Part shown: positions 1-64,000 of the stretch, in pieces
Layout: each line of letters opens with the position of its first letter
How positions within the stretch are numbered: the first letter of the stretch is position 1
Assembly (NCBI RefSeq): GCF_001885215.1
Contig: NZ_CP018091.1
Span: forward strand, 620,001 to 684,000
From: Synechococcus sp. SynAce01
GTDB taxonomy: Bacteria; Cyanobacteriota; Cyanobacteriia; PCC-6307; Cyanobiaceae
Direction of reading: 5' to 3'
Length of the DNA stretch: 64,000 nt
Program-made: the position numbers and the translations under genes
Notes under the pieces: model-generated
Seen by the model: the letters and a program-made list of their open reading frames with translations, nothing else
Databases searched by the model: none
Told to the model about the DNA's origin: nothing

Positions 1-248
1 TCATGGAGGCGCACCACCTGGAGACCAGCCCGGGCACGATCGATCACCAGCTCCATCACCTGCTCCAGGGTGAGGGTGCTGGTGCGGATCCGCTCGCAGT
101 CCGCGCCTGCCAATGCAGCGATCTGGGGAGACACGAGCGAATCCGTCCAGATCAGGACCTCAGCCGCCTCAATGGCCCGGGCCGCGCGCAGGGTGAGCAG
201 GTCGATCGCACCCGGACCTGCACCGACGATGCGAACAGGATGGATCAA
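1..248 (-). CDS. cobM: Precorrin-4 C11-methyltransferase, N-terminal part (cut by window edge)
   Basis: SAM-dependent methylation of the corrin ring in cobalamin synthesis. Only the first ~82 codons lie in the window. The translation opens with [20 protein letters not shown], matching the SAM-binding GAGPG loop of the tetrapyrrole methyltransferase family, and continues with [11 protein letters not shown] and STLTLEQVM, segments typical of CobM/CbiF. The TTG start overlaps the lgt stop (TTGA), and no other start lies nearby in frame, so translational coupling with lgt is likely. The petC-petA-lgt-cobM order agrees with what I recall for marine Synechococcus. The family is sure; CobM rather than another corrin methylase is probable. 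Confidence 0.85.
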
Positions 249-1132
249 GAACCGCTCCGCAGGGGGGTCTCTTTGCCCGGATCTGGCAGGGCTCGTTGAC
301 AGCCATAAAGCCACCAGAGGCCAAAAGCACCGATCACAATCAGCACCAAGCTCATCAGTTGGGCCATGCGCAGGCCGCCTTCACAGAAGGGTGGAATCGA
401 GAACAGGCAGAGCGGATCAAGGCGTAGTCCCTCGATCCAGAAGCGCCCGACGCTGTAGGCGATCAGATAGGTGCAGCTGAGGGCACCATTCGGCAGCGAG
501 ATCTTGCCGCGCTCACCCAGTCGGAAAAGAATCAGCAACAGGGCCAGAACACCCAGGTTCCAGAACGACTCGTAGAGGAAGGTGGGGTGGAAGAAAGCCT
601 CATCGATGAACGGCGCCGGCCGATTGATGGCCGGAATCGAGAGTTTCCAGGGCAGATTGGTGGGCAGGCCAAAGGCCTCGGAATTGAAGAAATTGCCCCA
701 GCGGCCGATCGCCTGGCCCAGGGCGACCGAAGGAACGAGCACATCGAGCAGGTTCCAGAAGGCCAACTTGCGCCAGCGGCAATAAACAATCACCGCCAGG
801 GTGCCGCCGATCAAAGCCCCATGGATGGCGATGCCGCCCTGCCAGATCGCCAAGGCATCGAACCAGTTGAGCTGGTACTGGCGCCACTCCAGCGCCACGT
901 AATAAAGGCGAGCTCCGAGTACGGCGGCGAGCACCAGGATCGGCAGCAGATCGGCAATCACCGCCGCTTCGATGCCGCGGCGACGGCCGAGGCGTGTGGC
1001 CAGCACCAGACCCACCAGCACGGCCAGCGCAATCAGCAGGCCGTACCAGCGCACCGTGACCGGCCCGAGCTCAAACAGGAGCGGGCCTGGAGAACGGAAC
1101 ATCGCGATAGGCAGGTCTGGAGCGAACATCAT
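245..1132 (-). CDS. lgt: Prolipoprotein diacylglyceryl transferase
   Basis: Transfers diacylglycerol from phosphatidylglycerol to the lipobox cysteine of prolipoproteins in the plasma membrane. The 295-residue translation has about seven hydrophobic segments, HGALIGG at residues 104-110 and the Lgt signature [13 protein letters not shown] at 143-155, followed by a C-terminal [11 protein letters not shown] motif. Length fits the family (about 280-300). Two adjacent ATGs begin the frame; an internal ATG at residue 11 (position 1102) is an equally good start. It lies 32 bases after petA on the same strand and its stop overlaps cobM. Confidence 0.96.
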
Positions 1133-1164
1133 GGGTTGATCGCCTCAGTACGGAGTGGCTGGAG

Positions 1165-2133
1165 TCAAACGCCCTCGGCGGCCTGAACCTTCTCCACCTG
1201 CTTCTTCTTCAGCACCAGCAGAATCTGGGCAATGACCACCGCTGCGAAGAAGGCGAGCATGCCGTAGATGCGCACCGGGTTTTGAAGCACGATCTCAGCA
1301 TCGAGCTGGCCGAAACCACCCACACCTGGATCGTTGGAGATCGGTGCACCGGCCGCCAGGACATCGCCAACGGCCACCACAACGGAGGGGCCAGCTGGAA
1401 CGGTGTCACTGACGCTGGTGCCATCGGCGGCAGTGATTTCCACCACCGAAGCGCCGGCATCACCAGGGGTGATGGCACTGACGGTGCCAGCCACTGAAGC
1501 GTTGTAGACGGTGTTGTTGCTCTTCTCACCGGTGGGGTACACCTGGCCGCGGCCGCGGTTTCCGCCCACATGCAGGGAATACTTACCGAAGTGAATGTTG
1601 CTGTCCGTGCCGGGATCGGGCGAGAGGATCGGAAAGACGATTTCCTGGTGCAGATCGCCAGGGAGCGGGCCCACAAGAAGAATGTTGGGGTTGTCGTCGC
1701 TGTACTGGGTGAAGTAGACGCCTGAAGTTTCCTCTTTGAGTTCCTCGGTGAGGCGTTCTTCTGGGGCGAGCTTGAAGCCATCAGGCAACATCACCACGGC
1801 ACCGACGTTGAGGCTGGTGCGGCTGCCGTCGGCTCCCACCTGCTGCAGGCTGGTGTCATAGGGAATTTTGACGACGGCCTTGAAGACCGTGTCGGGCATC
1901 ACCGCCTGGGGAACCTCAACCTGGGTGACCCTCTTGGCGAGGTGGCAGTTCGCACAAACAAGCTTGCCGGTGGCTTCACGGGGGCTGTCGTAGTTCTGCT
2001 GAGCCCAGAAGGGGTAGGCCCAACTGGCCTGGGGAGCCGCCAACAGGGGAATCAGCAGGAGTGGGGCCAATAGCAGCGGCAGGAGCAGGCCAGTGGAGCT
2101 CAACCGGCTGATGGAGGCAAGGAGGCGGCGCAT
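1165..2133 (-). CDS. petA: Cytochrome f, apoprotein
   Basis: Large c-type cytochrome of the b6f complex, passing electrons from the Rieske protein to plastocyanin or cytochrome c6 in the thylakoid lumen. The 322-residue precursor has a hydrophobic signal peptide ending in ASWA, so mature cytochrome f begins [11 protein letters not shown] with the tyrosine whose amino group is the heme axial ligand. The heme attachment motif CANCH is at residues 60-64. A single C-terminal membrane span ([20 protein letters not shown]) anchors it. The frame extends upstream into petC; the ATG at 2133 is chosen because it directly precedes the signal peptide. It lies 44 bases after petC, forming the usual petC-petA operon. 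Confidence 0.97.
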
Positions 2134-2177
2134 GGGCGGATTGAACAGGCGGGAGGAAGGGGGAAACACGCGGTCAA

Positions 2178-2714
2178 TCAAGCCCACCAAGGCTTCTCCC
2201 CGGTGCGGAAATCGGTGTCCGACCACTGGCTCAGGAACACGGTGTCGTTCTCGACCGCGACATTGGCCAGGGCCAACGACAGCGGAGCGGGGCCGCGAAC
2301 CACCTTGCCTGTGGCGTCGTACTGACTGCCGTGGCAGGGACACACAAATTTGTTGGCGCCGTTGTTCCAGGGCACAACGCAACCCAGGTGGGTGCAGATC
2401 GCATTGATGCCGTAGCTGCCGATCGCCTCGGGGCCCTCCACCAGGAGATAGGTGGGATCACCTTTCAGCCCCTGAACCAGGCTGCGGTCGCCTTCCTTGT
2501 GGGTGGAGAGCCAACCGCTGGCTGTGACCGTGTTGCCGAGTTCATCCTTGGCGCTGATGCCGCCACCGCCACCGGCGGGTTTGGGCGGGATGAAATAGCG
2601 GGCCACGGGATAGAGCGCACCGAGGGCAACGCCGGTGACGGACCCGAAAGTGAGCAGATTCATGAACTGCCGACGACCCATTCCGGGCACGTCGCTCGCT
2701 GGGATCTGGGTCAT
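2178..2714 (-). CDS. petC: Rieske iron-sulfur protein of cytochrome b6f
   Basis: Carries the 2Fe-2S cluster that oxidises plastoquinol and reduces cytochrome f. The 178-residue protein has a twin-arginine-like GRRQF at residues 13-17 followed by a single membrane anchor (about 18-42), a glycine hinge (GGGGG, 48-52), and the two cluster-binding boxes CTHLGC (107-112) and CPCHGS (125-130). Length and both boxes are canonical. It heads a petC-petA pair. A TAATAAT element about 35 bases upstream of the ATG is a plausible -10 box. Confidence 0.98.
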
Positions 2715-2750
2715 AGGAGCGTTCCTGGGTGCCGCGGCAACGTGGTGACC

Positions 2751-2757
2751 ATTATTA
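2751..2757 (-). promoter_or_regulatory. Possible -10 element for petC-petA
   Basis: On the minus strand the bases read TAATAAT, close to the sigma-70 -10 consensus, in an otherwise GC-rich sequence 37 bases before the petC ATG. No convincing -35 box is seen 16-18 bases upstream. Assigned by position and composition only. Confidence 0.35.
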
Positions 2758-2844
2758 CCGCTGGCCTTGCCGCCACGCTTTGCCCTGGCAGGGATCCGGC
2801 CAGAGAGCGCAACATGCTGTTGTGGAGTTGGGACCCCGGTCGCC

Positions 2845-3213
2845 GTGCCTTTAAGCCCTAGCAGCGCCGATTCAGGCCCGGATCGTGCCGCCGAACCCCT
2901 GGCGCTCGATGAGGTGCTGCAGCTGCTGCGCAGTCGCTGGCAGGCTTCTTACGACCTGCAATTGGTTCAACGCCGGGGGCGCCTGCACCTGCAGGTGATG
3001 TGGGCGTACCTGGAGCAGCAGTCGTTTCCGCTCGACGCCGCGGGCTATGCCGAGAAGCTGCAGCAATTGCTCGAAGTGCTCAATGGTCTGGGGGTGGCCC
3101 AGCAGGTACGCCAGTGGCTTCAGACAACCCGGGACAAGCCCAGGCTGGGCAAGGCGATGAGCCTGACGTTGCAACCAGGCGCCGGCGGTCGCAGCCGCGA
3201 ATTCCTGCTGTGA
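2845..3213 (+). CDS. DUF3067 family protein
   Basis: Conserved cyanobacterial (and plastid) protein of unknown function; family assignment is from recall of segments such as [18 protein letters not shown] and [13 protein letters not shown]. About 122 residues, soluble, no signal peptide or membrane span. An in-frame ATG exists at 2767 but would add a Cys-rich, non-conserved-looking leader that runs through the petC promoter region, so the GTG at 2845 is preferred; the start remains uncertain. It is divergent from petC and convergent with tatC. Confidence 0.8.
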
Positions 3214-3237
3214 GCTGGCCAGCTCGGACCTGGCCAA

Positions 3238-4062
3238 TCAGGAAGGTGCCGGCCGCAAGCGCTCGGCCATGGCCACCAGCCCCACACCGATCAAGAACAG
3301 CGCGGTGATCGCGCCGCCGAGCAGCAGCATCGTGACCGGATCGGTGGAGGGGGTCAGCACCGCGCCAGCGATTGCCGCCACGAGCACCACCGAGCGCCAG
3401 GCGCCCAGCATCGTTTCCGCCGAGATCAGGCCGAACGCCCCGAGCAGCAACTGCAGCACCGGCAACTGAAAGGCCAGGCCGGTGGCCACCATCAGCAACA
3501 GCACAAAATCCAGATAGCGCTCGATCGACCAGATCGGCTCGACCACATCCGCTCCGTAATTCACCAGGAAGCGGAGCGCCGCCGGCGCCAGGGCCCACCA
3601 GGCGAAGGCGATTCCAGCGAGAAAGAGCACCGCTGAACCAGCTACCGCCGGTGCCACCAACCGCCGTTCCCGCCGCGTCAGGCCGGGCAGAACGAAGGCC
3701 AGCACCTCGTAGAGGATGTAAGGAAGGGCCAGGCTGAGGCCGGCGTAACCCGCCACCTTGAACGACACGAACAGGAATTCACCGGGCGCCAACTGCAGGA
3801 AACGCATGCCCTCGGCAGGAACCTCCAACAGCTTCACCAGCGGGCGAGCCAGGGCCAGGCAGGCGGCCGCCGCCAGCAGCAGCACCAGCAGGCTGCGCAG
3901 CACCCGGCGCCTGAGTTCCTCGAGGTGATCCACCAGGCTCATCTCCACCTCACCGGGAAACTCATCCGGCAGCGGAGTGGCCCTCACGGGCGGCACCCGG
4001 ATCGGCGGCGGTGGCGAAGCGGCGGGGATGGGAGGTGGCAGGGGGGTAGGAAGTTCGCTCAT
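3238..4062 (-). CDS. tatC: Sec-independent (twin-arginine) translocase subunit TatC
   Basis: Membrane receptor of the Tat pathway, which exports folded proteins such as the Rieske protein across thylakoid and plasma membranes. The 274-residue protein has an unusually proline-rich N-terminus (about residues 6-30), then the diagnostic cytoplasmic motif HLEELRRR (46-53), and six predicted membrane segments. APGEFLFVSFKVA corresponds to the first lumenal loop/TM2 region. Length without the proline-rich tail fits the family. Its ATG overlaps the stop of the upstream NFACT gene by 4 bases (ATGA), so the two are likely co-translated. Confidence 0.96.
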   Translation of the reverse strand: MSELPTPLPPPIPAASPPPPIRVPPVRATPLPDEFPGEVEMSLVDHLEELRRRVLRSLLVLLLAAAACLALARPLVKLLEVPAEGMRFLQLAPGEFLFVSFKVAGYAGLSLALPYILYEVLAFVLPGLTRRERRLVAPAVAGSAVLFLAGIAFAWWALAPAALRFLVNYGADVVEPIWSIERYLDFVLLLMVATGLAFQLPVLQLLLGAFGLISAETMLGAWRSVVLVAAIAGAVLTPSTDPVTMLLLGGAITALFLIGVGLVAMAERLRPAPS

Positions 4063-5771
4063 GGTGCTGACCTGGCGCCGAGGCTAGGGACCAGGGGCGC
4101 GCCGCGGCCCGGATCCCCCCAGACCACCTCACCGCCGCGATGGCGCACCGTGCCTGGACCGGCACCGGCGATCCGCTGCAACTGGTCACTGGGCACCATC
4201 ACCACCGCCACGCGCCGGTTGCCGCGGGCCCGGCTGAAGTGGGCGGCAAGGTCAGCGGCGGCCTGCAGGTCCTGCTCGCCTGCAGGGGCTTCGGAGCTCT
4301 TGAGGATTACATGGCTGCCCGGGCACTCCTGGGCGTGGAACCAGAGATCACCGCGGCGGGCCTGGCTGAGGCTGATCCAGTCGTTTTGGCGATGGTTGCG
4401 GCCCACCTGCACCCGCAGGCCCCCGGGGGTGCGCAGCTCCAGGGGCTGCGGCGTCGCCTGGGCCTTCGGCGGCGCAGGGCGCCGTTGGCGAGCGCGCTGA
4501 TCGGCGCTGCCGCGATCCAGCAGCGCCTCGATGTCCTGCTCCAGGGCCAGCAGGTCGTCGGCTTGATCAGCGTGTTGCTCGAGAAAGGTGAGGCTGCTGT
4601 CGATCTGCTCGAGGGTGCGGTCGTGGAGTTCCAGCCGTGGCGTGATCGCGGCCACCGAGCGCCGCAGCCGCCGGGCGCGTTTGTAGAGGCTCTGGGCCTC
4701 ACTGATCTCCCCGCGGCTGGGGCTGAGTCCGCACAACAGGGCATCGGCCTGCCGCTGGAGGGCATTGGTGTTCTCCACCTGATCCAGCAGCGCCTGCTGC
4801 TGATCCCGCTGGCGCTGCTGCCGCGCCCGGGCCGCCAGCAGCCGTTGTTCCAGCTGCAGCCGCCGCGCCACGGCCTCCTGCCGGGCCAGCAGGGGCCCGT
4901 AGTAGGCGGCCAGCGCTGCATTCACCCCAGCAGCCGGCGCCTCCGTTCCCCAGCAGCGGTAGGCCGTGACGCGGCCATGGCTGGGGCCGGAGGCAAAACC
5001 GAACCGCTCCTGCTCCAGGTCGGTGAGCCAGCGTTGCCATTGGCACCACAGCTCCTGCCACTGGTGCTCCTCCAGCGCGTTCACCGGCATGGCGAGCAGC
5101 TGGCATGCCTGCTCGGGCTGATCACCGGCCAGTTGCAGGGCCAGGGCCGGGCTGATCCCCTGGTAGGTCTGCTGCAGGGCCTTCTGCAGGCTGACCGGCA
5201 CCAGCGAGAGGCGGCGGCGCCAGCGCTCCATCCCCTCGGCTCTGCTGGGTAGATCCCCCTGCAGGGCGGGCGGAGGGCTGTAAAGATCTCCGCTGCCGAT
5301 CGGCCGCAGCCGCGACTGTTGCTGCCGCACCTGCCGGGCCAGGGCGATCACCCGCCGCTGGCCATCGAGCAGAAAGAGATTGCTGCGGCGACCCATCAGT
5401 TCAATGATCAAGCAGCGGCTGCACGGTTCTCCTGGCCTGGCCGCGAACTGCAGCTCCACCACCCGCTCCCAGCCGGTCTGCTCAATGGCCACCAGGGCCA
5501 GGCCAGCCAGACCGTGCTGCAGCTGCTGGGCCAGGGTGCTGCCCTGGCCCTGGCGGGGAGGGGAATCGATCGCCAGCATCCGCGGCGCCTCGGCCTGCCA
5601 GCTGATCTCCAGCCAGTGGAGGCCCCGCTGACTGCGCAGGCCCAGTTGCAGGCTGTGGGGGGTGGGTTGCTGGGCTTTCTCGAAGCGGCTGGGCAGCAAC
5701 GGCGGCCGCAGCTCGGCCAGCACCGCCCGCAAGGTGGTGAGATCAACGGGCTGGAGCAGCGTGGCGTTCAT
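4059..5771 (-). CDS. NFACT family protein (RqcH/Rqc2-like)
   Basis: Homologue of the bacterial RqcH / eukaryotic Rqc2 family, which binds 60S/50S subunits holding stalled nascent chains and recruits tRNA-Ala to add C-terminal alanine tails. The 570 residues show an N-terminal NFACT-N domain (about 1-220, including the [16 protein letters not shown] segment), a central helical/coiled-coil part rich in Arg/Gln/Leu (about 250-430), and a C-terminal NFACT-R/DUF814 domain with [17 protein letters not shown]. The family's Asp-Arg pair needed for tailing appears as Glu102-Arg103 (WERVVELQF). Overlaps tatC by 4 bases. The domain family is sure; alanine-tailing activity is inferred. Confidence 0.88.
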
Positions 5772-5828
5772 CGCAGCGAGGACGCGACACGGACTCCCTA
5801 CTCTGCTGTCTCACTGCGCCGTGGAGCG

Positions 5829-6425
5829 ATGGGGGTGGCGACGGACATGGCAGGGCCTTCAGCGCCCCAACCGGGGCGACTCCACGTGATCACCGGGCCC
5901 AGTGGCGTCGGCAAGGGCACCTTGATCAACGCCCTCCGCCAGAAGCACCCCCAGATCTGGCTGTCGGTGTCGGCCACCACCCGCGAGCCGCGCAGCGGTG
6001 AGCGCGATGGGGAGCACTATTTCTTCCTGAAGCGCCCCCGCTTCGAGCAACTGGTGGCCGAGGCGGGGTTGCTGGAGTGGGCCGAATTCGCGGGCAATCT
6101 CTATGGCACCCCGCGCCAGCCGGTGGAGATGCACCTGGCGGCCGGCCAGCCGGTGCTGCTGGAAATCGAGCTGGAGGGGGCCCGTCAGGTGCGGCGCAGT
6201 TTCCCCCAGGGATTTCAGCTGCTGATCAAACCGCCGTCTTTTGCCGAACTGGAGCGGCGCATCCGCGCGCGCGGCACCGACAGCGCCGCGGCCATCGAGC
6301 GCCGGCTCCAGCGGGCCCGCCTGGAGCTTCAGGCCGAAGCGGAATTCGATGCCGTGCTGGTGAACGGCGATCTGGGCCAGGCCCTGGACGAACTCGAAGC
6401 CCAGCTCGGCCTGGCCACAGGCTGA
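5829..6425 (+). CDS. gmk: Guanylate kinase
   Basis: Phosphorylates GMP to GDP with ATP. The P-loop GPSGVGKG is at residues 23-30 of a 198-residue protein, followed by [20 protein letters not shown], the guanylate-binding region, and [13 protein letters not shown]. Length is normal. An open frame extends upstream through the antisense of the NFACT gene; ATG 5829 is chosen, with ATG 5847 as a close alternative. Only 57 bases separate it from the divergent NFACT gene, so the promoters must be compact. Confidence 0.96.
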
Positions 6426-6441
6426 GTGGGCCCTTCGCCAC

Positions 6442-6465
6442 AAAAAAGCGGCCCCAAAGAGCCGC
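6442..6465 (-). terminator. Rho-independent terminator of psaF-psaJ
   Basis: Minus-strand sequence folds as GCGGCTC, loop TTTG, GGGCCGC-like arm (7 pairs including one G-T), followed directly by TTTTTT. It lies about 205 bases downstream of the psaJ stop and just beyond the convergent gmk stop. On the plus strand there is no U tract, so it should end psaFJ transcripts only. Confidence 0.8.
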
Positions 6466-6531
6466 GGATCGAAAGGTAAGGATGGGGCAGGTCCTGCAGA
6501 AATGCTGGCCCCGACAAGAACCGGATCCAGA

Positions 6532-6563
6532 CCATTAAGTCAAGAAACCATCAAGTCAAGAAA
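6532..6563. repeat. Two tandem copies of a 16-bp unit
   Basis: The unit ccattaagtcaagaaa is followed at once by ccatcaagtcaagaaa, with one mismatch. It lies in the 3' untranslated region of psaF-psaJ, between the psaJ stop and the terminator. No coding frame explains it. Function unknown. Confidence 0.75.
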
Positions 6564-6616
6564 AACGCAGCCCAGATGTTCATCGAGGAACGTTTTCTGC
6601 AGGCAAAGGCCTGAAG

Positions 6617-6642
6617 GCAAAGGTTTGCAAGCAGACCTTTGC
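6617..6642 (-). other. Strong hairpin downstream of psaJ
   Basis: GCAAAGGT at 6617-6624 is complementary to ACCTTTGC at 6635-6642, and three further inner pairs can form, giving about an 11-bp stem. No U run follows, so it looks more like an mRNA 3'-stabilising or processing structure than a terminator. It begins 28 bases after the psaJ stop. Confidence 0.6.
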
Positions 6643-6670
6643 GGAGAGTTCGCTCAGAGGAAGCGAATGA

Positions 6671-6781
6671 TCAACGAATGATCAGATCGGGGAAGAGGCG
6701 GAAAATCTCGATCGTGAGCCCGGCTGTGAAGGTGAACCAGACGGCAGCCACGACCGGTGCGGTGGTGAGGAATTTCTTCAT
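6671..6781 (-). CDS. psaJ: Photosystem I subunit IX (PsaJ)
   Basis: A 36-residue single-span protein reading [20 protein letters not shown] then [16 protein letters not shown]. PsaJ binds peripheral chlorophyll/carotenoid in PSI and helps place PsaF for docking of plastocyanin or cytochrome c6. The [10 protein letters not shown] start and the FPDL near the C-terminus are family hallmarks. It follows psaF by 11 bases on the same strand, the usual psaF-psaJ operon. Confidence 0.97.
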
Positions 6782-6792
6782 GGTTAGGGGAA

Positions 6793-7272
6793 TCAGCGGG
6801 GGGAGACGGTCACTTTGGAGTCGGCTTCAATCATTTTTCCACTGACGAACTCATTGAACGCTGCCAGGGGCCAGACGGCAGCCGCCAGGGTGGATTTGAA
6901 CGCCAGGGGCATGTCGATCTGGATTTCACGCATGGTGGCATCCTTGCTACCGCGGATAGCCATCAAGTAAGCGCGGCCGGCCCAGCCAATCGTGCCAGCG
7001 ATGTAGAGGAAAAGCAGACCCGGGATCAGGAAATCACCGGCATGGCTGAAGCGGCCATCGACGATCAGACGGGGCAGCCCATCGGTGCCACAGAGAGCCT
7101 GGCCGTAGTTCGTGAACCGGGCCTTGGCCTGGGGGGTAGCGGCGGCACTGGCGCGCTCCTGAAAACGGGGGGTTTCTGCGCAAGGGGTGAGCCCGGCGAT
7201 ATCGGCGTGCGCCATGGGGGCGAAGCCGATGATCAGAAGGGCGGAAATCAGAAGGGCGAAGAGGCGGCGCAT
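6793..7272 (-). CDS. psaF: Photosystem I subunit III (PsaF)
   Basis: Lumen-exposed PSI subunit beside the plastocyanin/cytochrome c6 docking site. The 159-residue precursor has a signal peptide ending in AHA (about residue 23), then [19 protein letters not shown] and the conserved segment [20 protein letters not shown] with GWAGRAYL follow, giving one main membrane span. Length is typical of cyanobacterial PsaF. An upstream open frame exists, but ATG 7272 directly precedes the signal peptide. First gene of psaF-psaJ, divergent from tsaD. Confidence 0.97.
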
Positions 7273-7294
7273 CGGTTCCGGTACCTGGGAAAGA

Positions 7295-7310
7295 CCTGCC
7301 GCAGGGCAGG
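7295..7310 (-). promoter_or_regulatory. Hairpin in the psaF leader region
   Basis: CCTGCC and GGCAGG form a 6-bp GC stem with a 4-base loop, 23-38 bases upstream of the psaF ATG. On the minus strand it is followed by TCTTT, so it resembles a short attenuator. The transcription start is not known, so whether it lies in the mRNA is uncertain. Confidence 0.35.
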
Positions 7311-7348
7311 ATGTCACTCCGGGACAGTAAGGGAGTTCCAGGGAGCCC

Positions 7349-8434
7349 ATGCCCACGGTTCTGGCCGTCGAAACAAGTTGTGACGAGTCGGCTGCTGCCG
7401 TGGTGCGTGACCAGCAGGTGCTGGCCAGCGCCGTGGCGTCCCAGATGGAGGAGCACGCCCGCTGGGGCGGGGTGGTGCCGGAAATCGCCTCCCGCCGCCA
7501 CGTCGAAGCCCTGCCCCAGCTGATCGCCGAGGTGATGGCCACCGCCGGCCTGGCCTTCAGTGATCTCGATGCGATCGCCGCCACCGCCGCTCCCGGCCTG
7601 GTGGGCGCCCTGCTGGTGGGCTCACTCACCGGCCGCACCCTGGCCCGCCTCCACGACCTGCCCTTCCTGGCCATCCACCACCTCGAAGGGCACCTCTGTT
7701 CGGTGCTGCTGGGGGAGCCACTGCCGAAGGGACCCTATCTCGTCCTGTTGGTCAGCGGCGGCCACACCGAACTGATCCGCGTCGATGGGGTGGGGGCCTA
7801 CACCCGCCTGGGCCGCAGCCATGACGACGCCGCCGGCGAGGCCTTCGACAAAGTCGCCCGGCTGCTGGGGCTGGGATACCCAGGTGGCCCGGCGATCGAG
7901 GCGGCGGCAAGCGCCGGCGACCCGCTGCGCTTTCGCTTTCCCCAGGGGCGCGTCTCCCGCCCGGACGGGGGCTTCTATCCCTATGACTTCAGCTTCAGTG
8001 GCCTCAAGACCGCGGTGCTGCGCCTGACCCAGAAACTGGCGAACGGGGAGAGCACAGGCCAGCCAGGCGAGGCGGCGTTACCGATCGCCGATCTGGCCGC
8101 CAGCTTTGAGCACGGAGTGGCCGACGTCCTGGTGGAGCGCAGTTGCCGCTGCGCCAGGGACAATGGCCTGGGCACGTTGGTGCTGGTGGGAGGGGTGGCC
8201 GCCAATCGCCGCTTGCGCCAGCGGTTGGCGATTCGTTGTCAGGAGCTCGGCCTGACCTGGCGGGTGGCTCCGATGGCCTACTGCACCGACAACGCAGCCA
8301 TGATCGGCGTGGCGGCGACCCGGCGCTTTGCCAGTGGCTTCCGCAGTTCCACAGCCCTGGGGGTGGCGGCGCGACTGCCCCTGGAGCACGCCGATCTCCT
8401 CTATGGTCCAGCCGCTGAGTTTTCTTTCCCTTAA
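7349..8434 (+). CDS. tsaD: tRNA N6-threonylcarbamoyladenosine transferase TsaD
   Basis: Transfers the threonylcarbamoyl group to A37 of ANN-decoding tRNAs, together with TsaB and TsaE. The 361-residue protein begins [19 protein letters not shown], the standard N-terminus of the Kae1/TsaD/YgjD ASKHA fold, and has metal-binding HHLEGH at residues 110-115. [30 protein letters not shown] and YPGG follow as expected, with [12 protein letters not shown]-like [12 protein letters not shown] and CTDNAAMIG near the end. Full length. The hli gene starts 27 bases downstream. Confidence 0.97.
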
Positions 8435-8461
8435 GCTGAAGGGGCTTTACCGGTTGGTCCA

Positions 8462-8695
8462 ATGGCTCCAGCTGAGGCTAGCGATCAGGCTTCAGGCCCC
8501 GCTCCAACCGTTCGCGATCAAGCCGTTGAAACGGCTGATGCTGATCAGGACACTGTCGTCGTGGTGGCCGGCGATGAACTCAATGCCTGGCGACGTGGGT
8601 TCACACCCCAGGCCGAGATCTGGAATGGCCGCTTGGCGATGCTTGGGCTCTCCCTTGGCATCGCCTCCCTGCTGCTGATTCGGCTGCTCACTTGA
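8462..8695 (+). CDS. High light-inducible (Hli/Scp, CAB-like) protein
   Basis: Single-helix relative of the plant chlorophyll a/b proteins, binding chlorophyll and carotenoid during PSII assembly and light stress. Of 77 residues the last 35 carry the motif E52-I-W-N55-G-R57-L-A-M60-L-G followed by a hydrophobic helix. The first ~40 residues are acidic and alanine-rich with no recognised domain. It sits close downstream of tsaD, so a stress-responsive promoter, if present, would lie inside tsaD. Confidence 0.92.
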   Translation: MAPAEASDQASGPAPTVRDQAVETADADQDTVVVVAGDELNAWRRGFTPQAEIWNGRLAMLGLSLGIASLLLIRLLT

Positions 8696-8778
8696 CGGGT
8701 TGCTTCCATCGCTGCGGCGAGGTGCTTGCGGGAAGCCGGAGAACGCATCTTTAGGATTCTCCCCACCGCCATGGCCCT

Positions 8779-9909
8779 TTGACCGCCCCCGCACCGCTGG
8801 TCACGATCGTGCTGGGCACCCGGCCTGAAGCGATCAAACTGGCGCCAGTGATCCTGGCTTTTCAGGCGGCTGCCGACCTGCGGACCCGGGTGGTGCTGAC
8901 CGGCCAGCACCGCGAAATGGTGAGCCAGGTGATGGAGCTGTTCGGCCTGTGCGCCGACCGCGACCTGGCCCTGATGGCACCGCGCCAGACCCTCACCCAC
9001 GTCACCTGCGCGGCCTTGCAGGGGTTGCGCGAGGAGTTCAGCGAGCACCGTCCCGACCTGGTGCTCGTACAGGGCGACACCAGCACGGCCTTCGCCTCAG
9101 CCCTCGCCGCCTTCTACGAGCAGATCCCCGTTGGCCATGTGGAGGCGGGGCTGCGCACCGACAACCTGCTCGATCCCTTCCCCGAAGAGGCCAACCGCCG
9201 CCTGATCTCACAGTTGGGCCAGCTCCATTTCGCCCCCACCGGCGTTTCCGAGGCCAACCTCAAGGCCTCCGGCGTGGTCGGCAGGATCCTGGTGACGGGG
9301 AACACGGTGATCGACGCCCTGCTGCGCATGGCCCAAACCGCCCCCCAGCTGGAGCTTCCTGGCCTCAACTGGCAGGAGCAGCGGGTGATCCTGGCCACCG
9401 TGCACCGTCGCGAAAACTGGGGCGAGCGGCTCGAATCGATCGGGCGGGGCTTCCTGGAGCTGCTGGATCGTCACCCGGACACAGCCCTGCTGCTGCCGCT
9501 GCACCGCAATCCCACCGTGCGCGAACCCCTCGAGGCCCTGCTGGGCCACCACCCGCGCGCCTTCCTGACCGAGCCCCTGGATTACGACCGGCTGGTGGCG
9601 GCGATCCGCGGCGCCACCCTGTTGCTCACCGATTCCGGCGGCCTGCAGGAGGAGGCCCCTGCCCTGGGCAAGCCGGTGCTGGTGCTGCGCCGCACCACCG
9701 AGAGGCCTGAGGCAGTCAGCGCCGGAACGGCCAAGCTGATCGGCACTGATTCTGAGGCGATCGTGCGGGAGGCGAGCCTTCTGCTGGATGATGCCGGCGC
9801 CTATGCAGCCATGGCCCAGGCCCGCAATCCCTTCGGCGACGGCCAGGCCAGCGGCCGCATCCTGGCCGCCAGCCGTGAATTTCTGGCTGAACGAACAACA
9901 ATGAGCTAA
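8779..9909 (+). CDS. wecB: UDP-N-acetylglucosamine 2-epimerase (non-hydrolysing)
   Basis: Interconverts UDP-GlcNAc and UDP-ManNAc for surface polysaccharide synthesis. The 376-residue protein has LGTRPEAIKLAPV near the N-terminus, VQGDTSTAFASALAAFY, HVEAGLRT, PFPEEANRRL and TVHRRENWGERL, and ends with the DSGGLQEEAPALGKPVLVLR block, all family signatures. Translation appears to begin at TTG 8779, since an ATG at 8771 in another frame stops after three codons. The two overlap as ATGGCCCTTTGA. No other polysaccharide genes flank it. Confidence 0.95.
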   Translation: MTAPAPLVTIVLGTRPEAIKLAPVILAFQAAADLRTRVVLTGQHREMVSQVMELFGLCADRDLALMAPRQTLTHVTCAALQGLREEFSEHRPDLVLVQGDTSTAFASALAAFYEQIPVGHVEAGLRTDNLLDPFPEEANRRLISQLGQLHFAPTGVSEANLKASGVVGRILVTGNTVIDALLRMAQTAPQLELPGLNWQEQRVILATVHRRENWGERLESIGRGFLELLDRHPDTALLLPLHRNPTVREPLEALLGHHPRAFLTEPLDYDRLVAAIRGATLLLTDSGGLQEEAPALGKPVLVLRRTTERPEAVSAGTAKLIGTDSEAIVREASLLLDDAGAYAAMAQARNPFGDGQASGRILAASREFLAERTTMS

Positions 9910-9935
9910 CAGCCTTGAACAATTCCGCTGTGCGC

Positions 9936-11096
9936 CTAGTCCCGCTCGGATGATTTGGCCCAGGGCGGCAGATCGATGAACAACCGGGTGCCGGGCTCGA
10001 TGCCTTCGAGGATCTGGGTGTTGCGGCCACTGCTGGAGCCCAGCGTCACCGCCTGGAAGGTGGGCTGATCGTCCTTGCCGACCACCAGCACGCCCGGCCG
10101 GCCGCCCTCGGTGACCACAGCCACAGTGGGAACGAGGGTTTCGGCGGCGAGGGTGCCGGTCTGGAAATCGATGTCGGCGGTCATGCCGATGCGCAGCTCG
10201 TCGTGGGGATCCACCAGCTGCAGTTTCACTTCAAAAGAGGTGACGTTGTTGGTTTCCACAGCCCGAGGCGCGATCTGACGCACCCGTGCCGCGAAACGGC
10301 GATCAGGGAAGGCATCCACCCGCACATTGGCCCCCTGACCAAGAACAACCCTGCCGATATCACTTTCCGGCACGCTCGCCACCGCCTCAAGCCCCTGGGC
10401 CAGCTCCACCACCGAGGAACTCGAGGCGCCGGCATTGGCCGAGGCGGAGGTGGTGGGGGTCACGAAAGCGCCGGGATCAGCGAAGCGCTGAGTGATCACC
10501 CCATCAAAGGGGGCGCGGATCGTCAGCTCTCCGCGCTCCACGTTGCGCTGGCTGCTGCGTTGCCTGGCGGCATCGAGGGCGGCCTTGCTGGTGAGCAGGC
10601 GGGTGCCGAAGGAGGCGAAATCGTCCTGGCTGATCGCACCGTGCTCAAAAAGGCTGCGCCGCCGTTCGTACTCCGAGCGGCTGCGGGCGTACTCCGCCTC
10701 AGCCTGGCGCACCTGGGCCTTGAGCTCGTTCTCGCGGTCCTGAAGGTCGCCGCTGTCCATCAGGGCAATGGGCTGACCTTGCCGCACCGCCTGGCCTTCC
10801 ACCACATAAAGCTTTTCCAGCACACCGCCACGCTTGGGACTGACATTGACGCTGCGGACAGCTTCAAGTTCGCCGGTGCTGGTGACAACCCCCGGCAAGG
10901 TGCCGCGCTCGGCCAGGGCGGTGTAGGGGGTCAGATCCCGTTGGGAGCTGGCGCGTTGACGCTGCCAGAGGCCCAGACCGCCGGCCACGACAAGCAGGCC
11001 GACCAGGCCGATCCAGAACAGGCGGCGGGGTCGGCGCCTGGCTTGGGTGGTCCTGGGCTGGGGAACAGGGGCAACCGTGGGGGCGGAGCGCTCCAC
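9936..11096 (-). CDS. RND/ABC efflux periplasmic adaptor (HlyD/MFP family)
   Basis: Periplasmic membrane-fusion subunit of a tripartite or MacAB-type exporter. After an Arg-rich stretch comes one membrane anchor ([19 protein letters not shown]), then the lipoyl/barrel-sandwich half [18 protein letters not shown] with [21 protein letters not shown] helical hairpin of heptad-like sequence ([15 protein letters not shown], and so on) follows, the second lipoyl half with [20 protein letters not shown], and a beta-barrel with IGMTADIDF. The GTG at 11096 gives 386 residues; an ATG at 11237 would overlap the divergent ychF start. No pump or ATPase gene is adjacent, so the partner is unknown. Confidence 0.88.
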
Positions 11097-11235
11097 CGGC
11101 GGTGCGGGCTCAAGGGTGCGGCGGGAGATGGGGCTGCGGCGATCGCTGTTCCCAGTCTTCCTTGTGGCGGCGAAAACTGTGGCTTGCCGCTGGGGTGGAG
11201 GATGCGGCGAAGGGGCGCCACGTAGATTTGAGCCC

Positions 11236-12327
11236 ATGCTCAAAGCCGGAATCGTCGGACTGCCCAACGTGGGCAAATCCACCCTTTTCAATGCCCTGGT
11301 GGCCAATGCCCAGGCCCAGGCCGCCAATTTCCCCTTCTGCACGATCGAGCCGAACGTGGGCAGCGTGGCTGTTCCAGACCCCCGGCTGAAGTTGCTCTCG
11401 GATGTGTCCAGCTCCAAGGAGATCATTCCAACCCGGGTGGAGTTCGTTGACATCGCCGGGCTGGTCAAAGGGGCGAGCCAGGGGGAAGGGCTGGGCAACA
11501 AATTCCTCGCCACCATCCGCGAAGTCGACGCGATCGTGCATGTGGTGCGCTGCTTCCGCGATGACGACGTGATCCACGTCTCCGGCAACGTTGACCCAGG
11601 GCGGGACGCCGAGATCATCAACCTGGAGCTGGGGCTGGCCGACCTGGCCCAGGTGGAGAAGCGCCGCGAGCGGCTGAAGAAACAGATGCGCACCAGCAAG
11701 GAGGCGCTGGCTGAAGACCAGATCCTTGAGCGCATCCAAACCGTGCTGGAGGCCGGTGGGGCGGCCCGCAGCCTGGGCCTGGGCGAGGAGGAACTCGCGG
11801 TGCTGCGGCCCCTTGGCCTGCTCACGCTCAAGCCGATCATCTACGCCACCAACGTGAGCGAAGACGACCTGTCCGGCGGCAATGCCTTCACCGCAGCCGT
11901 TGAGACACTGGCGACCAAGGAGGGCGCGGAAACAGTGCGCATCTCAGCGCAGGTGGAAGCCGAACTGATCGAGCTCGGCGCCGAAGAGCGGGCCGACTAC
12001 CTCGAAGGGCTCGGTGTCAGCGAAGGCGGGCTGCGTAGCCTGATCGGCGCCACCTACCGCCTGCTGGGCCTGCGCACCTACTTCACCACCGGTGAGAAGG
12101 AAACCCGCGCCTGGACGATCACCGCCGGCATGACCGCTCCCCAGGCGGCCGGCGTGATCCACACCGATTTCGAGCGGGGCTTCATCCGCGCCCAGACGAT
12201 CGGCTACCAGCAGCTGCTCGAAGCCGGCTCCCTGGGCGAGGCCCGCACCAAAGGCTGGCTGCGCAGTGAGGGCAAGGAGTATGTGGTAGCCGAAGGCGAC
12301 GTGATGGAATTCCTATTCAACGTCTGA
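11236..12327 (+). CDS. ychF: Redox-regulated ATPase YchF (Obg-like GTPase family)
   Basis: Ribosome-associated P-loop ATPase of the TRAFAC/OLA1 group. The 363-residue protein begins [20 protein letters not shown] with the G1 loop at residues 8-16, then [20 protein letters not shown] (G3 and the G2 region), and the altered specificity motif TNVSEDD in place of NKxD, which explains ATP preference. A coiled-coil insert ([13 protein letters not shown]) and the C-terminal TGS domain ([15 protein letters not shown] to VMEFLFNV) complete the family layout. It is divergent from the HlyD gene with very little room between them. Confidence 0.97.
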
Positions 12328-12419
12328 CCGCTCAGGCCGCCGTGAGGCCGACTTTGATCCCGATTCCTGCAGGCCGGGAGGGCCTTGCCCCAGACTGGCT
12401 GCAGCTGCAACCGCGCGCG

Positions 12420-12659
12420 ATGGCTGAATCCAGTTCCAGCTTCGAGCCCACCGACCCCGTGGATCCAAGCGTCACCGGCACACCCGAAGGCGGCAACGAT
12501 TCCGCCTCCCCAGAGGCCAAGCCCCACAACTTCGACGTCCAAAAAGAGCTGCACCGCCGCATTCGCAACGATCCCGACTACGACGACTGGGAGTACGGCA
12601 CCGAACCCCTGCCCCATGAGCTGGGCGGCTGGGTCGCCAAAAAACCTGCGGCGGAGTAG
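12420..12659 (+). CDS. Small hypothetical acidic protein
   Basis: I do not recognise this protein. About 79 residues: a Ser/Pro/Glu-rich first half that looks disordered, then a denser charged C-terminus, KPHNFDVQKELHRRIRNDPD, then YDDWEYGTEPLPHELGGWVA. The second half reads like a conserved segment and the codons are GC-rich at third positions, like real genes here. ATG 12420 is preferred; an in-frame ATG at 12342 would add 26 residues. It lies 92 bases after ychF on the same strand. Confidence 0.6.
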   Translation: MAESSSSFEPTDPVDPSVTGTPEGGNDSASPEAKPHNFDVQKELHRRIRNDPDYDDWEYGTEPLPHELGGWVAKKPAAE

Positions 12660-12717
12660 GCCTGGGCTGTACGCCGCTCAGCCAGCTCCTATCTGCTGGA
12701 TCCGTTGAACTCGATCT

Positions 12718-12897
12718 TCAGTAGAGAGCCGGCGTCGAAGCGGCGATCTTGTTCAGGTGAATGCCCAGGTAGGCGGCTTCTTGGCTCAGGGCCATTTTCA
12801 TGCTGCTGTTGCCGGCGGCAGAAGCAGCGGTGAAACGGACGAGCAACGAATCACGAAGGGCTTGATCGCGGGCTGGGCTGGACATGGCTTTGGGCAT
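12718..12897 (-). CDS. Small hypothetical protein
   Basis: About 59 residues from ATG 12897 (or 55 from ATG 12885), including SSPARDQALRDSLLVRFTAA and a tail GIHLNKIAASTPALY. No family recognised, no membrane span. It lies downstream of the PIN-domain fragment on the same strand, separated by 61 bases. Third-codon composition is mixed. It may be an unrelated small gene or a remnant. Confidence 0.35.
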   Translation of the reverse strand: MPKAMSSPARDQALRDSLLVRFTAASAAGNSSMKMALSQEAAYLGIHLNKIAASTPALY

Positions 12898-12958
12898 TGA
12901 GCTGGAGCGGGCGAAGCGGAAAACTGATCCGTAGCTGAAGCATAAGCGCGATCGGCAG

Positions 12959-13183
12959 CTAGCCGCCACCGATCTGTCTGTAGCGAATGAGACTGGATTG
13001 TTTCGTGACAAGGCGCGGGGGCTGCCCTTCTTCGCCCTGGAACCGCCCGTTGCGTGGATCTGCGGTGATGAGCCTGACCTCCAATTGTTCCGCCAGTGAA
13101 ACGGAAAGAGCATCATAGGCAGAGAGATTGGCGCGCAAGTCCCAGTTTTGAGCGGTGCCCATCGCCAGCCATGCGTTGATCAT
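12959..13183 (-). pseudogene. PIN-domain (VapC-like) C-terminal fragment
   Basis: The 74-residue frame contains NLSAYDALSVSLAEQLEVRL followed by ITADPRNGRF, which resembles the second half of VapC-type PIN ribonucleases (the ...TAYDAxYVALAExL...LxTxDxRL pattern with two of the four catalytic acids). The first half of the domain, with the N-terminal aspartate and the middle glutamate, is absent. The frame starts with an ATG overlapping the stop of the hydrolase gene at 13180. No antitoxin-like gene is seen upstream. Most likely a broken toxin gene truncated by the neighbouring AT-richer insert; an active short protein is unlikely. Confidence 0.6.
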
Positions 13184-14022
13184 GCCGTCACACGACTGCG
13201 CGCCGATAGATTTGGAGAGGTGAGCTGAAAATCATTTCTATCCACGCAGAAGTTATGTGGTTTCAGAATATGGCTGAATCTGTTCTCTTTTTCCAGCAAA
13301 AAAGCATGTCCACTGCCCGGCAGCAGCACGGTTTGGGAATTCGGCAGATAACGGCCTAATCTGGCCGCCTCTTCTACGGAAGGGAGGAGCCGATCCGCTC
13401 TTGACGCCAAAACCAGAACAGGCTGCTCAATACGCTCAAGAGGCAGTGCCTCTAAATTGAATTGACTGAGAAGAGACAACCGCCAAGCAGCACTGGGAGG
13501 GCTTACTGATTGCATGGCTGCCAACAAATTCCGTTGGCTAAGGATGGAGACTTTTTGTGGCGCAATCAGAAAAGGAAGCAGGCCCAGGCTAGAGAGGCGA
13601 TAAAGCGAACTTGGCAATCGCTGACTGACTGAAGCGCCCCAAGCGATCCAGGGCTGGCGGCTTGCCGAAGAAGCAGGATTGATTAAGATCAGACGATCAC
13701 ATAGGCGCGGAAAATGTGCAGCCAGTTTCAAGGCCAAACAACCGCCAAAAGATTCGCCGCAAAGATAGAGGGGACGCGAGGGAGACCGTTTCTTTTCCCT
13801 GCTGATCAAATTGGCTATCTGCTGGATCAAGCCGTCCCACCCCGTTAGATCGTCTGCGGGGATCGACAAACATCGAATATCAAAGGCAGCTTTCAATCCC
13901 GCCAACTGGGGACGCAACAATTCAGCGCTACCGTCCATCCCTGGCAGAAAGACAAACAGGGGCAAGCTCGGATCAGTGGCTTGGGACGTTAACAGTCGTA
14001 GGGCTTTGGTCTTGATTGACAT
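13180..14022 (-). CDS. Alpha/beta hydrolase resembling the hydrolase half of plant phytyl ester synthases
   Basis: The 280-residue protein reads PLFVFLPGMDGSAELLRPQL, FDIRCLSIPADDLTGWDGL and PLYLCGESFGGCLALKLAAH. I recognise this pattern (FLPGxDG, FDVRCLxIPxxD, GESxGxxLAL) from the esterase/lipase part of plant PES/ELT proteins. Nucleophile elbow GESFGG has Ser91; Asp210 (LASRADRLLP) and His239 (GSGHAF) complete a plausible triad. No signal peptide. It follows a PlsC-like acyltransferase by 19 bases, so the two activities joined in plant PES appear as separate neighbours here. Base composition is visibly AT-richer than neighbours (about 43% GC in 13261-13320). The substrate is unknown; lipid acyl transfer is inferred. 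Confidence 0.8.
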   Translation of the reverse strand: MSIKTKALRLLTSQATDPSLPLFVFLPGMDGSAELLRPQLAGLKAAFDIRCLSIPADDLTGWDGLIQQIANLISREKKRSPSRPLYLCGESFGGCLALKLAAHFPRLCDRLILINPASSASRQPWIAWGASVSQRLPSSLYRLSSLGLLPFLIAPQKVSILSQRNLLAAMQSVSPPSAAWRLSLLSQFNLEALPLERIEQPVLVLASRADRLLPSVEEAARLGRYLPNSQTVLLPGSGHAFLLEKENRFSHILKPHNFCVDRNDFQLTSPNLSARSRVTA

Positions 14023-14041
14023 GCGTTACGGGGATGGATGA

Positions 14042-14788
14042 TTAACAGCGCTGATGCAGCAACCCGCCAATCTGCTCCCAGCACGCCTGGGTTAACTCTT
14101 TAGCCAGCGAACCACCATGTCTGCCGCGATAGTGCTGCCGTAGAGCCTCATTGATAGCAACAGGATAGCCAAAGAGAAGCTGAACGCGGCGATAGACGAT
14201 CGCGGAATGCCAGCCTCCACAGTTGAACAGGGGTTCTGTGGGATCAAACAAGCTGAAAAGCTTGAGCGGTGCGAGGTTATGCCTTTCTTCTTCGGTTGAA
14301 ACGATTGCAACCGGCAGGATGGCCAAATCCTGAACCGGCGCCCTCAAGGCCAGATGGGCAAAACCGCGCTGGAATGGGCTGAGCTGGTTGGCCGCTTTGA
14401 CCTGAACCATCGGCTGGGCGCCCTCGGGAAAAACCCCAACAACCTGCCTTGATTGCAGCAATTCAACGGACTGCTGGAAGAACTGCGTTTGCCTTTTGCG
14501 AGGCGCGTCAAGAGGGAAAGCTCCCATCGCCGAGACCATCTCTCGCAAGACGGGTACCCGACTCATGTAGTAGTGACAGGCAAACCGCACGGGACGATTC
14601 ATGGCTGCCATCAATAAAGGAGCATCAAGCAAACTGCGATGGTTGCTGACAACCAAAATCCTGCCATGAGCTGGAATTCGCTCGTCGTGGTGCTGCGATA
14701 CCCGCGTACCAACAGCACCGAGCAACCTCCTGGAAAGGTGCAAGGGAGCATCCGGGCCCATCCCCGCTGTCAAGCCGCCAAGTCTCAT
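14042..14788 (-). CDS. Lysophospholipid/glycerolipid acyltransferase family protein (PlsC-like)
   Basis: Acyltransferase of the LPLAT fold. The 248-residue protein has block I ILVVSNHRSLLDAPLLM with catalytic His50 and Asp55 (NHx4D) and block III VFPEGAQPM at residues 119-127. No obvious membrane anchor beyond amphipathic segments. It is the first gene of a two-gene minus-strand unit with the PES-like hydrolase. The natural acceptor could be lysophosphatidate, a pigment or a prenyl alcohol; the sequence does not say. Like its neighbour it is less GC-rich than the rest of the window. Confidence 0.82.
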   Translation of the reverse strand: MRLGGLTAGMGPDAPLHLSRRLLGAVGTRVSQHHDERIPAHGRILVVSNHRSLLDAPLLMAAMNRPVRFACHYYMSRVPVLREMVSAMGAFPLDAPRKRQTQFFQQSVELLQSRQVVGVFPEGAQPMVQVKAANQLSPFQRGFAHLALRAPVQDLAILPVAIVSTEEERHNLAPLKLFSLFDPTEPLFNCGGWHSAIVYRRVQLLFGYPVAINEALRQHYRGRHGGSLAKELTQACWEQIGGLLHQRC

Positions 14789-15116
14789 TGGCGCATGGTT
14801 CTGTTGTTACAACTCAAGGCTGGCACAGCAAGGTCCCCAATTTTTGAATTGAATTTCAGCACGATTCAATCATTACCCCCGATTGTTTGCACCTGCACAT
14901 GGCCGAATGACAGGCGTTTAAAATACAATCGACTGCAACACGATTAATCACAGCATAAACGATCGCGACATAAGCGATTGCAGCCCTTGGTGATTTACGG
15001 ATTCGCCTGTATCACTCCCTCTATCCTAAGGCGGCAGCATTGGAAGCGCTGGTTGATCCTGGAAAGGATTGTCTGGTTGCCGCCACCAAGCCGGCCACAG
15101 TGATTCTGTTCTGCAC
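14789..15116. other. AT-rich intergenic region, no gene seen
   Basis: This 328-base gap between the acyltransferase start and the DUF2269-like gene is clearly AT-rich, for example gtttaaaatacaatcgactg near 14917-14936. It should hold the promoter of the acyltransferase/hydrolase pair, read on the minus strand, but I see no well-spaced -35/-10 pair. Several short open frames cross it on the plus strand, without family resemblance. No tRNA or repeat is visible. Confidence 0.6.
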
Positions 15117-15641
15117 TCAGGTCTGGGCTCCCGCAACCCGCTTCCATGGGGTACGGCCCCAGGGCTTGAGAAACGAGATGAACACCACAGCCACCTGCAG
15201 CAGCACCTGGAGGCCAGTGGCCACCAGCCCTTGGAACCAGGTCGTCCAGTAGATCGAATCCGCAGGTATGGCTGGTGCGTTGAGCCCTTCGAGGTAGGCC
15301 GCGTTGCTGTTGAGCCACGGCTCCAACGCCACGGTGCCGAACACGATGAACGACACCGTGAGCAGACCCTTGATCACAACCCACCAGTGTTTGAAATAGC
15401 CCCAGGGCGTCACGGCGCAGAGCAGCAGACCTGTGAGCAGGCTCAGCGAGGCACAGGGGATGAGCACGACGTCATCGATGAACTTGGAGAGATCGGCGAT
15501 CACCACCTGTGCGGCAAAGGCGCGCTGGACCTGGCCGAGCTGCAACAGCACCAGCAGGGCTGCCGTCACGGCCCAGGTCAGGGAGATCACCACATGGGTG
15601 GAGATGATCCAAAACCGACCGGTGACAGACACGGGGCTCAA
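15117..15641 (-). CDS. Four-helix integral membrane protein, DUF2269-like
   Basis: A 174-residue protein with four clear hydrophobic segments: near the N-terminus (WIISTHVVISLTWAVTAALL), the middle (LIPCASLSLLTGLLLCA), then GYFKHWWVVIKGLLTVSFIV, and near the C-terminus (LVATGLQVLLQVAVVFISFL). The KHWWVVIKGLLT pattern is typical of DUF2269-type membrane proteins. No cofactor ligands are obvious apart from His16 and His near WW. Function unknown. It lies 64 bases downstream of the MFS transporter on the same strand. Confidence 0.7.
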   Translation of the reverse strand: MSPVSVTGRFWIISTHVVISLTWAVTAALLVLLQLGQVQRAFAAQVVIADLSKFIDDVVLIPCASLSLLTGLLLCAVTPWGYFKHWWVVIKGLLTVSFIVFGTVALEPWLNSNAAYLEGLNAPAIPADSIYWTTWFQGLVATGLQVLLQVAVVFISFLKPWGRTPWKRVAGAQT

Positions 15642-15705
15642 GACAGGCTCTTTCAGACAGTCGCCAGCAAGCTACCCGTGCTGTGGAGGGAACCCCGCGA
15701 CGCCT

Positions 15706-16935
15706 TCAGCGCCGGGGATGGGGGTGGAAGCGCCCCAACTGCCCCACCAGCAGCAGACCCAGCAGGCAGAGGAGCATCATCAGCAGCCAGAGCCCAGCGC
15801 CATGGCCCTGGGAATCGAGCAGCCAGCCCCCGAACAGGGGCGCCACCAGGGCACTGATCGCGAAGCACTGCGAGAACAGAGCCATCGCCATGCCGTGGTG
15901 GACAACCGGCGTCACCTCCACCACCGCTTCGCTGGCGGTGGGCAGGAAGGCCGCCTCAGCGGCCGCGAGGGGAACCTGGGCGGCGATCAGCACGCCCGTG
16001 CTGTGCCAGCCCAGGCTGGAGAGGGCCAGCAAGCCATTGCCGAAGGCGAATCCCACCAGGCTCAGCCCGAGCCCGAACGCCACCGGCAGCCCGGCCAGCC
16101 AGCGACCCAGGGGCCACTGCAGCAACAACAGCAAGCTGAGCTGCAGGCCCATCAACAGGGCACCGGTGCTGCTGGGCAGGGGCGCACGACCAAGGCCGCC
16201 ACGCACCAGATCGAGCGGCAGGGCGCTCTGCAGCAGAACCGCCATGCCGGTGATCAGCACGGTGATCCCCAGCAGCGGCAGCAGCGGCACCACCCAGTGT
16301 TTCCAGCCGATTCGCCGTTCACCGGCGGGCCTTGCTGCCGCGGATGGCAACGGATAACGGAGCAACAAGGTAATCAGCACCACCATGCAGACCGCGTCCA
16401 CCAGGTAGATGCCGCGCAGCCGCTCGCCACTGGCCAGCAGGGCACCGAGCAGCACCCCTGAGGCGATCCCCAGGGCATCAGCGGTGCGCACCAGGGCATA
16501 AGCGCGGCTCGATGGCAGGGGCGGGCAGCTCAGGGGCACGGCCAGCTCGATGGCGGGCCAGTAGATGCCCAAAGACATCCCCAGCAGCATCTGGCCGACC
16601 ACGAAGGCGCCGAGCCCGGTGGCGGTCAACAGACGGGCGTCGGCCAGCAAGGACAACAACGCCGCCAGCAGCACCGGCTTGGTGGTGTTCAGACCCCGGT
16701 CGATCAACAGGCCACTCAGCAGCCGGCCCAGGGTTCCCGCCGCTGCCGACGCCGCCAGACCCAGGCCCACGGCCGTGGCGCTGAAGGCCTCCTGGTGAAA
16801 CACCACGGGGGTGAGATAGAGCACGCCGCCGGCCCCGAAGCTGGCCACCAGGCGAATCACACTCAGTTCGCGCAACGGCGCGGGAAACTGGAGAAACCAG
16901 CTGGGCCGGCTTGCTCCTGTTCGAGGTTGTGTCAA
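15706..16935 (-). CDS. Major facilitator superfamily transporter
   Basis: About 409 residues with twelve predicted membrane spans in two six-helix halves joined by a loop near AARPAGERRIGWKHW. The RxxGRLLSGLLIDRG-like segment GTLGRLLSGLLIDRG in the TM2-TM3 loop is the usual MFS motif A. The TTG at 16935 is the apparent start and overlaps the divergent hydrolase start by a few bases; an internal start is possible. Substrate not predictable; drug/metabolite efflux is only a guess from the fold. Confidence 0.85.
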   Translation of the reverse strand: MTQPRTGASRPSWFLQFPAPLRELSVIRLVASFGAGGVLYLTPVVFHQEAFSATAVGLGLAASAAAGTLGRLLSGLLIDRGLNTTKPVLLAALLSLLADARLLTATGLGAFVVGQMLLGMSLGIYWPAIELAVPLSCPPLPSSRAYALVRTADALGIASGVLLGALLASGERLRGIYLVDAVCMVVLITLLLRYPLPSAAARPAGERRIGWKHWVVPLLPLLGITVLITGMAVLLQSALPLDLVRGGLGRAPLPSSTGALLMGLQLSLLLLLQWPLGRWLAGLPVAFGLGLSLVGFAFGNGLLALSSLGWHSTGVLIAAQVPLAAAEAAFLPTASEAVVEVTPVVHHGMAMALFSQCFAISALVAPLFGGWLLDSQGHGAGLWLLMMLLCLLGLLLVGQLGRFHPHPRR

Positions 16936-18488
16936 ACCGCTGCCGATGGCTGCCCGTCCTGCTTACCAGTGTGCTCGTGGGGGTGGGCAGCCCGGCGATG
17001 GCCAGCGCCCAGCTCAACGTGCGGATCGATGGCTTCACCCTGCCGATCGACCTGCGCCAGCTGCAGGCCTGGAGTCAGGATCCCCGCCGCATCCGCACCG
17101 AACTGGGGGTGTGGCTCGAACTGCTCGATGACCGCAGTCGCCGCGACCTCGTCACCCTGCTGCGCACCCCCCTGCTGCCAGACCGTGGCCTCGCCCTGCA
17201 GCTTCTGCAGAGCTGGGCCGGCGGCCAGGTGCTCGATGAACTCGGCGAACTGCTGCAGACCGATCAGCCCGGCAGCGGCGCCCTGCTGCTGAAGACCCTG
17301 CGCGACCTGCTGCAGAAGCCCGAGCCGGTCACGGTGGTGGATGTGCTTCAGGCGGTACCGACCCAGCAGCTGACCCTGGACCTCGATGGCGTCCTGGCCT
17401 TGGGCGCCGGCTGGCGCAGGCAACTGGAGCAGGAGACGAAGGCCCTGGCGCAGCTGCGGCAGCTGCCGTTGCCGGTTATTCAGGGGGCCACGGCACCGAT
17501 GCGGTTATCGGCCCTGCAGCGCCCAACACGCCCCCGGGCCATCAACCTGGCCGTGGCCCACCGCCGTGAACCGTTGCCGCTGGAGATCTGGGGGGCCAGC
17601 CCATCAAGCCAGCGTTCCTGGGTGCTGTTGATGCATGGTCTGGGCGGCAGCGCCGCCCAATTGCGCTGGATGGCCGAAGGGTTGTCACAGCGCGGCTGGC
17701 CGGTGCTGCTGATGGAGCACCCCGGCAGTGATGAATCAGCGGTGCGGGAGCTACTCGATGGCCTGCGGCCGCCCCCGGGCGCTGAAACCATCCCGGATCG
17801 ACTCGCGGATGTTCAGGCGGTGCTGGCCGCCGAAGCCAAGGGGACCGTGCCGGAGCTGGGCGAATCGGTCGTGCTGATGGGCCATTCCCTCGGTGGCCTG
17901 ACCGCGCTGATGGCGGCAGGACAACGGCCAGCGGCGGGCCTGGAGCAGCGCTGCGAACGGGCCCTCAAGGGTCTTCCCCTGATCAATCTCTCCAGGCTGC
18001 TGCAATGCCAGCTGGCCCAGGTCCCCCTGCCGCCACCCCGGCGTCCCGCCAACCTGGCGGCGGTGGTGAGCATTAACGGTTTCGGCAGCCTGCTCTGGCC
18101 GGACCGGAGCCTGGAGTCCCTGAAGGTGCCGGTGTTGATGGTCGGCGGCAGCCTCGATCTGGTGACGCCGCCGGTGAGCGAACAGCTCGGGCCGTTCCTG
18201 CAGCAGAGCGATCCCCGCAGCCGCCTGGTGGTGGTGGAAGGGGCCAGTCACTTCTCACCGGTGCGGATCGAAACAACCGACGACGCCTTGCTCCGCCTCG
18301 GTGATCGCCTGGTGGGTGAGGAACCCTTCAAGGTTCAGGAGCTGTTGCTCAGCCTCAGCGCCGACTTTCTGTTCGCCCTGGAGACCGACAACAGCGTGCC
18401 GGTGCAGCGCCGTTTTCAGGAGGGCATCGGCTCCTACGTTCTCGACCAGCGCAGCGCCGAGCTCTGGCGCCGGCGACTCAGAAACTGA
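16929..18488 (+). CDS. Secreted alpha/beta hydrolase with DUF1400 domain
   Basis: A 519-residue cyanobacterial protein: signal peptide (VLLTSVLVGVGSPAMASA), then a DUF1400 domain (about 28-150; VRIDGFTLPIDLRQLQAW, LQTDQPGSGALLLKTLRDLL, VDVLQAVP), then an alpha/beta hydrolase with HGLGGSAAQLRW (oxyanion region) and nucleophile elbow GHSLGG around Ser320. A His in EGASHFSP likely completes the triad. PAF-acetylhydrolase/lipase-like by fold; substrate unknown. GTG 16929 is chosen because it precedes the signal peptide; a TTG at 16911 is alternative. Its 3' end overlaps the convergent ABC permease by 11 bases. Confidence 0.85.
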   Translation: MSNRCRWLPVLLTSVLVGVGSPAMASAQLNVRIDGFTLPIDLRQLQAWSQDPRRIRTELGVWLELLDDRSRRDLVTLLRTPLLPDRGLALQLLQSWAGGQVLDELGELLQTDQPGSGALLLKTLRDLLQKPEPVTVVDVLQAVPTQQLTLDLDGVLALGAGWRRQLEQETKALAQLRQLPLPVIQGATAPMRLSALQRPTRPRAINLAVAHRREPLPLEIWGASPSSQRSWVLLMHGLGGSAAQLRWMAEGLSQRGWPVLLMEHPGSDESAVRELLDGLRPPPGAETIPDRLADVQAVLAAEAKGTVPELGESVVLMGHSLGGLTALMAAGQRPAAGLEQRCERALKGLPLINLSRLLQCQLAQVPLPPPRRPANLAAVVSINGFGSLLWPDRSLESLKVPVLMVGGSLDLVTPPVSEQLGPFLQQSDPRSRLVVVEGASHFSPVRIETTDDALLRLGDRLVGEEPFKVQELLLSLSADFLFALETDNSVPVQRRFQEGIGSYVLDQRSAELWRRRLRN

Positions 18489-19497
18489 TGCGGGGATCGA
18501 GCACGGCCACCAGCAGATCCACCGTGACGCTCACCAGCACCACCAGCCCGGCCACCACCACGACGATCCCCTGAACCAAGGGGTAATCCCGCTGGCCGAT
18601 CGCCTCCTGTAGGCGGAAAGCGATGCCTGGCCAGGAGTAGGTGACCTCAATCAACAGCGCCCCGCCGATCAGGGAGGCCACGGTGATGCCGGTGATCGTG
18701 AGCACCGGCAACAGGGCATTGGGCAGGGCGTGGCGCAGCACCACCCGCGTTTCACTGAGGCCGCGGCTGCGGGCCGCTTCGACGTAATCGGAACGCAGCG
18801 CCCGCCGCAGGTTGAGGCGCAGGGCGTTGTCGAAGATGCCGCTGAGCAACACCCCGAGCGTGGCTGCGGGCAGCACCAAATGGCGGACGCTGCCGCTGAA
18901 CTGCTGCCAATTGCCCGCCCGCAGGCTGTCGAGGAGGTAGAAACCCGAGCCGGTGGGCACCACCAGGCTGGCCGGGAAGCGGCCTCCCACGGGCAACCAG
19001 CCCAGCCAGACGGCAAACACCAATTGCACCACCATCGCCGCCCAGAACGGCGGCAGGGCATAGGTGCCGATTCCATAGAGGCGGCCGGCCAGATCCAGCT
19101 TTCCCTCCGGCCGGGCAATGCCGCTGAAGCCCACCGCCAGGCCCAGTACCGCCGCCAGCAGCAGGGCACAGACCCCCAGTTCCAGGCTGGCCGGCAGGCT
19201 CTTGGCGATCACTTCAACCACGGGCGTCTGATTGGTGAGCGAGGCACCCAGATCGCCCCGGAGCAGGCCAAGCAGAAACTGGCCGTACTGGGCGATCAGG
19301 GGCTGGTTGAGGCCGAGCTGCTCGCGCAGGGCCTCCCGGGCCGCTTCCGGTGCCCGCATCCCCAGCAGGGCATCGATCGGATCACCAGGCGCCAGCCGCA
19401 GCAACAGGAACACCAGGGTGGCAATCAGCCAGAGCATCACCGGCGCCAGCAGCACCCGGCTGGCCAGATAACGCAGCAGATGGCGACGACGGCTCAT
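18478..19497 (-). CDS. Peptide/nickel-type ABC transporter permease (DppB/OppB family)
   Basis: Inner-membrane permease of a family-5 importer. The 339 residues contain the N-terminal signature FLLLRLAPGDPIDALLG, a loop REQLGLNQPLIAQYGQFL, and six hydrophobic segments. The EAA-type loop is YVEAARSRGLSETRVVLRHALPNALLP, with SLIGGALLIEVTYSWPGIAF after it, all typical of DppB. Its start overlaps the stop of the upstream binding protein by 4 bases. No second permease (DppC) or ATPase gene is in the neighbourhood. Confidence 0.93.
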   Translation of the reverse strand: MSRRRHLLRYLASRVLLAPVMLWLIATLVFLLLRLAPGDPIDALLGMRAPEAAREALREQLGLNQPLIAQYGQFLLGLLRGDLGASLTNQTPVVEVIAKSLPASLELGVCALLLAAVLGLAVGFSGIARPEGKLDLAGRLYGIGTYALPPFWAAMVVQLVFAVWLGWLPVGGRFPASLVVPTGSGFYLLDSLRAGNWQQFSGSVRHLVLPAATLGVLLSGIFDNALRLNLRRALRSDYVEAARSRGLSETRVVLRHALPNALLPVLTITGITVASLIGGALLIEVTYSWPGIAFRLQEAIGQRDYPLVQGIVVVVAGLVVLVSVTVDLLVAVLDPRISF

Positions 19498-21074
19498 GTC
19501 CCGGCCTCGATCTGCAGGAGGCTGAAGACCACCCGCCCGGATCCATCGAACACCGGCGTGCTCAGGCGGGTCTGGGCCCAGGCCCGGGGTGACACCAGCC
19601 AGACCGGGATGTAGGGCGAGGCCTGCGCAGTTTCACGCTGAATCTGGCGCAGCAGGGCGATCCGCTCGGCCCCCTGCAGGCTTTCGCTGCGGCGCAGGTC
19701 GGCGGCCATCCCGGGGCGGGTCCAGAAACTGCCGCTGGCGGCACTGGCCCCCTTGAGGCAGCGCTGGCCTTCGCTCTCCTCGCAGCCAAGCAGGGGGATC
19801 AGATAGTTGTCGGCGTCGGGGAAATCGCCCATCCATTCCAGCAGGATCGAGGCAAAGGCCCCTTCACCGAGCTGGCGGTAGGCGGTGGTCGACTCCATGC
19901 TCTCGATCTCCAGGGTCACGCAGTCGCCCAGGTCACGCTGCAGCTGGCCCTGCCAGGTGAGGGCGAAGAGCCTGTCTGAGGGGATGTTGGAGCGGAAGGT
20001 GAGAGGCAGGTTGAGGCGCTTGCCATCACAAAACCCCGCCTGGCGAAACAAGGCCCGGGCCTGCGCCGGATCAAAGCTTGGCCAGGTCTCGGGATCGGAA
20101 CCCGGCAGGCTGGGCGGGATCAACTGCCGCAGCGGCGCCTGCAGGCCGTGGCTGACGCGCTCGCTGATCAAGCGGCGATCGACGCTGAGGGCCAGGGCGC
20201 GGCGCACCAGCGGATTATCCAGGGGCGGCTGGTCGCTGAGCAAGGTGAGATAGCTGATCTGCAGGGCCGGACCCACCCCCTCATGCAGGCGGCCTTCGGC
20301 GGCCGAGCGATGCAGGGAGCGCTGCTGGTCGCCCTCAAGGCTGGTGGAGAGCAGCACATCCACTTCGCCGCTGCGCATGGCGCCATACAGGGCCGTCGAG
20401 TTGCTGAGGTTGACCATGTCGATGCCGCCATTGGCGGGAGCTGGCCCCCAGTAGTTGTCGAAGGGCTTGAGCCGCTGCTGCTGGTCGTTGAAGAAGGTGA
20501 GCTGGTAGGGGCCGGTGCCCACGAAGCGCCCATTGAGGAAGCTCCTGCTGTGGTCGCGATAGGCCGTTGGCGACAACGGTGTGAGGCTGACGGCGCTGAG
20601 CAGCTCGGGCAGGGCCGTGAATGGACGGCGCAGCCGCAGTTCCAGTTCATAGGGACCGCTGGCGCGCACCGAGGCAATCCGATCGCCGAGCAGATAACTG
20701 AGCTTGCCGATCGCCAGGAAGCGCTCAAGGCTGAAGACCATCGCATCGGCATCGAAGCGGGTGCCGTCGTGGAACAGAACCCCCTGGCGCAGGGGCACCC
20801 AGGCGGTCAGCCGGTCGGTGCTCATCCGGGGCAGGGCCGTGGCCAGACGCGGCTCCAAGCGGCCATCAGCAGCGATGGCGTAGAGCGGATCGCCGAGGGC
20901 GCTCAGCAATTGCATCGCCCCAAAACTGAAGGTCGCCGCAGGATCGACCGAATCAATCCGGCTGCGACCCGCCACCACAAGCCGGCCTTCCGGGCGGCTG
21001 GGCTGACAGGCCATCAGGACAGGGAGGAGGGCACTGACCAGGCAGAACCCGATCAGGCGCTTCAGAACAGGCAA
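19494..21074 (-). CDS. ABC transporter substrate-binding lipoprotein, family 5 (peptide/nickel type)
   Basis: A 526-residue SBP_bac_5 protein. The N-terminus ends in a lipobox (LLPVLMAC, Cys about residue 23), so it is a lipoprotein anchored on the outer face of the plasma membrane. Family segments include DSVDPAATFSFGAMQLLSAL, LRQGVLFHDGTRFDADAMVF, FVGTGPYQLTFF and NPLVRRALALSVDRRLI. It is translationally coupled to the DppB-type permease. The ligand (oligopeptide, metal chelate or other) cannot be read from the sequence. Confidence 0.92.
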   Translation of the reverse strand: MPVLKRLIGFCLVSALLPVLMACQPSRPEGRLVVAGRSRIDSVDPAATFSFGAMQLLSALGDPLYAIAADGRLEPRLATALPRMSTDRLTAWVPLRQGVLFHDGTRFDADAMVFSLERFLAIGKLSYLLGDRIASVRASGPYELELRLRRPFTALPELLSAVSLTPLSPTAYRDHSRSFLNGRFVGTGPYQLTFFNDQQQRLKPFDNYWGPAPANGGIDMVNLSNSTALYGAMRSGEVDVLLSTSLEGDQQRSLHRSAAEGRLHEGVGPALQISYLTLLSDQPPLDNPLVRRALALSVDRRLISERVSHGLQAPLRQLIPPSLPGSDPETWPSFDPAQARALFRQAGFCDGKRLNLPLTFRSNIPSDRLFALTWQGQLQRDLGDCVTLEIESMESTTAYRQLGEGAFASILLEWMGDFPDADNYLIPLLGCEESEGQRCLKGASAASGSFWTRPGMAADLRRSESLQGAERIALLRQIQRETAQASPYIPVWLVSPRAWAQTRLSTPVFDGSGRVVFSLLQIEAGT

Positions 21075-21112
21075 GCCGACGACGACGAACCCCGGGAATC
21101 AGTGCAGGCCAT

Positions 21113-21364
21113 TCAAGACCGTGACTGACACGTCTGGGGGTGGAGCTGGTGGAGGTCAAGCACCTGGCTGAGTGAGACCTCAAAGACCGGAGAGCCATGC
21201 CGTGCCAGGGGCCAATGGCGAACCCAGCAGCGCTGATGGGTCAGATCCACGGAGATCACCTGGTACACGGGTTCATCGCTGCCTGAACGGCTGGAGAGGC
21301 TGCTGGCTTGATGGCTGGCCTGGCCTGGGGCCAGGTGAATGCGGTCACCCTGCTGAAGAGTCAT
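21113..21364 (-). CDS. Small conserved-looking hypothetical protein
   Basis: An 83-residue soluble protein: MTLQQGDRIHLAPGQASHQA and, further on, PVYQVISVDLTHQRCWVRHW followed by PLARHGSPVFEVSLSQV. The pattern suggests a small beta-barrel (SH3-like) fold, and I recall similar proteins in Synechococcus genomes, but no function is known. It lies 38 bases upstream of the binding-protein gene on the same strand and could share its transcript. Confidence 0.65.
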   Translation of the reverse strand: MTLQQGDRIHLAPGQASHQASSLSSRSGSDEPVYQVISVDLTHQRCWVRHWPLARHGSPVFEVSLSQVLDLHQLHPQTCQSRS

Positions 21365-21539
21365 GGAACGGAAGCGGAGAACCGGAAGGATCGGGGAGGC
21401 AGAAGAAACGGAATGAACTGGGCCAAGGGTTCCGCGCCGAAACAGGTTCTGACGTTCGGCATGAACAGCCTTGCGGGGCGGTCAGGGGATGCCGACGATT
21501 GGAACGCCTGGAGCGGCAGGCTTGCCGCCGAAGCTGAGC

Positions 21540-22844
21540 TCAGAGCGTGCGCAGGCAGGCGGCCACGCTGCGTACATCGGGAAGGGCGGCAATGGCGGCG
21601 AGGGCAGTCCGGAAACGGGCTTCGGGCACCTCATGGGTGATCACCACGATTTCGGCCCTGCCCGCCGCCGCCTCGAGCTGCACGATCGATTGGATCGAGA
21701 CATCCTCAGCACCGAAGCAGCGCCCGATCAGGCCGATCACCCCCGCCTGATCGCTGGTCTGCAGCCGCAGATAGTTGCGGTGGCGGGTGGTGGCTGGATC
21801 GACCAGACGGCAGCGCCGCCAACGGCCAGCCGCCAGCAAAGGATCGAGCCCTCCCCCGACGCCACCCACCTTCTGGATGCCGGCGATGTTGAGGATGTCG
21901 GCGACCACGGCGGAGGCCGTGGGGCCAGCGCCGGCACCGGGTCCGTAGAACATCACCCGGCCGATCGGTTCGCCTTCCACCAGGATCGCGTTATTGACCC
22001 CATGCACCCCGGCCAGGGGGTGGTCCTTGGGGATCAAGGTGGGGTGGACACGCACATCCAGTTGCTCGCTGCCATCGGGATCGGTGCCGAGGCTTTCGGC
22101 CACCGCCAGCAGCTTCACGCAGTAGCCGAGCTGGGCGGCGTAGCGCACATCGCGAATCTCCAGGCCGCTGATCCCATCGGCAGGGATGGCGGCGCGATCC
22201 ACAGCACCGCCGTAGGCAAGGCTGGCGAGGATGGCGATTTTGTCGGCCGCATCGCCCCCCTCCACATCGGCGGCAGGGTCGGCTTCGGCATACCCCAGCG
22301 CCTGGGCATCGGCCAGCACCGTGGCGTAGGCCGCCCCTTCGCTTTCCATCCGGCTGAGGATGTAGTTGGTGGTGCCGTTGATGATGCCGCTCACCCGGCG
22401 CAGCCGGTTCCCCCCCAACGACTGCTTCAGGGGTTCGATGATCGGGATGCCACCACCCACCGCCGCCTCGATCAACACATAGACGCCCCGCGCCGCTGCG
22501 GCCGCGGCGATCTCCTCGCCGTGGCGGGCGATCACCGCCTTGTTGGCGGTGACCACGGATTTACCGGCGGCGATCGCCATCAGAATCAGGCTGCGGGCGG
22601 GCTCGAGGCCGCCGATCACCTCCACGACAATGTCGACGGCGGGATCGTTGACCACCAGGGCCGGGTCGGTGGTGAACAGCTCGGCAGCCAGGGCGATCGG
22701 CCTGGAGCGCCCAAGATCGCGCACCGCCACCCGCTGCAGCTGGAGTTCAGCCACCAGCGGATGGCGACCAGCTGGGGTGGAGAGGATCTCGGCAACGCCG
22801 GCACCCACGGTGCCAAGACCAAGCAATCCGATGCCGATGGTCAT
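21540..22844 (-). CDS. hom: Homoserine dehydrogenase
   Basis: NAD(P)H-dependent reduction of aspartate semialdehyde to homoserine, for threonine and methionine synthesis. The 434-residue protein starts with the Rossmann motif IGLLGLGTVGAGVAEIL, then VTANKAVIARHG, and the catalytic/substrate region INGTTNYILSRM with YAEADPAADVEGGDAADKIA. A C-terminal ACT domain (about residue 355 on; NYLRLQTSDQAGVIGLIGRC) suggests threonine feedback control. Stand-alone rather than fused to aspartokinase. sufE lies 27 bases upstream on the same strand. Confidence 0.96.
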   Translation of the reverse strand: MTIGIGLLGLGTVGAGVAEILSTPAGRHPLVAELQLQRVAVRDLGRSRPIALAAELFTTDPALVVNDPAVDIVVEVIGGLEPARSLILMAIAAGKSVVTANKAVIARHGEEIAAAAAARGVYVLIEAAVGGGIPIIEPLKQSLGGNRLRRVSGIINGTTNYILSRMESEGAAYATVLADAQALGYAEADPAADVEGGDAADKIAILASLAYGGAVDRAAIPADGISGLEIRDVRYAAQLGYCVKLLAVAESLGTDPDGSEQLDVRVHPTLIPKDHPLAGVHGVNNAILVEGEPIGRVMFYGPGAGAGPTASAVVADILNIAGIQKVGGVGGGLDPLLAAGRWRRCRLVDPATTRHRNYLRLQTSDQAGVIGLIGRCFGAEDVSIQSIVQLEAAAGRAEIVVITHEVPEARFRTALAAIAALPDVRSVAACLRTL

Positions 22845-22871
22845 GCCTGGATCGCCACGAAACCGCTGATC

Positions 22872-23297
22872 CTAGAAATCAGCCGGTTGGAGCGCCGCTG
22901 CCTGGGATTGCATCATCTTGAGGATGTTGAGGAAGCCGTTGGCCCGCGAGGGGGTGAGGCTGGCCTGCAGGCCGGTGTCGGTGAGGAAGGAGGGATCCAG
23001 GCCGCTGACCTGCGCGGGCGTGAGGCCCTCGAGCCCGGTCATCAGCAACGCCAGCAATCCCTTGGTGATCAGGGCGTCGGAATCCCCCTGCCAGTGGAGC
23101 CGGCCCTCCTGCAGCTGCCCCACCACAAACACCTGGGAGACGCAACCGCGCACCTTGAACGAGTCCTGACGGAACTCCTCGGGCAAGGGATCGAGCTTGC
23201 GGGCCAGCCAGAGCACGTATTCGTAACGCCGCTTCGGATCCTTGGTGTCACGCAGGCGATCAACGATCTGATCGAGAGCTTCGCTGCCGGTGGCCAT
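22872..23297 (-). CDS. sufE: Cysteine desulfuration protein SufE
   Basis: Accepts persulfide sulfur from SufS and hands it to SufB during Fe-S cluster assembly. The 141-residue protein contains the active-site loop VRGCVSQVFVVG with Cys52 and the conserved LARKLDPLPEEFRQDSFKV lead-in; LITKGLLALLM follows. Length is normal. Its ATG overlaps the stop of the upstream secreted protein by one base (TGATG). Confidence 0.95.
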   Translation of the reverse strand: MATGSEALDQIVDRLRDTKDPKRRYEYVLWLARKLDPLPEEFRQDSFKVRGCVSQVFVVGQLQEGRLHWQGDSDALITKGLLALLMTGLEGLTPAQVSGLDPSFLTDTGLQASLTPSRANGFLNILKMMQSQAAALQPADF

Positions 23298-23815
23298 CAG
23301 CGCCGTGAGCGGAAACGCCAGCCGGCCAAACCGGCGAGCAGCCAGCCGAGGCTGCCGATGCCACCGAGCAGCAGCACGGAGCCAAGGGCCGGCGAGGTCA
23401 GGGGGGAGCGGGCCGGCAAGGGGGTTTCACTGACCTGATCGAGCTGGATCCGGCCTCCCTGCACGGGCAGGTCCAGAAAATCGCGGTGGCCGGGGCCCCC
23501 ATCCACTTCCAGCTCCCAGGTGCCATCGGCCTGGTCAGGGAGCTTGAAGGACAGCCGGCCCTCAGCATCGATCTGGCCCAGCTCAACAGACGTGCCACCA
23601 CCGGGAGCCACCAGGCGCACGCCGGCGCCAACAACAGGCTCGCCATTGGAGAAGCGACTCTCCAGCACCAGGTCTTCGCGCAGGGATTGCAGCCGCTCCA
23701 GGCTGCTCTCGATGGCATGGGCTGTGGCCCGCTGCGGCAGGCCCACGCTCAGCAACAACGCCGTTGCTGCGGCCAGGGAAGGCCAGCGCCGCAGGGATGG
23801 GTGGAGATAAGTCAT
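23297..23815 (-). CDS. Secreted, C-terminally anchored protein with a carboxypeptidase-regulatory-like domain
   Basis: A 172-residue protein: signal peptide ending ATAHA, a beta-rich middle (FSNGEPVVGAGVRLVAPGGG, GRLSFKLPDQADGTWELEVD) that looks like the Ig/transthyretin-like domain found in CbiL/NikL-type and other periplasmic proteins, then a C-terminal membrane span (SVLLLGGIGSLGWLLAGLAG) and RSRR tail. The retained HAI after the signal peptide is reminiscent of a metal-binding N-terminus. Function unknown; a nickel/cobalt role is only a suggestion. Coupled to sufE by a one-base overlap. Confidence 0.65.
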   Translation of the reverse strand: MTYLHPSLRRWPSLAAATALLLSVGLPQRATAHAIESSLERLQSLREDLVLESRFSNGEPVVGAGVRLVAPGGGTSVELGQIDAEGRLSFKLPDQADGTWELEVDGGPGHRDFLDLPVQGGRIQLDQVSETPLPARSPLTSPALGSVLLLGGIGSLGWLLAGLAGWRFRSRR

Positions 23816-23960
23816 GGTGTTGGCGCCACGTCAAAGGGGTGACCTGACCACAAAACCCCGGACCGGGTTCAGCAGTTTCTGGGTCTGGAGGCCAAAGCTA
23901 AACGCTGTTCAAGATGCAGACCAGCGGCTGCCGGCCGATTGACCTTTGCCAGCCTGCACC

Positions 23961-24125
23961 ATGCGCACCATCGAGCTCACCATCATCGAAAGCGCTTCGC
24001 TCGGCTGGGAGCGCTGGCCCAGCTCCGAGGCCATCACCCGTTCCGGCATCGAACCATTGCTCGCGGGCCGCGACCCAGCCCGAACAGCTGGGGAGGGCCG
24101 TTGGCCCGCTGGGGATGCGGAATGA
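23961..24125 (+). CDS. Possible 54-residue small protein
   Basis: An ATG frame reads MRTIELTIIESASLGWERWP and continues to a stop after 54 codons. The first half has GC-rich third positions like real genes here, the second half (GRDPARTAGEGRWPAGDAE) looks random. It is the only coding candidate in the 385-base gap between two minus-strand genes. No clear ribosome binding site and no recognised family. It could be a small gene, a broken gene, or chance. Confidence 0.3.
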   Translation: MRTIELTIIESASLGWERWPSSEAITRSGIEPLLAGRDPARTAGEGRWPAGDAE

Positions 24126-24200
24126 AACGCTTGGGTGCTGAACGACGAATTCGCGGAAACGGTCAAAGCGGAGAAGGTCGCAGACCGTGATCCTGGCAAA

Positions 24201-24857
24201 TCAGGCCCCGGCTGGCGACCCGTCGGCACAAGCCTCAACAGGTTGAAACCATTCCAGGCCCAGCTCGCTCAGCCAGCCATCGAAGGGCAGGTCCCAGGGA
24301 TCGCGCGGCAGGGTCTCCACCTGGCAACCGCCTGGGGCCACGATCACCGCTGGAACGGCGCGCCAGGCCCGGTCGCTGCGCAGACGGTCGTACCAGCCGC
24401 CGCCCGAGCCGAGCCGGAAGCCACAGCCATCGAAGGCCAGGGCCGGCACCAGCAGCAGGGCCAGATCGCCTGGAGAGAGCTCCGCCCCCGGACATTCCGC
24501 CGGGGCCGGAATGCCGCAGGCGTCTGCCACCAGGGGCTGCTTGGGGTCCCAGGCCTCGTAGCGCAACACCCGCCCGGCCGCTCCAGCCCGGATAGCAGGC
24601 AGGGCGAGGCGGGCGGGCAGGGGCTCCGCCAGGCCGCGCAGATCGGCTTCACCGGCGAGGGGCCAGTAGAGCCCCAGCCGGGTATGTGGGGGCAGCAGCG
24701 GCGGCAGCTGGCGGATCGCCGCGGCCAGCAACGGCCCCTGGGCGGCCCCATGGAGAGCGAGGCGGCGCCTGCGCCAGTGGCGGCGCCAGGCCGGTTTTCC
24801 GGCCGAGAGCGGCGGGGGTGGCGGCAGCTCCGGGAATGGCGGCAGCCTGTCGCTCAC
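24201..24857 (-). CDS. 5-formyltetrahydrofolate cyclo-ligase
   Basis: ATP-dependent conversion of 5-formyl-THF to 5,10-methenyl-THF. About 218 residues from a GTG that overlaps the ruvC stop as GTGA. Family marks: [15 protein letters not shown] at the N-terminus (the K..R..R ATP-binding start), [14 protein letters not shown], and the signature [20 protein letters not shown], then YDRL. An in-frame TTG at 24869 would add four residues, but the GTG gives the normal short overlap. Arginine-rich N-terminus is GC-driven. Confidence 0.92.
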
Positions 24858-25315
24858 CGCTGAAACCAACCGGTTAAGGCCACGGCCAGGGCATCGGCGG
24901 CATCATCCGGCCGCGGCGGCAGCTCCAGCGCCAGCTCCCGCATCACCGCTTCGAGCACCTCCTGCTTATCGGCATGGCCCGAGCCTGTGAGGGCCAGCTT
25001 GATCTGCATCGGCGGAAACTCCACCACCGGCACCCGCAGCCGGGCCAGGGTCATCATCACCACCCCCCGGGCCTGCACAACTGAAATGGTGGTGCTGGAG
25101 CGATAGAAAAAGAACTTCTCCACCGAGGCCAGCTGCGGACGCCAGCGCCGCACAATCCAGCGCAGATCCCGGGCGATCTCCACGAGCCGATCGCCCTCGG
25201 GCTGGCCGGCAGCGGTCTGGATCATGCCGCAGTCGACCAGGCTCTGGGGCGGACCGGTGTCGATCAGGCCGTAGCCCACCCGGGCCAGACCGGGATCGAT
25301 GCCGAGGATCCGCAT
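24854..25315 (-). CDS. ruvC: Holliday junction resolvase RuvC
   Basis: Endonuclease that resolves four-way junctions with RuvAB. The 153-residue protein has all four catalytic acids: Asp7 ([12 protein letters not shown]), Glu66 ([13 protein letters not shown]), and Asp138/Asp141 ([12 protein letters not shown]). [12 protein letters not shown] and VVMMTLARL are also typical. It lies 6 bases after chlI and overlaps the folate cyclo-ligase start. Confidence 0.97.
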
Positions 25316-25321
25316 CCCATC

Positions 25322-26410
25322 TCAGCCGGCCAGGGCCAGCTGGAAAGCGCTGCGATCGCTGGGTTCGCCGCGCTCAAACACCTTGCAGAACATCTTGATC
25401 ACCCGGTCACCGGAATCGATCTGCTCCAGGGGGTCCTTGCGCAGGCGGTGGCGCAGGCAGCAGGCCACCACCCGGGCGACGTCGTCGTCACTCACCTCGC
25501 TGCGCCCTTCGAAGGCGGCCAAGGCCCGCGACGCCCGGTTGATCACGATGTCACCGCGCAGGCCATCCACATCCAGTTCGCCGCAGACCGAGGAGATGCG
25601 AAGGCGCAGATCGTCATCGATCTGAACCGAAGGAAGCAAGTGCTGGGCCTGCACCGCCCGCTCCTGCAGGGCCTCCTGGCTGGCCAGATGGGTGCTGTTG
25701 AAGCCCTCGGGATCGGCGTCGAAGCTGGTGCGCTGATCCACCACCTGCACCCGCAGCTCGGCGTCGCGCACGGTGCGCACCTCCACGCTCATGCCGAAAC
25801 GGTCGAGCAGCTGGGGGCGGAGTTCGCCCTCCTCGGGATTGCCGGAGCCGATCAGCACGAAGCGGGCGGGGTGACGCACCGACACCCCCTCGCGCTCCAC
25901 CGTGTTCCAGCCCGAGGCGGCGGAATCCAGCAGCACATCCACGAGATGGTCGTCGAGGAGATTCACCTCATCGACGTAAAGCAGGCCGCGGTTCGCCTTG
26001 GCCAGCAGCCCCGGCTCAAACGCCCGGACCCCCTCACTGAGAGCTTTCTCGATGTCGATGGTGCCGCAGAGGCGATCTTCCGTGGCCCCCAGCGGCAGGT
26101 CCACCATCGGCACCTGGCGGGGCTCGATCGGCAGCGTCTCGCCGCTCTCCGCCCGAGCCCGCACTTCGGCGCTCTGGAGATCGGGGTCGGTCGGTGAGCT
26201 GTTGTAGGGGTCGCCGGCGACGACGTCGATCTCCGGCAGCAGGTCAGCCAGGGCCCGGATCGTGGTCGATTTGCCCGTGCCCCGGTCGCCCATGATCATC
26301 ACCCCGCCGATGCGTGGATCGATCACGTTGAGCAGCAGGGCGAGCTTCATCTCCTCCTGACCGACGATGGCGGTGAAGGGGAACACCCTGCGTTGGCGCT
26401 TCAGACTCAC
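25322..26410 (-). CDS. chlI: Magnesium chelatase ATPase subunit I
   Basis: AAA+ motor that, with ChlD, drives Mg insertion into protoporphyrin IX by ChlH, the first committed step to chlorophyll. The 362-residue protein has PFTAIVGQEEMKLAL, Walker A GDRGTGKST at 41-49, LPLGATEDRLCGTIDIEKAL, Walker B GLLYVDEVNLLDDHLVDVLL, and RFVLIGSGNPEEGELRPQLLD with the arginine-finger region. Length is canonical. Overlaps the downstream end of the DUF3370 gene by 4 bases. Confidence 0.98.
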   Translation of the reverse strand: MSLKRQRRVFPFTAIVGQEEMKLALLLNVIDPRIGGVMIMGDRGTGKSTTIRALADLLPEIDVVAGDPYNSSPTDPDLQSAEVRARAESGETLPIEPRQVPMVDLPLGATEDRLCGTIDIEKALSEGVRAFEPGLLAKANRGLLYVDEVNLLDDHLVDVLLDSAASGWNTVEREGVSVRHPARFVLIGSGNPEEGELRPQLLDRFGMSVEVRTVRDAELRVQVVDQRTSFDADPEGFNSTHLASQEALQERAVQAQHLLPSVQIDDDLRLRISSVCGELDVDGLRGDIVINRASRALAAFEGRSEVSDDDVARVVACCLRHRLRKDPLEQIDSGDRVIKMFCKVFERGEPSDRSAFQLALAG

Positions 26411-27876
26411 GGGCGAGGGGCCGGCACGGAACCGGATTGTTTCACAGCTGGCGTTGCCGGCAGCAGTGTGAGCACCTGGGGTGGGGTGGCATCTGCCGGA
26501 TAGATCAGCCGCACCCGCACCTGTCGCCGTTGGCCAGGATCCAGGCTGATCCGGCCCAGGGCCGGGCCCTGCTGGCCCTGGCGCTGCACCAGGTGGAACC
26601 AGCGCCGGCCGGCCCGGCGACCATCCGCACCATCGAGACCGCTCACCTCCACCGTGCCGCGGAACATCACCGCCCGGGCGGTCTCCACGTTGAAGCTCAG
26701 CCCGCCTTGCGGCTTGTCGCTCTTGCGCGGCGATTCGATCGCCAGATCGAGGGCCACGGGGCTGTCGGTGTCGTTGACCAGGGGGATCTGCAGGTCGTAC
26801 TCGACGCCGTAGTTGCCATGGGCGGCCCAGGCCGTGCCTGGATAGAAGGCCTTGAGTTCCGCCGTCTGCACCTGACCGGTGCCGAGGCTGCCGCGCTCAA
26901 GCGAACTGATCGGCCAGGACACCGGCGCGCTGCGCACCGAGAGCTGGGGCTTGCAGGGCTCAGAAGCGCAGGGATCGCTGAGAGTTCCCCGCCAGCGGCT
27001 GCCCTGCTGCACCCCACTGACGCGGGAATAGATGATGCCGCCGGGTTTCCCCCGCGGGGTGGGGGTGTGCTCCTTGGCGCTGAGGCCACCGTTCAAAAGG
27101 CTCGCCCAGGTGGCGGCCGTTGGGGGCTGATCGCCACCGAGGGCCGCCAGGGTGGCGATCTGCAACGGCCCATCACTTTCCAGCCGCAGCTGGAGGTTGC
27201 GGCCGTTCAAGAGGGGATCGAGGCCTTTCACCGGAATCGGCAGCGCCACCAGGGTGGTGAGCTGGCCAGCCGGCAGCTGCCACTCAGGGGCCAGCAGGGG
27301 GCTGCGCCTGTTCTGGAGCAGCTCGGCGGCCACCCGGCTTCCCGGCCCCGAGAAGGCCGAGGTGCCGTCATGGGGGAGCAGGGCGGGCAGGGGCAGGAAC
27401 GGGGCTGCCGGCTGGGCGGGATCGGTCGACTGGGACAGGGCTGTCGAGCCGCTGATCAGGCGCAGGCGCACCGGCTTGGCGCCGCTGGGGGCCGCCACCA
27501 CCCCCAGCCAGAGGGTGGAATCGAGCGTTTCCGGTTTACCGGCGTAGACGTGGTGGCTGAACAGCTCGAAATGCCCCTCAATCGGGGTGTTCAGGTGGGC
27601 GGAGGGCACCGCGAACGGCTGGCCAGCCAGGCCGGCGCTGGCATCGAAGGTGGAGAGCAGGATTCCCGGCTCCACGATCAGCTCGGGGTTGTTGTCGTTG
27701 ACAACCAGGAGCCTGTCGAGGCCGCCCGGCAGGGGCCGCACCTGCTGGCGGCGCAGCAAGGGGGCAGGAGGCGCCTGCTGGGCCAGCACGGCCTGGGCAT
27801 GCACGGGCTGGGTGAGCAACGCCGGCCAAGCGGCCGGCAGCAAGGCGGAGAGAACGGGCAGCAAGACAGGGCGCAT
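26407..27876 (-). CDS. Secreted DUF3370-family protein
   Basis: About 489 residues with a signal peptide (VLLPVLSALLPAAWPALL, then VHAQA). I assign DUF3370, a cyanobacterial family of unknown function, from segments such as PGGLDRLLVVNDNNPELIV, HFELFSHHVYAG and GNYGVEYDLQIPLVNDTDSP. The body is beta-rich with no catalytic signature and probably works outside the plasma membrane. ATG 27876 is chosen; a TTG at 27903 in frame would add nine residues. Overlaps chlI by 4 bases. Confidence 0.75.
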   Translation of the reverse strand: MRPVLLPVLSALLPAAWPALLTQPVHAQAVLAQQAPPAPLLRRQQVRPLPGGLDRLLVVNDNNPELIVEPGILLSTFDASAGLAGQPFAVPSAHLNTPIEGHFELFSHHVYAGKPETLDSTLWLGVVAAPSGAKPVRLRLISGSTALSQSTDPAQPAAPFLPLPALLPHDGTSAFSGPGSRVAAELLQNRRSPLLAPEWQLPAGQLTTLVALPIPVKGLDPLLNGRNLQLRLESDGPLQIATLAALGGDQPPTAATWASLLNGGLSAKEHTPTPRGKPGGIIYSRVSGVQQGSRWRGTLSDPCASEPCKPQLSVRSAPVSWPISSLERGSLGTGQVQTAELKAFYPGTAWAAHGNYGVEYDLQIPLVNDTDSPVALDLAIESPRKSDKPQGGLSFNVETARAVMFRGTVEVSGLDGADGRRAGRRWFHLVQRQGQQGPALGRISLDPGQRRQVRVRLIYPADATPPQVLTLLPATPAVKQSGSVPAPRP

Positions 27877-27899
27877 GACGGAAGGCAGAGCCGGGACAA

Positions 27900-28988
27900 T
27901 CAACGGGGTTGGGGCGAGGGGCTGCTGCGGCCCACCAGGGTCTGGCTGGCGGCGGCGGCCATGGCCCGAATCAGGTCGGCGGATCGGGGGTCATTGAAGG
28001 GACCTTTGACCATGAAGGCGGCGACAGCGCGCTGGCCATTCGGCAATTCGATCAAGCCGGCATCGGAGTAGGCGATGCCGATGTCACCGGTCTTGTTGAG
28101 CACGGTGACACCTCTCGCCAGCAGCTCGCTGTCGGGATCGCTCGATTCCTTACCCAGGCCTTCCAGCAAGCCGAGAGGTAGCAGGGTGTTGGTTCTGGAC
28201 GTGCCCATGATCGTGCGGAAGTGATCCCTGCCGCGGGGACTGAGCTTTTCGCCGGTATCCACCAGGGCGATCGAGCGGGCCAGGTCATGGGGGCTGGTGG
28301 TGTTGGTTCCCTCCAGGTCGGGCAACCAGTTGTTGACCACCGTGGCGCCCAGGCCCAGGGCCTGAAAGCGGGCGTTGAGGGCGAGCTTGCCGCCCAACCG
28401 CTTGATCAACAAGTTGGTGGCGGAATTGTCACTGACCCGGATCATTTCAGTGGCCGCTTCATAAAAGGGAAAGCGGGTGCCGATCGGCCGGCTGGCCATC
28501 CAACCGGCGCCGCCGCCCACCACCTCTTTGGTGAGCGGAAGCGGTTCGTTCCAGCGCAGCTTGCCTGCGTCGAGGTCTTCGAGGCCGGCCAGGAGGATCG
28601 GCGTCTTGATCGAACTGGCGGCCGGCAGCGGCAGCTCTGAATCGAGCTGGGCAAAGCGTCCGTCATCGAGCACCAGCAGGAAGGCGCCGGCCTTGAGATC
28701 CTTCTGGGCTGCAGCCAGGGCTTTCCAACGCTGGCTGAGGGCGACAAGTTCCTGCTTCTGCTCAAAGCGACCGTCAGGCAGGCCGGTCTGGGCAGCCGGC
28801 GACGTGCCGCCGGCAGCGGTCTTGGGTGTGGAGCCGATCGCCCCTTGGGCCAGCCGCGGGGCCAGTTGCTGCAACACCGTGCCCGTCAGCACACCGAGCC
28901 CAACTCCCAGCACCAGCAATCGAAGCACCAGGGCAATGGGCTGGAACCAGCCGGGAGAACCTGGGCGGGAAGAACGGCCCGAACGCAC
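27900..28988 (-). CDS. Membrane-anchored class A beta-lactamase-fold serine hydrolase
   Basis: The 362-residue protein has an N-terminal membrane anchor (ALVLRLLVLGVGLGVLTGTV) and the three penicillin-binding/beta-lactamase motifs: SSIK at 125-128, SDN at 186-188 and KTG in VLNKTGDIGIAYSD. Class A beta-lactamases normally have a Glu166 in an ExxxN omega loop; here the candidate NWLPDLEGTNTTSP region is altered, so true lactamase activity is uncertain. It could be a peptidoglycan-related hydrolase. It lies 23 bases upstream of the DUF3370 gene. Confidence 0.85.
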   Translation of the reverse strand: MRSGRSSRPGSPGWFQPIALVLRLLVLGVGLGVLTGTVLQQLAPRLAQGAIGSTPKTAAGGTSPAAQTGLPDGRFEQKQELVALSQRWKALAAAQKDLKAGAFLLVLDDGRFAQLDSELPLPAASSIKTPILLAGLEDLDAGKLRWNEPLPLTKEVVGGGAGWMASRPIGTRFPFYEAATEMIRVSDNSATNLLIKRLGGKLALNARFQALGLGATVVNNWLPDLEGTNTTSPHDLARSIALVDTGEKLSPRGRDHFRTIMGTSRTNTLLPLGLLEGLGKESSDPDSELLARGVTVLNKTGDIGIAYSDAGLIELPNGQRAVAAFMVKGPFNDPRSADLIRAMAAAASQTLVGRSSPSPQPR

Positions 28989-29021
28989 GTGGGGTCAGAA
29001 CTCAAAAGGCTTGGCAGGACG

Positions 29022-29783
29022 TTAGGGCGTCTGGCCGCGGCTGGCCCAGCGCAACTGGCTCACCATCCCGCGCAACAGGGCCACCTCGTCACTGCCCACC
29101 TGGGCGCGCTGCAGCAGCGCCCTCAGCTTGGCCATGCGGGCGTGGGCGGTGTGGGGCAAGAGAAAACCCACTTCCAGCAGCAACGCTTCGGCATCGACCA
29201 GGGCGGCTTCGAGGCTGCCGCGGCTGGCTGGCTCCGGCAGCTGTTGGGGGCGGGCGGGCCCGCCGTGGCGCAGGGACTGCAGGATGACCGCCACCGCATG
29301 GGACAGGTTCATCGAGGGGTAGGCCGGATCGGTGGGGATCCGCAGGATGCGGCCGGCCTGGAGCAATTCATCGTTGCTGAGGCCGTGATCCTCGCGGCCG
29401 AACACCAGGGCGGCCCGTTCGCCGCTAGCCACGCCGGCCTGCAGCCAGGGCAGCAGATCAGCTGGAAGCCCCACCGGCACAGGCTCGGGTTCCAGCCTGC
29501 CGCTGGTGGCCACCACCCGATGACAATCGGCGATGGCCGCGGCCAGATCGGGATAAAGGGCGGCGCGCTCAAGCAGCGGTAGGGCATGCACCGCCATCCG
29601 CCGCGCTTCCTCAGCAAGCGGATCGCAGCGGGGCTGCACGAGCCTGAGTTCCTCGATCCCGAAGTTGGCGCAGAGCCGGGCCACACTGCCCACATTGAGG
29701 GGCCCTGCCGGCTCGACGAGCACCACCACCACTGCTTGGTCAGGCGCTTGGTCTGCCGGACCGTTCAGCTCACTCGAGGGCAT
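29022..29783 (-). CDS. SPOUT RNA methyltransferase, TrmJ/LasT type
   Basis: 2'-O-methyltransferase with the trefoil-knot SPOUT fold. Of 253 residues the first 170 form the catalytic part: VVLVEPAGPLNVGSVARLCA with NFGIEELRLVQPR (motif 1), ALVFGREDHGLSNDEL (motif 2) and RIPTDPAYPSMNLSHAVAVI (motif 3). A helical C-terminal extension follows, as in TrmJ. The target is probably tRNA position 32 by family, but that is inferred. Its start overlaps the cytM 3' end by 14 bases. Confidence 0.88.
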   Translation of the reverse strand: MPSSELNGPADQAPDQAVVVVLVEPAGPLNVGSVARLCANFGIEELRLVQPRCDPLAEEARRMAVHALPLLERAALYPDLAAAIADCHRVVATSGRLEPEPVPVGLPADLLPWLQAGVASGERAALVFGREDHGLSNDELLQAGRILRIPTDPAYPSMNLSHAVAVILQSLRHGGPARPQQLPEPASRGSLEAALVDAEALLLEVGFLLPHTAHARMAKLRALLQRAQVGSDEVALLRGMVSQLRWASRGQTP

Positions 29784-30159
29784 GCAGATGGGCGATCAGA
29801 TCGGCCATGGCCTGGGGATCGGGCTGGAAGCGGGGCATCGGCGGGGTGCGGCCACTGACCACCTGGCTGACCAGCTGCCGGTCGCTGCGGCGCTGGCTGA
29901 CCCCCTGGAGGCTCGGACCCACCAGCCCCTGGCCGGCGATGCCGTGGCAGCCGGCGCAGTTCATCCGGAACAGGCGGCCCCCATTCTCGGTGGAGCCGGC
30001 GAGTTCCAGCGTCTGACGGGTATAGGGATCGCTGCGGGCTGCCGGCAGCACAACCAGGGAGAGAATCACGCAGGCACCGGCGGCTAGCAGCACCAGAGCC
30101 ATGATCAGTCCCTGACGCGGTGCAGCCGTTGGCGTGGGGTCGGAGAGCTCGCCAGTCAC
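29770..30159 (-). CDS. cytM: Cytochrome cM
   Basis: Small membrane-anchored c-type cytochrome that modulates respiration and photosynthesis in cyanobacteria. Starting at GTG 30159 gives 129 residues: an anchor (MALVLLAAGACVILSLVVL), SDPYTRQTLELAG, the heme motif CAGCH at 68-72, then GQGLVGPSLQGVSQRRSDRQ and RTPPMPRFQP with the Met axial ligand. These last blocks are CytM-specific in my recall. An in-frame ATG at 30234 would overlap the divergent petG start and is less likely. Confidence 0.9.
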   Translation of the reverse strand: MTGELSDPTPTAAPRQGLIMALVLLAAGACVILSLVVLPAARSDPYTRQTLELAGSTENGGRLFRMNCAGCHGIAGQGLVGPSLQGVSQRRSDRQLVSQVVSGRTPPMPRFQPDPQAMADLIAHLHALE

Positions 30160-30233
30160 AAATGTTTCACGCCTCTCAACAGCCTGCCTCAGCCATGAAA
30201 CAATTGTGATCAACGACTCGAGCCATCCCTTCA

Positions 30234-30344
30234 ATGATTGAACCCCTGCTCTGCGGCATCGTTCTTGGTCTGGTCCCGATCACGATTGCGGGCCTGTTCG
30301 TGGCGGCCTGGAATCAATACCGCCGTGGCAGCGCTCTGGGCTGA
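30234..30344 (+). CDS. petG: Cytochrome b6f subunit PetG
   Basis: A 36-residue single-span subunit of the b6f complex, reading [20 protein letters not shown] and continuing [16 protein letters not shown]. The [17 protein letters not shown] start and YRRG are diagnostic. It is divergent from cytM with 74 bases between them. The last 65 bases lie antisense to the rsmD 3' end. Confidence 0.97.
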
Positions 30345-30903
30345 GCAGCATCAAGCTGGTGCTTCCGTAGCGCCTGAGGTCATCGATCCGCCAGCCGGGC
30401 AACTCGAAGGCCGGAGCTTTGCTTGCGCACTCCATCAACAGCCGTCCCTGCGGCGCCAACCAGCCGCCCGCGGCCAGGCTTTGGCAGATCTGCGGCTGCA
30501 GGCCCGAGGCATAGGGGGGATCCAGATAGATCAGGTCGAAGCACACTGTGCCGAGTTCGGAGCTCCTATGCTGCGAACCGATCGCCAGCCAGCCCGGCAA
30601 CGTTCGGCAAAGCACGCGGACGTCAGGGGCGCCTTGGAGGCCAGAGCGCACGGCCGTGAGATTGGCTGAGGCGGTGGCCGTCATCCGCCGGTCCTGATCC
30701 ACCGCCACCACCAACTCCGCTCCACGCTGAAGCGCTTCACAGCCGATCACGCCACTGCCGCAGCAGAGATCCAGCCAGCGGGCACCGGCCAGGTCAGCAG
30801 CCACCAGGTTCATCACCGCCAGCCGTACCCGCGCCGCCGTGGGCCGGGCCGTACTCCCCGGCGGGCTGAGCAGTTTGCGCCCGCCGCTGAGCCTGAGTGT
30901 CAA
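30280..30903 (-). CDS. rsmD: 16S rRNA (guanine-966-N2)-methyltransferase RsmD
   Basis: SAM-dependent methylation of G966 in 16S rRNA. About 207 residues from a TTG that overlaps the hisH stop (TTGA). Motifs: [20 protein letters not shown] (substrate entry), [20 protein letters not shown] (SAM motif I) and [13 protein letters not shown] (DPPY catalytic motif IV). The C-terminus after [13 protein letters not shown] is a tail that reads antisense through petG. The frame is open upstream, but the hisH overlap and loss of similarity support the TTG. Confidence 0.9.
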
Positions 30904-31547
30904 GGGTTCTGCTGCTCCACCCAGCGCAGCCAGCGGCCCAGCATCCTCTGCCCCACGGGGCCGGATTTCTCCGGGTGGAACTGGCAGGCCGCCAGATTGT
31001 CCTGCCAGACCGCTGCCGTCACCGCCCCTTCGCCAAAGACGACCGTGGCCGCAGCGCAGCCCGGTTCTTCGGGTGCGGCCGCATAGGAGTGGACGAAGTA
31101 CACCCAGGCGGGCGCGCACTCAGACGGCAGCAAGGGGGTGGGACGGCTGGGGATCAATGGCGCCCAGCCCATGTGCGGAATCGGATGACCGGGGCTGGCC
31201 GGCAAGGCCCGCACCCGCCCTTTCAACAGCCCCAGCCCTTCGGCTTTGCCTTCGTCACTGCCCTCAAACAACAGTTGCAGGCCCAGGCAGATCCCAAGCA
31301 GGGGGCGGCCACTGCGGCTCCAGCGCTGGATTGGCTCCACCAGACCAGACTCCTGCAGGCAGTCCATGGCCGGATCGAAGGCTCCCACTCCAGGCAGGAT
31401 CAAGGCATCGCAGCCACTGGCCGCTGCCCCTGACACCACAGGCACCAGCTCCACCCCCAGCCGCTCGATCGCCCGCGCCACGGAGTGCAGATTGCCCATC
31501 CCGTAGTCGATCAATCCGATCCGAAGCCTGGCGGGCAACATGCTCAA
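30900..31547 (-). CDS. hisH: Imidazole glycerol phosphate synthase, glutamine amidotransferase subunit
   Basis: Supplies ammonia from glutamine to HisF in histidine synthesis. The 215-residue class I amidotransferase has IGLIDYGMGNLHSVARA, LPGVGAFDPAM (oxyanion region), nucleophile Cys87 in GICLGLQLLFEGS, PHMGWAPL, and His191/Glu193 in CQFHPEKSGPVG. Length and triad are standard. It overlaps the LOG-family gene by 4 bases and rsmD by 4. Confidence 0.97.
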   Translation of the reverse strand: MSMLPARLRIGLIDYGMGNLHSVARAIERLGVELVPVVSGAAASGCDALILPGVGAFDPAMDCLQESGLVEPIQRWSRSGRPLLGICLGLQLLFEGSDEGKAEGLGLLKGRVRALPASPGHPIPHMGWAPLIPSRPTPLLPSECAPAWVYFVHSYAAAPEEPGCAAATVVFGEGAVTAAVWQDNLAACQFHPEKSGPVGQRMLGRWLRWVEQQNP

Positions 31548-32641
31548 GGAGCGAGGGGGCAGAGGCGCTGTTCGGGGTGCTGCAGCACCACCGAATGAGC
31601 CAGGTCGAGGGCATTGAGGTGATCGATCAGCTGGTAGAGCCGACCCACCCGGCGCTGATTGAAATCAAAGCGCAGACAGGGATAGATCGCTCCAGCCTCA
31701 TCGCAGCTCTCGGCGGCAACAAACAGTCCGGAGCGCAGCAGATCGGGGAAGCCTTGATTGATCAGCGCCAGTTGCTGCTCGGGCAGGGGGAGATGGAGGA
31801 GCAGCTCCATCACGGTCTGGTCGCGCTGACCTGCCTGATCGGGCTGGCCTGTTGGATCGGGCTGGGGAATCTGGACAGGCTGGAGCCTGTGAAAGACCCT
31901 GTAGAAGCGGCGGATCAGCGCGACGGCTTCGGCGGCCGAGTGGGCCGTGCTCAGCAGCTCAAGATCGTGCTCACCGATCAGGCCACGGTCTTGAAGATCA
32001 CAGCGCAGCGCCTGTTGCCAACCATCCCAGAAAGGATCCCCCTGCGGAGCCAACAACACCAGGGGAATCGGCGAGCTGCGGCCGGTCTGGATCAGCGTGA
32101 GGGATTCGAACAGTTCATCGAGGGTGCCAAAGCCTCCTGGCAGCACCACCAGGGCATCGCTCTCGCGCAGGAAGAAAAGCTTGCGGGTGAAGAAGTAACG
32201 GAACTGGAGCAGACGGCTCTGATGCTCACTGATGAAGGGATTGGCGTCCTGCTCGAAGGGAAGCAGCACATTGAGTCCGAAACTTCTGTCACCACCAGCA
32301 CCACGATTGGCCGCTTCCATCACACCGCCGCCGGCGCCAGTCATCACCTCAAATCCGGCTTGAATCACCGCCTCAGCCAAGGATTCGGCCAACTGATAGA
32401 TCTCGCTGCCCGGAGCACTGCGGGCCGAGCCGAACACCGTGACCTTGCGGGTCATGCGGTGGGGGCGGAACACGCCCATCGCTGCCTGCAGATCCTTGAG
32501 GGTGCCGTCGATCAGCCGCCAGTCGTCGTGGTCGCTGCTTGTGGTAGCGAAGGCAAGCAGTGTGCTGAGGGCCTGCTCGATCAACGGGCGCTGGGGATGG
32601 CCAGCCAAGGCCGTGGTCAGCGCCCCATTCAGATCGTCCAC
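31544..32641 (-). CDS. LOG-family protein (YgdH/PpnN-like nucleotide N-glycosidase)
   Basis: Rossmann-like LOG family: MTRKVTVFGSARSAPGSEIY, VMTGAGGGVMEAANRGA and the signature LPGGFGTLDELFESL, which in LOG/PpnN enzymes cleaves ribose 5-phosphate from nucleotides. An N-terminal ~80-residue helical region and a ~120-residue C-terminal part make it longer than plant-type LOG. GTG 32641 is given conservatively; an ATG at 32800 lies inside trxA and would add 53 low-complexity residues. Often mis-named lysine decarboxylase. Precise substrate unknown. Confidence 0.82.
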   Translation of the reverse strand: MDDLNGALTTALAGHPQRPLIEQALSTLLAFATTSSDHDDWRLIDGTLKDLQAAMGVFRPHRMTRKVTVFGSARSAPGSEIYQLAESLAEAVIQAGFEVMTGAGGGVMEAANRGAGGDRSFGLNVLLPFEQDANPFISEHQSRLLQFRYFFTRKLFFLRESDALVVLPGGFGTLDELFESLTLIQTGRSSPIPLVLLAPQGDPFWDGWQQALRCDLQDRGLIGEHDLELLSTAHSAAEAVALIRRFYRVFHRLQPVQIPQPDPTGQPDQAGQRDQTVMELLLHLPLPEQQLALINQGFPDLLRSGLFVAAESCDEAGAIYPCLRFDFNQRRVGRLYQLIDHLNALDLAHSVVLQHPEQRLCPLAP

Positions 32642-32723
32642 CGTGGCTTGATCGGAGTTCGCGGCAATGACCGAGTAGGTGGGAGCGGAGGTGGGGGGAG
32701 AAGGACTCAGCAGGAGGGGAAGC

Positions 32724-33047
32724 TCAGAGGTATTTGGCGATGGTGCCGGAGAGGGTGTTCTTGGGTACGGCCCCGACGACGGTGTCCACCTTCTCGCCAC
32801 CCTTGAAGACCATCAAGGTGGGAATGCTGCGAATGCCGTATTGACTGGCGATATTGGGATTCTCATCGGTGTTGAGCTTGTAGACCTTCAATTGGCCTTC
32901 GAACTCCTTGGCGATCTCATCAACGATCGGGGCGACCATGCGGCAAGGGCCACACCATGGCGCCCAGAAGTCGACCAGCACAGGCACATCACTCTTGAGC
33001 ACATCCTGCTCGAAGGAAGCATCGGTGACGGCGGTGGGGCTGGACAT
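32724..33047 (-). CDS. trxA: Thioredoxin
   Basis: m-type thioredoxin, a disulfide reductant for Calvin-cycle and other enzymes. The 107-residue protein has [16 protein letters not shown] with the redox pair Cys32/Cys35, then the cis-proline loop [19 protein letters not shown] 33047 is preferred over one five codons upstream. It is preceded by the guaB3 terminator, so it probably has its own promoter in the 215-base gap. Confidence 0.97.
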
Positions 33048-33124
33048 CCAACGGAACAACAAGGTTCCGGCAATCTAGCAACGGGGTTCCCGCTTCCCCG
33101 CCGCACCGGTCACGAACGTTGGAA

Positions 33125-33150
33125 GACAAAACGCCCGGACGCGCCGGGCG
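33125..33150 (-). terminator. Rho-independent terminator of guaB3
   Basis: On the minus strand CGCCCGG, loop CGCGT, CCGGGCG is followed by TTTTGTC. Seven perfect GC-rich pairs and a short U tract 113 bases past the guaB3 stop make a good intrinsic terminator, separating guaB3 from trxA. Confidence 0.85.
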
Positions 33151-33262
33151 GGGAGGTGTGAGGAGTGTGCGAGCCGAAGCCCCCACAGACCGAGACTAAC
33201 GCCTGTCTCTGTCTGTCTCCCCTTGTCCAACAGTTAGACCGGCCTGTGTCAGCGGCCTCCGC

Positions 33263-34426
33263 TCACTTGCCCATGCCGAGCTGCTGGGCCTTCTGATACA
33301 CCTTGCCTTCGGTGAGCAGGGATGGGGCCACCACCACCTCCACCGACTGCATCTCCCGCAGGGTGCGGGCGCCCAGCGTTCCCATGGATGTGCGCAAGGC
33401 GCCCAGCAGATTCTGGGTGCCGTCATCGAGGCTTGCCGGGCCACGCAGGATGGTTTCCAGCTTTCCGGTGGTGCCCACCTTGATGCGGGTGCCGCGGGGC
33501 AACACCGGGCTGGGCGTGGCCATGCCCCAGTGGAATCCGCGGCCGGGGGCTTCGCTGGCCCGGGCGATCGGTGAACCGATCATCACGGCATCGGCGCCGC
33601 AGGCAATGCACTTACAGATGTCTCCGCCGGTCACGATGCCTCCATCGGCGATCACCGGCACCCGCCGCCCGCTTTCCTGCTCGAAGTCGTCGCGAGCGGC
33701 GGCGCAATCGGCGACGGCGGTGGCCTGGGGAATGCCCACACCGAGCACGCCGCGGGAGGTGCAGGCGGCCCCCGGGCCGATCCCCACCAGCACACCCGCC
33801 GCTCCGGCGCGCATCAGCTCCAGGGCCACCGCATAGGTGACGCAGTTGCCGATCACCACCGGCAAGCCCAGGTCGCGGCAGAGGGCGGTGAGGTTGAGGC
33901 TTTCGCGGCCTTCAGGACCGATGTGCTCGGTGGAGACCACCGTGGCCTGCACGAACAGCAGGGCCGCGCCGGCTTCGGCCACCGCCTTGCCGAAGCGCAG
34001 GGCGGCCACGGGGGTGGCACTGACCGCGGCAATTCCTCCCTTTGCCTTGATCTCAGCGATCCGCTGGCAGATCAGATCTTCACGCACCGGCTGGCTGTAG
34101 ATCTCCTGCATCAGCGGCACAAACGCCTCCTTGCCCACCGAGGCGATCTGGTCGAGCACAGGATTGGGATCGTCGTAGCGGGTGTACACCCCCTCGAGGT
34201 TGAGCACACCGAGGGCTCCGAGCCGGGAGAGCTCGACTGCCATCGCCACATCCACCACCCCATCCATGGCGCTGGCGATGATCGGAATCTCCCGTTCGAT
34301 TCCGCCCAGGCTCCAACGGCTGTCGGTGACAGCTGGATCGACCGTGCGCGAACCGGGCACCAAGGCAATTTCGTCGATGCCGTAGGCACGGCGAACCGTC
34401 CGGTTCCGACCGAGAAGAATGGTCAC
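33263..34426 (-). CDS. GuaB3-family IMP dehydrogenase-related protein
   Basis: The 387-residue TIM-barrel protein belongs to the CBS-less GuaB3 branch of the IMPDH/GMPR family. Seen: EIALVPGSRTVDPAVTDSRW, PIIASAMDGVVDVAMAVELS, the catalytic-loop GIGPGAACTSRGVLGVGIPQ with Cys222, and ADGGIVTGGDICKCIACGAD for phosphate binding. The two CBS domains of canonical GuaB, normally between about residues 90 and 220, are absent. GuaB3 of cyanobacteria has been reported to oxidise IMP to XMP; that activity here is inferred. Confidence 0.9.
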   Translation of the reverse strand: MTILLGRNRTVRRAYGIDEIALVPGSRTVDPAVTDSRWSLGGIEREIPIIASAMDGVVDVAMAVELSRLGALGVLNLEGVYTRYDDPNPVLDQIASVGKEAFVPLMQEIYSQPVREDLICQRIAEIKAKGGIAAVSATPVAALRFGKAVAEAGAALLFVQATVVSTEHIGPEGRESLNLTALCRDLGLPVVIGNCVTYAVALELMRAGAAGVLVGIGPGAACTSRGVLGVGIPQATAVADCAAARDDFEQESGRRVPVIADGGIVTGGDICKCIACGADAVMIGSPIARASEAPGRGFHWGMATPSPVLPRGTRIKVGTTGKLETILRGPASLDDGTQNLLGALRTSMGTLGARTLREMQSVEVVVAPSLLTEGKVYQKAQQLGMGK

Positions 34427-34507
34427 CGCTGGTCGTCGTCACAGTCGGGCCAAGCTATCAACCGGGCTGCGGGGGGACCGGGTGTGGCCTGCCCAGCCTG
34501 GGAGAGC

Positions 34508-35074
34508 TCAGCTCTTGCCGCGGAAAGAGCTCCAGCGCTGCTGCAGCGAATCGAGCCATCGCCGGCGATCACTCCTGCGCACAAGGTTGTTCCAGGAAAA
34601 ACCCGTCAGCCAGATCACTCCGACCAGTTCAAGCAGGCCCGGCACCAGCGGCAGCCCTTCGATCGCCCCGAGCAGGGCGCCATAGAGGCGCAGGAGCACC
34701 ACCACAGCAAGAAAAAGCCCGGCGGCCTTCAGGGGGCCGCTGTAGCGCTGAAAGGTTTTCTGGGGTTCACCGCTGCCGATCCAGTCCTTAATTTTGGCCA
34801 CCAGCAGGTCCCATTCACCACCCGGTTCTGGCGCCATCGCCGGAGCCTGCAGGGTGGCCGCCAGCACGGGGTCGGGCTCGGCCGGAGCTGGCGGGAGCTC
34901 GGCAGGTTCAGGAACGGGTACGGCGATTACGAGCTCGGGCCGTGCCTCAGCAGCCGGGGGCGTTGGCTCTGCTACTGGCTCGACTGCAGGCTCGCTGACT
35001 GCCGCATCGCTGAGCGCCTCAGCCGGCTCTTCGCCGGGGGCTTCAGGGGTCGGAAATGAGGAAGATTCAACCAT
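34508..35074 (-). CDS. CAAD-domain protein (CURT1-like thylakoid membrane protein)
   Basis: The 188-residue protein has a long Pro/Glu/Ala-rich N-terminus (about 1-85), then the CAAD domain: amphipathic WDLLVAKIKDWIGSGEPQKT, two adjacent membrane helices (AAGLFLAVVVLLRLYGALLG and LPLVPGLLELVGVIWLTGFS) and a basic C-terminal helix NNLVRRSDRRRWLDSLQQRW. CAAD is found in cyanobacterial membrane proteins and is homologous to plant CURT1, which bends thylakoid margins. A role in thylakoid shape is inferred. The N-terminal extension is longer than usual. Confidence 0.85.
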   Translation of the reverse strand: MVESSSFPTPEAPGEEPAEALSDAAVSEPAVEPVAEPTPPAAEARPELVIAVPVPEPAELPPAPAEPDPVLAATLQAPAMAPEPGGEWDLLVAKIKDWIGSGEPQKTFQRYSGPLKAAGLFLAVVVLLRLYGALLGAIEGLPLVPGLLELVGVIWLTGFSWNNLVRRSDRRRWLDSLQQRWSSFRGKS

Positions 35075-35138
35075 CGGTCGCTTCAGAACCGTCGGGTGAG
35101 CTTACGGCGTTCTGCGGATCGTGCTCAGCGACTGACGA

Positions 35139-36293
35139 TCAGGGGTCAAGGGGAATCAGGCCACTGCGCTGCGGGAGAGGTTCGAGCGGTAGGCGCAAGG
35201 GAAAGCGACCGCTGCGCAGTTGGTCGATCAACAGGTCGGCCATGCCTGAGGCCAGGCGAGGGCTGTGGGCCGGGAAGCAGGGCAACTGACGTCCATCCAC
35301 CTGGATAACACCGCTCAGCAACTGGCTGTAGGCGACATAGCCGAAGCTCGGCTTGAGGCGACGTGGAATCGAGAAATCGAGCACCGGAGCTTCCAATTGA
35401 TCATCGCCCAGGCAGGCCTGGCGGGCCACCGCTGCACTGATCAGAGGGATCGGCGCCGCGATCGCCACCAGCAGACCGCTGCCGTGGCCCTCGAAGAAAC
35501 AGGGGCGGATCCATTCAGGCCGCAGCTCGCGCAGCTCGACACTGACGGCGGCCACGGCACCGGGAGCGCGGGCATGGCCGCTGGGCAGGCGCCGGGTCTG
35601 GGGCTGATGACCGCTGCCGGCACCGACCACCCAGCCGAGTGCGCCGCCGACCAGCACCGGCGAACCTGGACCCAGGAAGGCCAGCCGCGGCATGGTCAGG
35701 CCGATGCTGCGGCTGCCACCACCGCTATAGAGGGCTCCGCCATAGGGGCCCAGCAGCGGGCCACAGGGACTGTGGATGATCCCTTCGGCACTGCTGAACG
35801 CCACCACGCCGTTCTCGCTGATCGCCCGGTTCAGCAGCAACTGCCCGGCGCCGATCCGCTCCAGCTTCAGGCGCGTCTTCAACTCCCGGCAGGGGTGCAG
35901 GGCCGTGGCCTCACCCGTGAGCGCCAGAACCACCTCCGCGCCGGCCAGCAGCCGGCCCAGAACCTGGGCGCCGCCCTGGCGCAGCGGTTCGACCAGCCCA
36001 CCACCGATCGGCAGGCTGATCCCGCAGCTGCCGCTGCCCCCCTGGGCGCTCACCCCATCGAGCTGCGCCTGGCGGATCCGGATCGGCGGATCCGTTGGTC
36101 CGAGCTGGAGCAGCAGGGAGGCCTGGTCGGTGAATTCGGCGTTGGCGGCCACCACCACATCGGTGGCGGCATAGGCGGAAGCCAAGCCTTCCGCCGCCAC
36201 CCTGGCCCGGAAGGCCGTGCCGCTGCAGACCCGCAGGTCACCGGCGCGCTGGCGCTGCTGAAGCTCGGATTCGCTGCGGGGCTCCAGGGTCAT
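35139..36293 (-). CDS. HcyBio (DUF39) family protein, homocysteine-biosynthesis-like
   Basis: The 384-residue protein matches the DUF39/HcyBio pattern known from methanogens and some bacteria: an early [20 protein letters not shown] segment, [37 protein letters not shown], a cysteine in [24 protein letters not shown], and the glycine-rich [20 protein letters not shown]. In methanogens the family takes part in sulfide incorporation into aspartate semialdehyde to form homocysteine. Neither the C-terminal ferredoxin domain nor a partner gene is seen here. Assignment to the family is from recalled motifs; its job in this organism is unknown. Confidence 0.65.
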
Positions 36294-36384
36294 CGAGGGC
36301 CAGGGGTCGGGGGCTCAGCGGCGGGAAAGAACCAGACGGGCGGCCCGGTCTCGATTAAGCTGGGTAACGGACTTGTGGTGTGAG

Positions 36385-39081
36385 ATGGCGGTTCCAACGG
36401 GTCCTGGCGAATCCGACGGACGGATCATCCAGACCGACCTGCGGATTGAGATGTCGCGCTCCTATCTGGAGTATGCGATGAGCGTGATCGTGGGCAGGGC
36501 CTTGCCCGATGCCCGCGATGGCCTCAAACCGGTGCATCGACGCATCCTCTATGCGATGTACGAGCTGGGCCTGACCAGCGATCGGCCCTACCGGAAATGC
36601 GCCCGGGTGGTGGGTGAGGTGCTCGGCAAATACCACCCCCACGGCGACACGGCTGTGTACGACGCCCTGGTGCGCATGGCCCAGGACTTCTCGATGCGGA
36701 TGCCGCTGATCGACGGTCACGGCAACTTCGGCTCGGTCGACAACGACCCACCGGCGGCGATGCGGTACACCGAATCACGGCTGCAGGCACTCACCACCGA
36801 CAGCCTGCTCGAAGACATCGAAGCTGAAACCGTCGATTTCATCGACAACTTCGACGGTTCCCAGCAGGAGCCGACCGTGATGCCGGCGCGGCTGCCCCAC
36901 CTGCTGCTGAATGGCTCGTCCGGCATCGCCGTCGGGATGGCCACCAACATTCCCCCCCACAACCTGACCGAACTGATCACCGGGCTGCTGGCCCTGATCG
37001 CCGACCCGGAGATCGACGACCGCGCCTTGATGGCGATCATCCCGGGCCCCGACTTCCCGACCGGCGGCCAGATCCTGGGCCGCCGCGGCATCCGCGACAC
37101 GTACACCACCGGCCGTGGCTCGATCACGATGCGGGGGGTGGCTTCGATCGAAACCCTCGAAGTGCCTGGCCGCCCCGACCGGGACGCCGTGATCATCACG
37201 GAGTTGCCCTACCAGACCAACAAGGCGTCGCTGATCGAGCGCATCGCCGAAATGGTGAACGACAAGAGGCTCGAGGGCATCTCCGACATCCGCGACGAAA
37301 GCGACCGCGACGGCATGCGGATCGTGATCGAACTGCGGCGTGACGCCTACCCCCAGGTGGTGCTCAACAACCTGTTCAAGCTCACCCCCCTGCAGAGCAA
37401 CTTCAGCGCCCACATGCTGGCGCTGGTCAACAGCGAGCCAATCTTGCTCACCCTGCGGCGCCAGCTGCAGGTGTTCCTCGCCTTCCGGGTCGAAACGATC
37501 GAACGGCGCACCCGCTACCTGCTACGCAAGGCCGAGGAACGCGACCACATCCTGCTGGGTCTGTTGCGGGCACTTGATCAACTCGACCCCATCATCGCCC
37601 TGATTCGCGCCGCGGCCGATGCGGCCACAGCGCGTCAGCAACTGCAGGATCGCCATGGGCTCAGTGAAATCCAGTCCGACGCCATCCTGCAGATGCAGCT
37701 GCGCCGCCTGACGGCCCTTGAAGCCGACAAGATCCGCCTGGAACACGAGGATCTGGTTGCCAAGATCGCCGACTACCAGGACATCCTTGGCAGGCGTGAG
37801 CGGGTACTCGGCCTGATCGAGTTAGAGCTCAACAAGCTGCGCGATCGTTATGACTCCCCCCGCCGCACCGAGATCCTCGATCTCGAGGGTGGCCTTGAAG
37901 ATATCGATCTGATCGCCAACGAGCGCTCGGTGGTGCTGCTCACCGAAACCGGCTACCTGAAGCGGATGCCGGTCAGCGAGTTCGAGGCCACCAGCCGGGG
38001 AACCCGCGGCAAGTCAGGAACCCGCAGCCAGGGGGAAGAGGCCGTACGGCTGTTCATCAGTTGCAACGACCACGACACCCTGCTGCTCTTCAGTGACAGG
38101 GGAGTCGTGTACGCCGTGCCCGCCTACCGCATTCCGGTGGGCAGCCGCACCGCCAAGGGAACCCCGGTGGTGCAGCTGCTCCCCATTCCCCGCGAGGAGC
38201 AGATCACCTCCCTGCTGGCCGTCAGCGCCTTTGAAGACAACGTCCAGCTGCTGATGCTCACCAGTGGTGGCTTCATCAAGCGCACCCGCCTCTCGGCGTT
38301 CGCCAACATCCGCTCCAATGGCCTGATCGCAATCAGCCTGGAAGAAGGCGACAACCTGCGCTGGGTGCGGCTGGCCGTTCCCGGCGACAGCGTGCTGATC
38401 GCCTCGCTCAAGGGCATGACGATCCACTTCCGCCTGATTGATGCCGAACTGCGCCCGCTGGGCCGCACGGCCCGGGGTGTGCGGGCCATGGCCCTGCGTC
38501 CCGGCGACCAGCTGGTCAGCATGGATGTGCTGCCCGCCGAGCTGGCGGATCAGATCGCCAGCAGTCAGATCGCCGGCAGCGGCGTCGATGCCGCCGAAGA
38601 GGAAAGCGACAGCGAGGAGGTTGCCGCCAGCGAAGGCCCCTGGGTGCTGGTGGCCGCGGCCAGCGGCCTGGGCAAGCGGGTGCCGGTGAACCAGTTCCGC
38701 CTGCAACGGCGCGCCGGACTGGGACTACGGGCGATCAAATTCCGGCGCAGCGGCGATGAGCTGGTGGGCCTGAAGGTGCTCGGCGCCGGGGTGGAGTTGT
38801 TGCTGATCAGTGAGCGGGGCGTGATCGTGCGGATGCAATCCGATGCGATCCCCCAGCAATCCCGGGCCGCCACGGGCGTGCGCCTGCAGAAGCTCGACTC
38901 TGGCGATCACCTCAGCGAACTGGTTCTGATTCCACCAGCCCTGGAGAGCGAGGAGGCCGGCGAGGTCGTCATCGATGTCCTCAGCGAGGAAGTCGACGGG
39001 GAAACGGTTGTGATTCCCGAAGGTGAAGCTGAAGGTGAAGGTGAAGAGGACACTGAAGCCGATGAGCGCGGCGCGCTTTGA
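36385..39081 (+). CDS. gyrA: DNA gyrase subunit A
   Basis: ATP-dependent negative supercoiling with GyrB. The 898-residue protein has the breakage-reunion domain with [40 protein letters not shown] (the quinolone-pocket region, Thr where E. coli has Ser83) and catalytic Tyr128 in AAMRYTES. A six-bladed beta-pinwheel follows, with a GyrA-box-like SRGTRGKSG. An acidic inserted loop ([16 protein letters not shown], about 735) and an acidic tail ([15 protein letters not shown]) end it. ATG 36385 is used; a TTG four codons earlier is possible. ParC is unlikely given the C-terminal domain. Confidence 0.95.
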
Positions 39082-39110
39082 GGGATAGAGGTGAGGGCCC
39101 GCTTTGAGGG
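39074..39110. repeat. Short direct repeat between gyrA and crtL
   Basis: The 11-mer cgctttgaggg occurs at 39074-39084, spanning the gyrA stop, and again at 39100-39110, just before the crtL GTG. The second copy supplies the GAGGG that probably serves as the crtL ribosome binding site. Looks like a small local duplication. Confidence 0.5.
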
Positions 39111-39116
39111 TTTGCT

Positions 39117-40352
39117 GTGACAGCTGATGTGCTGGTGATCGGCTCGGGGCCAGCGGCCCTGGCCATCGCCAGTGGCCTCTGCGCCCAAGGCCTGCGCGTC
39201 GATGGCCTCTCGGCGGGCGACCCCCATTCCCCCTGGGGCAACACCTACGGGGTCTGGGCACCAGAACTCGAGGCCCAGGGGCTCGGCCATCTGCTGGAGC
39301 ACCGCTGGTCGAACTGCATCAGCTATTTCGGATCGGCTGCGGTAGCCCATCAGCACGACTACGGCCTGTTTGATCGCACCAAGCTCCAGGCCCACTGGCT
39401 GGAGCGCTGCGAGCAGGGCCATCTGCGCTGGCACCGCGGCTTCGCCACCACCATCAGCCACGACCAGGACGGGTCCTGCCTGAGCACGGCCACAGGCAAG
39501 CAGCTCAGGGCACGGCTGGTGATCGACGCCAGCGGCCATCAGCCGGTGTTCGTGCAGCGGCCGGATCGGGGACCCATCGCCTACCAGGCGGCCTATGGCG
39601 TCGTTGGCCGGTTCAGTCCGGCGCCGGTGGAGCCCGATCAATTCGTGCTGATGGACTTTCGCGCCGACCACCTCACAGCCGAAGAGAGGCAGAACGAGCC
39701 GCCCACCTTCCTCTACGCCATGGATCTGGGCGATGGCGTGCATTTCCTGGAAGAAACCTCGCTGGCCCTGGCGCCAGCCGTTTCACCGGATGTACTGCAG
39801 CGGCGCCTCCAGCGGCGGCTGGCGTTCAGGGGCGTGGCGATCGAAGCGATCCACGACCAAGAACATTGCCTGTTCCCGATGAATCTTCCCCTGCCTGACC
39901 TGAGCCAGCGGGTGGTGGGTTTCGGCGGTGCGGCCAGCATGGTCCATCCGGCCTCCGGTTACCTGGTGGGGGCCCTGCTGCGCCGCGCTCCTGGGGTGGC
40001 TGCCGCCATCGCTGCGGCGCTCAACGATCCCAACCTCAACGCGGAGGGGGTGGCCGCAGCGGGCTGGAGCGCGGTCTGGCCGGCCAGCCTGGTTCGTAAG
40101 CACGCCATTTATCAATTTGGGCTGGAGAAGTTGATGCGCTTCTCCGAAGCAGAGCTGCGTCAATTCTTCACCGCCTTCTTTGCACTGCCCCTGCCCGAAT
40201 GGTATGGATTTCTGGCGAATACGCTCACCGTTCCTGAGTTGCTTCAGGCGATGCTGCGCCTGTTCGCCACAGCCCCGAACTCCGTGCGATTGGGGCTGAT
40301 TCAGCCGCAGGGCCGCGAGTTGGCCCTGCTGGGACGCGTCCTGACTGGATGA
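39117..40352 (+). CDS. crtL: Lycopene cyclase (CrtL family)
   Basis: FAD/NAD-fold carotenoid cyclase making beta (or epsilon) rings from lycopene. The 411-residue protein begins with the dinucleotide motif VLVIGSGPAALAIASGL, then GNTYGVWAPELEA, FDRTKLQAHWLERC, VIDASGHQPVF, AYQAAYGVVG and VLMDFRADHL, followed by FLYAMDLGDGVHFLEETSLA and FGGAASMVHPASGYLVG, all diagnostic of plant/cyanobacterial CrtL. GTG 39117 starts 35 bases after gyrA. Beta-cyclase is the default; CrtL-e cannot be excluded. Confidence 0.93.
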   Translation: MTADVLVIGSGPAALAIASGLCAQGLRVDGLSAGDPHSPWGNTYGVWAPELEAQGLGHLLEHRWSNCISYFGSAAVAHQHDYGLFDRTKLQAHWLERCEQGHLRWHRGFATTISHDQDGSCLSTATGKQLRARLVIDASGHQPVFVQRPDRGPIAYQAAYGVVGRFSPAPVEPDQFVLMDFRADHLTAEERQNEPPTFLYAMDLGDGVHFLEETSLALAPAVSPDVLQRRLQRRLAFRGVAIEAIHDQEHCLFPMNLPLPDLSQRVVGFGGAASMVHPASGYLVGALLRRAPGVAAAIAAALNDPNLNAEGVAAAGWSAVWPASLVRKHAIYQFGLEKLMRFSEAELRQFFTAFFALPLPEWYGFLANTLTVPELLQAMLRLFATAPNSVRLGLIQPQGRELALLGRVLTG

Positions 40353-40354
40353 AC

Positions 40355-40798
40355 TCAGCGGGAAACCAGAACCGGCTGGCTGGCGTGGGTGAGCACCCGT
40401 TGGGTCTGGCTGCCTAGCAGAAAGTTGCTCAGACCGCGGCGCCCATGGGAGGCCATGTAAATGAGATCACACTGATGCTGATCGGCTGCCGAGATGATGG
40501 CCTGATACGGCACCTCATGCACCACGGCTTCCGCCTTGGCCTCCACACCGGCGGCGGCGGCGATCGCCATCGCTTCGGCCAGGATTCGCTCGGAATCTTC
40601 GCGGGTGGCTGTGATCAGCTCATCGAGCGTGGAGGGATTGACCCACTGGTCAATGCCAGTGAGCGAGAGGGGAAGGCTGGAGCGCGCATGCATAAATTGA
40701 AGGCGCGCTCCAATGGCCTTGGCAAAGTCAACGGCCGAATGAATCGCCTGGGTGGAGAGTTCCGAGCCATCCGTCGGGACCAACACGTTCTTGAACAT
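40355..40798 (-). CDS. Universal stress protein (UspA family)
   Basis: The 147-residue protein has the UspA fold: MFKNVLVPTDGSELSTQAIH at the start and the nucleotide-binding MASHGRRGLSNFLLGSQTQR, then VLTHASQPVLV (G2xG9GS/T type). ATP binding is likely. ATG 40798 is preferred; a GTG at 40825 would add nine residues. It converges on crtL with a two-base gap. An AT-rich stretch lies upstream. Confidence 0.88.
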   Translation of the reverse strand: MFKNVLVPTDGSELSTQAIHSAVDFAKAIGARLQFMHARSSLPLSLTGIDQWVNPSTLDELITATREDSERILAEAMAIAAAAGVEAKAEAVVHEVPYQAIISAADQHQCDLIYMASHGRRGLSNFLLGSQTQRVLTHASQPVLVSR

Positions 40799-41037
40799 GG
40801 CTTTCAATTCACTCAAGGCACTCACCTATTCACTGTAGCTGCCGTCTCGGAATCCCACTGAACGACGCGAGAGCTTTGGCGACTTCTTGGCCGTTTGAAA
40901 CATGCCAGGCAAAAATTCTGCCGTGCTGGCAACAATCACAAAGCTGATTAGCCAGGAAAGAGACTGAACAACTGGAGAACAATCTGGCCAGGAAATAGGC
41001 CATCAAATAGTGATACAGAATCAATCACCAAAACCAA

Positions 41038-42651
41038 TCAGCTGGGAACGACGGCAGATGGCAGGGCAGCAGTTGCCCAGTCGGCGCTGTTGAGCAGCGG
41101 GAAAATTCTGTCTTCACTCTCGAGTGCCGCCAGCCATTGGCTTGGCGGCTCTGTTCCGGTTTCAAGCGCATCGAGCAGGCGCCAGAAACGGTCCAGATGG
41201 GAGAGGATCCGGTCGCGGGCCAGCTCCGTGGTGGTGCCGGCGCGGAGGATGAAGCTCCAGTCGGAAGACTGGGCCAGCAGCAGCTCCCGCCCCGCCTGGG
41301 TCAGGATCCGCTCTTGCTTGGCGCTGGTCAGGCCACAGGTCTTGCCGCTGGTCACGCCGCTGTTCACTCGTTTGACCATGGCGGCCGAGGCCCGCTCCCA
41401 TTCCGGCACCACCCAGGCGTTGCTTGGGTTGAGCCAGTAGTGGTGGTAGCCACCCTGTCCCCAGCTGGAAGGTGAGGGCCGGCAGATCTGCAACGGTCTG
41501 GCCTCAGCCAACACCCCTTTCAAGCTGGTGAAGCGGAGCCCCGCTGCCGCCCCCTGGCTGAACACTTCCGCCAGAAAGGTGGGGCCCTCATACCACCAGT
41601 GCCCGAAGAGCTCGGCATCGAACGGGGCCACAAGCAGCGGCGGACGGTCCATCACCTCCTCCAGCCGCCTCAGCTCAGCGAGCCGCCCGCTGATGTAATC
41701 GGCAGCATGCTCAGCCGCCTGGGTTTTCGCCAGTTCCGGCTCATAGGGCTGCTTGAGATCCAGCGGGCAACCCTGGCCGGTCACCCGATGCAGCTTGAGG
41801 GCCAGAGGGCGGCTGCAGGGGATCCCCAGCTGTTGGAGATCGGACTCGGGCAGATCCCAGCCCAGGTCCCGATGGAACTCCCGGTAGGCGCCATCGCCGG
41901 GATAGCCCTCGCTGGCTGACCAGACCGGCAGGGTGGTGTTGCCATCACGGCCAAAGAAGGCAACCCCGGCTGGCGAACAGATCGGGGCATAGATCCCGTA
42001 ACGGGGGCGGGGCAAGCCATGCAGCAGGCCGTGGCCATCGAGCACGGCATAGCGCAGGCCGCAGCTGGCCAACTGTTGATCCAGGCCCTCGTAGTACGCG
42101 CACTCCGGCAGCCAGATGCCGAGGGGCCGCTCGCCGAGCAAGCGCTCATGCTCCCGAATCGCCGTGAGCAGCTGGGCCTGAACCGCCTCAGGTGTCTGGC
42201 GCAGCAGGGGCAGATAGCCGTGCGTCGCCGCGCAGGTCATCAGATCGAGAACGCCGGCCTGCTGAAGCTGACGGAAGCGAGCGAGCAGTTCGCCCGCTTC
42301 GCTCGGCCAGTCGCTGCGGGCCTGCTGCAACTGCTCAGCCAGGGCCACTGCCGCCAGCTGCTGGCTGGGATGGGCCGAGGCCAGCAAGGTTTGGCGCTGC
42401 TGGATCCAGACCGGAAACTGTTGGTGCAGATCGCGATCGCTCAGCAGCGACAGCAAGGTGGGCGAGAGCCCAAGGCTGAGCTGCGGGCTCGGCGCGCTGC
42501 CGGCGGCACCGACCTCGAGCAAGCGCAGCAGGGGCAGATAGCACTCCAGGACAGCCTGAAAGAACCAGTCCTGCTCCAGGGAACCCGGCTGGCTGCTGCG
42601 GACGTAAGGGAGGTGGGCGTGGAGGACGAGGGCCAGTTCGCCTGCGGCCAT
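41038..42651 (-). CDS. GH57 family 1,4-alpha-glucan branching enzyme
   Basis: Glycoside hydrolase family 57 enzyme acting on glycogen. The 537-residue protein starts with the GH57 signature LALVLHAHLPYVRSS (HAHLPYV at 11-17). The likely nucleophile is Glu183 in IWLPECAYYEGLDQQL, and the acid is the aspartate of APFDAELFGHWWYEG. A C-terminal all-helical DUF1957 region (LNPSNAWVVPEWERASAAMV onwards) is typical of branching enzymes rather than amylases. It lies in the neighbourhood of gyrA-crtL. Confidence 0.88.
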   Translation of the reverse strand: MAAGELALVLHAHLPYVRSSQPGSLEQDWFFQAVLECYLPLLRLLEVGAAGSAPSPQLSLGLSPTLLSLLSDRDLHQQFPVWIQQRQTLLASAHPSQQLAAVALAEQLQQARSDWPSEAGELLARFRQLQQAGVLDLMTCAATHGYLPLLRQTPEAVQAQLLTAIREHERLLGERPLGIWLPECAYYEGLDQQLASCGLRYAVLDGHGLLHGLPRPRYGIYAPICSPAGVAFFGRDGNTTLPVWSASEGYPGDGAYREFHRDLGWDLPESDLQQLGIPCSRPLALKLHRVTGQGCPLDLKQPYEPELAKTQAAEHAADYISGRLAELRRLEEVMDRPPLLVAPFDAELFGHWWYEGPTFLAEVFSQGAAAGLRFTSLKGVLAEARPLQICRPSPSSWGQGGYHHYWLNPSNAWVVPEWERASAAMVKRVNSGVTSGKTCGLTSAKQERILTQAGRELLLAQSSDWSFILRAGTTTELARDRILSHLDRFWRLLDALETGTEPPSQWLAALESEDRIFPLLNSADWATAALPSAVVPS

Positions 42652-42825
42652 CCCTTTCGCTCAATCGTCCAACTCTAAAGGCCAGGACAGTTCCGGATCC
42701 AGCCGCTCAGAGGAACGACCGGATGGCGACCAGGATTCAGTCACATTCTGAGTTATTTCGCGGCAACGGCTCGGGCCCAGTGCCCCTGGCCCACTTCTAG
42801 GGTCTATGCCAAGGGGTGGGAAACA

Positions 42826-43455
42826 ATGCGGCGTTGCCTGGCAGTCGATGGACACGGCATGTTTTACGCCCAACAGAAACTCGGCTGGTTCTTCGACCCA
42901 CGCCGGCTGCTGGAGTTGGCCCGGGAGGGTCCGGGCGTGGAGCTGGGCAGTGCCTTCTGGTACACGGGCCTCAAGGATCCCAGTGACCAGAGGCCCTTCC
43001 GCGACGCGCTCAGCAGCCTGGGATTCACGGTGCGAACCAAGCCGTTGCGTGAATTCGGCAACGACGCCGAGCAGCGCCAGTTCGCCCGGGCCAATCTCGA
43101 TGTCGAGATCTGCCTGGATCTGATGACCGTGGCCCTGCGCAGCGATGAACTCTGGTTGCTGAGCGGCAGCCGTGACCTGGAGCGGCTGGTCGAAACACTG
43201 CGCACCTTGGGCCTGAAGATCACCTTGATCAACTGCGAAGGCATGGTGCCGCGGGAACTGCGCAATGCGGTCGATCAGTTCATCGATCTCTCCCAGCTGC
43301 GCTCCAGGCTCGAGAAATCAGAAGCCCTGCTGGCCACAGCAAGCCAACGGCTGGAGCAGAACCGTGGCGAAGGGCCGCGGGCCGAGCTGAGTTCCACCGA
43401 CCTGATCCGCCCGCAACCGATCCGCCGCGAGGTGGTCATCTGCCCCTCCGTCTAG
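42826..43455 (+). CDS. NYN-domain protein (LabA/DUF88 family)
   Basis: PIN-like nuclease fold of the NYN type. The 209-residue protein reads CLAVDGHGMFYAQQKLGWFF at the N-terminus (the Asp of the usual VDGSN is kept, Asn replaced by His-Gly), LDVEICLDLMTVALRSDELW with conserved acids, and LLSGSRDLERLVETLRTLG, the usual SGDSDF block with altered residues. A charged C-terminal tail follows. LabA-type proteins affect circadian output in Synechococcus; that role is not shown here. It ends 39 bases before leuA. Confidence 0.82.
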   Translation: MRRCLAVDGHGMFYAQQKLGWFFDPRRLLELAREGPGVELGSAFWYTGLKDPSDQRPFRDALSSLGFTVRTKPLREFGNDAEQRQFARANLDVEICLDLMTVALRSDELWLLSGSRDLERLVETLRTLGLKITLINCEGMVPRELRNAVDQFIDLSQLRSRLEKSEALLATASQRLEQNRGEGPRAELSSTDLIRPQPIRREVVICPSV

Positions 43456-43471
43456 ACTGGTTTCAACTCAT

Positions 43472-43484
43472 AGTCGCTTCGACT
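43472..43484 (+). promoter_or_regulatory. Small palindrome just upstream of leuA
   Basis: AGTCG-CTT-CGACT forms a perfect 5-bp inverted repeat ending 10 bases before the leuA ATG, overlapping where a ribosome binding site would lie. It could be an operator or a translation-affecting hairpin, or chance. Confidence 0.25.
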
Positions 43485-43494
43485 TATAGCGGTC

Positions 43495-45117
43495 ATGGCC
43501 AGCGATCCCGGCCGGGTTCTGATCTTCGACACCACCCTGCGCGATGGGGAACAGTCCCCTGGCGCCAGCCTCAATCTGGAGGAGAAGCTGGCGATCGCCC
43601 ACCAGCTGGCCAGGCTCCAGGTCGACGTTATTGAGGCCGGCTTTCCCTTCGCCAGCCCCGGTGATTTCAACGCCGTGCAGCGCATCGCCGCCACCGTGGG
43701 GCGACCGGAGGGTCCGGTGATCTGCGGGCTGGCAAGGGCGACGGAAAACGACATCAAGGCCTGCGCCGAGGCGGTGGCCCCGGCCGCCCGGCGCCGCATC
43801 CACACCTTCATCGCCACCAGCGACATCCACCTGGAGCACAAACTGCGCAAGAGCAGAAGCGAGGTGCTGGCAATTGCCGCCGAGATGGTGGCCTACGCCC
43901 GCTCGCTTGTTGAGGATGTGGAGTTCTCCTGCGAAGATGCCGGTCGCAGCGACCCCGAATACCTCTACGAAGTGATCGAAGCGGCCATCGCCGCCGGCGC
44001 CACCACGATCAACATCCCCGACACCGTGGGGTACATCACCCCCAGTGAATTCGGCGCCCTGATTGCCGGCATCAATCGCCATGTTCCCAACATCAACCAG
44101 GCGGTGATCTCCGTCCATGGCCACAACGACCTCGGCCTGGCTGTGGCCAACTTTCTTGAAGCGGTGAAAAACGGCGCCCGCCAGCTGGAGTGCACCATCA
44201 ACGGCATCGGCGAACGGGCCGGCAACGCCTCGCTCGAAGAGCTGGTGATGGCCCTGCATGTGCGGCGCAGCTATTTCAACCCCTTTCTGCAGCGGCCAGC
44301 CCAGAGCATCGCGCCACTCACCCGGATCCGCACCGAGGAGATCTACAAAACCTCGCGGCTGGTCTCGAACCTCACCGGGATGATGGTTCAGCCCAACAAA
44401 GCGATCGTCGGTGCCAATGCCTTCGCCCATGAATCGGGCATCCACCAGGACGGCGTGCTCAAGAACCGCCTCACCTACGAGATCATCGACGCCCGCACGA
44501 TCGGCCTGAGCGACACCCGGCTCTCCCTGGGCAAGCTCAGTGGCCGCAGCGCCTTCCGGGCCCGGCTGGAGGAGCTGGGCTACTCCCTCGACGCCCACGA
44601 TCTCGCCGAAGCCTTTGCCCGCTTCAAGGAACTGGCCGATCGCAAACGGGACATCACCGACCGCGATCTCGAAGCGATCGTCAGCGAACAGGCCCAGCAA
44701 CTCGAAGCTGTTTTCACCCTCAAGTTGGTGCAGGTGAGCACCGGCAGCCAACTGCAGCCCACCGCCACGGTCACCCTGGTGGATGCCGATGGCGGTGAAC
44801 GAACCACCGCCTCCATCGGCACCGGCCCGGTGGATGCGGTCTGCCAGGCCCTAAACGCGTTGGCGGGGGTACCCAATGAGCTGGTGGAATTCAGCGTCAA
44901 ATCAGTGACCGAGGGAATCGATGCCATGGGCGAAGTGACGATCCGTCTGCGCCACCAGGAGATGCTCTACTCCGGCCATTCCGCTGACACCGACATTGTC
45001 GTGGCGGCGGCCCAGGCGTTCGTCAACGCCCTCAACCGGCTGCTGCATGGCCGCGAACGCACCCCTCTCCATCCCCAGCAAGCGCCGTTGGCGATTGCCG
45101 CGGGGCCGACGCTTTGA
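43495..45117 (+). CDS. leuA: 2-isopropylmalate synthase
   Basis: First step of leucine synthesis: acetyl-CoA plus 2-oxoisovalerate. The 540-residue protein starts [20 protein letters not shown] (metal/substrate binding), then [51 protein letters not shown] (His-x-His metal ligands) and [21 protein letters not shown]-terminal LeuA dimer/allosteric domain (about 390-520; [15 protein letters not shown]) implies leucine feedback. Length is typical of cyanobacterial LeuA. The stop overlaps the next start. Confidence 0.97.
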
Positions 45118-45956
45118 GCACATCCGCGGTGGGCAAATCAAGGGCAGCGAACGTTCTGCTGCTGGTTGTGTTGCTGGCCCTGGCGCTGCTGGTGCTGGTG
45201 CCCCTGTTCTGGTTGGTGAGCACCTCGCTGAAGGGACCAGCGGAGAACATCTTCACCACCCCGCCGGCCCTGTTGCCCGAGCAGCCCAGCCTCGACGCCT
45301 ACCGGCGCCTGTTCGCCGACCACCCCATGGGGCTCTACCTGTTCAACAGCACGGTGGTGAGCCTGCTGGCGGTGGTCGGCAACCTGCTGTTCTGCTCGCT
45401 GGCGGCCTACCCGCTGGCGCGGATGCGCTTCGCCGGCCGCGGCCCGGTGCTGGCCCTGGTGGTGGCCACCATCCTGATTCCCTTCCAGGTGGTGATGATT
45501 CCGCTGTATCTGTTGATGGTGCAGCTGGGCCTGCGCAACACCCTCTGGGCCCTGATCATTCCCCAGGCGGCCACAGCCTTCGGCATCTTTCTGTTGCGCC
45601 AGAGTTTCATCGGCGTTCCGGTGGAGCTCGAAGAGGCTGCCCGCATCGATGGCTGCACGCCGGCGGGAGAATGGTGGAACGTGATGATCCCTGCCGCCCG
45701 CGCTGACCTGATCACCCTGGCGATGTTCGTGTTCATCGGCACCTGGAGTGATTTCCTCTGGCCGCTGGTGATCCTCGACGATCCCGGTTTCTACACCTTG
45801 CCCCTGGGCCTGCAGCAGCTGGCCAGCAGCTTCTCGCTCGACTGGCGGATCGTGGCCGCCGGTTCGGTGGTTTCGATCCTGCCGGTGCTGCTGCTGTTCG
45901 TGCTGCTGCAGCGCTACATCCTGCCCAGTGCCAGCGGCGATGCGGTCAAGGGTTGA
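45114..45956 (+). CDS. Carbohydrate ABC transporter permease (MalG/UgpE/GgtD family)
   Basis: The 280-residue protein has six membrane segments and the sugar-permease EAA loop [20 protein letters not shown], then [20 protein letters not shown]. The [17 protein letters not shown] start is also typical. It begins at a TTG overlapping the leuA stop (TTGAG), so it is likely co-transcribed with leuA. No partner permease, binding protein or ATPase is adjacent. Substrate (glucosylglycerol, sucrose, trehalose or other) unknown. Confidence 0.9.
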
Positions 45957-46015
45957 TCCCATCGGATCCTGTTTGCTCACCTTTCAACCCCTGGGATCCC
46001 CTGGCCGTGAGCCCA

Positions 46016-46032
46016 ACCCTGCTCTGTAGGGT
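46016..46032. promoter_or_regulatory. Inverted repeat upstream of sbtA
   Basis: ACCCT-N7-AGGGT lies 38 bases before the sbtA ATG. It could be an operator half-site pair, but it does not match the LysR (CcmR/CmpR) motifs I know for carbon genes. Low weight. Confidence 0.2.
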
Positions 46033-46069
46033 CGACATTCCTACCCGCTGATTCAGAGCCAGGCACCCC

Positions 46070-47092
46070 ATGGACACCAGCCTGGTGCTGCAGAACCTGC
46101 TCTCACCGCCGGTTCTGTTTTTTGCCCTCGGCGTGGTTGCGGTGCTGGTGGGCTCGGATCTGGAGATTCCGGCCCCGCTGCCCAAGCTCTTTTCCCTTTA
46201 CCTGCTGCTGGCGATCGGCTTCAGGGGTGGCGTGGAGCTGCAGCAAAGCGGCCTTGGCTTCCAGGTGGTGGTGACGGTCTTGGCGGCGATGGTGATGTCG
46301 GTGCTGGTGCCGATCTACTGCTTTTTTGTGCTCAGGCAGGGGCTCGACCGCTTCAATGCCGCGGCGATCGCCGCCACCTACGGATCGATCAGTGCCGTCA
46401 CCTTCATCACGGCGGAGAGCTTTCTCGATGTCACCGGCACCCCCCACGACGGCTTCATGGTGGCCGCCCTCGCCCTGATGGAATCGCCGGCGATCATCGT
46501 TGGCCTGCTGCTGGTGAAACTCTCCGGCGGCCGGCCGCGCAGCGATCCAGGCCGTGGGGCTGGGGAGGCAAGCGGGCGTGAGGAGATCCACTGGCGCAGC
46601 CTGCTGCATGAAGCCTTCTTGAACAGTTCGGTGCTGCTGCTGGTCGGCAGCCTGCTGATCGGCCTGCTGGTGGCCGCCTTCAGCCCCGGAGGGATCGAGA
46701 AGATGGCTCCCTTCACCGACAAGCTCTTCTACGGCGTCCTGAGTTTCTTTCTGCTCGACATGGGCCTGGTGGCCGCCCAGCGGCTGGGAGATCTGCGCCG
46801 GGCCGGCGCCTTCTTAATTGGCTTTGCGCTGCTGATGCCCCTGGTCAATGCCGTCGTCGGGCTTGGCGTTTCCTTGTTGCTCTCCCTGCCGCAGGGGGAC
46901 ACGCTGCTGTTCATGGTGCTCTGCGCCAGCGCCTCCTACATCGCCGTTCCAGCGGCCATGCGCCTGACCGTGCCGGAGGCCAACCCGAGCCTCTACATCT
47001 CAACGGCGCTGGGGGTCACCTTCCCGTTCAACATCATTGTGGGGATTCCGCTTTACATGGCCTTGATCCAACAGGTGATCCCCCCAGGTTGA
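46070..47092 (+). CDS. sbtA: Sodium-dependent bicarbonate transporter SbtA
   Basis: High-affinity Na+/HCO3- symporter of the CO2-concentrating mechanism. The 340-residue protein shows two inverted five-helix halves. LLLAIGFRGGVELQQSG, AAIAATYGSISAVTFITAES and FMVAALALMESPAIIVGLLL are characteristic, as are LGVTFPFNIIVGIPLYMAL at the end and VLCASASYIAVPAAMRL. The central cytoplasmic loop (SGGRPRSDPGRGAGEASGRE) is moderate. The usual partner gene sbtB is expected downstream; only a 45-codon ORF is found. Confidence 0.96.
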   Translation: MDTSLVLQNLLSPPVLFFALGVVAVLVGSDLEIPAPLPKLFSLYLLLAIGFRGGVELQQSGLGFQVVVTVLAAMVMSVLVPIYCFFVLRQGLDRFNAAAIAATYGSISAVTFITAESFLDVTGTPHDGFMVAALALMESPAIIVGLLLVKLSGGRPRSDPGRGAGEASGREEIHWRSLLHEAFLNSSVLLLVGSLLIGLLVAAFSPGGIEKMAPFTDKLFYGVLSFFLLDMGLVAAQRLGDLRRAGAFLIGFALLMPLVNAVVGLGVSLLLSLPQGDTLLFMVLCASASYIAVPAAMRLTVPEANPSLYISTALGVTFPFNIIVGIPLYMALIQQVIPPG

Positions 47093-47098
47093 ACGCCG

Positions 47099-47236
47099 AT
47101 GCCACGCCTCGATCTGATCATCCATGAGCGGGAACACCGGCGGATGTTGATCGTGCTGCTAAGGATCGAGCTGGTGCCGATCACAGCGGTGCAGGGGCTT
47201 GCGGCCAAGGCACACGGTTGTGGCGAACCGTTCTGA
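47099..47236 (+). CDS. 45-residue ORF after sbtA, possible truncated PII-like partner
   Basis: Reads MPRLDLIIHEREHRRMLIVL, then a tail ending AKAHGCGEPF. It starts 6 bases after the sbtA stop and its stop overlaps the next ATG as TGATG, so it is positioned like a translated gene. The first ~20 residues look like the beta1-alpha1 start of PII-like proteins of the kind coded near bicarbonate transporters; the rest does not continue that fold. It may be a remnant of a PII-like regulator or a small protein in its own right. Confidence 0.45.
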   Translation: MPRLDLIIHEREHRRMLIVLLRIELVPITAVQGLAAKAHGCGEPF

Positions 47237-47877
47237 TGGCTACGGATCCCGCCCTCGCCGCTTTCGGCTCCAGCTTCACCGCCATCACCCTGGCGGAGCT
47301 GGGCGACAAGACCTTCTTCGTGGCCATGCTGCTGGCGGCCCGCCACCGCGGGCGCTGGGTGTTCATCGGGGCCTTCAGCGCCCTGGCCGCCGTCACCTTG
47401 ATTTCGCTGGCTCTGGGCTATGGCCTGCGCGAACTGCTGCCGCCGGCCCTGGTTCCCTGGCTGGCGGCGCTGTTGTTCGCGGGGTTCGGCCTCAAACTCC
47501 TGGTCGATGCCCAGACGATGGGAGAGGGGGCCGCTGAGCAGGAAGCCAAGGAGGCCGAGGAGCTGGTGAACAGGGCCGAAGACCGCCAGATCGGATTGGG
47601 CAGCTGGGCAGTGATCCGCGAGAGCTTCGTGCTGGTGTTCCTCGCCGAGCTGGGGGATCGCACCCAGTTCGCCACCATCGCCCTGGCCACCGCACCGGCC
47701 TTCAGCTTCGCCGGCCTGCTGGCCGGCACCCTGGCCGGCCATGGGCTGGTGACGGGGCTGGCGGTGGGCGCCGGCAAGTGGATCGGCCGGCGGATTCAGG
47801 AGCGGCTGCTCTTTCGCCTCAGCGGTGGCCTGTTTCTCTGCTTCGCCCTCATTGCCATCCGGCAGGCCCTGGCTTGA
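47236..47877 (+). CDS. TMEM165/GDT1 (UPF0016) family cation transporter
   Basis: Manganese/calcium exporter family (Mnx/Hax in cyanobacteria, PAM71 in plants). The 213-residue protein contains two copies of the family motif, ITLAELGDKTFFVAMLLAAR and LVFLAELGDRTQFATIALAT, each with acidic and Asp residues in a helix, and six membrane spans split by a charged loop (AAEQEAKEAEELVNRAEDRQ). ATG 47236 overlaps the preceding stop. Mn2+ export from the cytoplasm or into the thylakoid lumen is inferred. Confidence 0.9.
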   Translation: MATDPALAAFGSSFTAITLAELGDKTFFVAMLLAARHRGRWVFIGAFSALAAVTLISLALGYGLRELLPPALVPWLAALLFAGFGLKLLVDAQTMGEGAAEQEAKEAEELVNRAEDRQIGLGSWAVIRESFVLVFLAELGDRTQFATIALATAPAFSFAGLLAGTLAGHGLVTGLAVGAGKWIGRRIQERLLFRLSGGLFLCFALIAIRQALA

Positions 47878-47886
47878 TTTCTGGCT

Positions 47887-48327
47887 TCAGCCCGGGGCGT
47901 AGTGGGAGCAGCGCTCGCAGGGCCCTTCCGGCAGGACAGCGCAGCGCAGCAGGGGGGTGCGGGCATTGAAGCGGCAACTGGGATCGCCGATCACCCAGTG
48001 CTGATTCCACCAGCGAGAATCCTCCGGCTGGCGCTGCACCTTCACCTTCAGGGCCACCGAGGCCAGTTCATAGCGACCATTGCATAGCCGGTAACGGTGG
48101 TGGCGCTGCAGCACCAGGAAGCTGCGTGCCCCGACCTGAAACCACAGGCCCGGCTGGGGCAGCTCCCCGAGCTCACCAACCTCGAAGTGCTCCAACAGCT
48201 GGCCGCTGCCGGCCTGGAGCAGGTCAACGCGCAGGGGGCTCAGGGGGTCACCTCCGCCGCCACCTCTGGATTGCGCCTGGAGAAGCCCCAGAGGAACAGG
48301 GAAGCCACCAGCAGCATCAACACCCAC
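47887..48327 (-). CDS. DUF6464 family protein
   Basis: Cyanobacterial family with conserved cysteines and no known function. The C-terminal half carries the recognisable parts: LVLQRHHRYRLCNGRYELAS, NQHWVIGDPSCRFNARTPLL and RCAVLPEGPCERCSHYAPG, with four cysteines that could bind metal. The start is a problem: the only standard start upstream in frame is GTG 48327, well inside the TerC gene, and the resulting first ~30 residues look unlike a protein. A CTG start nearer 48240 is possible. Confidence 0.7.
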   Translation of the reverse strand: MGVDAAGGFPVPLGLLQAQSRGGGGGDPLSPLRVDLLQAGSGQLLEHFEVGELGELPQPGLWFQVGARSFLVLQRHHRYRLCNGRYELASVALKVKVQRQPEDSRWWNQHWVIGDPSCRFNARTPLLRCAVLPEGPCERCSHYAPG

Positions 48328-49013
48328 TCCGGCATCTCGAACTGGGGCAGCGCCAGACGCAGTAGCAGCCGCAGTCCGACAAGGCCCACCGCCAGGTAGC
48401 CGGCCCGCTCCAGATGGGCATACACCTCCAGCCAGCGGATGAACAATTCAGCGGTGAGCCGCAGGGCAATCACGCCGATCAAGCCACCCAGCATCACCAG
48501 CCAGAGGCGATCGGTGACCGCCACGGCGGCAGCCACGCTGTCGAGTGAAAAGGCCAGGTCGGTGACAGCCAGGGTCAGCACCACACTCCCCAGGCCATTG
48601 GCCGGCCCTGGGGGCTCCGGGTTCGTCTGTGGCTCGCCGATCTGCGCGGCGCTGTCCTGCGGAGATCTGTCCTGCGGAGAGCTGGCCGGGCTCGAGCCCA
48701 GCAGGTTGGAGCCAGCCAGCCAGAGCAGGTAGGCCGCCGCCGCCAGCTGCAAGGGCCAGAGGTTGAGCACCCAGCGGGCTGCCACGATCAGACCCATGCG
48801 AAACACCAGGGCCAGCAACAGGCCCAGGTTGAGCGCCTGACGCTGGCTCAGGGGGTCAGGCAGTCGCCGGGAGATTGCCGCCAGGGCGATGGCATTGTCG
48901 GCAGAAAGGACGGCCTCAAGGGCGACCAACAAGGGCAGCAGCAGCAGCACTTCGCTCCACTGATCCGCATGTTGCAACAGGGGCGTCAGCGATTCGATCG
49001 ACTCCGCTTCCAT
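48240..49013 (-). CDS. TerC family integral membrane protein
   Basis: About 257 residues with seven or more membrane segments. LLPLLVALEAVLSADNAIAL is the TerC signature (EAVLSADNAxAL with Asp and Asn in a helix) and LTLAVTDLAFSLDSVAAAVA is its second-half counterpart. The loop between (SSPASSPQDRSPQDSAAQIG) is low complexity. Family members export or sort metal ions, or in plants help thylakoid protein insertion (Alb3 interaction). ATG 49013 is used; a GTG at 49058 is possible. Confidence 0.88.
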   Translation of the reverse strand: MEAESIESLTPLLQHADQWSEVLLLLPLLVALEAVLSADNAIALAAISRRLPDPLSQRQALNLGLLLALVFRMGLIVAARWVLNLWPLQLAAAAYLLWLAGSNLLGSSPASSPQDRSPQDSAAQIGEPQTNPEPPGPANGLGSVVLTLAVTDLAFSLDSVAAAVAVTDRLWLVMLGGLIGVIALRLTAELFIRWLEVYAHLERAGYLAVGLVGLRLLLRLALPQFEMPEWVLMLLVASLFLWGFSRRNPEVAAEVTP

Positions 49014-49076
49014 GAACGATCCAGTGGTGCGCGTAGCCAGCCACTCTAGAAAATCCACAACGCCTTCTCAGCCCCC

Positions 49077-49793
49077 ATGCAGTTGCAGTCCCAGCTGGTC
49101 CATGCCGAGCCAGGCCCCCGGGTGGTGCTGGTGTCCGCCTGGCAGCAGGGCGCCTGCCTGGGCAGTGCCGTCGGCGAGGGAAGCAGCGCCGAGGCGGCCG
49201 AAGACCGGGCGATCGATCGCCTCCTGAGTCGGCTGAGCCCCGATGCGGAGGTCCCCATAGCCACCGAAGGAGCCACTGCCGCCACAGCCCGACCTCCGGC
49301 TCCCCGACAGGCCCCGTTGCTCAGCGTCAGCCCCGAGCCTGCCGTCAAAGAACCATCCAGCCCGTCGGCCCCTGAGGCCGAACCGCCCACTGATCCCGAG
49401 GATTGGAGCGACGAGTTGACGGAGGTGGAGCTGCAGCTGAAGCGGCTGGGCTGGGGCCGCGAGCAGGAGGCGACCTACCTGGCGCGGGCCTTCGGCCATC
49501 CCAGCCGCAGCCGTCTGATCCGCTATGCCGACCTGCTCGCCTATCGCAACGCCCTGCGCCAGCTGGCTGAGGGCAGCGATCCAGCCCTGGTGCCCCCACC
49601 CCTGCGGCGGCCGGAACTGCTCGGCCAGTGCGATCAGCTGCTCGGCCAGCTGCGGTGGGGAGCCAGCCAGGGCCGGGAGTTCCTGGAGAAGCACTTCGCC
49701 TTAGCCAGCCGCCAGCAACTCAGCGACGAACAGCTGCTGCAGTTCAACATGCTGCTGGAGGGGGTGTTGATCGGTGAACTCCCAGTTCTTTGA
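49077..49793 (+). CDS. Conserved-looking hypothetical protein
   Basis: I do not recognise it. The 238 residues fall into an N-terminal ~50-residue alpha/beta piece (RVVLVSAWQQGACLGSAVGE, EAAEDRAIDRLLSRL) resembling small dsRBD-like folds, a Pro/Ala-rich linker (about 60-108), and a helical C-terminal domain. That domain includes WSDELTEVELQLKRLGWGRE, AFGHPSRSRLIRYADLLAYR and LLGQLRWGASQGREFLEKHF. No membrane span. It is convergent with the HExxH protein gene. Confidence 0.7.
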   Translation: MQLQSQLVHAEPGPRVVLVSAWQQGACLGSAVGEGSSAEAAEDRAIDRLLSRLSPDAEVPIATEGATAATARPPAPRQAPLLSVSPEPAVKEPSSPSAPEAEPPTDPEDWSDELTEVELQLKRLGWGREQEATYLARAFGHPSRSRLIRYADLLAYRNALRQLAEGSDPALVPPPLRRPELLGQCDQLLGQLRWGASQGREFLEKHFALASRQQLSDEQLLQFNMLLEGVLIGELPVL

Positions 49794-49794
49794 G

Positions 49795-49820
49795 TGCCGT
49801 TCAGCTGACTGCCGTTCAGC
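49795..49820. repeat. 11-bp direct repeat between convergent genes
   Basis: tgccgttcagc occurs at 49795-49805 and 49810-49820, across the short gap between the plus-strand gene ending at 49793 and the minus-strand gene ending at 49816. Function unknown. Confidence 0.5.
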
Positions 49821-50670
49821 GCCTCTGCGGGCATTCGCTCTCCAGCAGGGAGAGGGCCAGATCGAGGCGCTGCTGGTTGGCGTAGGCCTCCCTCTCCAGG
49901 GAACGCTCCAGGGCCGAGGCTCTGGCGTAGAGCGGATCGTCGAGGTGGCGCTGTCCCTGCGGGTCGAGGTTGTTGGAGAGTCCCAACAGCCGCGGTGAGG
50001 CCGACGGCGATCCACGGCGGCAACTCTGGGCCACGTGGATCGCCTCGTGGTTGAGCACGCGGGCAAATTCCAGGCTGCCGCTCTTCACCACGGCGGGCTG
50101 GATCCGGATCGTGCGCCCCGCCGGATCCCACTCGGCCGTGGCTCCCTGCCGGATCGGCGGCCCCAGCAGCAGGCGCACACCGACACCCTCCAAGGCGGGC
50201 ACCAGGGCGGCGATCGCCTGGAGTTCCCGCTCGAACGCGGGTGGATTGAGGATCCGCTGCTTGATCTGATCGATCGTCAGCAGGGGATCATCGGCGCGGC
50301 GCAGGTAGAGGTAGCGAAAGCCGCCGCCGGCAAGGGGTACGGCCCGGGGCCGCCAGTTCTGGTCAGCCAGCTTGAGTTGCTCCAGCAGGTCAGGCAACTG
50401 GGGGGAGCCGAGCACCACGTCGCCCGGCCTGGGGGGCGCCGGCGCCCTGGCGATCCAGCCTTCACTGAGCCGCAGCGGCAACGCCTGCAAGGCCTCAAGC
50501 GGGAGGCCCGGGGCCTGGGGCAGCAGCGACCAGGCCAGGCCAGCCCCGAAAACTCCGCCCACCACCAGGACGAAACCCCGAAGGCCAGGTTTCCGGGGGC
50601 TTGGCTTCTGAAGGTTGTGATAGCTGGAGCGGGAGCGGGCCAGGGAGGCGGGGCGACGGCTGCGCACCAT
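49816..50670 (-). CDS. Membrane-anchored protein with HExxH motif
   Basis: A 284-residue protein with a basic N-terminus and one membrane anchor (GFVLVVGGVFGAGLAWSLLP), then a soluble part. The sequence RVLNHEAIHVAQSC holds an HExxH zinc-protease-like motif, followed about 50 residues later by ASALERSLEREAYANQQRLD, in which Glu could be a third ligand. The overall family is not one I can name, so peptidase activity is inferred from the motif. Its ATG faces the mfd region, whose reading frame is open across it. Confidence 0.75.
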   Translation of the reverse strand: MVRSRRPASLARSRSSYHNLQKPSPRKPGLRGFVLVVGGVFGAGLAWSLLPQAPGLPLEALQALPLRLSEGWIARAPAPPRPGDVVLGSPQLPDLLEQLKLADQNWRPRAVPLAGGGFRYLYLRRADDPLLTIDQIKQRILNPPAFERELQAIAALVPALEGVGVRLLLGPPIRQGATAEWDPAGRTIRIQPAVVKSGSLEFARVLNHEAIHVAQSCRRGSPSASPRLLGLSNNLDPQGQRHLDDPLYARASALERSLEREAYANQQRLDLALSLLESECPQRR

Positions 50671-50743
50671 GCTGCCTCGCTTCGGCACCAGCGGCGGCTG
50701 GCGCGGAACTGGCAGGATCAAATCCCTTCGCCGGCCCAGCCTG

Positions 50744-53700
50744 ATGCCCCTCACCGCCCTGGTGCGCCAGCTCGAGCAGGTGCCCCTGACCGGGGAAGTG
50801 CTGGAGCGCAGCAAGCGGCCGGATCGCCTGCGGCTGAGCGGCGCCGGCCGGCCGGGCCGGGCCCTGATCAGCAGCGCCCTGGCCCGGCTGGCTGCGGCGC
50901 CGTTGCTGGTGGTGGTGCCGACCCTGGAGGAGGCGGGCCGCTGGAGCTCCCTGCTGGAGCTGATGGGCTGGCCGACCACCGCCCTTTATCCCACCAGCGA
51001 AGGCTCGCCCTACGAACCGTTTGACCCCACCAGCGAGATCACCTGGGGCCAGCTCCAGGTGCTCAGTGAGCTGGTGGATGGCGCCGGCGCCCGCGGCTGG
51101 TGCGGCGCGATCGTGGCGACCGAGCGGGCGCTGCAACCCCACCTGCCGCCACCGGCGGCCCTGGCGGCCCAGTGCCTCAGCCTGCGCAAGGGCCAGCTGG
51201 TCGACCTCGACGCCCTGGCTGACACCCTCAGCCGGCTGGGTTACGAGCGGGTGCCAACGATCGAGCAGGAAGGCAGCTGGAGCCGCCGCGGCGACATCGT
51301 TGATGTGTTTCCGGTGAGCGCCGAGCTGCCGGTGCGCCTGGAGTTCTTCGGCGACACGCTCGAGAAACTGCGCGAGTTCGACCTGGCCAGCCAGCGCTCG
51401 CTCGATCCGATCGAGACCGTGCGTCTCACCCCCACCGGGTATGGCCCCCTGGTGGCCGATGCCCTGCGGGCCTCGATGCCCGATGGGCTCGAAGGCCTGC
51501 TCAGCCCCGAAGCCCTCGACCAGTTGCTCGAAGGCGGCACCCCCGAGGGGATGCGGCGGCTGATGGGGCTGGCCTGGGCGCAACCGGCCTCGCTGCTGGA
51601 TTACCTGCCCGCCCACACCCTGATCGCCATTGATGGGCGCAGCCACTGCCTGGCCCACGGCCAGCAATGGTTCGACCACGCCGAAGACCATCACGCTGAG
51701 GTGCCGGTGCCGCGGCTGCATCGTCCGGCCGCCGAGGCCCTGGCCGAAGCCGGGGCCTTCGCCGGTTTCGATCTCGCCGAACTGCACGAGAGCGACCGCC
51801 ATCCCAACAGCTTTGATCTGGCCGGCCGGGCCGTGCCCGCCCACCCCAACCAGTTCGGCCGGCTGGCGGCGCTGGTGAAGGGCTACCAGCAGGAGAAGGC
51901 CCGGGTCTGGCTGGTGTCAGCCCAGCCCAGCCGCGCCGTGGCCCTGCTCGAAGAGCACGACTGCATCACCCGCTTCGTGCCCAACTCCAACGACATCCCG
52001 GCGATCGAGCGCCTGATCGACCAGAACACGCCGGTGGCCCTGAAGATCAGGGGCAGCGCCGAGCTTGATGGGCTGCAGCTGCCGGCCTGGAAGCTGGTGC
52101 TGCTCACCGACCGCGAATTTTTCGGCCAGCAGAGCCTGGGGACCTCGGGCTACGTGCGGCGGCGGCGCAAGGCGGCCAGCCGCACCGTCGATCCCGGCAA
52201 GATGCAGCCCGGCGATTTCGTGGTGCACCGCAACCACGGCATCGGCCGCTTCTTGAAGCTCGAAAATCTGGCGATCAGCGGCGAATCCCGCGACTACCTG
52301 GTGGTGCAATACGCCGACGGCACCCTGCGGGTGGCGGCCGACCAGCTCGGCAGCCTCGGCCGCTACCGGGCCAGCAGCGACGCCCCACCCGATCTCAACC
52401 GCATGGGCGGGGTGGCCTGGAGCCGGGCCAAGGAACGGGCCCTCAAGACCGTGCGCAAGGTGGCGCTCGATCTCGTCAAGCTCTATGCCGAACGCCACCA
52501 GGCCCCCGGGTTCGCCTTCCCCGCCGATGGCCCCTGGCAGCTGGAGCTGGAGGATTCCTTCCCCTACGAGCCCACCCCAGACCAGTCCAAGGCGATCAGC
52601 GAGGTGAAGCGCGACATGGAGAAGCCCCAGCCGATGGACCGGCTGGTCTGCGGCGATGTGGGCTTCGGCAAAACCGAAGTGGCGATCCGGGCCCTGTTCA
52701 AGGCGGTGACAGCCGGCAAGCAGGCCGCCCTGCTCGCTCCCACCACGGTGCTGGCCCAGCAGCACTGGCGCACCTTGAGCGAACGCTTCGCCCCGTACCC
52801 AATCAAGGTGGCCCTGCTGAACCGCTTCCGCACCAGCAGCGAACGCAAGACGATCCTCGAAGGGCTCAAGGCCGGCACGGTTGATGTGGTGGTGGGCACC
52901 CACCAGCTGCTGGGCAAGGGCACCAGCTTCGAGCAACTCGGCCTGCTGGTGGTGGATGAAGAACAGCGTTTCGGTGTGCAGCAGAAAGAAAAAATCAAGG
53001 CGCTGCGCAAAGACGTGGACGTGCTCACGCTCTCGGCCACACCGATCCCGCGCACGCTCTACATGAGCCTCTCCGGGGTGCGCGAAATGAGCCTGATCAC
53101 CACGCCACCGCCGCTGCGGCGGCCGATCAAGACCCACCTCGCTGCCCGTGACGACGAGGCGGTACGCAGCGCCATCCGCCAGGAACTCGACCGCGGCGGC
53201 CAGGTGTTCTACGTGGTACCGCGGGTGGAGGGGATCGAGGAGGTGGCTGAAGCGCTGCGCCTGATGCTGCCGGGCCTGAAGCTGCTGGTGGCCCACGGCC
53301 AGATGGCGGAAGGGGAGCTGGAGAGCGCCATGGTGGCCTTCAACGCCGGTGAAGCCGATGTGATGCTCTGCACCACGATCATCGAGAGCGGCCTGGATAT
53401 TCCCCGGGTGAACACGATCCTGGTGGAAGATGCCCACAAGTTTGGCCTGGCGCAGTTGTATCAACTGCGTGGGCGGGTGGGCCGCAGCGGCGTGCAAGCC
53501 CACGCCTGGCTCTTCTATCCCGGCGATGCGGCCTTGAGTGAGGCCGCCCGGCAGCGGCTGCGGGCCATCCAGGAATTCGCCCAACTGGGCAGTGGCTACC
53601 AGCTGGCGATGCGCGACATGGAAATCCGCGGCGTCGGCAATCTGCTTGGGGTGGAGCAGAGCGGCCAGATGGAAACCATCGGCTTCGATCTCTACATGGA

Positions 53701-54286
53701 GATGCTGCAGGAATCCCTCGCCGAAATCCAGGGCCAGGACATCCCGGCCGTGGAAGACACCCAGATCGACCTACCGATCACCGCCTTCATCCCGGCCGAG
53801 TGGATCACCGAAGCCGACGAGAAGATGGCGGCCTATCGCGCCGCCGCCGCCTGCGGCGGCAAGGGCGAACTGCTGGAGCTCGCCGCCGACTGGATCGACC
53901 GCTACGGCGCCCTGCCGGCGCCGGTGAACAGCCTGCTGCAGCTGATGGAGCTGAAACTGATCGCCAAGCGCTGCGGCTTTTCGCGCATCAAACCCGAAAA
54001 ACCCAATCTGGTGCTCGAAACCCCGATGGAAGAACCCGCCTTCCGCCTGCTGCGCCAGGGTTTGCCTCAACACCTGCATGGCCGGCTGGTGTACCAAGGC
54101 GGCGCCGGCAGCACGGCCAAAGTGCTGGCCCGCGGCCTCAGTGTGCTGCCCGCCGACAAGCAGCTCGAAACCCTGATGGAGTGGCTCACCGCCATGGCCA
54201 GCCAGATCCCCCAGGCTGACGGACTCACCCCGGCCCAACAACAGGACCAATCAGCGGCGCAGAACGCGGCAGTGTTGGTGGTGTGA
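50744..54286 (+). CDS. mfd: Transcription-repair coupling factor
   Basis: Removes RNA polymerase stalled at lesions and recruits UvrA. The 1180-residue protein has the UvrB-like N-terminal homology region (VVPTLEEAGRWSSLLELMGW, TRxP-type SEGSPYEPFDPTSE) and the RNA polymerase-interacting CID (PGDFVVHRNHGIGRF-like MQPGDFVVHRNHGIGRFLKL). The translocase follows with Walker A GDVGFGKTEVAIRA, VVDEEQRFGVQQKEKIK (DEEQ), TLSATPIPRTLYMSLSG and RVGRSG. A TRCF C-terminal domain ends it. ATG 50744 is preferred; the frame is open 25 codons further up. Confidence 0.97.
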   Translation: MPLTALVRQLEQVPLTGEVLERSKRPDRLRLSGAGRPGRALISSALARLAAAPLLVVVPTLEEAGRWSSLLELMGWPTTALYPTSEGSPYEPFDPTSEITWGQLQVLSELVDGAGARGWCGAIVATERALQPHLPPPAALAAQCLSLRKGQLVDLDALADTLSRLGYERVPTIEQEGSWSRRGDIVDVFPVSAELPVRLEFFGDTLEKLREFDLASQRSLDPIETVRLTPTGYGPLVADALRASMPDGLEGLLSPEALDQLLEGGTPEGMRRLMGLAWAQPASLLDYLPAHTLIAIDGRSHCLAHGQQWFDHAEDHHAEVPVPRLHRPAAEALAEAGAFAGFDLAELHESDRHPNSFDLAGRAVPAHPNQFGRLAALVKGYQQEKARVWLVSAQPSRAVALLEEHDCITRFVPNSNDIPAIERLIDQNTPVALKIRGSAELDGLQLPAWKLVLLTDREFFGQQSLGTSGYVRRRRKAASRTVDPGKMQPGDFVVHRNHGIGRFLKLENLAISGESRDYLVVQYADGTLRVAADQLGSLGRYRASSDAPPDLNRMGGVAWSRAKERALKTVRKVALDLVKLYAERHQAPGFAFPADGPWQLELEDSFPYEPTPDQSKAISEVKRDMEKPQPMDRLVCGDVGFGKTEVAIRALFKAVTAGKQAALLAPTTVLAQQHWRTLSERFAPYPIKVALLNRFRTSSERKTILEGLKAGTVDVVVGTHQLLGKGTSFEQLGLLVVDEEQRFGVQQKEKIKALRKDVDVLTLSATPIPRTLYMSLSGVREMSLITTPPPLRRPIKTHLAARDDEAVRSAIRQELDRGGQVFYVVPRVEGIEEVAEALRLMLPGLKLLVAHGQMAEGELESAMVAFNAGEADVMLCTTIIESGLDIPRVNTILVEDAHKFGLAQLYQLRGRVGRSGVQAHAWLFYPGDAALSEAARQRLRAIQEFAQLGSGYQLAMRDMEIRGVGNLLGVEQSGQMETIGFDLYMEMLQESLAEIQGQDIPAVEDTQIDLPITAFIPAEWITEADEKMAAYRAAAACGGKGELLELAADWIDRYGALPAPVNSLLQLMELKLIAKRCGFSRIKPEKPNLVLETPMEEPAFRLLRQGLPQHLHGRLVYQGGAGSTAKVLARGLSVLPADKQLETLMEWLTAMASQIPQADGLTPAQQQDQSAAQNAAVLVV

Positions 54287-54327
54287 GCGAGTCTCAGGCC
54301 CAAATCCGCACTTCCGCAAAAGTTCGT

Positions 54328-54333
54328 TACAAT
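54328..54333 (+). promoter_or_regulatory. Possible -10 element before small ORF
   Basis: TACAAT lies 22 bases before the TTG of the small membrane ORF. A weak TCCGCA sits 17 bases upstream as a possible -35. The surrounding region is less GC-rich than the flanking genes. Assigned by similarity to consensus only. Confidence 0.4.
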
Positions 54334-54355
54334 TGCCTCACTTCGGGCAAGGGCT

Positions 54356-54535
54356 TTGGGCGAACTGATCGATATCGGTAGTGATGCAGCAGCTCTTGAT
54401 GCCAGTTTCAGCTTGGTGTGCTTTGTGGTCAGTGGCCTGGCCCTAAGCCTGTTTGCCCTGTTTCAAACCGAGCAGAAAAACAACGACGACGACGATTCCA
54501 GCCCCGGCGGCGGCTTGATGCAGCCCATCAGCTGA
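54356..54535 (+). CDS. Small single-span membrane protein
   Basis: From TTG 54356 a 59-residue frame reads MGELIDIGSDAAALDASFSL, a hydrophobic helix VCFVVSGLALSLFALF, then QTEQKNNDDDDSSPGGGLMQ and PIS. The layout (short N-terminus, one span, Asp-rich and Gly-rich tail) resembles the small cyanobacterial subunits of membrane complexes, but I cannot name it. It is 69 bases after mfd, with a TACAAT upstream and a perfect terminator-like stem 46 bases after the stop. No ATG is available in frame, which lowers confidence. Confidence 0.6.
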   Translation: MGELIDIGSDAAALDASFSLVCFVVSGLALSLFALFQTEQKNNDDDDSSPGGGLMQPIS

Positions 54536-54581
54536 CTCAGGCAACCTGGAATGCCGGGCGAGATCGCCAGGCAACAGGCGT

Positions 54582-54606
54582 AAAAGCCCTGAGCTTCAGG
54601 GCTTTT
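54582..54606 (+). terminator. Intrinsic terminator, perfect 11-bp stem
   Basis: AAAAGCCCTGA, loop GCT, TCAGGGCTTTT is a perfect 11-bp inverted repeat with A and T ends, so it can act in both directions. It closes the small membrane ORF on the plus strand and overlaps the stop codon of the minus-strand protease gene. Confidence 0.85.
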
Positions 54607-55930
54607 CGAGTGCGGCAGGAAGGTTGGCGCTGGTGGGGTTATAGGGCTTAGCTGGAGCTTGGCCGAGGGTTCTGAGCTGTTTGACCAAGAGGGTTTCTGC
54701 CGCCCTGTACTGACTGTCTTTGCGGGTGCCGATGTCTTCGAGTTGGAGATCTTGAATCTCTCTCTCGCTCATCTTCACCGACACATCCGGCGAAATCCCG
54801 TGCTTGTGGATGTCGCGCCCGCTCGGGGTGAGGTATTTGGCGATCGTCACCGTCATGCCGGAGCCGTCCGAGAGCCCCCGCACCGACTGAACCAGGCCCT
54901 TGCCGAAGGTTTTCTGGCCAACCAGCTCGCCGCGCTTGTTGTCCTGCAGGGCACCGGAGAGAATTTCGCTGGCACTGGCTGAACCCTCGTTGACCAGAAC
55001 CACCACGGGCGACTTTGTCAGCGCCCGACCGTTGGCCCGCTTGACATCCTGAATACCATCACGGGTGCGGGTGGAGACGATGATGCCCTCATCGAGCCAC
55101 TGGCGAGCGATCTCGACACTGGCGGCCAGCAGACCACCGGGATTGCTGCGCAGGTCGAGAACGTAGCCCTGCACCCCCTGACTCTCCAGGTCTAAGAGCG
55201 CGGCGCGCATGTCCTTAGAGGCATTGGCGTTGAACTGCTTGAGGCGGATGTAGCCCACCTTCATCCCATCGGGACTGGTGTTGATCTGATGTTCAACCGC
55301 GTGGAGCTCGATCCGCGCGCGGGTGAGGGGCACATCAAGCAGCTGATTGTTGCGGCGCATCTGCAGCGTGACCGTGCTGCCGGCCTGGCCACGGATCAGC
55401 TTGACCGCATCCTCAGTTGTCATGCCCTTGGTGGACTTGCCGTCGATCTGGACGATCACGTCCTTCGGCTGGACCCCTGCCCGGGAAGCGGGCGAACCAG
55501 CGATCGGCGAGACCACCATCAGCTCCTTGGTCTCCTTGTCGAGACTCAGCTGAATCCCCACCCCGGAGAGCTCTCCGGAGGTGTCGATCTGCATCTCCTT
55601 GAACTCCCGCGGGTCCATGAAGCGGGTGTACGGGTCGTTGAGGGTGCCGAGCATCCCCCGGATCGCCTCATAACCATCCTTGTCGTTGCCGTAGCTCTTG
55701 GCGAGCAGATCACGGCGCAGCTGGCGCCAATCGTCCTGCGTGAACTTGCCGGTGGTGTCGAGGTAGTCGCGGAAGACGATCTGCCAGGCCTGGTCGATCA
55801 CCTCCTTCGGGCTGTCGGTGATCAAGGAGGCGGAACTCGGGGCCATGAACCACTCACCGCCAACCACCGCCGCTGCGGTGCAGACGCCGACCCCGGCCAA
55901 CACAAAAATGCTGGTGCGACCACTGGCCAT
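54596..55930 (-). CDS. Carboxyl-terminal processing protease (S41 family)
   Basis: Serine/lysine-dyad protease that trims C-termini in the periplasm or thylakoid lumen; paralogue family of CtpA, which matures the D1 protein. The 444-residue protein has an N-terminal hydrophobic segment (SIFVLAGVGVCTAAAVV), a PDZ domain (ELMVVSPIAGSPASRAGVQP) and the catalytic domain YVLDLRSNPGGLL, VLVNEGSASASEILSGALQD (Ser) and VGQKTFGKGLVQSV (Lys). Which paralogue (CtpA, B or C) is not settled; CtpB-like is a guess. Confidence 0.93.
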   Translation of the reverse strand: MASGRTSIFVLAGVGVCTAAAVVGGEWFMAPSSASLITDSPKEVIDQAWQIVFRDYLDTTGKFTQDDWRQLRRDLLAKSYGNDKDGYEAIRGMLGTLNDPYTRFMDPREFKEMQIDTSGELSGVGIQLSLDKETKELMVVSPIAGSPASRAGVQPKDVIVQIDGKSTKGMTTEDAVKLIRGQAGSTVTLQMRRNNQLLDVPLTRARIELHAVEHQINTSPDGMKVGYIRLKQFNANASKDMRAALLDLESQGVQGYVLDLRSNPGGLLAASVEIARQWLDEGIIVSTRTRDGIQDVKRANGRALTKSPVVVLVNEGSASASEILSGALQDNKRGELVGQKTFGKGLVQSVRGLSDGSGMTVTIAKYLTPSGRDIHKHGISPDVSVKMSEREIQDLQLEDIGTRKDSQYRAAETLLVKQLRTLGQAPAKPYNPTSANLPAALEKP

Positions 55931-56033
55931 GCCTTGGACTCCCTGCGCCGTTGACTGTGCCTATAAACTAGCCCGCCTGATCCAGCGACGCCCTTGCAAA
56001 AGGACGGTTACAGACACGTCTGGATGTGACCCA

Positions 56034-57290
56034 TCAGGGGTCGACCCAGCGGCCGTCCTCCTTGATCAGGGCGATCAGGGCCTCCACACCCTCGGCTTCT
56101 GGCACCCGGCGGATCTCGTCGCGGCCGCGGTAGAGGGAGATGGTGCCGGGGGTCTTGCCCACATAGCCGTAGTCAGCGTCGGCCATCTCGCCAGGGCCGT
56201 TAACGATGCAACCCATCACGGCGATATCAAGGCCGGTGAGGTGGGAGGTGGCGTTACGCACCACGTGCAGCACCTCCTCGAGGTTGAACAGGGTGCGGCC
56301 GCAGCTGGGGCAGGCCACATACTCCACCATCGTTTTCCTCAGGCCCAGGGCCTGCAGGATCGAGTAGCAAACCGGGATTTCCTTCTCCGGTGCCTCAGTG
56401 AGCGACACCCGGATCGTGTCGCCCAGGCCCTCGGCCAGCAGGGTGGCGATGCCGGCGGTGCTCTTGATGCGGCCGTAGTCGCCGTCACCTGCTTCGGTGA
56501 CGCCCAGGTGCAGGGGGTAGTGGAAGCCCTCTGCATCCATGCGGTCAGCCATCATCCGGTAGGCGGCCAGCATCACCGGCGCCCGCGAGGCCTTCATCGA
56601 CACGACGATGTTGTGGAAATCGAGGCGATCGCAGATGTGGATGAACTCCATGGCGCTCTCCACCATGCCCAGCGGCGTGTCGCCGTAAGTGAACAGCATC
56701 CGCTCGGCCAACGAGCCGTGGTTGACGCCGATGCGCAGGCCCTTGTCCTGCTCCTTGAGCAGGCTCACCAGCGGTTCGAGCGTGCTCTGAATGCGCGCCC
56801 CGATCGCGGCCACTTCCTCAGGGGTGAACTCGGTGCGCTTGGGATCGGGCTTGTCGAATACATACAGACCTGGATTGATGCGCACCTTGTCGACGTGCTG
56901 GGCCACTTCCAGGGCGATCTTCATGCCGTTGTGGTGCACATCGGCCACCAGCGGCACCGACCCGTAGCTGTCGTTCAGCCGTTTACGGATCTCACCCACC
57001 GCCTTGGCGTGGGCCAGGCTCGGCACCGTCAGCCGCACGACCTCGCAGCCAGCCTCATGCAGCCGGCGGATGCCGGCGGTGGCGCCCTCAATATCGAGGG
57101 TGTCCTCATTGATCATCGACTGAACCACCACCGGGTGCTCGCTGCCCACCCAGATGTCACCCACCCGCACGCTGCGGGTCTTGCGGCGGCGGATGACCGT
57201 GTCGTAGCGAGGGTTATCGGCCCAGCCGCTGGGGCCTGCCGCCTGGGCTGCCGGGGCTGACGCCGTTGTGGGGGCGAGGGTGCCGGTCAT
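56034..57290 (-). CDS. ispG: 4-hydroxy-3-methylbut-2-en-1-yl diphosphate synthase (IspG/GcpE)
   Basis: Penultimate step of the MEP isoprenoid pathway, converting MEcPP to HMBPP with a 4Fe-4S cluster. The 418-residue protein has [20 protein letters not shown] at the N-terminus, then [40 protein letters not shown] and [14 protein letters not shown], and the cluster cysteines [10 protein letters not shown] and [19 protein letters not shown] at the C-terminus. ATG 57290 is used although the frame is open further upstream. Ferredoxin-dependent in cyanobacteria by family. Confidence 0.97.
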
Positions 57291-57328
57291 CACTGCAGGG
57301 GCCGGAAGTGGTTCAACACTGCCACAGA

Positions 57329-58096
57329 TCAGGGGGCCACTGGCGTGTGGGTCGCTGGCGCAGCGGCAAGCCGGTCGAGCCGGCGCCGCACCTCCTGGAG
57401 GTCCTGCCAGGTGTGCCACTTCGGCGATCCCTGCTGCCGTGACGGATTGCGCAGCAGATAGGAGGGATGAAAGATCGGCAGGCACGGGCGGCCCTGCCAG
57501 GTCTGCCACTGGCCGCGCAGCTTGGTGATCCCCCCGCGGATCCCCAGCACCCCTTCCACCGCCGTGGCGCCGGCCAGCAGGATCAGCTCGGGCTTCACCA
57601 GCTCCACCTGCTCAAGCAGCCAGGGCAGGCAGGCCGCCATCTCGGCCGGCGTCGGCTTGCGGTTCTCCGGTGGCCTGCACTTCACGACGTTGCAGATGTA
57701 GGCATCACGATTGGTGTCAATCGACACGCTCGCCAGCATCTGATCGAGCAGCTGGCCGGAGCGGCCCACGAAGGGCCTGCCGCTGACATCTTCCTGGGCG
57801 CCGGGGCCCTCGCCGATCACCATCAGCCGGGCACCGGGGTTGCCGCGGCTGACCACCACCTGCTGACGCGAATCGCCTAGGCCGCAACGACGGCAGGCCT
57901 CGCAGGCGCCATGGAGCTGGCGGAGGGCCTGATCCAGGGCGCCTGAATCGCGGCTCAATGGAGACGGTTCGCCCGGCGAAAGGGAGCCCGAAATCGGTTC
58001 AGGATCGCTGCTCAAAACCAACGGCACCTCCGGGGTCGACCCTAGGCAGTGATCTGAAGAAAGCGATCCCTGCGTCAGGCAGGATGATTTCTCCAT
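57329..58096 (-). CDS. Uracil-DNA glycosylase, family 4/5 (iron-sulfur type)
   Basis: Removes uracil from DNA. The 255-residue protein has a disordered Ser/Pro-rich N-terminus (about 1-55), then the Fe-S cysteines [19 protein letters not shown], the active-site motif [20 protein letters not shown], the middle [13 protein letters not shown] with another cysteine, and the C-terminal [13 protein letters not shown] with the base-flipping His. ATG 58096 is chosen; the frame runs further upstream into antisense of the aminotransferase. Confidence 0.9.
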
Positions 58097-58129
58097 TCCC
58101 TGCTCTCCGCTGATGGAGTGCCGCCGCCC

Positions 58130-59338
58130 ATGTTGCGGTCGAACGCTGCGCCCACACTGATGCCCCGCCCGTTGAACCTCTCGGCCCGGGCCATCGCGCT
58201 GCAACCCTCGCTCACCCTGGCCATCGCCGCCCGTGCCCGCCAGCTGCGGGCCGACGGTTTCGACATCTGCAGTCTGAGCGCCGGAGAACCGGACTTCGAC
58301 ACGCCCGCCTTCATCCGTGAAGCGGCCAGCGAGGCCCTTGGCCGCGGGGCCACCCGCTATGGCCCGGCCGCCGGTGAACCGGCCCTGCGTCAGGCGATCG
58401 CTAACAAGCTCAGCGTGGAGAACGGCATCCCCACAACGCCGGAGCAGGTGCTGGTCACCAATGGGGGCAAGCAGGCCCTCTACAACCTCTTCCAGGTGCT
58501 GCTGGGACCCGGTGATGAGCTGCTGCTGCCAGCCCCCTATTGGCTGAGCTACCCGGAAATGGCCCAGCTGGCCGGTGCCACGGTGCGGCGGCTGCCCACC
58601 GAAGCCCGTGATGGTTTCCGGCTCCTGCCCAGCAAGCTGGAGGCGGCGATCACCCCAGCCAGCAGGCTGCTCGTGCTCAACAGCCCCTCCAATCCCACCG
58701 GCATGGTGATGGATCGGGCCGAACTGGAGGGCATCGCCGCGGTGCTGCGGCGCCATCCCCAGGTGGCGGTGGTCTGCGATGAGATCTACGAATTCCTGCT
58801 GGCCCCCGGCCAGATCCATCACAGCTTCGCGGCGGTGGCACCCGACCTCCAACACCGCGTGTTTGTGGTGAATGGCTTTGCCAAGGGCTGGGCGATGACC
58901 GGCTGGCGGCTGGGCTATCTCGCCGGTGCTGCTGAGGTGGTGGCCGCGGCCAGTGCCCTGCAGAGCCAGAGCACCAGCAACGTCTGCACCTTTGCCCAGT
59001 ACGGCGCCCTGGCCGCCCTGGAGGGTCCACGCACCTGTGTCACCGAAATGGCCGACCAGTTCAGCGAGCGACGCCGCCTGCTGGCTGACGGCCTGGCGCG
59101 GCTGCCGGGGGTTGAGCTGCAACCGCCCCAGGGAGCCTTCTACGCCTTCCCCGATATCAGCAGTTACGGCCTCGACTCGATGACCTTCTGCAATCGTGTG
59201 CTCGAGCAGGAAGGCCTGGCCGTGGTGCCTGGTGTGGCCTTCGGCGACGACCACTGCATCCGGCTCTCCTGCGCCGCCTCCCCCGCCACGATCCTGGATG
59301 GCCTGGCGCGCCTCGAACGATTTCTGACCAGCCTCTGA
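58130..59338 (+). CDS. aspC: Aspartate/aromatic aminotransferase, class I (AspC-like)
   Basis: PLP-dependent transamination of aspartate with 2-oxoglutarate. The ~402-residue protein has SLSAGEPDFDTPAFIREAAS, VTNGGKQALYNLFQVLL, LNSPSNPTGMVMDRAELEGI, VCDEIYEFLL (Asp and Tyr to the PLP ring) and VVNGFAKGWAMTGWRLGYLA with the PLP Lys. IRLSCAAS contains the substrate Arg. Start uncertain: GTG 58118, ATG 58130 or ATG 58160. Substrate could also be prephenate or another amino acid. Confidence 0.88.
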   Translation: MLRSNAAPTLMPRPLNLSARAIALQPSLTLAIAARARQLRADGFDICSLSAGEPDFDTPAFIREAASEALGRGATRYGPAAGEPALRQAIANKLSVENGIPTTPEQVLVTNGGKQALYNLFQVLLGPGDELLLPAPYWLSYPEMAQLAGATVRRLPTEARDGFRLLPSKLEAAITPASRLLVLNSPSNPTGMVMDRAELEGIAAVLRRHPQVAVVCDEIYEFLLAPGQIHHSFAAVAPDLQHRVFVVNGFAKGWAMTGWRLGYLAGAAEVVAAASALQSQSTSNVCTFAQYGALAALEGPRTCVTEMADQFSERRRLLADGLARLPGVELQPPQGAFYAFPDISSYGLDSMTFCNRVLEQEGLAVVPGVAFGDDHCIRLSCAASPATILDGLARLERFLTSL

Positions 59339-59359
59339 GCCCCCTCACCCCTCCCTCCG

Positions 59360-60295
59360 ATGCGCTCTCCTTTCCGCCTTCCCGCGCTGCGGCGCCGAAA
59401 ACGTTCGCGCGTGGTGCTGACCGGCCTGGCCCTGCTGCTGCTGTTGCCAGCCCTGCTGCCGCGCGCTGAGGCCCAGCAGAGGCTGTTGCGGATCAGTGCC
59501 ATCCCCGATCAGAAACCGGAAACCCTCAACCGTCTCTACCCGCTGCTGGCCAACGAGCTCAGCCGCAGCCTGGGCGTGCCGGTGAGGTACGTGGCGGTGA
59601 CCGATTACACCGCCGCCGTGAGCGCTTTCCGCCGCGGTGACCTTGACCTGGTCTGGTTCGGCGCCCTCACCGGGGTTCAGGCCCGGTTGCAGAAACCCGG
59701 CGCCAAGGTGATCGCCCAGCGTGACATTGACGCTTCGTTTCAAAGCCTGTTCATTGCCAACACCGCCAGCGGAATCAAGCCCCTGCGCAACCAGAAGGGG
59801 CTCACCGCCCTCATGGGAAAGCGCTTCACCTTTGGCTCGGAGAGCTCCACCTCAGGGCGCCTGATGCCCCAGTACTACCTGGGTCAGGCGGGGGTGAAGC
59901 TCAGGCACTTCGCCGGTGGTGCGCCGGGCTTCAGTGGCAGCCATGACGCCACGATCGCCCTGGTGCAGAGCGGCGCCTACCAGGCCGGCGTGGTGAACGA
60001 AGAGGTGTGGCAGAGCAGCCTCAGTTCCGGCAGGACCGACCCGAAGAAAGTAGCCGTGATCTGGCGCACCCCTGGCTACCCCAACTACCACTGGCTCGCC
60101 CAGCCGAATCTCGACCAGCGCTTTGGCCGGGGCTTCACCACCCGGCTCCAGTCCACGTTCATGAATCTCAATGCCAGCAACCCCCGGCAGGCCCAGATCC
60201 TCGACCTCTTCGGTGCCAAACGCTTCATCCCAGCATCGCAACGGCAATACGACCCCATCGAGAAGGTGGGTCGCGAGATCGGCAAGATCCGCTGA
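59360..60295 (+). CDS. phnD: Phosphonate/phosphite-type ABC transporter substrate-binding protein
   Basis: The 311-residue protein has a signal peptide (TGLALLLLLPALLPRAEA) and a PhnD/PtxB-like periplasmic-binding fold: RISAIPDQKPETLNRLYPLL, VTDYTAAVSAFRRGDLDLVW, FGSESSTSGRLMPQYYLGQA and GSHDATIALVQSGAYQAGVV, with NEEVW after it. The substrate pocket residues cannot be told from sequence alone, so phosphonate, phosphite or a related oxyanion is possible. It is followed by ATPase and permease genes in an operon with 3-base and 4-base spacings. Confidence 0.9.
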   Translation: MRSPFRLPALRRRKRSRVVLTGLALLLLLPALLPRAEAQQRLLRISAIPDQKPETLNRLYPLLANELSRSLGVPVRYVAVTDYTAAVSAFRRGDLDLVWFGALTGVQARLQKPGAKVIAQRDIDASFQSLFIANTASGIKPLRNQKGLTALMGKRFTFGSESSTSGRLMPQYYLGQAGVKLRHFAGGAPGFSGSHDATIALVQSGAYQAGVVNEEVWQSSLSSGRTDPKKVAVIWRTPGYPNYHWLAQPNLDQRFGRGFTTRLQSTFMNLNASNPRQAQILDLFGAKRFIPASQRQYDPIEKVGREIGKIR

Positions 60296-60298
60296 GCG

Positions 60299-61093
60299 AT
60301 GGCCACCTCCAAAGAGCCCTCTCCACTGCTGGAGCTGCGTGGCGTCACGGTGCCGGGCCGCGGGGCCAACCGCCTGGAGGAGGTGTCCCTGCAGCTGCGG
60401 GCCGGGGAGCGCGTAGCCCTGCTCGGATCCAGCGGGGCGGGCAAGAGCACCCTGCTGGCGGTGGCCAATGGCCTGTTGCCTCCCCCAGCTGGAGCCGTGC
60501 TCTGGCAGGGGGCAGCGCCGGCCCGCTCCAGGCGGCTGCGGCAACGGCAGCGGGCCCGCATCGGCACCCTCTGGCAAGACCTGCGCCTGATCGAGGAGCT
60601 CACGGTGCAGCAGAACCTCAATGCGGCACGGCTGGCCGACTGGGGCTGGCCGAAGGCCTTGGCCAACCTGCTGCAGCCGCTTGAAACCGAAGCCAACGGG
60701 GCGGCCCTGCGGGAGGTGGACCTCGATCCAGCCCTGCTGCCCCAACCGGTCACCGCCCTCTCCGGTGGCCAGCGGCAGCGGCTGGCGATCGCCCGCCTGC
60801 TGCGCCAGGAGCCGGCGCTGCTGCTGGCCGATGAACCCCTGGCCCAGCTCGATCCCCGCCTGGCGGTGGAGCTGCTGGCCCTGCTGCTGCGCCAGGTCAC
60901 CGGGTCACGAGCCCTGTTGCTCAGCCTGCACCGCCCTGATCTCGCCGGTGATTTCGACCGGGTGCTGGCCCTGAGGGCCGGAAAGCTGGTGCTCGACACG
61001 ACCCCTGCGGAACTGAACCCCGACCTGCTGCGCTGGCTCTACGACCCCGATCCCGACCTGGACCCCGCCGCCACGCGGATCGGTCCACCATGA
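60299..61093 (+). CDS. phnC: Phosphonate-type ABC transporter ATP-binding protein
   Basis: The 264-residue ATPase has Walker A LLGSSGAGKSTLLAVANGLL, a Q-loop at IGTLWQDLRLIEELTVQQNL, signature LSGGQRQRLAIARLL, Walker B ALLLADEPLAQLD and switch His in LSLHRPDLA. It sits between the binding protein and a fused permease. Some family N-terminal residues are degenerate, but all catalytic motifs are present. Confidence 0.92.
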   Translation: MATSKEPSPLLELRGVTVPGRGANRLEEVSLQLRAGERVALLGSSGAGKSTLLAVANGLLPPPAGAVLWQGAAPARSRRLRQRQRARIGTLWQDLRLIEELTVQQNLNAARLADWGWPKALANLLQPLETEANGAALREVDLDPALLPQPVTALSGGQRQRLAIARLLRQEPALLLADEPLAQLDPRLAVELLALLLRQVTGSRALLLSLHRPDLAGDFDRVLALRAGKLVLDTTPAELNPDLLRWLYDPDPDLDPAATRIGPP

Positions 61094-62664
61094 CGACCAC
61101 GGCCTGGAGCTGGCGTCCCGCCGCCCCGCTGTTGCCCCTGCTGCCGGCCCTCGCCCTTCTGCCGCTGTTGCTGGTGCTGCCCGGCCTGATCCATGGCGGC
61201 GGCTGGGAGCTGGTGGCCCAGTTCGCGGCGGCAGCGATCACCCCGTCGCTCGACCCGCTACTGCTGCGCACCGCCCTCGCCGGCCTTGGCATCACCGTGG
61301 GCATCGCCCTGCTCGGTTGGGCGCTCAGCCTGGCCCTGGGGCTGGTGGGTGGGGTGCTCAGCTCACGCATCGTCTGGCGAACCTGGCTGGGCGTGGCCTG
61401 GCCCGCCAGCGCCATCCGGCGGTTTCTGGCGGTGCCGCGCTCGATCCACGAATTGCTCTGGGGGCTGCTGTTGTTGCAGCTGCTGGGGTTGAAACCGGCC
61501 GTGGCGGTGCTGGCCATCGCCATCCCCTATGCCGCCCTGGTGGCCCGGGTGGTGAGCGACCTGCTCGATGCCTTGCCCACCGCCCCCCTCCAGGCCCTGC
61601 GCAGCGGCGGCGCCCCGGCCGGCGCCGCCCTGCTCACCGCCCTGGGACCGGCCTTGCTGCCCGGGGCCTTCAGCTACGGCGGCTATCGCCTGGAATGCGC
61701 CCTGCGCAGTGCCACCCTGCTCGGGGTGTTCGGGCTCGGTGGGCTGGGCACGGAATTGCGCCTGAGCCTGCAGTCGTTGCAATTTCACGAGCTCTGGACC
61801 GGCCTCTGGCTGCTGCTGGCGGTGATGCTGTCGCTCGAAGCCCTGCTGCGGGCCCTGCGCCACCGCTGGGGCATGCCGAGCCGGTTCAAGCTGACGACAG
61901 CTGGCGTGGGCCGCAGCGGCCGGGAACTGCTACTGGCCCTGCTCGGCCTGCTGCCCGTGCTGGTGCTGGTGGCGATGGCCCTGGAGATCAGCCCGGCCCA
62001 GCTGCTGGCCTGGCAGCCGCTGCCGCCACTGCAGGCCAACTGGCCGGCGGTGCTGGCCCTGCCCTGGGCCGCCCTGGTGGCCACCACCCTGGGCCTGACG
62101 CTGCTGGCCGCCTGCCTGGCGGTGGGCGTGGCCCCGCTGCTGTTGCTGCTGGTGGCACCCTGGCCCTGGGGTCGCCTGCTGTTGCGGGCCGTCTGGGCCA
62201 TGGGCCGGCTGTGGCCGCCACCGCTCACCGCCCTGCTGCTGCTGTTCGTGCTCAAGCCCGGGGTCATCACCGCGGCGTTGGCCCTGGCTTTTCACAACCT
62301 CGGGGTGCTGGGCCGGCTGCTGCTGGAGGCCTGCGAAGACACCGCTGATCAACCCGGATCGGGCGGAGCCGAAGTGGCCCTGAGCTGCTCGGGCTGTGGT
62401 CCGCGGCTGGCCCTGCTCTACGGCCGCTTCAGTGGCCTGGCCCGCTCCTACCTGGCCTACGGCGCCTACCGGGCCGATGTGATCCTGCGGGAAACCGTGG
62501 TGGTCGGGCTGGTGGGGGCCGCCGGGCTGGGCAGCCTGCTGCTGGAGGCCCTCAGTTCGTTTGCCGTCGATGAGCTGATTGCCCTGATCGCGGTGTATGC
62601 CCTGCTGACCCTGCTGGGAGAAGATCTCAGCGACCGGGTCCGACAGCGACTGCTCTCGGGCTGA
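61090..62664 (+). CDS. phnE: Phosphonate-type ABC transporter permease, two permease domains fused
   Basis: At 524 residues it is about double a usual PhnE. Domain 1 (about 1-265) ends with SGGAPAGAALLTALGPALLP and GYRLECALRSATLLGVFGLG; domain 2 (about 285-524) has the matching AEVALSCSGCGPRLALLYGR and GAYRADVILRETVVVGLVGA, with AGLGSLLLEAL. Both parts have five to six hydrophobic segments and an EAA-type loop. Its ATG overlaps phnC by 4 bases. A fused heterodimeric permease would need only one gene to fill both membrane positions. Confidence 0.88.
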   Translation: MTTTAWSWRPAAPLLPLLPALALLPLLLVLPGLIHGGGWELVAQFAAAAITPSLDPLLLRTALAGLGITVGIALLGWALSLALGLVGGVLSSRIVWRTWLGVAWPASAIRRFLAVPRSIHELLWGLLLLQLLGLKPAVAVLAIAIPYAALVARVVSDLLDALPTAPLQALRSGGAPAGAALLTALGPALLPGAFSYGGYRLECALRSATLLGVFGLGGLGTELRLSLQSLQFHELWTGLWLLLAVMLSLEALLRALRHRWGMPSRFKLTTAGVGRSGRELLLALLGLLPVLVLVAMALEISPAQLLAWQPLPPLQANWPAVLALPWAALVATTLGLTLLAACLAVGVAPLLLLLVAPWPWGRLLLRAVWAMGRLWPPPLTALLLLFVLKPGVITAALALAFHNLGVLGRLLLEACEDTADQPGSGGAEVALSCSGCGPRLALLYGRFSGLARSYLAYGAYRADVILRETVVVGLVGAAGLGSLLLEALSSFAVDELIALIAVYALLTLLGEDLSDRVRQRLLSG

Positions 62665-62681
62665 CCCCCCTGCTCCCCGCG

Positions 62682-63359
62682 ATGCCCGAGGCGATTCCCC
62701 GCAAGCTGGTGGTGCTGGGTGACAGCAGTGCCTACGGCTGGGGCGATCCGGACGAGGGTGGCTGGTGCGAGCGGCTGCGCCGGCACTGGATGCAGCTGCC
62801 CGGCGGGCCGGTGCTCTACAACCTCGGTGTGCGCGGCGATGGACTCGAGCGGCTGGCGGCTCGCCTGCCCAGCGAGGTGGGTTGCCGCGGCGAACTGCGC
62901 CGCCAGCTCCCCCAGGGCATCCTGATCAACATCGGCTTCAACGACAGCGCCCGGGTCGGGCGCCCCGATGGCCGCCACCAACTGGCGCCCGAGGCCTTCC
63001 TCTTTGGCCTGCAGCAACTGTTGCGCCAGGCCAAGGCCCAGGCGCCGGTGCTGGTGATCGGGCTCTCGCCGGTGGATGGGGCGGTGATGCCCTATGCCGG
63101 CTGCCTCTGGTACGAGCTCGCCGCCCTGCGCCGCTATGAGCGCCTGCTTGAGGAGGCCTGCCTCGAAGAGGACGTGCCCTTCCTGCCGCTGCTGGAGCCC
63201 CTGCTGGGCGATCCGCACTGGTTGCGGCTGATCGACGGCGATGGTGTGCATCTCAATGGAGCGGGCCATCAGCGGATCTTTGAGCGGGTGCGGCAGTGGC
63301 CGGCCCTGCTGCGTTGGGCGGGCCTGGAGCCGCTGGTGGCGTGCACGCCATCGGCCTGA
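62682..63359 (+). CDS. SGNH/GDSL hydrolase
   Basis: Esterase-fold enzyme. The 225-residue protein has block I KLVVLGDSSAYGWGDPDEGG (GDS nucleophile), block II-like LYNLGVRGDGLERLAARLP with Gly, block III INIGFNDSARVG (GxND) and block V DGDGVHLNGAGHQRIF (DxxH). No signal peptide, so it is probably cytoplasmic. It starts 17 bases after the permease and may share the operon. Substrate unknown. Confidence 0.88.
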   Translation: MPEAIPRKLVVLGDSSAYGWGDPDEGGWCERLRRHWMQLPGGPVLYNLGVRGDGLERLAARLPSEVGCRGELRRQLPQGILINIGFNDSARVGRPDGRHQLAPEAFLFGLQQLLRQAKAQAPVLVIGLSPVDGAVMPYAGCLWYELAALRRYERLLEEACLEEDVPFLPLLEPLLGDPHWLRLIDGDGVHLNGAGHQRIFERVRQWPALLRWAGLEPLVACTPSA

Positions 63360-63360
63360 A

Positions 63361-63412
63361 GGGGGGGCGTCTCCCCGAAATGGGGGGAGAAGAAATCCCC
63401 CTTTTGGGGGAT
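63361..63412 (+). other. Two adjacent hairpins with alternating G- and C-runs
   Basis: TCTCCCC (63370-63376) pairs with GGGGAGA (63384-63390), and ATCCCCC (63395-63401) pairs with GGGGGAT (63406-63412) around a TTTT loop. A run of seven G at 63361-63367 could pair instead with either C-run, so alternative folds exist. No U tract follows. It lies between the SGNH gene stop and the sigma factor, and could be a transcript-end structure or a leader element. Confidence 0.55.
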
Positions 63413-63516
63413 AGCGCTGAGCGGGCCACTCGAAAGAGGGTGAAACCACGGAACTCCACACCCAGGAACTCCACCGACAGCACCACCACCGACAAGCCCC
63501 CCGCCCAAACCACGCC

Positions 63517-64000
63517 ATGCCAGAGACCACCTACGCCAGCCTCAACCCCACCTTGCTGGGCCGCTATCACCGCAGTGCCGACCAACACGAACGCAACAGG
63601 CTGGTGGAACTCAACCTTCCCCTGGTGCGGAAGGTGGCTGATCGCCAGAGCCGCAGCACAAACCTGCCCTTCGACGATTTACTGCAATTGGGCTGCCTCG
63701 GCCTGATCAAGGCGATCGAAAGTTTCGATCCCGGCAAGGGCGTTGCCCTGAGCAGCTACGCCGTTCCCTACATCCGTGGGGCCATGCAGCACCACCTGCG
63801 CGACCAGCACCCGCCCCTGCGCTGCTCACGCCTGCTGCGCGAGCTCCACCGCCGCGGCCAGACCCTGCAGCAGCAATGCCTGCACCAGCAGTTGCCGGCC
63901 CTCGACGGCAAGGCACTGGCGGCAGCGCTCGGCTGCCAACCGGAGCGTTGGCAGGAGGCCTGCGCCCTCCACTGGGCACTGCAGCTGCGCAGCCTCGATG
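63517..64000 (+). CDS. Sigma-70 family RNA polymerase sigma factor, N-terminal part (cut by window end)
   Basis: The frame is open from ATG 63517 to the last base (161 codons seen). It has region 2 of sigma-70: ERNRLVELNLPLVRKVADRQ (2.1), LPFDDLLQLGCLGLIKAIES with FDPGKGVALSSYAVPYIRGA (2.2-2.4), then HHLRDQHPPLRCSRLLRELH leading into region 3. There is no long region 1, as in group 3/SigF-like factors. The rest lies outside the window, so the class is provisional. Confidence 0.9.
   Translation, partial: MPETTYASLNPTLLGRYHRSADQHERNRLVELNLPLVRKVADRQSRSTNLPFDDLLQLGCLGLIKAIESFDPGKGVALSSYAVPYIRGAMQHHLRDQHPPLRCSRLLRELHRRGQTLQQQCLHQQLPALDGKALAAALGCQPERWQEACALHWALQLRSLD

Follow-up and report, generated by a model that had tools for sequence, protein, structure and literature searches.

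The window, the whole 64,000-nucleotide stretch of Synechococcus sp. SynAce01 DNA that was analyzed, comes from a genome in a single contig of 2,750,634 bp (99.85% complete) and carries two neighboring genes on the minus strand at positions 13180–14788. The upstream gene (14042..14788) encodes a 248-aa PlsC-type acyltransferase of the LPLAT superfamily, the downstream gene (13180..14022) encodes a 280-aa α/β hydrolase, and the 19-bp gap between them on that strand (14023..14041) is operon-like. An earlier note, made from the sequence alone, had described two adjacent minus-strand open reading frames with acyltransferase and hydrolase motifs, and this description is correct at these coordinates, the motifs being intact. 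A scan of 12900–15200 for promoters and terminators found none above shuffled sequences.

By its sequence, the upstream protein belongs to the PlsC/LPAAT superfamily. It scores 82.4 bits against Pfam PF01553 (cut-off 23) and displays the motifs NHRSLLD (H50-x4-D55) and FPEG (residues 120–123). It matches PF01553 alone, with PF03982 (DAGAT) absent up to an E value of 0.1, which upholds the earlier claim that this acyltransferase is of a different class from that of plant phytyl ester synthases (PES). Against TIGR00530, the curated AGP acyltransferase model, it scores 63.8 bits, 39 bits short of the cut-off (102.95), and neither protein reaches any NCBIfam cut-off. The downstream protein belongs to the α/β hydrolase superfamily, as judged from its matches to general α/β-hydrolase families in Pfam (Abhydrolase_1, 53.3 bits, cut-off 25.8), from invariant S91, D210 and H239—likely its catalytic triad, judging from the sequence—and from its structural model and PDB matches. 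It also carries the motif series FLPGMDG, FDIRCLSIP and GESFGG. In alignments of 24–54 sequences, the HX4D and FPEG motifs of the acyltransferase and S91, D210 and H239 of the hydrolase fall in conserved or invariant columns. AlphaFold2 models have mean pLDDT values of 89.3 (acyltransferase) and 92.3 (hydrolase). The nearest solved fold to the former is PlsC from Thermotoga maritima (5kym, Foldseek E 6.8e-10), while PDB matches to the latter are α/β-hydrolase/esterase folds, the best being 4q3l (E 1.3e-12). The Gloeobacter acyltransferase reads SSHRS where most others read SNHRS.

A conserved cyanobacterial unit

The acyltransferase and the hydrolase form a conserved cyanobacterial unit. Class-wide, of 388 genomes each at least 90% complete, 191 carry the acyltransferase, 225 the hydrolase and 187 both, and 166 carry MFAT, a cyanobacterial acyltransferase of another class that is discussed below. 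The hydrolase is therefore present in 187 of the 191 acyltransferase genomes; the four without it all carry MFAT, two of them (G206 and G245) being weak matches and two (G327 and G352) strong ones. Gene positions could be compared in 116 genomes out of the 187 with the pair: in 111 the genes lie side by side on the same strand, acyltransferase first, with a median of 59 bp between the matched segments, and in the other five they lie apart. The earlier note had looked to conserved adjacency for support of a functional pair and would have taken a lack of it in relatives as a refutation; the adjacency and the co-occurrence show that the pair is real. Because orthologs of both proteins are found across the class and their adjacency is conserved, the pair is not a product of chance.

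Two smaller samples give the same picture at closer range. Strong acyltransferase matches (E below 1e-49) occur in 26 genomes of a 99-genome set, that of the window included, and the hydrolase adjoins in all 26; three genomes of this set (G062, G064 and G074) have the hydrolase without the acyltransferase. The pair has a patchy distribution in the family to which the window's genome belongs, being confined in the 99-genome set to genera g1, g24 and g54. A scan of named loci, with a query led by the Gloeobacter sequence, was based on the best 80 of 417 related stretches. All 80 are cyanobacterial and two named Gloeobacterales genomes are among them; the acyltransferase of Aphanocapsa lilacina HA4352-LM1, also among the best 80, is 97% identical to the Gloeobacter protein. 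The hydrolase lies directly downstream of the acyltransferase in 75 of these 80 loci; of the five others, three stop ~150 bases or less from the gene, unlike the remaining two (L159 and L163). The most frequent other neighbors in the best 80 are a divergent methionyl-tRNA synthetase gene and an NYN-domain gene, each in 50 loci. We read both as surroundings and recognize no conserved third gene. No relative of either gene was found in the viral contigs scanned.

A fused acyltransferase-hydrolase gene was also considered, and no frame long enough for a fusion is present among the matches listed. A 506-aa frame in G072, which we take to be the Gloeobacter violaceus genome, was rejected as a fusion: the hydrolase frame simply stays open across the acyltransferase gene, which is itself in another frame.

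One hydrolase, two acyltransferase classes

The hydrolase co-occurs with either ACYLTRANSFERASE: the PlsC-type gene or MFAT. Among the 388 genomes, all three genes are present in 104, the pair without MFAT in 83, the hydrolase and MFAT in 37, MFAT alone in 21, the hydrolase alone in one, and none of the three in 138. MFAT is found in 37 of the 38 hydrolase genomes without the PlsC-type gene versus 104 of the 187 with it, and the sole lone-hydrolase genome without MFAT, G239, has a weak match (E 3e-38). A Fisher p of 8e-8 overstates this association: the genomes are related and not independent, and in some lone-hydrolase families (f31 and f32) most genomes carry MFAT in any case. The 37 genomes span 21 genera and nine families (a hand count among the matches listed), which suggests that the state with hydrolase and MFAT but no PlsC-type gene probably arose more than once. 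The presence of MFAT in 104 of the 187 pair genomes means that the PlsC-type enzyme and MFAT are not simply alternatives, and its presence in 21 genomes with neither gene of the pair means that MFAT does not depend on this hydrolase.

The surroundings of lone hydrolases were examined in 23 loci (20 of 8.5 kb and three of 3.7 kb), and neither the PlsC-type nor the MFAT profile matched above 40 bits near the hydrolase in any of them. Fifteen of these hydrolases adjoin the same divergent methionyl-tRNA synthetase gene as 50 of the best 80 pair loci, across a gap of 385–933 bp with no acyltransferase in between. This shared neighbor makes it look as if the PlsC-type gene has been lost from its ancestral site; one of the 23 loci (L314) retains an acyltransferase relic of 21 residues.

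The comparison with plant PES highlights both similarities and differences. The motif series of the hydrolase resembles that of plant PES. When an approximate stretch of the plant PES family, written out after the cyanobacterial alignment had been seen, was scored against the hydrolase profile, it reached 172 bits, whereas 30 other cyanobacterial α/β hydrolases reached at most 48 bits; since the plant sequence is approximate, we treat a PES-type hydrolase as a lead only. Plant and algal PES1/PES2 (ELT family) resemble the pair in combining an α/β hydrolase with an LPLAT-superfamily acyltransferase as a unit, but PES is a single polypeptide, while here there are two open reading frames 19 bp apart with the acyltransferase first. 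Moreover, the acyltransferase part of PES is of the DAGAT (PF03982) superfamily according to the accessible part of PMC12526585, which also mentions that a lipase activity has been postulated for PES, whereas that of the pair is of the PlsC (PF01553) class. MFAT and the acyltransferase half of plant PES are sister groups according to the accessible part of PMC12048435. That the hydrolase occurs both with the PlsC-type gene and with this PES-type class is the strongest reason for calling the pair PES-like.

MFAT itself (Slr2103, A0918) shares with the acyltransferase of the pair a proposed acceptor class and the tracking of the same hydrolase, and a profile comparison of the two (95.5% probability, 25% identity over 123 columns) places them in the same broad superfamily. 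They differ in class, MFAT being DGAT2/PES-type with GSHNGG and YPGG where the pair enzyme has NHRSxxD and FPEG, and in location, with MFAT absent from the vicinity of the hydrolase at the 23 lone-hydrolase loci examined and the pair enzyme usually adjoining it. In the window's genome, MFAT is a separate gene outside the window (G000:C1:699447-700268). On an acyltransferase tree, MFAT sits on a very long branch.

PlsC/LPAAT enzymes have in common with the acyltransferase of the pair the 5kym fold, HX4D and FPEG. The pair enzyme nevertheless shows 25–36% identity, over parts, to the PlsC orthologs of the same genomes, falls below the curated AGP cut-off and is accompanied by the hydrolase in 187 of 191 genomes. 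In a tree with paralogs, the PlsC group is supported at 100/99; the pair's acyltransferase family takes two changes on this tree, with one origin in 68% of bootstrap trees and weak basal forks, and may or may not form a single clade. These comparisons bear on a reading of the pair as a Lands-type cycle of membrane-lipid remodeling, in which the hydrolase would deacylate galactolipid or phosphatidylglycerol and the PlsC-type enzyme would re-acylate the lyso-lipid. Membership of the LPAAT superfamily, with 82 bits for PF01553 and PlsC as nearest fold, speaks for such a cycle, as does the presence of monoacylglycerol lipases among the many esterases in the fold search with the hydrolase. We nonetheless consider it unlikely because the genome that contains the window already encodes an ortholog of the widespread PlsC as well as another LPAAT-like protein, because the acyltransferase misses the AGP model by so wide a gap, and because a lyso-lipid cycle leaves MFAT in 37 of the 38 lone-hydrolase genomes unexplained.

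Plastoquinol as the candidate acceptor

One of the neutral lipids discovered only recently, acyl-plastoquinol, sequesters a photosynthetic electron carrier, and published lipid data make Gloeobacter, a primitive cyanobacterium, a key case. According to the accessible part of PMC12048435, Gloeobacter violaceus 7421 has no MFAT and produces acyl-plastoquinol with an enzyme described as being under study, and it has almost no triacylglycerol or phytyl ester, both being near background; S. elongatus PCC 7942 has neither MFAT nor acyl-plastoquinol; and in Synechocystis 6803 and Synechococcus 7002, acyl-plastoquinol disappears when MFAT is mutated. Gloeobacter is also named as a producer of acyl-plastoquinol without slr2103 in PMC12174987, and the accessible part of PMC11973298 attributes to Tanikawa 2025 two MFAT-lacking producers, unnamed there. 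PlsC is named in the accessible part of PMC12048435 only for the old annotation of A0918, and PMC12489937, PMC13101131 and PMC10171310, as far as their text was accessible, provide background only. No published description of the pair was found in the titles and abstract starts of the openly accessible literature searched.

Near relatives stood in for three of these strains: PCC 6714 for 6803, PCC 7117 for 7002 and G089 for 7942. G429 was taken as Synechocystis PCC 6714 on the basis of 6 kb identical to plasmid NZ_CP007543.1, and G208 as Picosynechococcus PCC 7117 on the basis of identity to plasmid NZ_CP016478.1. G089 is presumably an S. elongatus-type genome, PCC 6301, of the same species as the nonproducer PCC 7942. 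The Gloeobacter genome has the pair, with the acyltransferase match at G072:C1:2397393-2398037, and no DAGAT match, so no MFAT is seen in it; the six genomes of the Gloeobacter family (f13) among the matches listed all have the pair, and no f13 genome is among the MFAT matches. G089 has no match to acyltransferase, hydrolase or MFAT. In G429 and four Synechocystis congeners the PlsC-type gene is missing, distant PlsC paralogs being the nearest matches (best E 1.5e-17); G429 carries MFAT, and the four congeners carry both MFAT and the hydrolase. G208 carries MFAT without the PlsC-type gene, and a hydrolase ortholog is absent from it and from five Picosynechococcus congeners (best E 8.7e-14). 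In G072, G089, PCC 6714 and PCC 7117 the pattern of PlsC-type gene and MFAT fits what an acyl-plastoquinol synthase would show, though lipid data cover few strains and three of these four genomes are relatives of the strains measured.

We also compared the acyltransferase families PF01553, PF03982, PF03007 and PF03062 in Gloeobacter. G072 encodes four proteins with PF01553. Its PlsC ortholog is 56% identical to that of S. elongatus (G089), two others are both related at 43–44% to a single S. elongatus protein, and only the acyltransferase of the pair lacks an S. elongatus ortholog (no match above 30% identity in G089). WS/DGAT (PF03007) gave no match, but a control matched nowhere either, so its absence is not proven. 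The sole other difference found is an MBOAT protein, of which there is one in Gloeobacter and none in G089; its size and family suggest to us an AlgI-like polysaccharide O-acetyltransferase. On sequence grounds, these observations recommend the acyltransferase of the pair as a good candidate for the enzyme with which Gloeobacter makes acyl-plastoquinol, and they put forward for this role one Gloeobacter gene together with its hydrolase partner.

We therefore favor, at a probability of about 45%, a reading of the pair as an old ester module, PES-like but split over two genes: acylation of plastoquinol would fall to the PlsC-type enzyme, and the hydrolase would cleave the resulting ester or provide for its formation. 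The acceptor, the donor, the direction of the hydrolase and the physical partnership of the two proteins are inferred in this reading. Plastoquinol is the most likely acceptor, given that the hydrolase co-occurs with MFAT and given the lipids reported for Gloeobacter. In the LPLAT superfamily, the histidine of HX4D deprotonates the acceptor hydroxyl, which then attacks the acyl thioester. By analogy, H50/D55 of the PlsC-type enzyme would activate a hydroxyl on a lipophilic acceptor, most plausibly plastoquinol, and a fatty acid would move from acyl-ACP or acyl-CoA to give acyl-plastoquinol. The hydrolase (S91-D210-H239) either might act as a lipase that cuts such esters again, creating a cycle of synthesis and turnover, or might free acyl groups from membrane lipids for transfer. 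We lean tentatively toward the lipase; activity on the same esters would explain why the hydrolase is kept almost only with an acyltransferase of either class. An acyl-plastoquinol lipase (APL) is attributed to Synechocystis by Jimbo 2024, according to the accessible part of PMC11973298, and a freeing of plastoquinol would fit the hydrolase of the pair.

The pair might instead acylate another lipophilic alcohol, such as phytol, a carotenoid, a carotenoid glycoside or a hopanoid, with the hydrolase recycling the ester. The products of plant PES are phytyl esters and triacylglycerol, MFAT accepts diacylglycerol and phytol as well as plastoquinol (PMC12048435, accessible part), and the tracking of MFAT by the hydrolase would suit such acceptors too. 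Yet in Gloeobacter, where the pair occurs without MFAT, acyl-plastoquinol is present and triacylglycerol and phytyl ester are near background, and no pigment genes are found among the conserved neighbors examined beside the pair, all of which makes this alternative quite unlikely. Finally, Gloeobacter might make acyl-plastoquinol with another enzyme, for example the MBOAT protein or an acyl-transferring hydrolase, and the pair might have an unrelated role, which we consider improbable: the search covered four families only and the MBOAT protein does set Gloeobacter apart from S. elongatus, but PCC 7117 holds a relative of it (38% identity over 342 residues) and PCC 7002, a relative of PCC 7117, loses acyl-plastoquinol without MFAT (PMC12048435, accessible part).

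Returning to the split ester module acting on plastoquinol, its possible history leads to the proposal that one hydrolase partnered two acyltransferase classes before plants fused one of them into PES. Where a lineage held MFAT, loss of the PlsC-type gene could have been tolerated, leaving the hydrolase to work with MFAT. A fuller scenario, tentative and somewhat doubtful as a whole, is that in Gloeobacter and many other cyanobacteria the PlsC-type enzyme acylates plastoquinol independently of MFAT and the hydrolase acts as an acyl-plastoquinol lipase. The two would then represent an older version of an acyl-plastoquinol cycle; MFAT would have replaced the PlsC-type enzyme as synthase at a later time, and plants would have fused an MFAT-type acyltransferase to the same hydrolase to give PES. 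The pair without MFAT, found in 83 of the 388 genomes, extends well beyond Gloeobacter.

Acyltransferases elsewhere in the genome

The genome of Synechococcus sp. SynAce01 (G000) also carries, outside the window, a gene for an MFAT, the DGAT2-type acyltransferase of the Slr2103 family (G000:C1:699447-700268), and therefore holds two acyltransferase classes, this one and the PlsC-type (PF01553) enzyme encoded next to the alpha/beta hydrolase in the pair. A further PF01553 protein family, with open frames of ~460-520 aa, is common to Gloeobacter, in which there are two copies (G072:C1:3858169 and 1222739), S. elongatus (G089:C1:299399), and the window's genome (G000:C1:1974239).

A possible relic beside a lone hydrolase

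At L314, a locus of genome G265 where the pair's hydrolase occurs in a genome without the PlsC-type acyltransferase, a 21-residue stretch with 81% identity to the pair's acyltransferase lies immediately upstream of the hydrolase. This stretch is apparently the leftover of a lost acyltransferase partner.

Genes flanking the pair

Upstream of the pair, and likewise on the minus strand, are genes for a small protein of no clear family (15117-15641) and an MFS transporter (15706-16935). Some 2 kb away from the pair, the opposite (plus) strand encodes another alpha/beta hydrolase (16911-18488), which contains DUF1400 (PF07176) and is unmatched by the profile of the pair's hydrolase. At the other end, a 74-aa ORF (12959-13183, minus strand) overlaps the stop of the pair's hydrolase gene; it shows a weak match to the C-terminal part of the PIN domain (PF01850; 17.1 bits, below cut-off) and is perhaps a VapC-like remnant.
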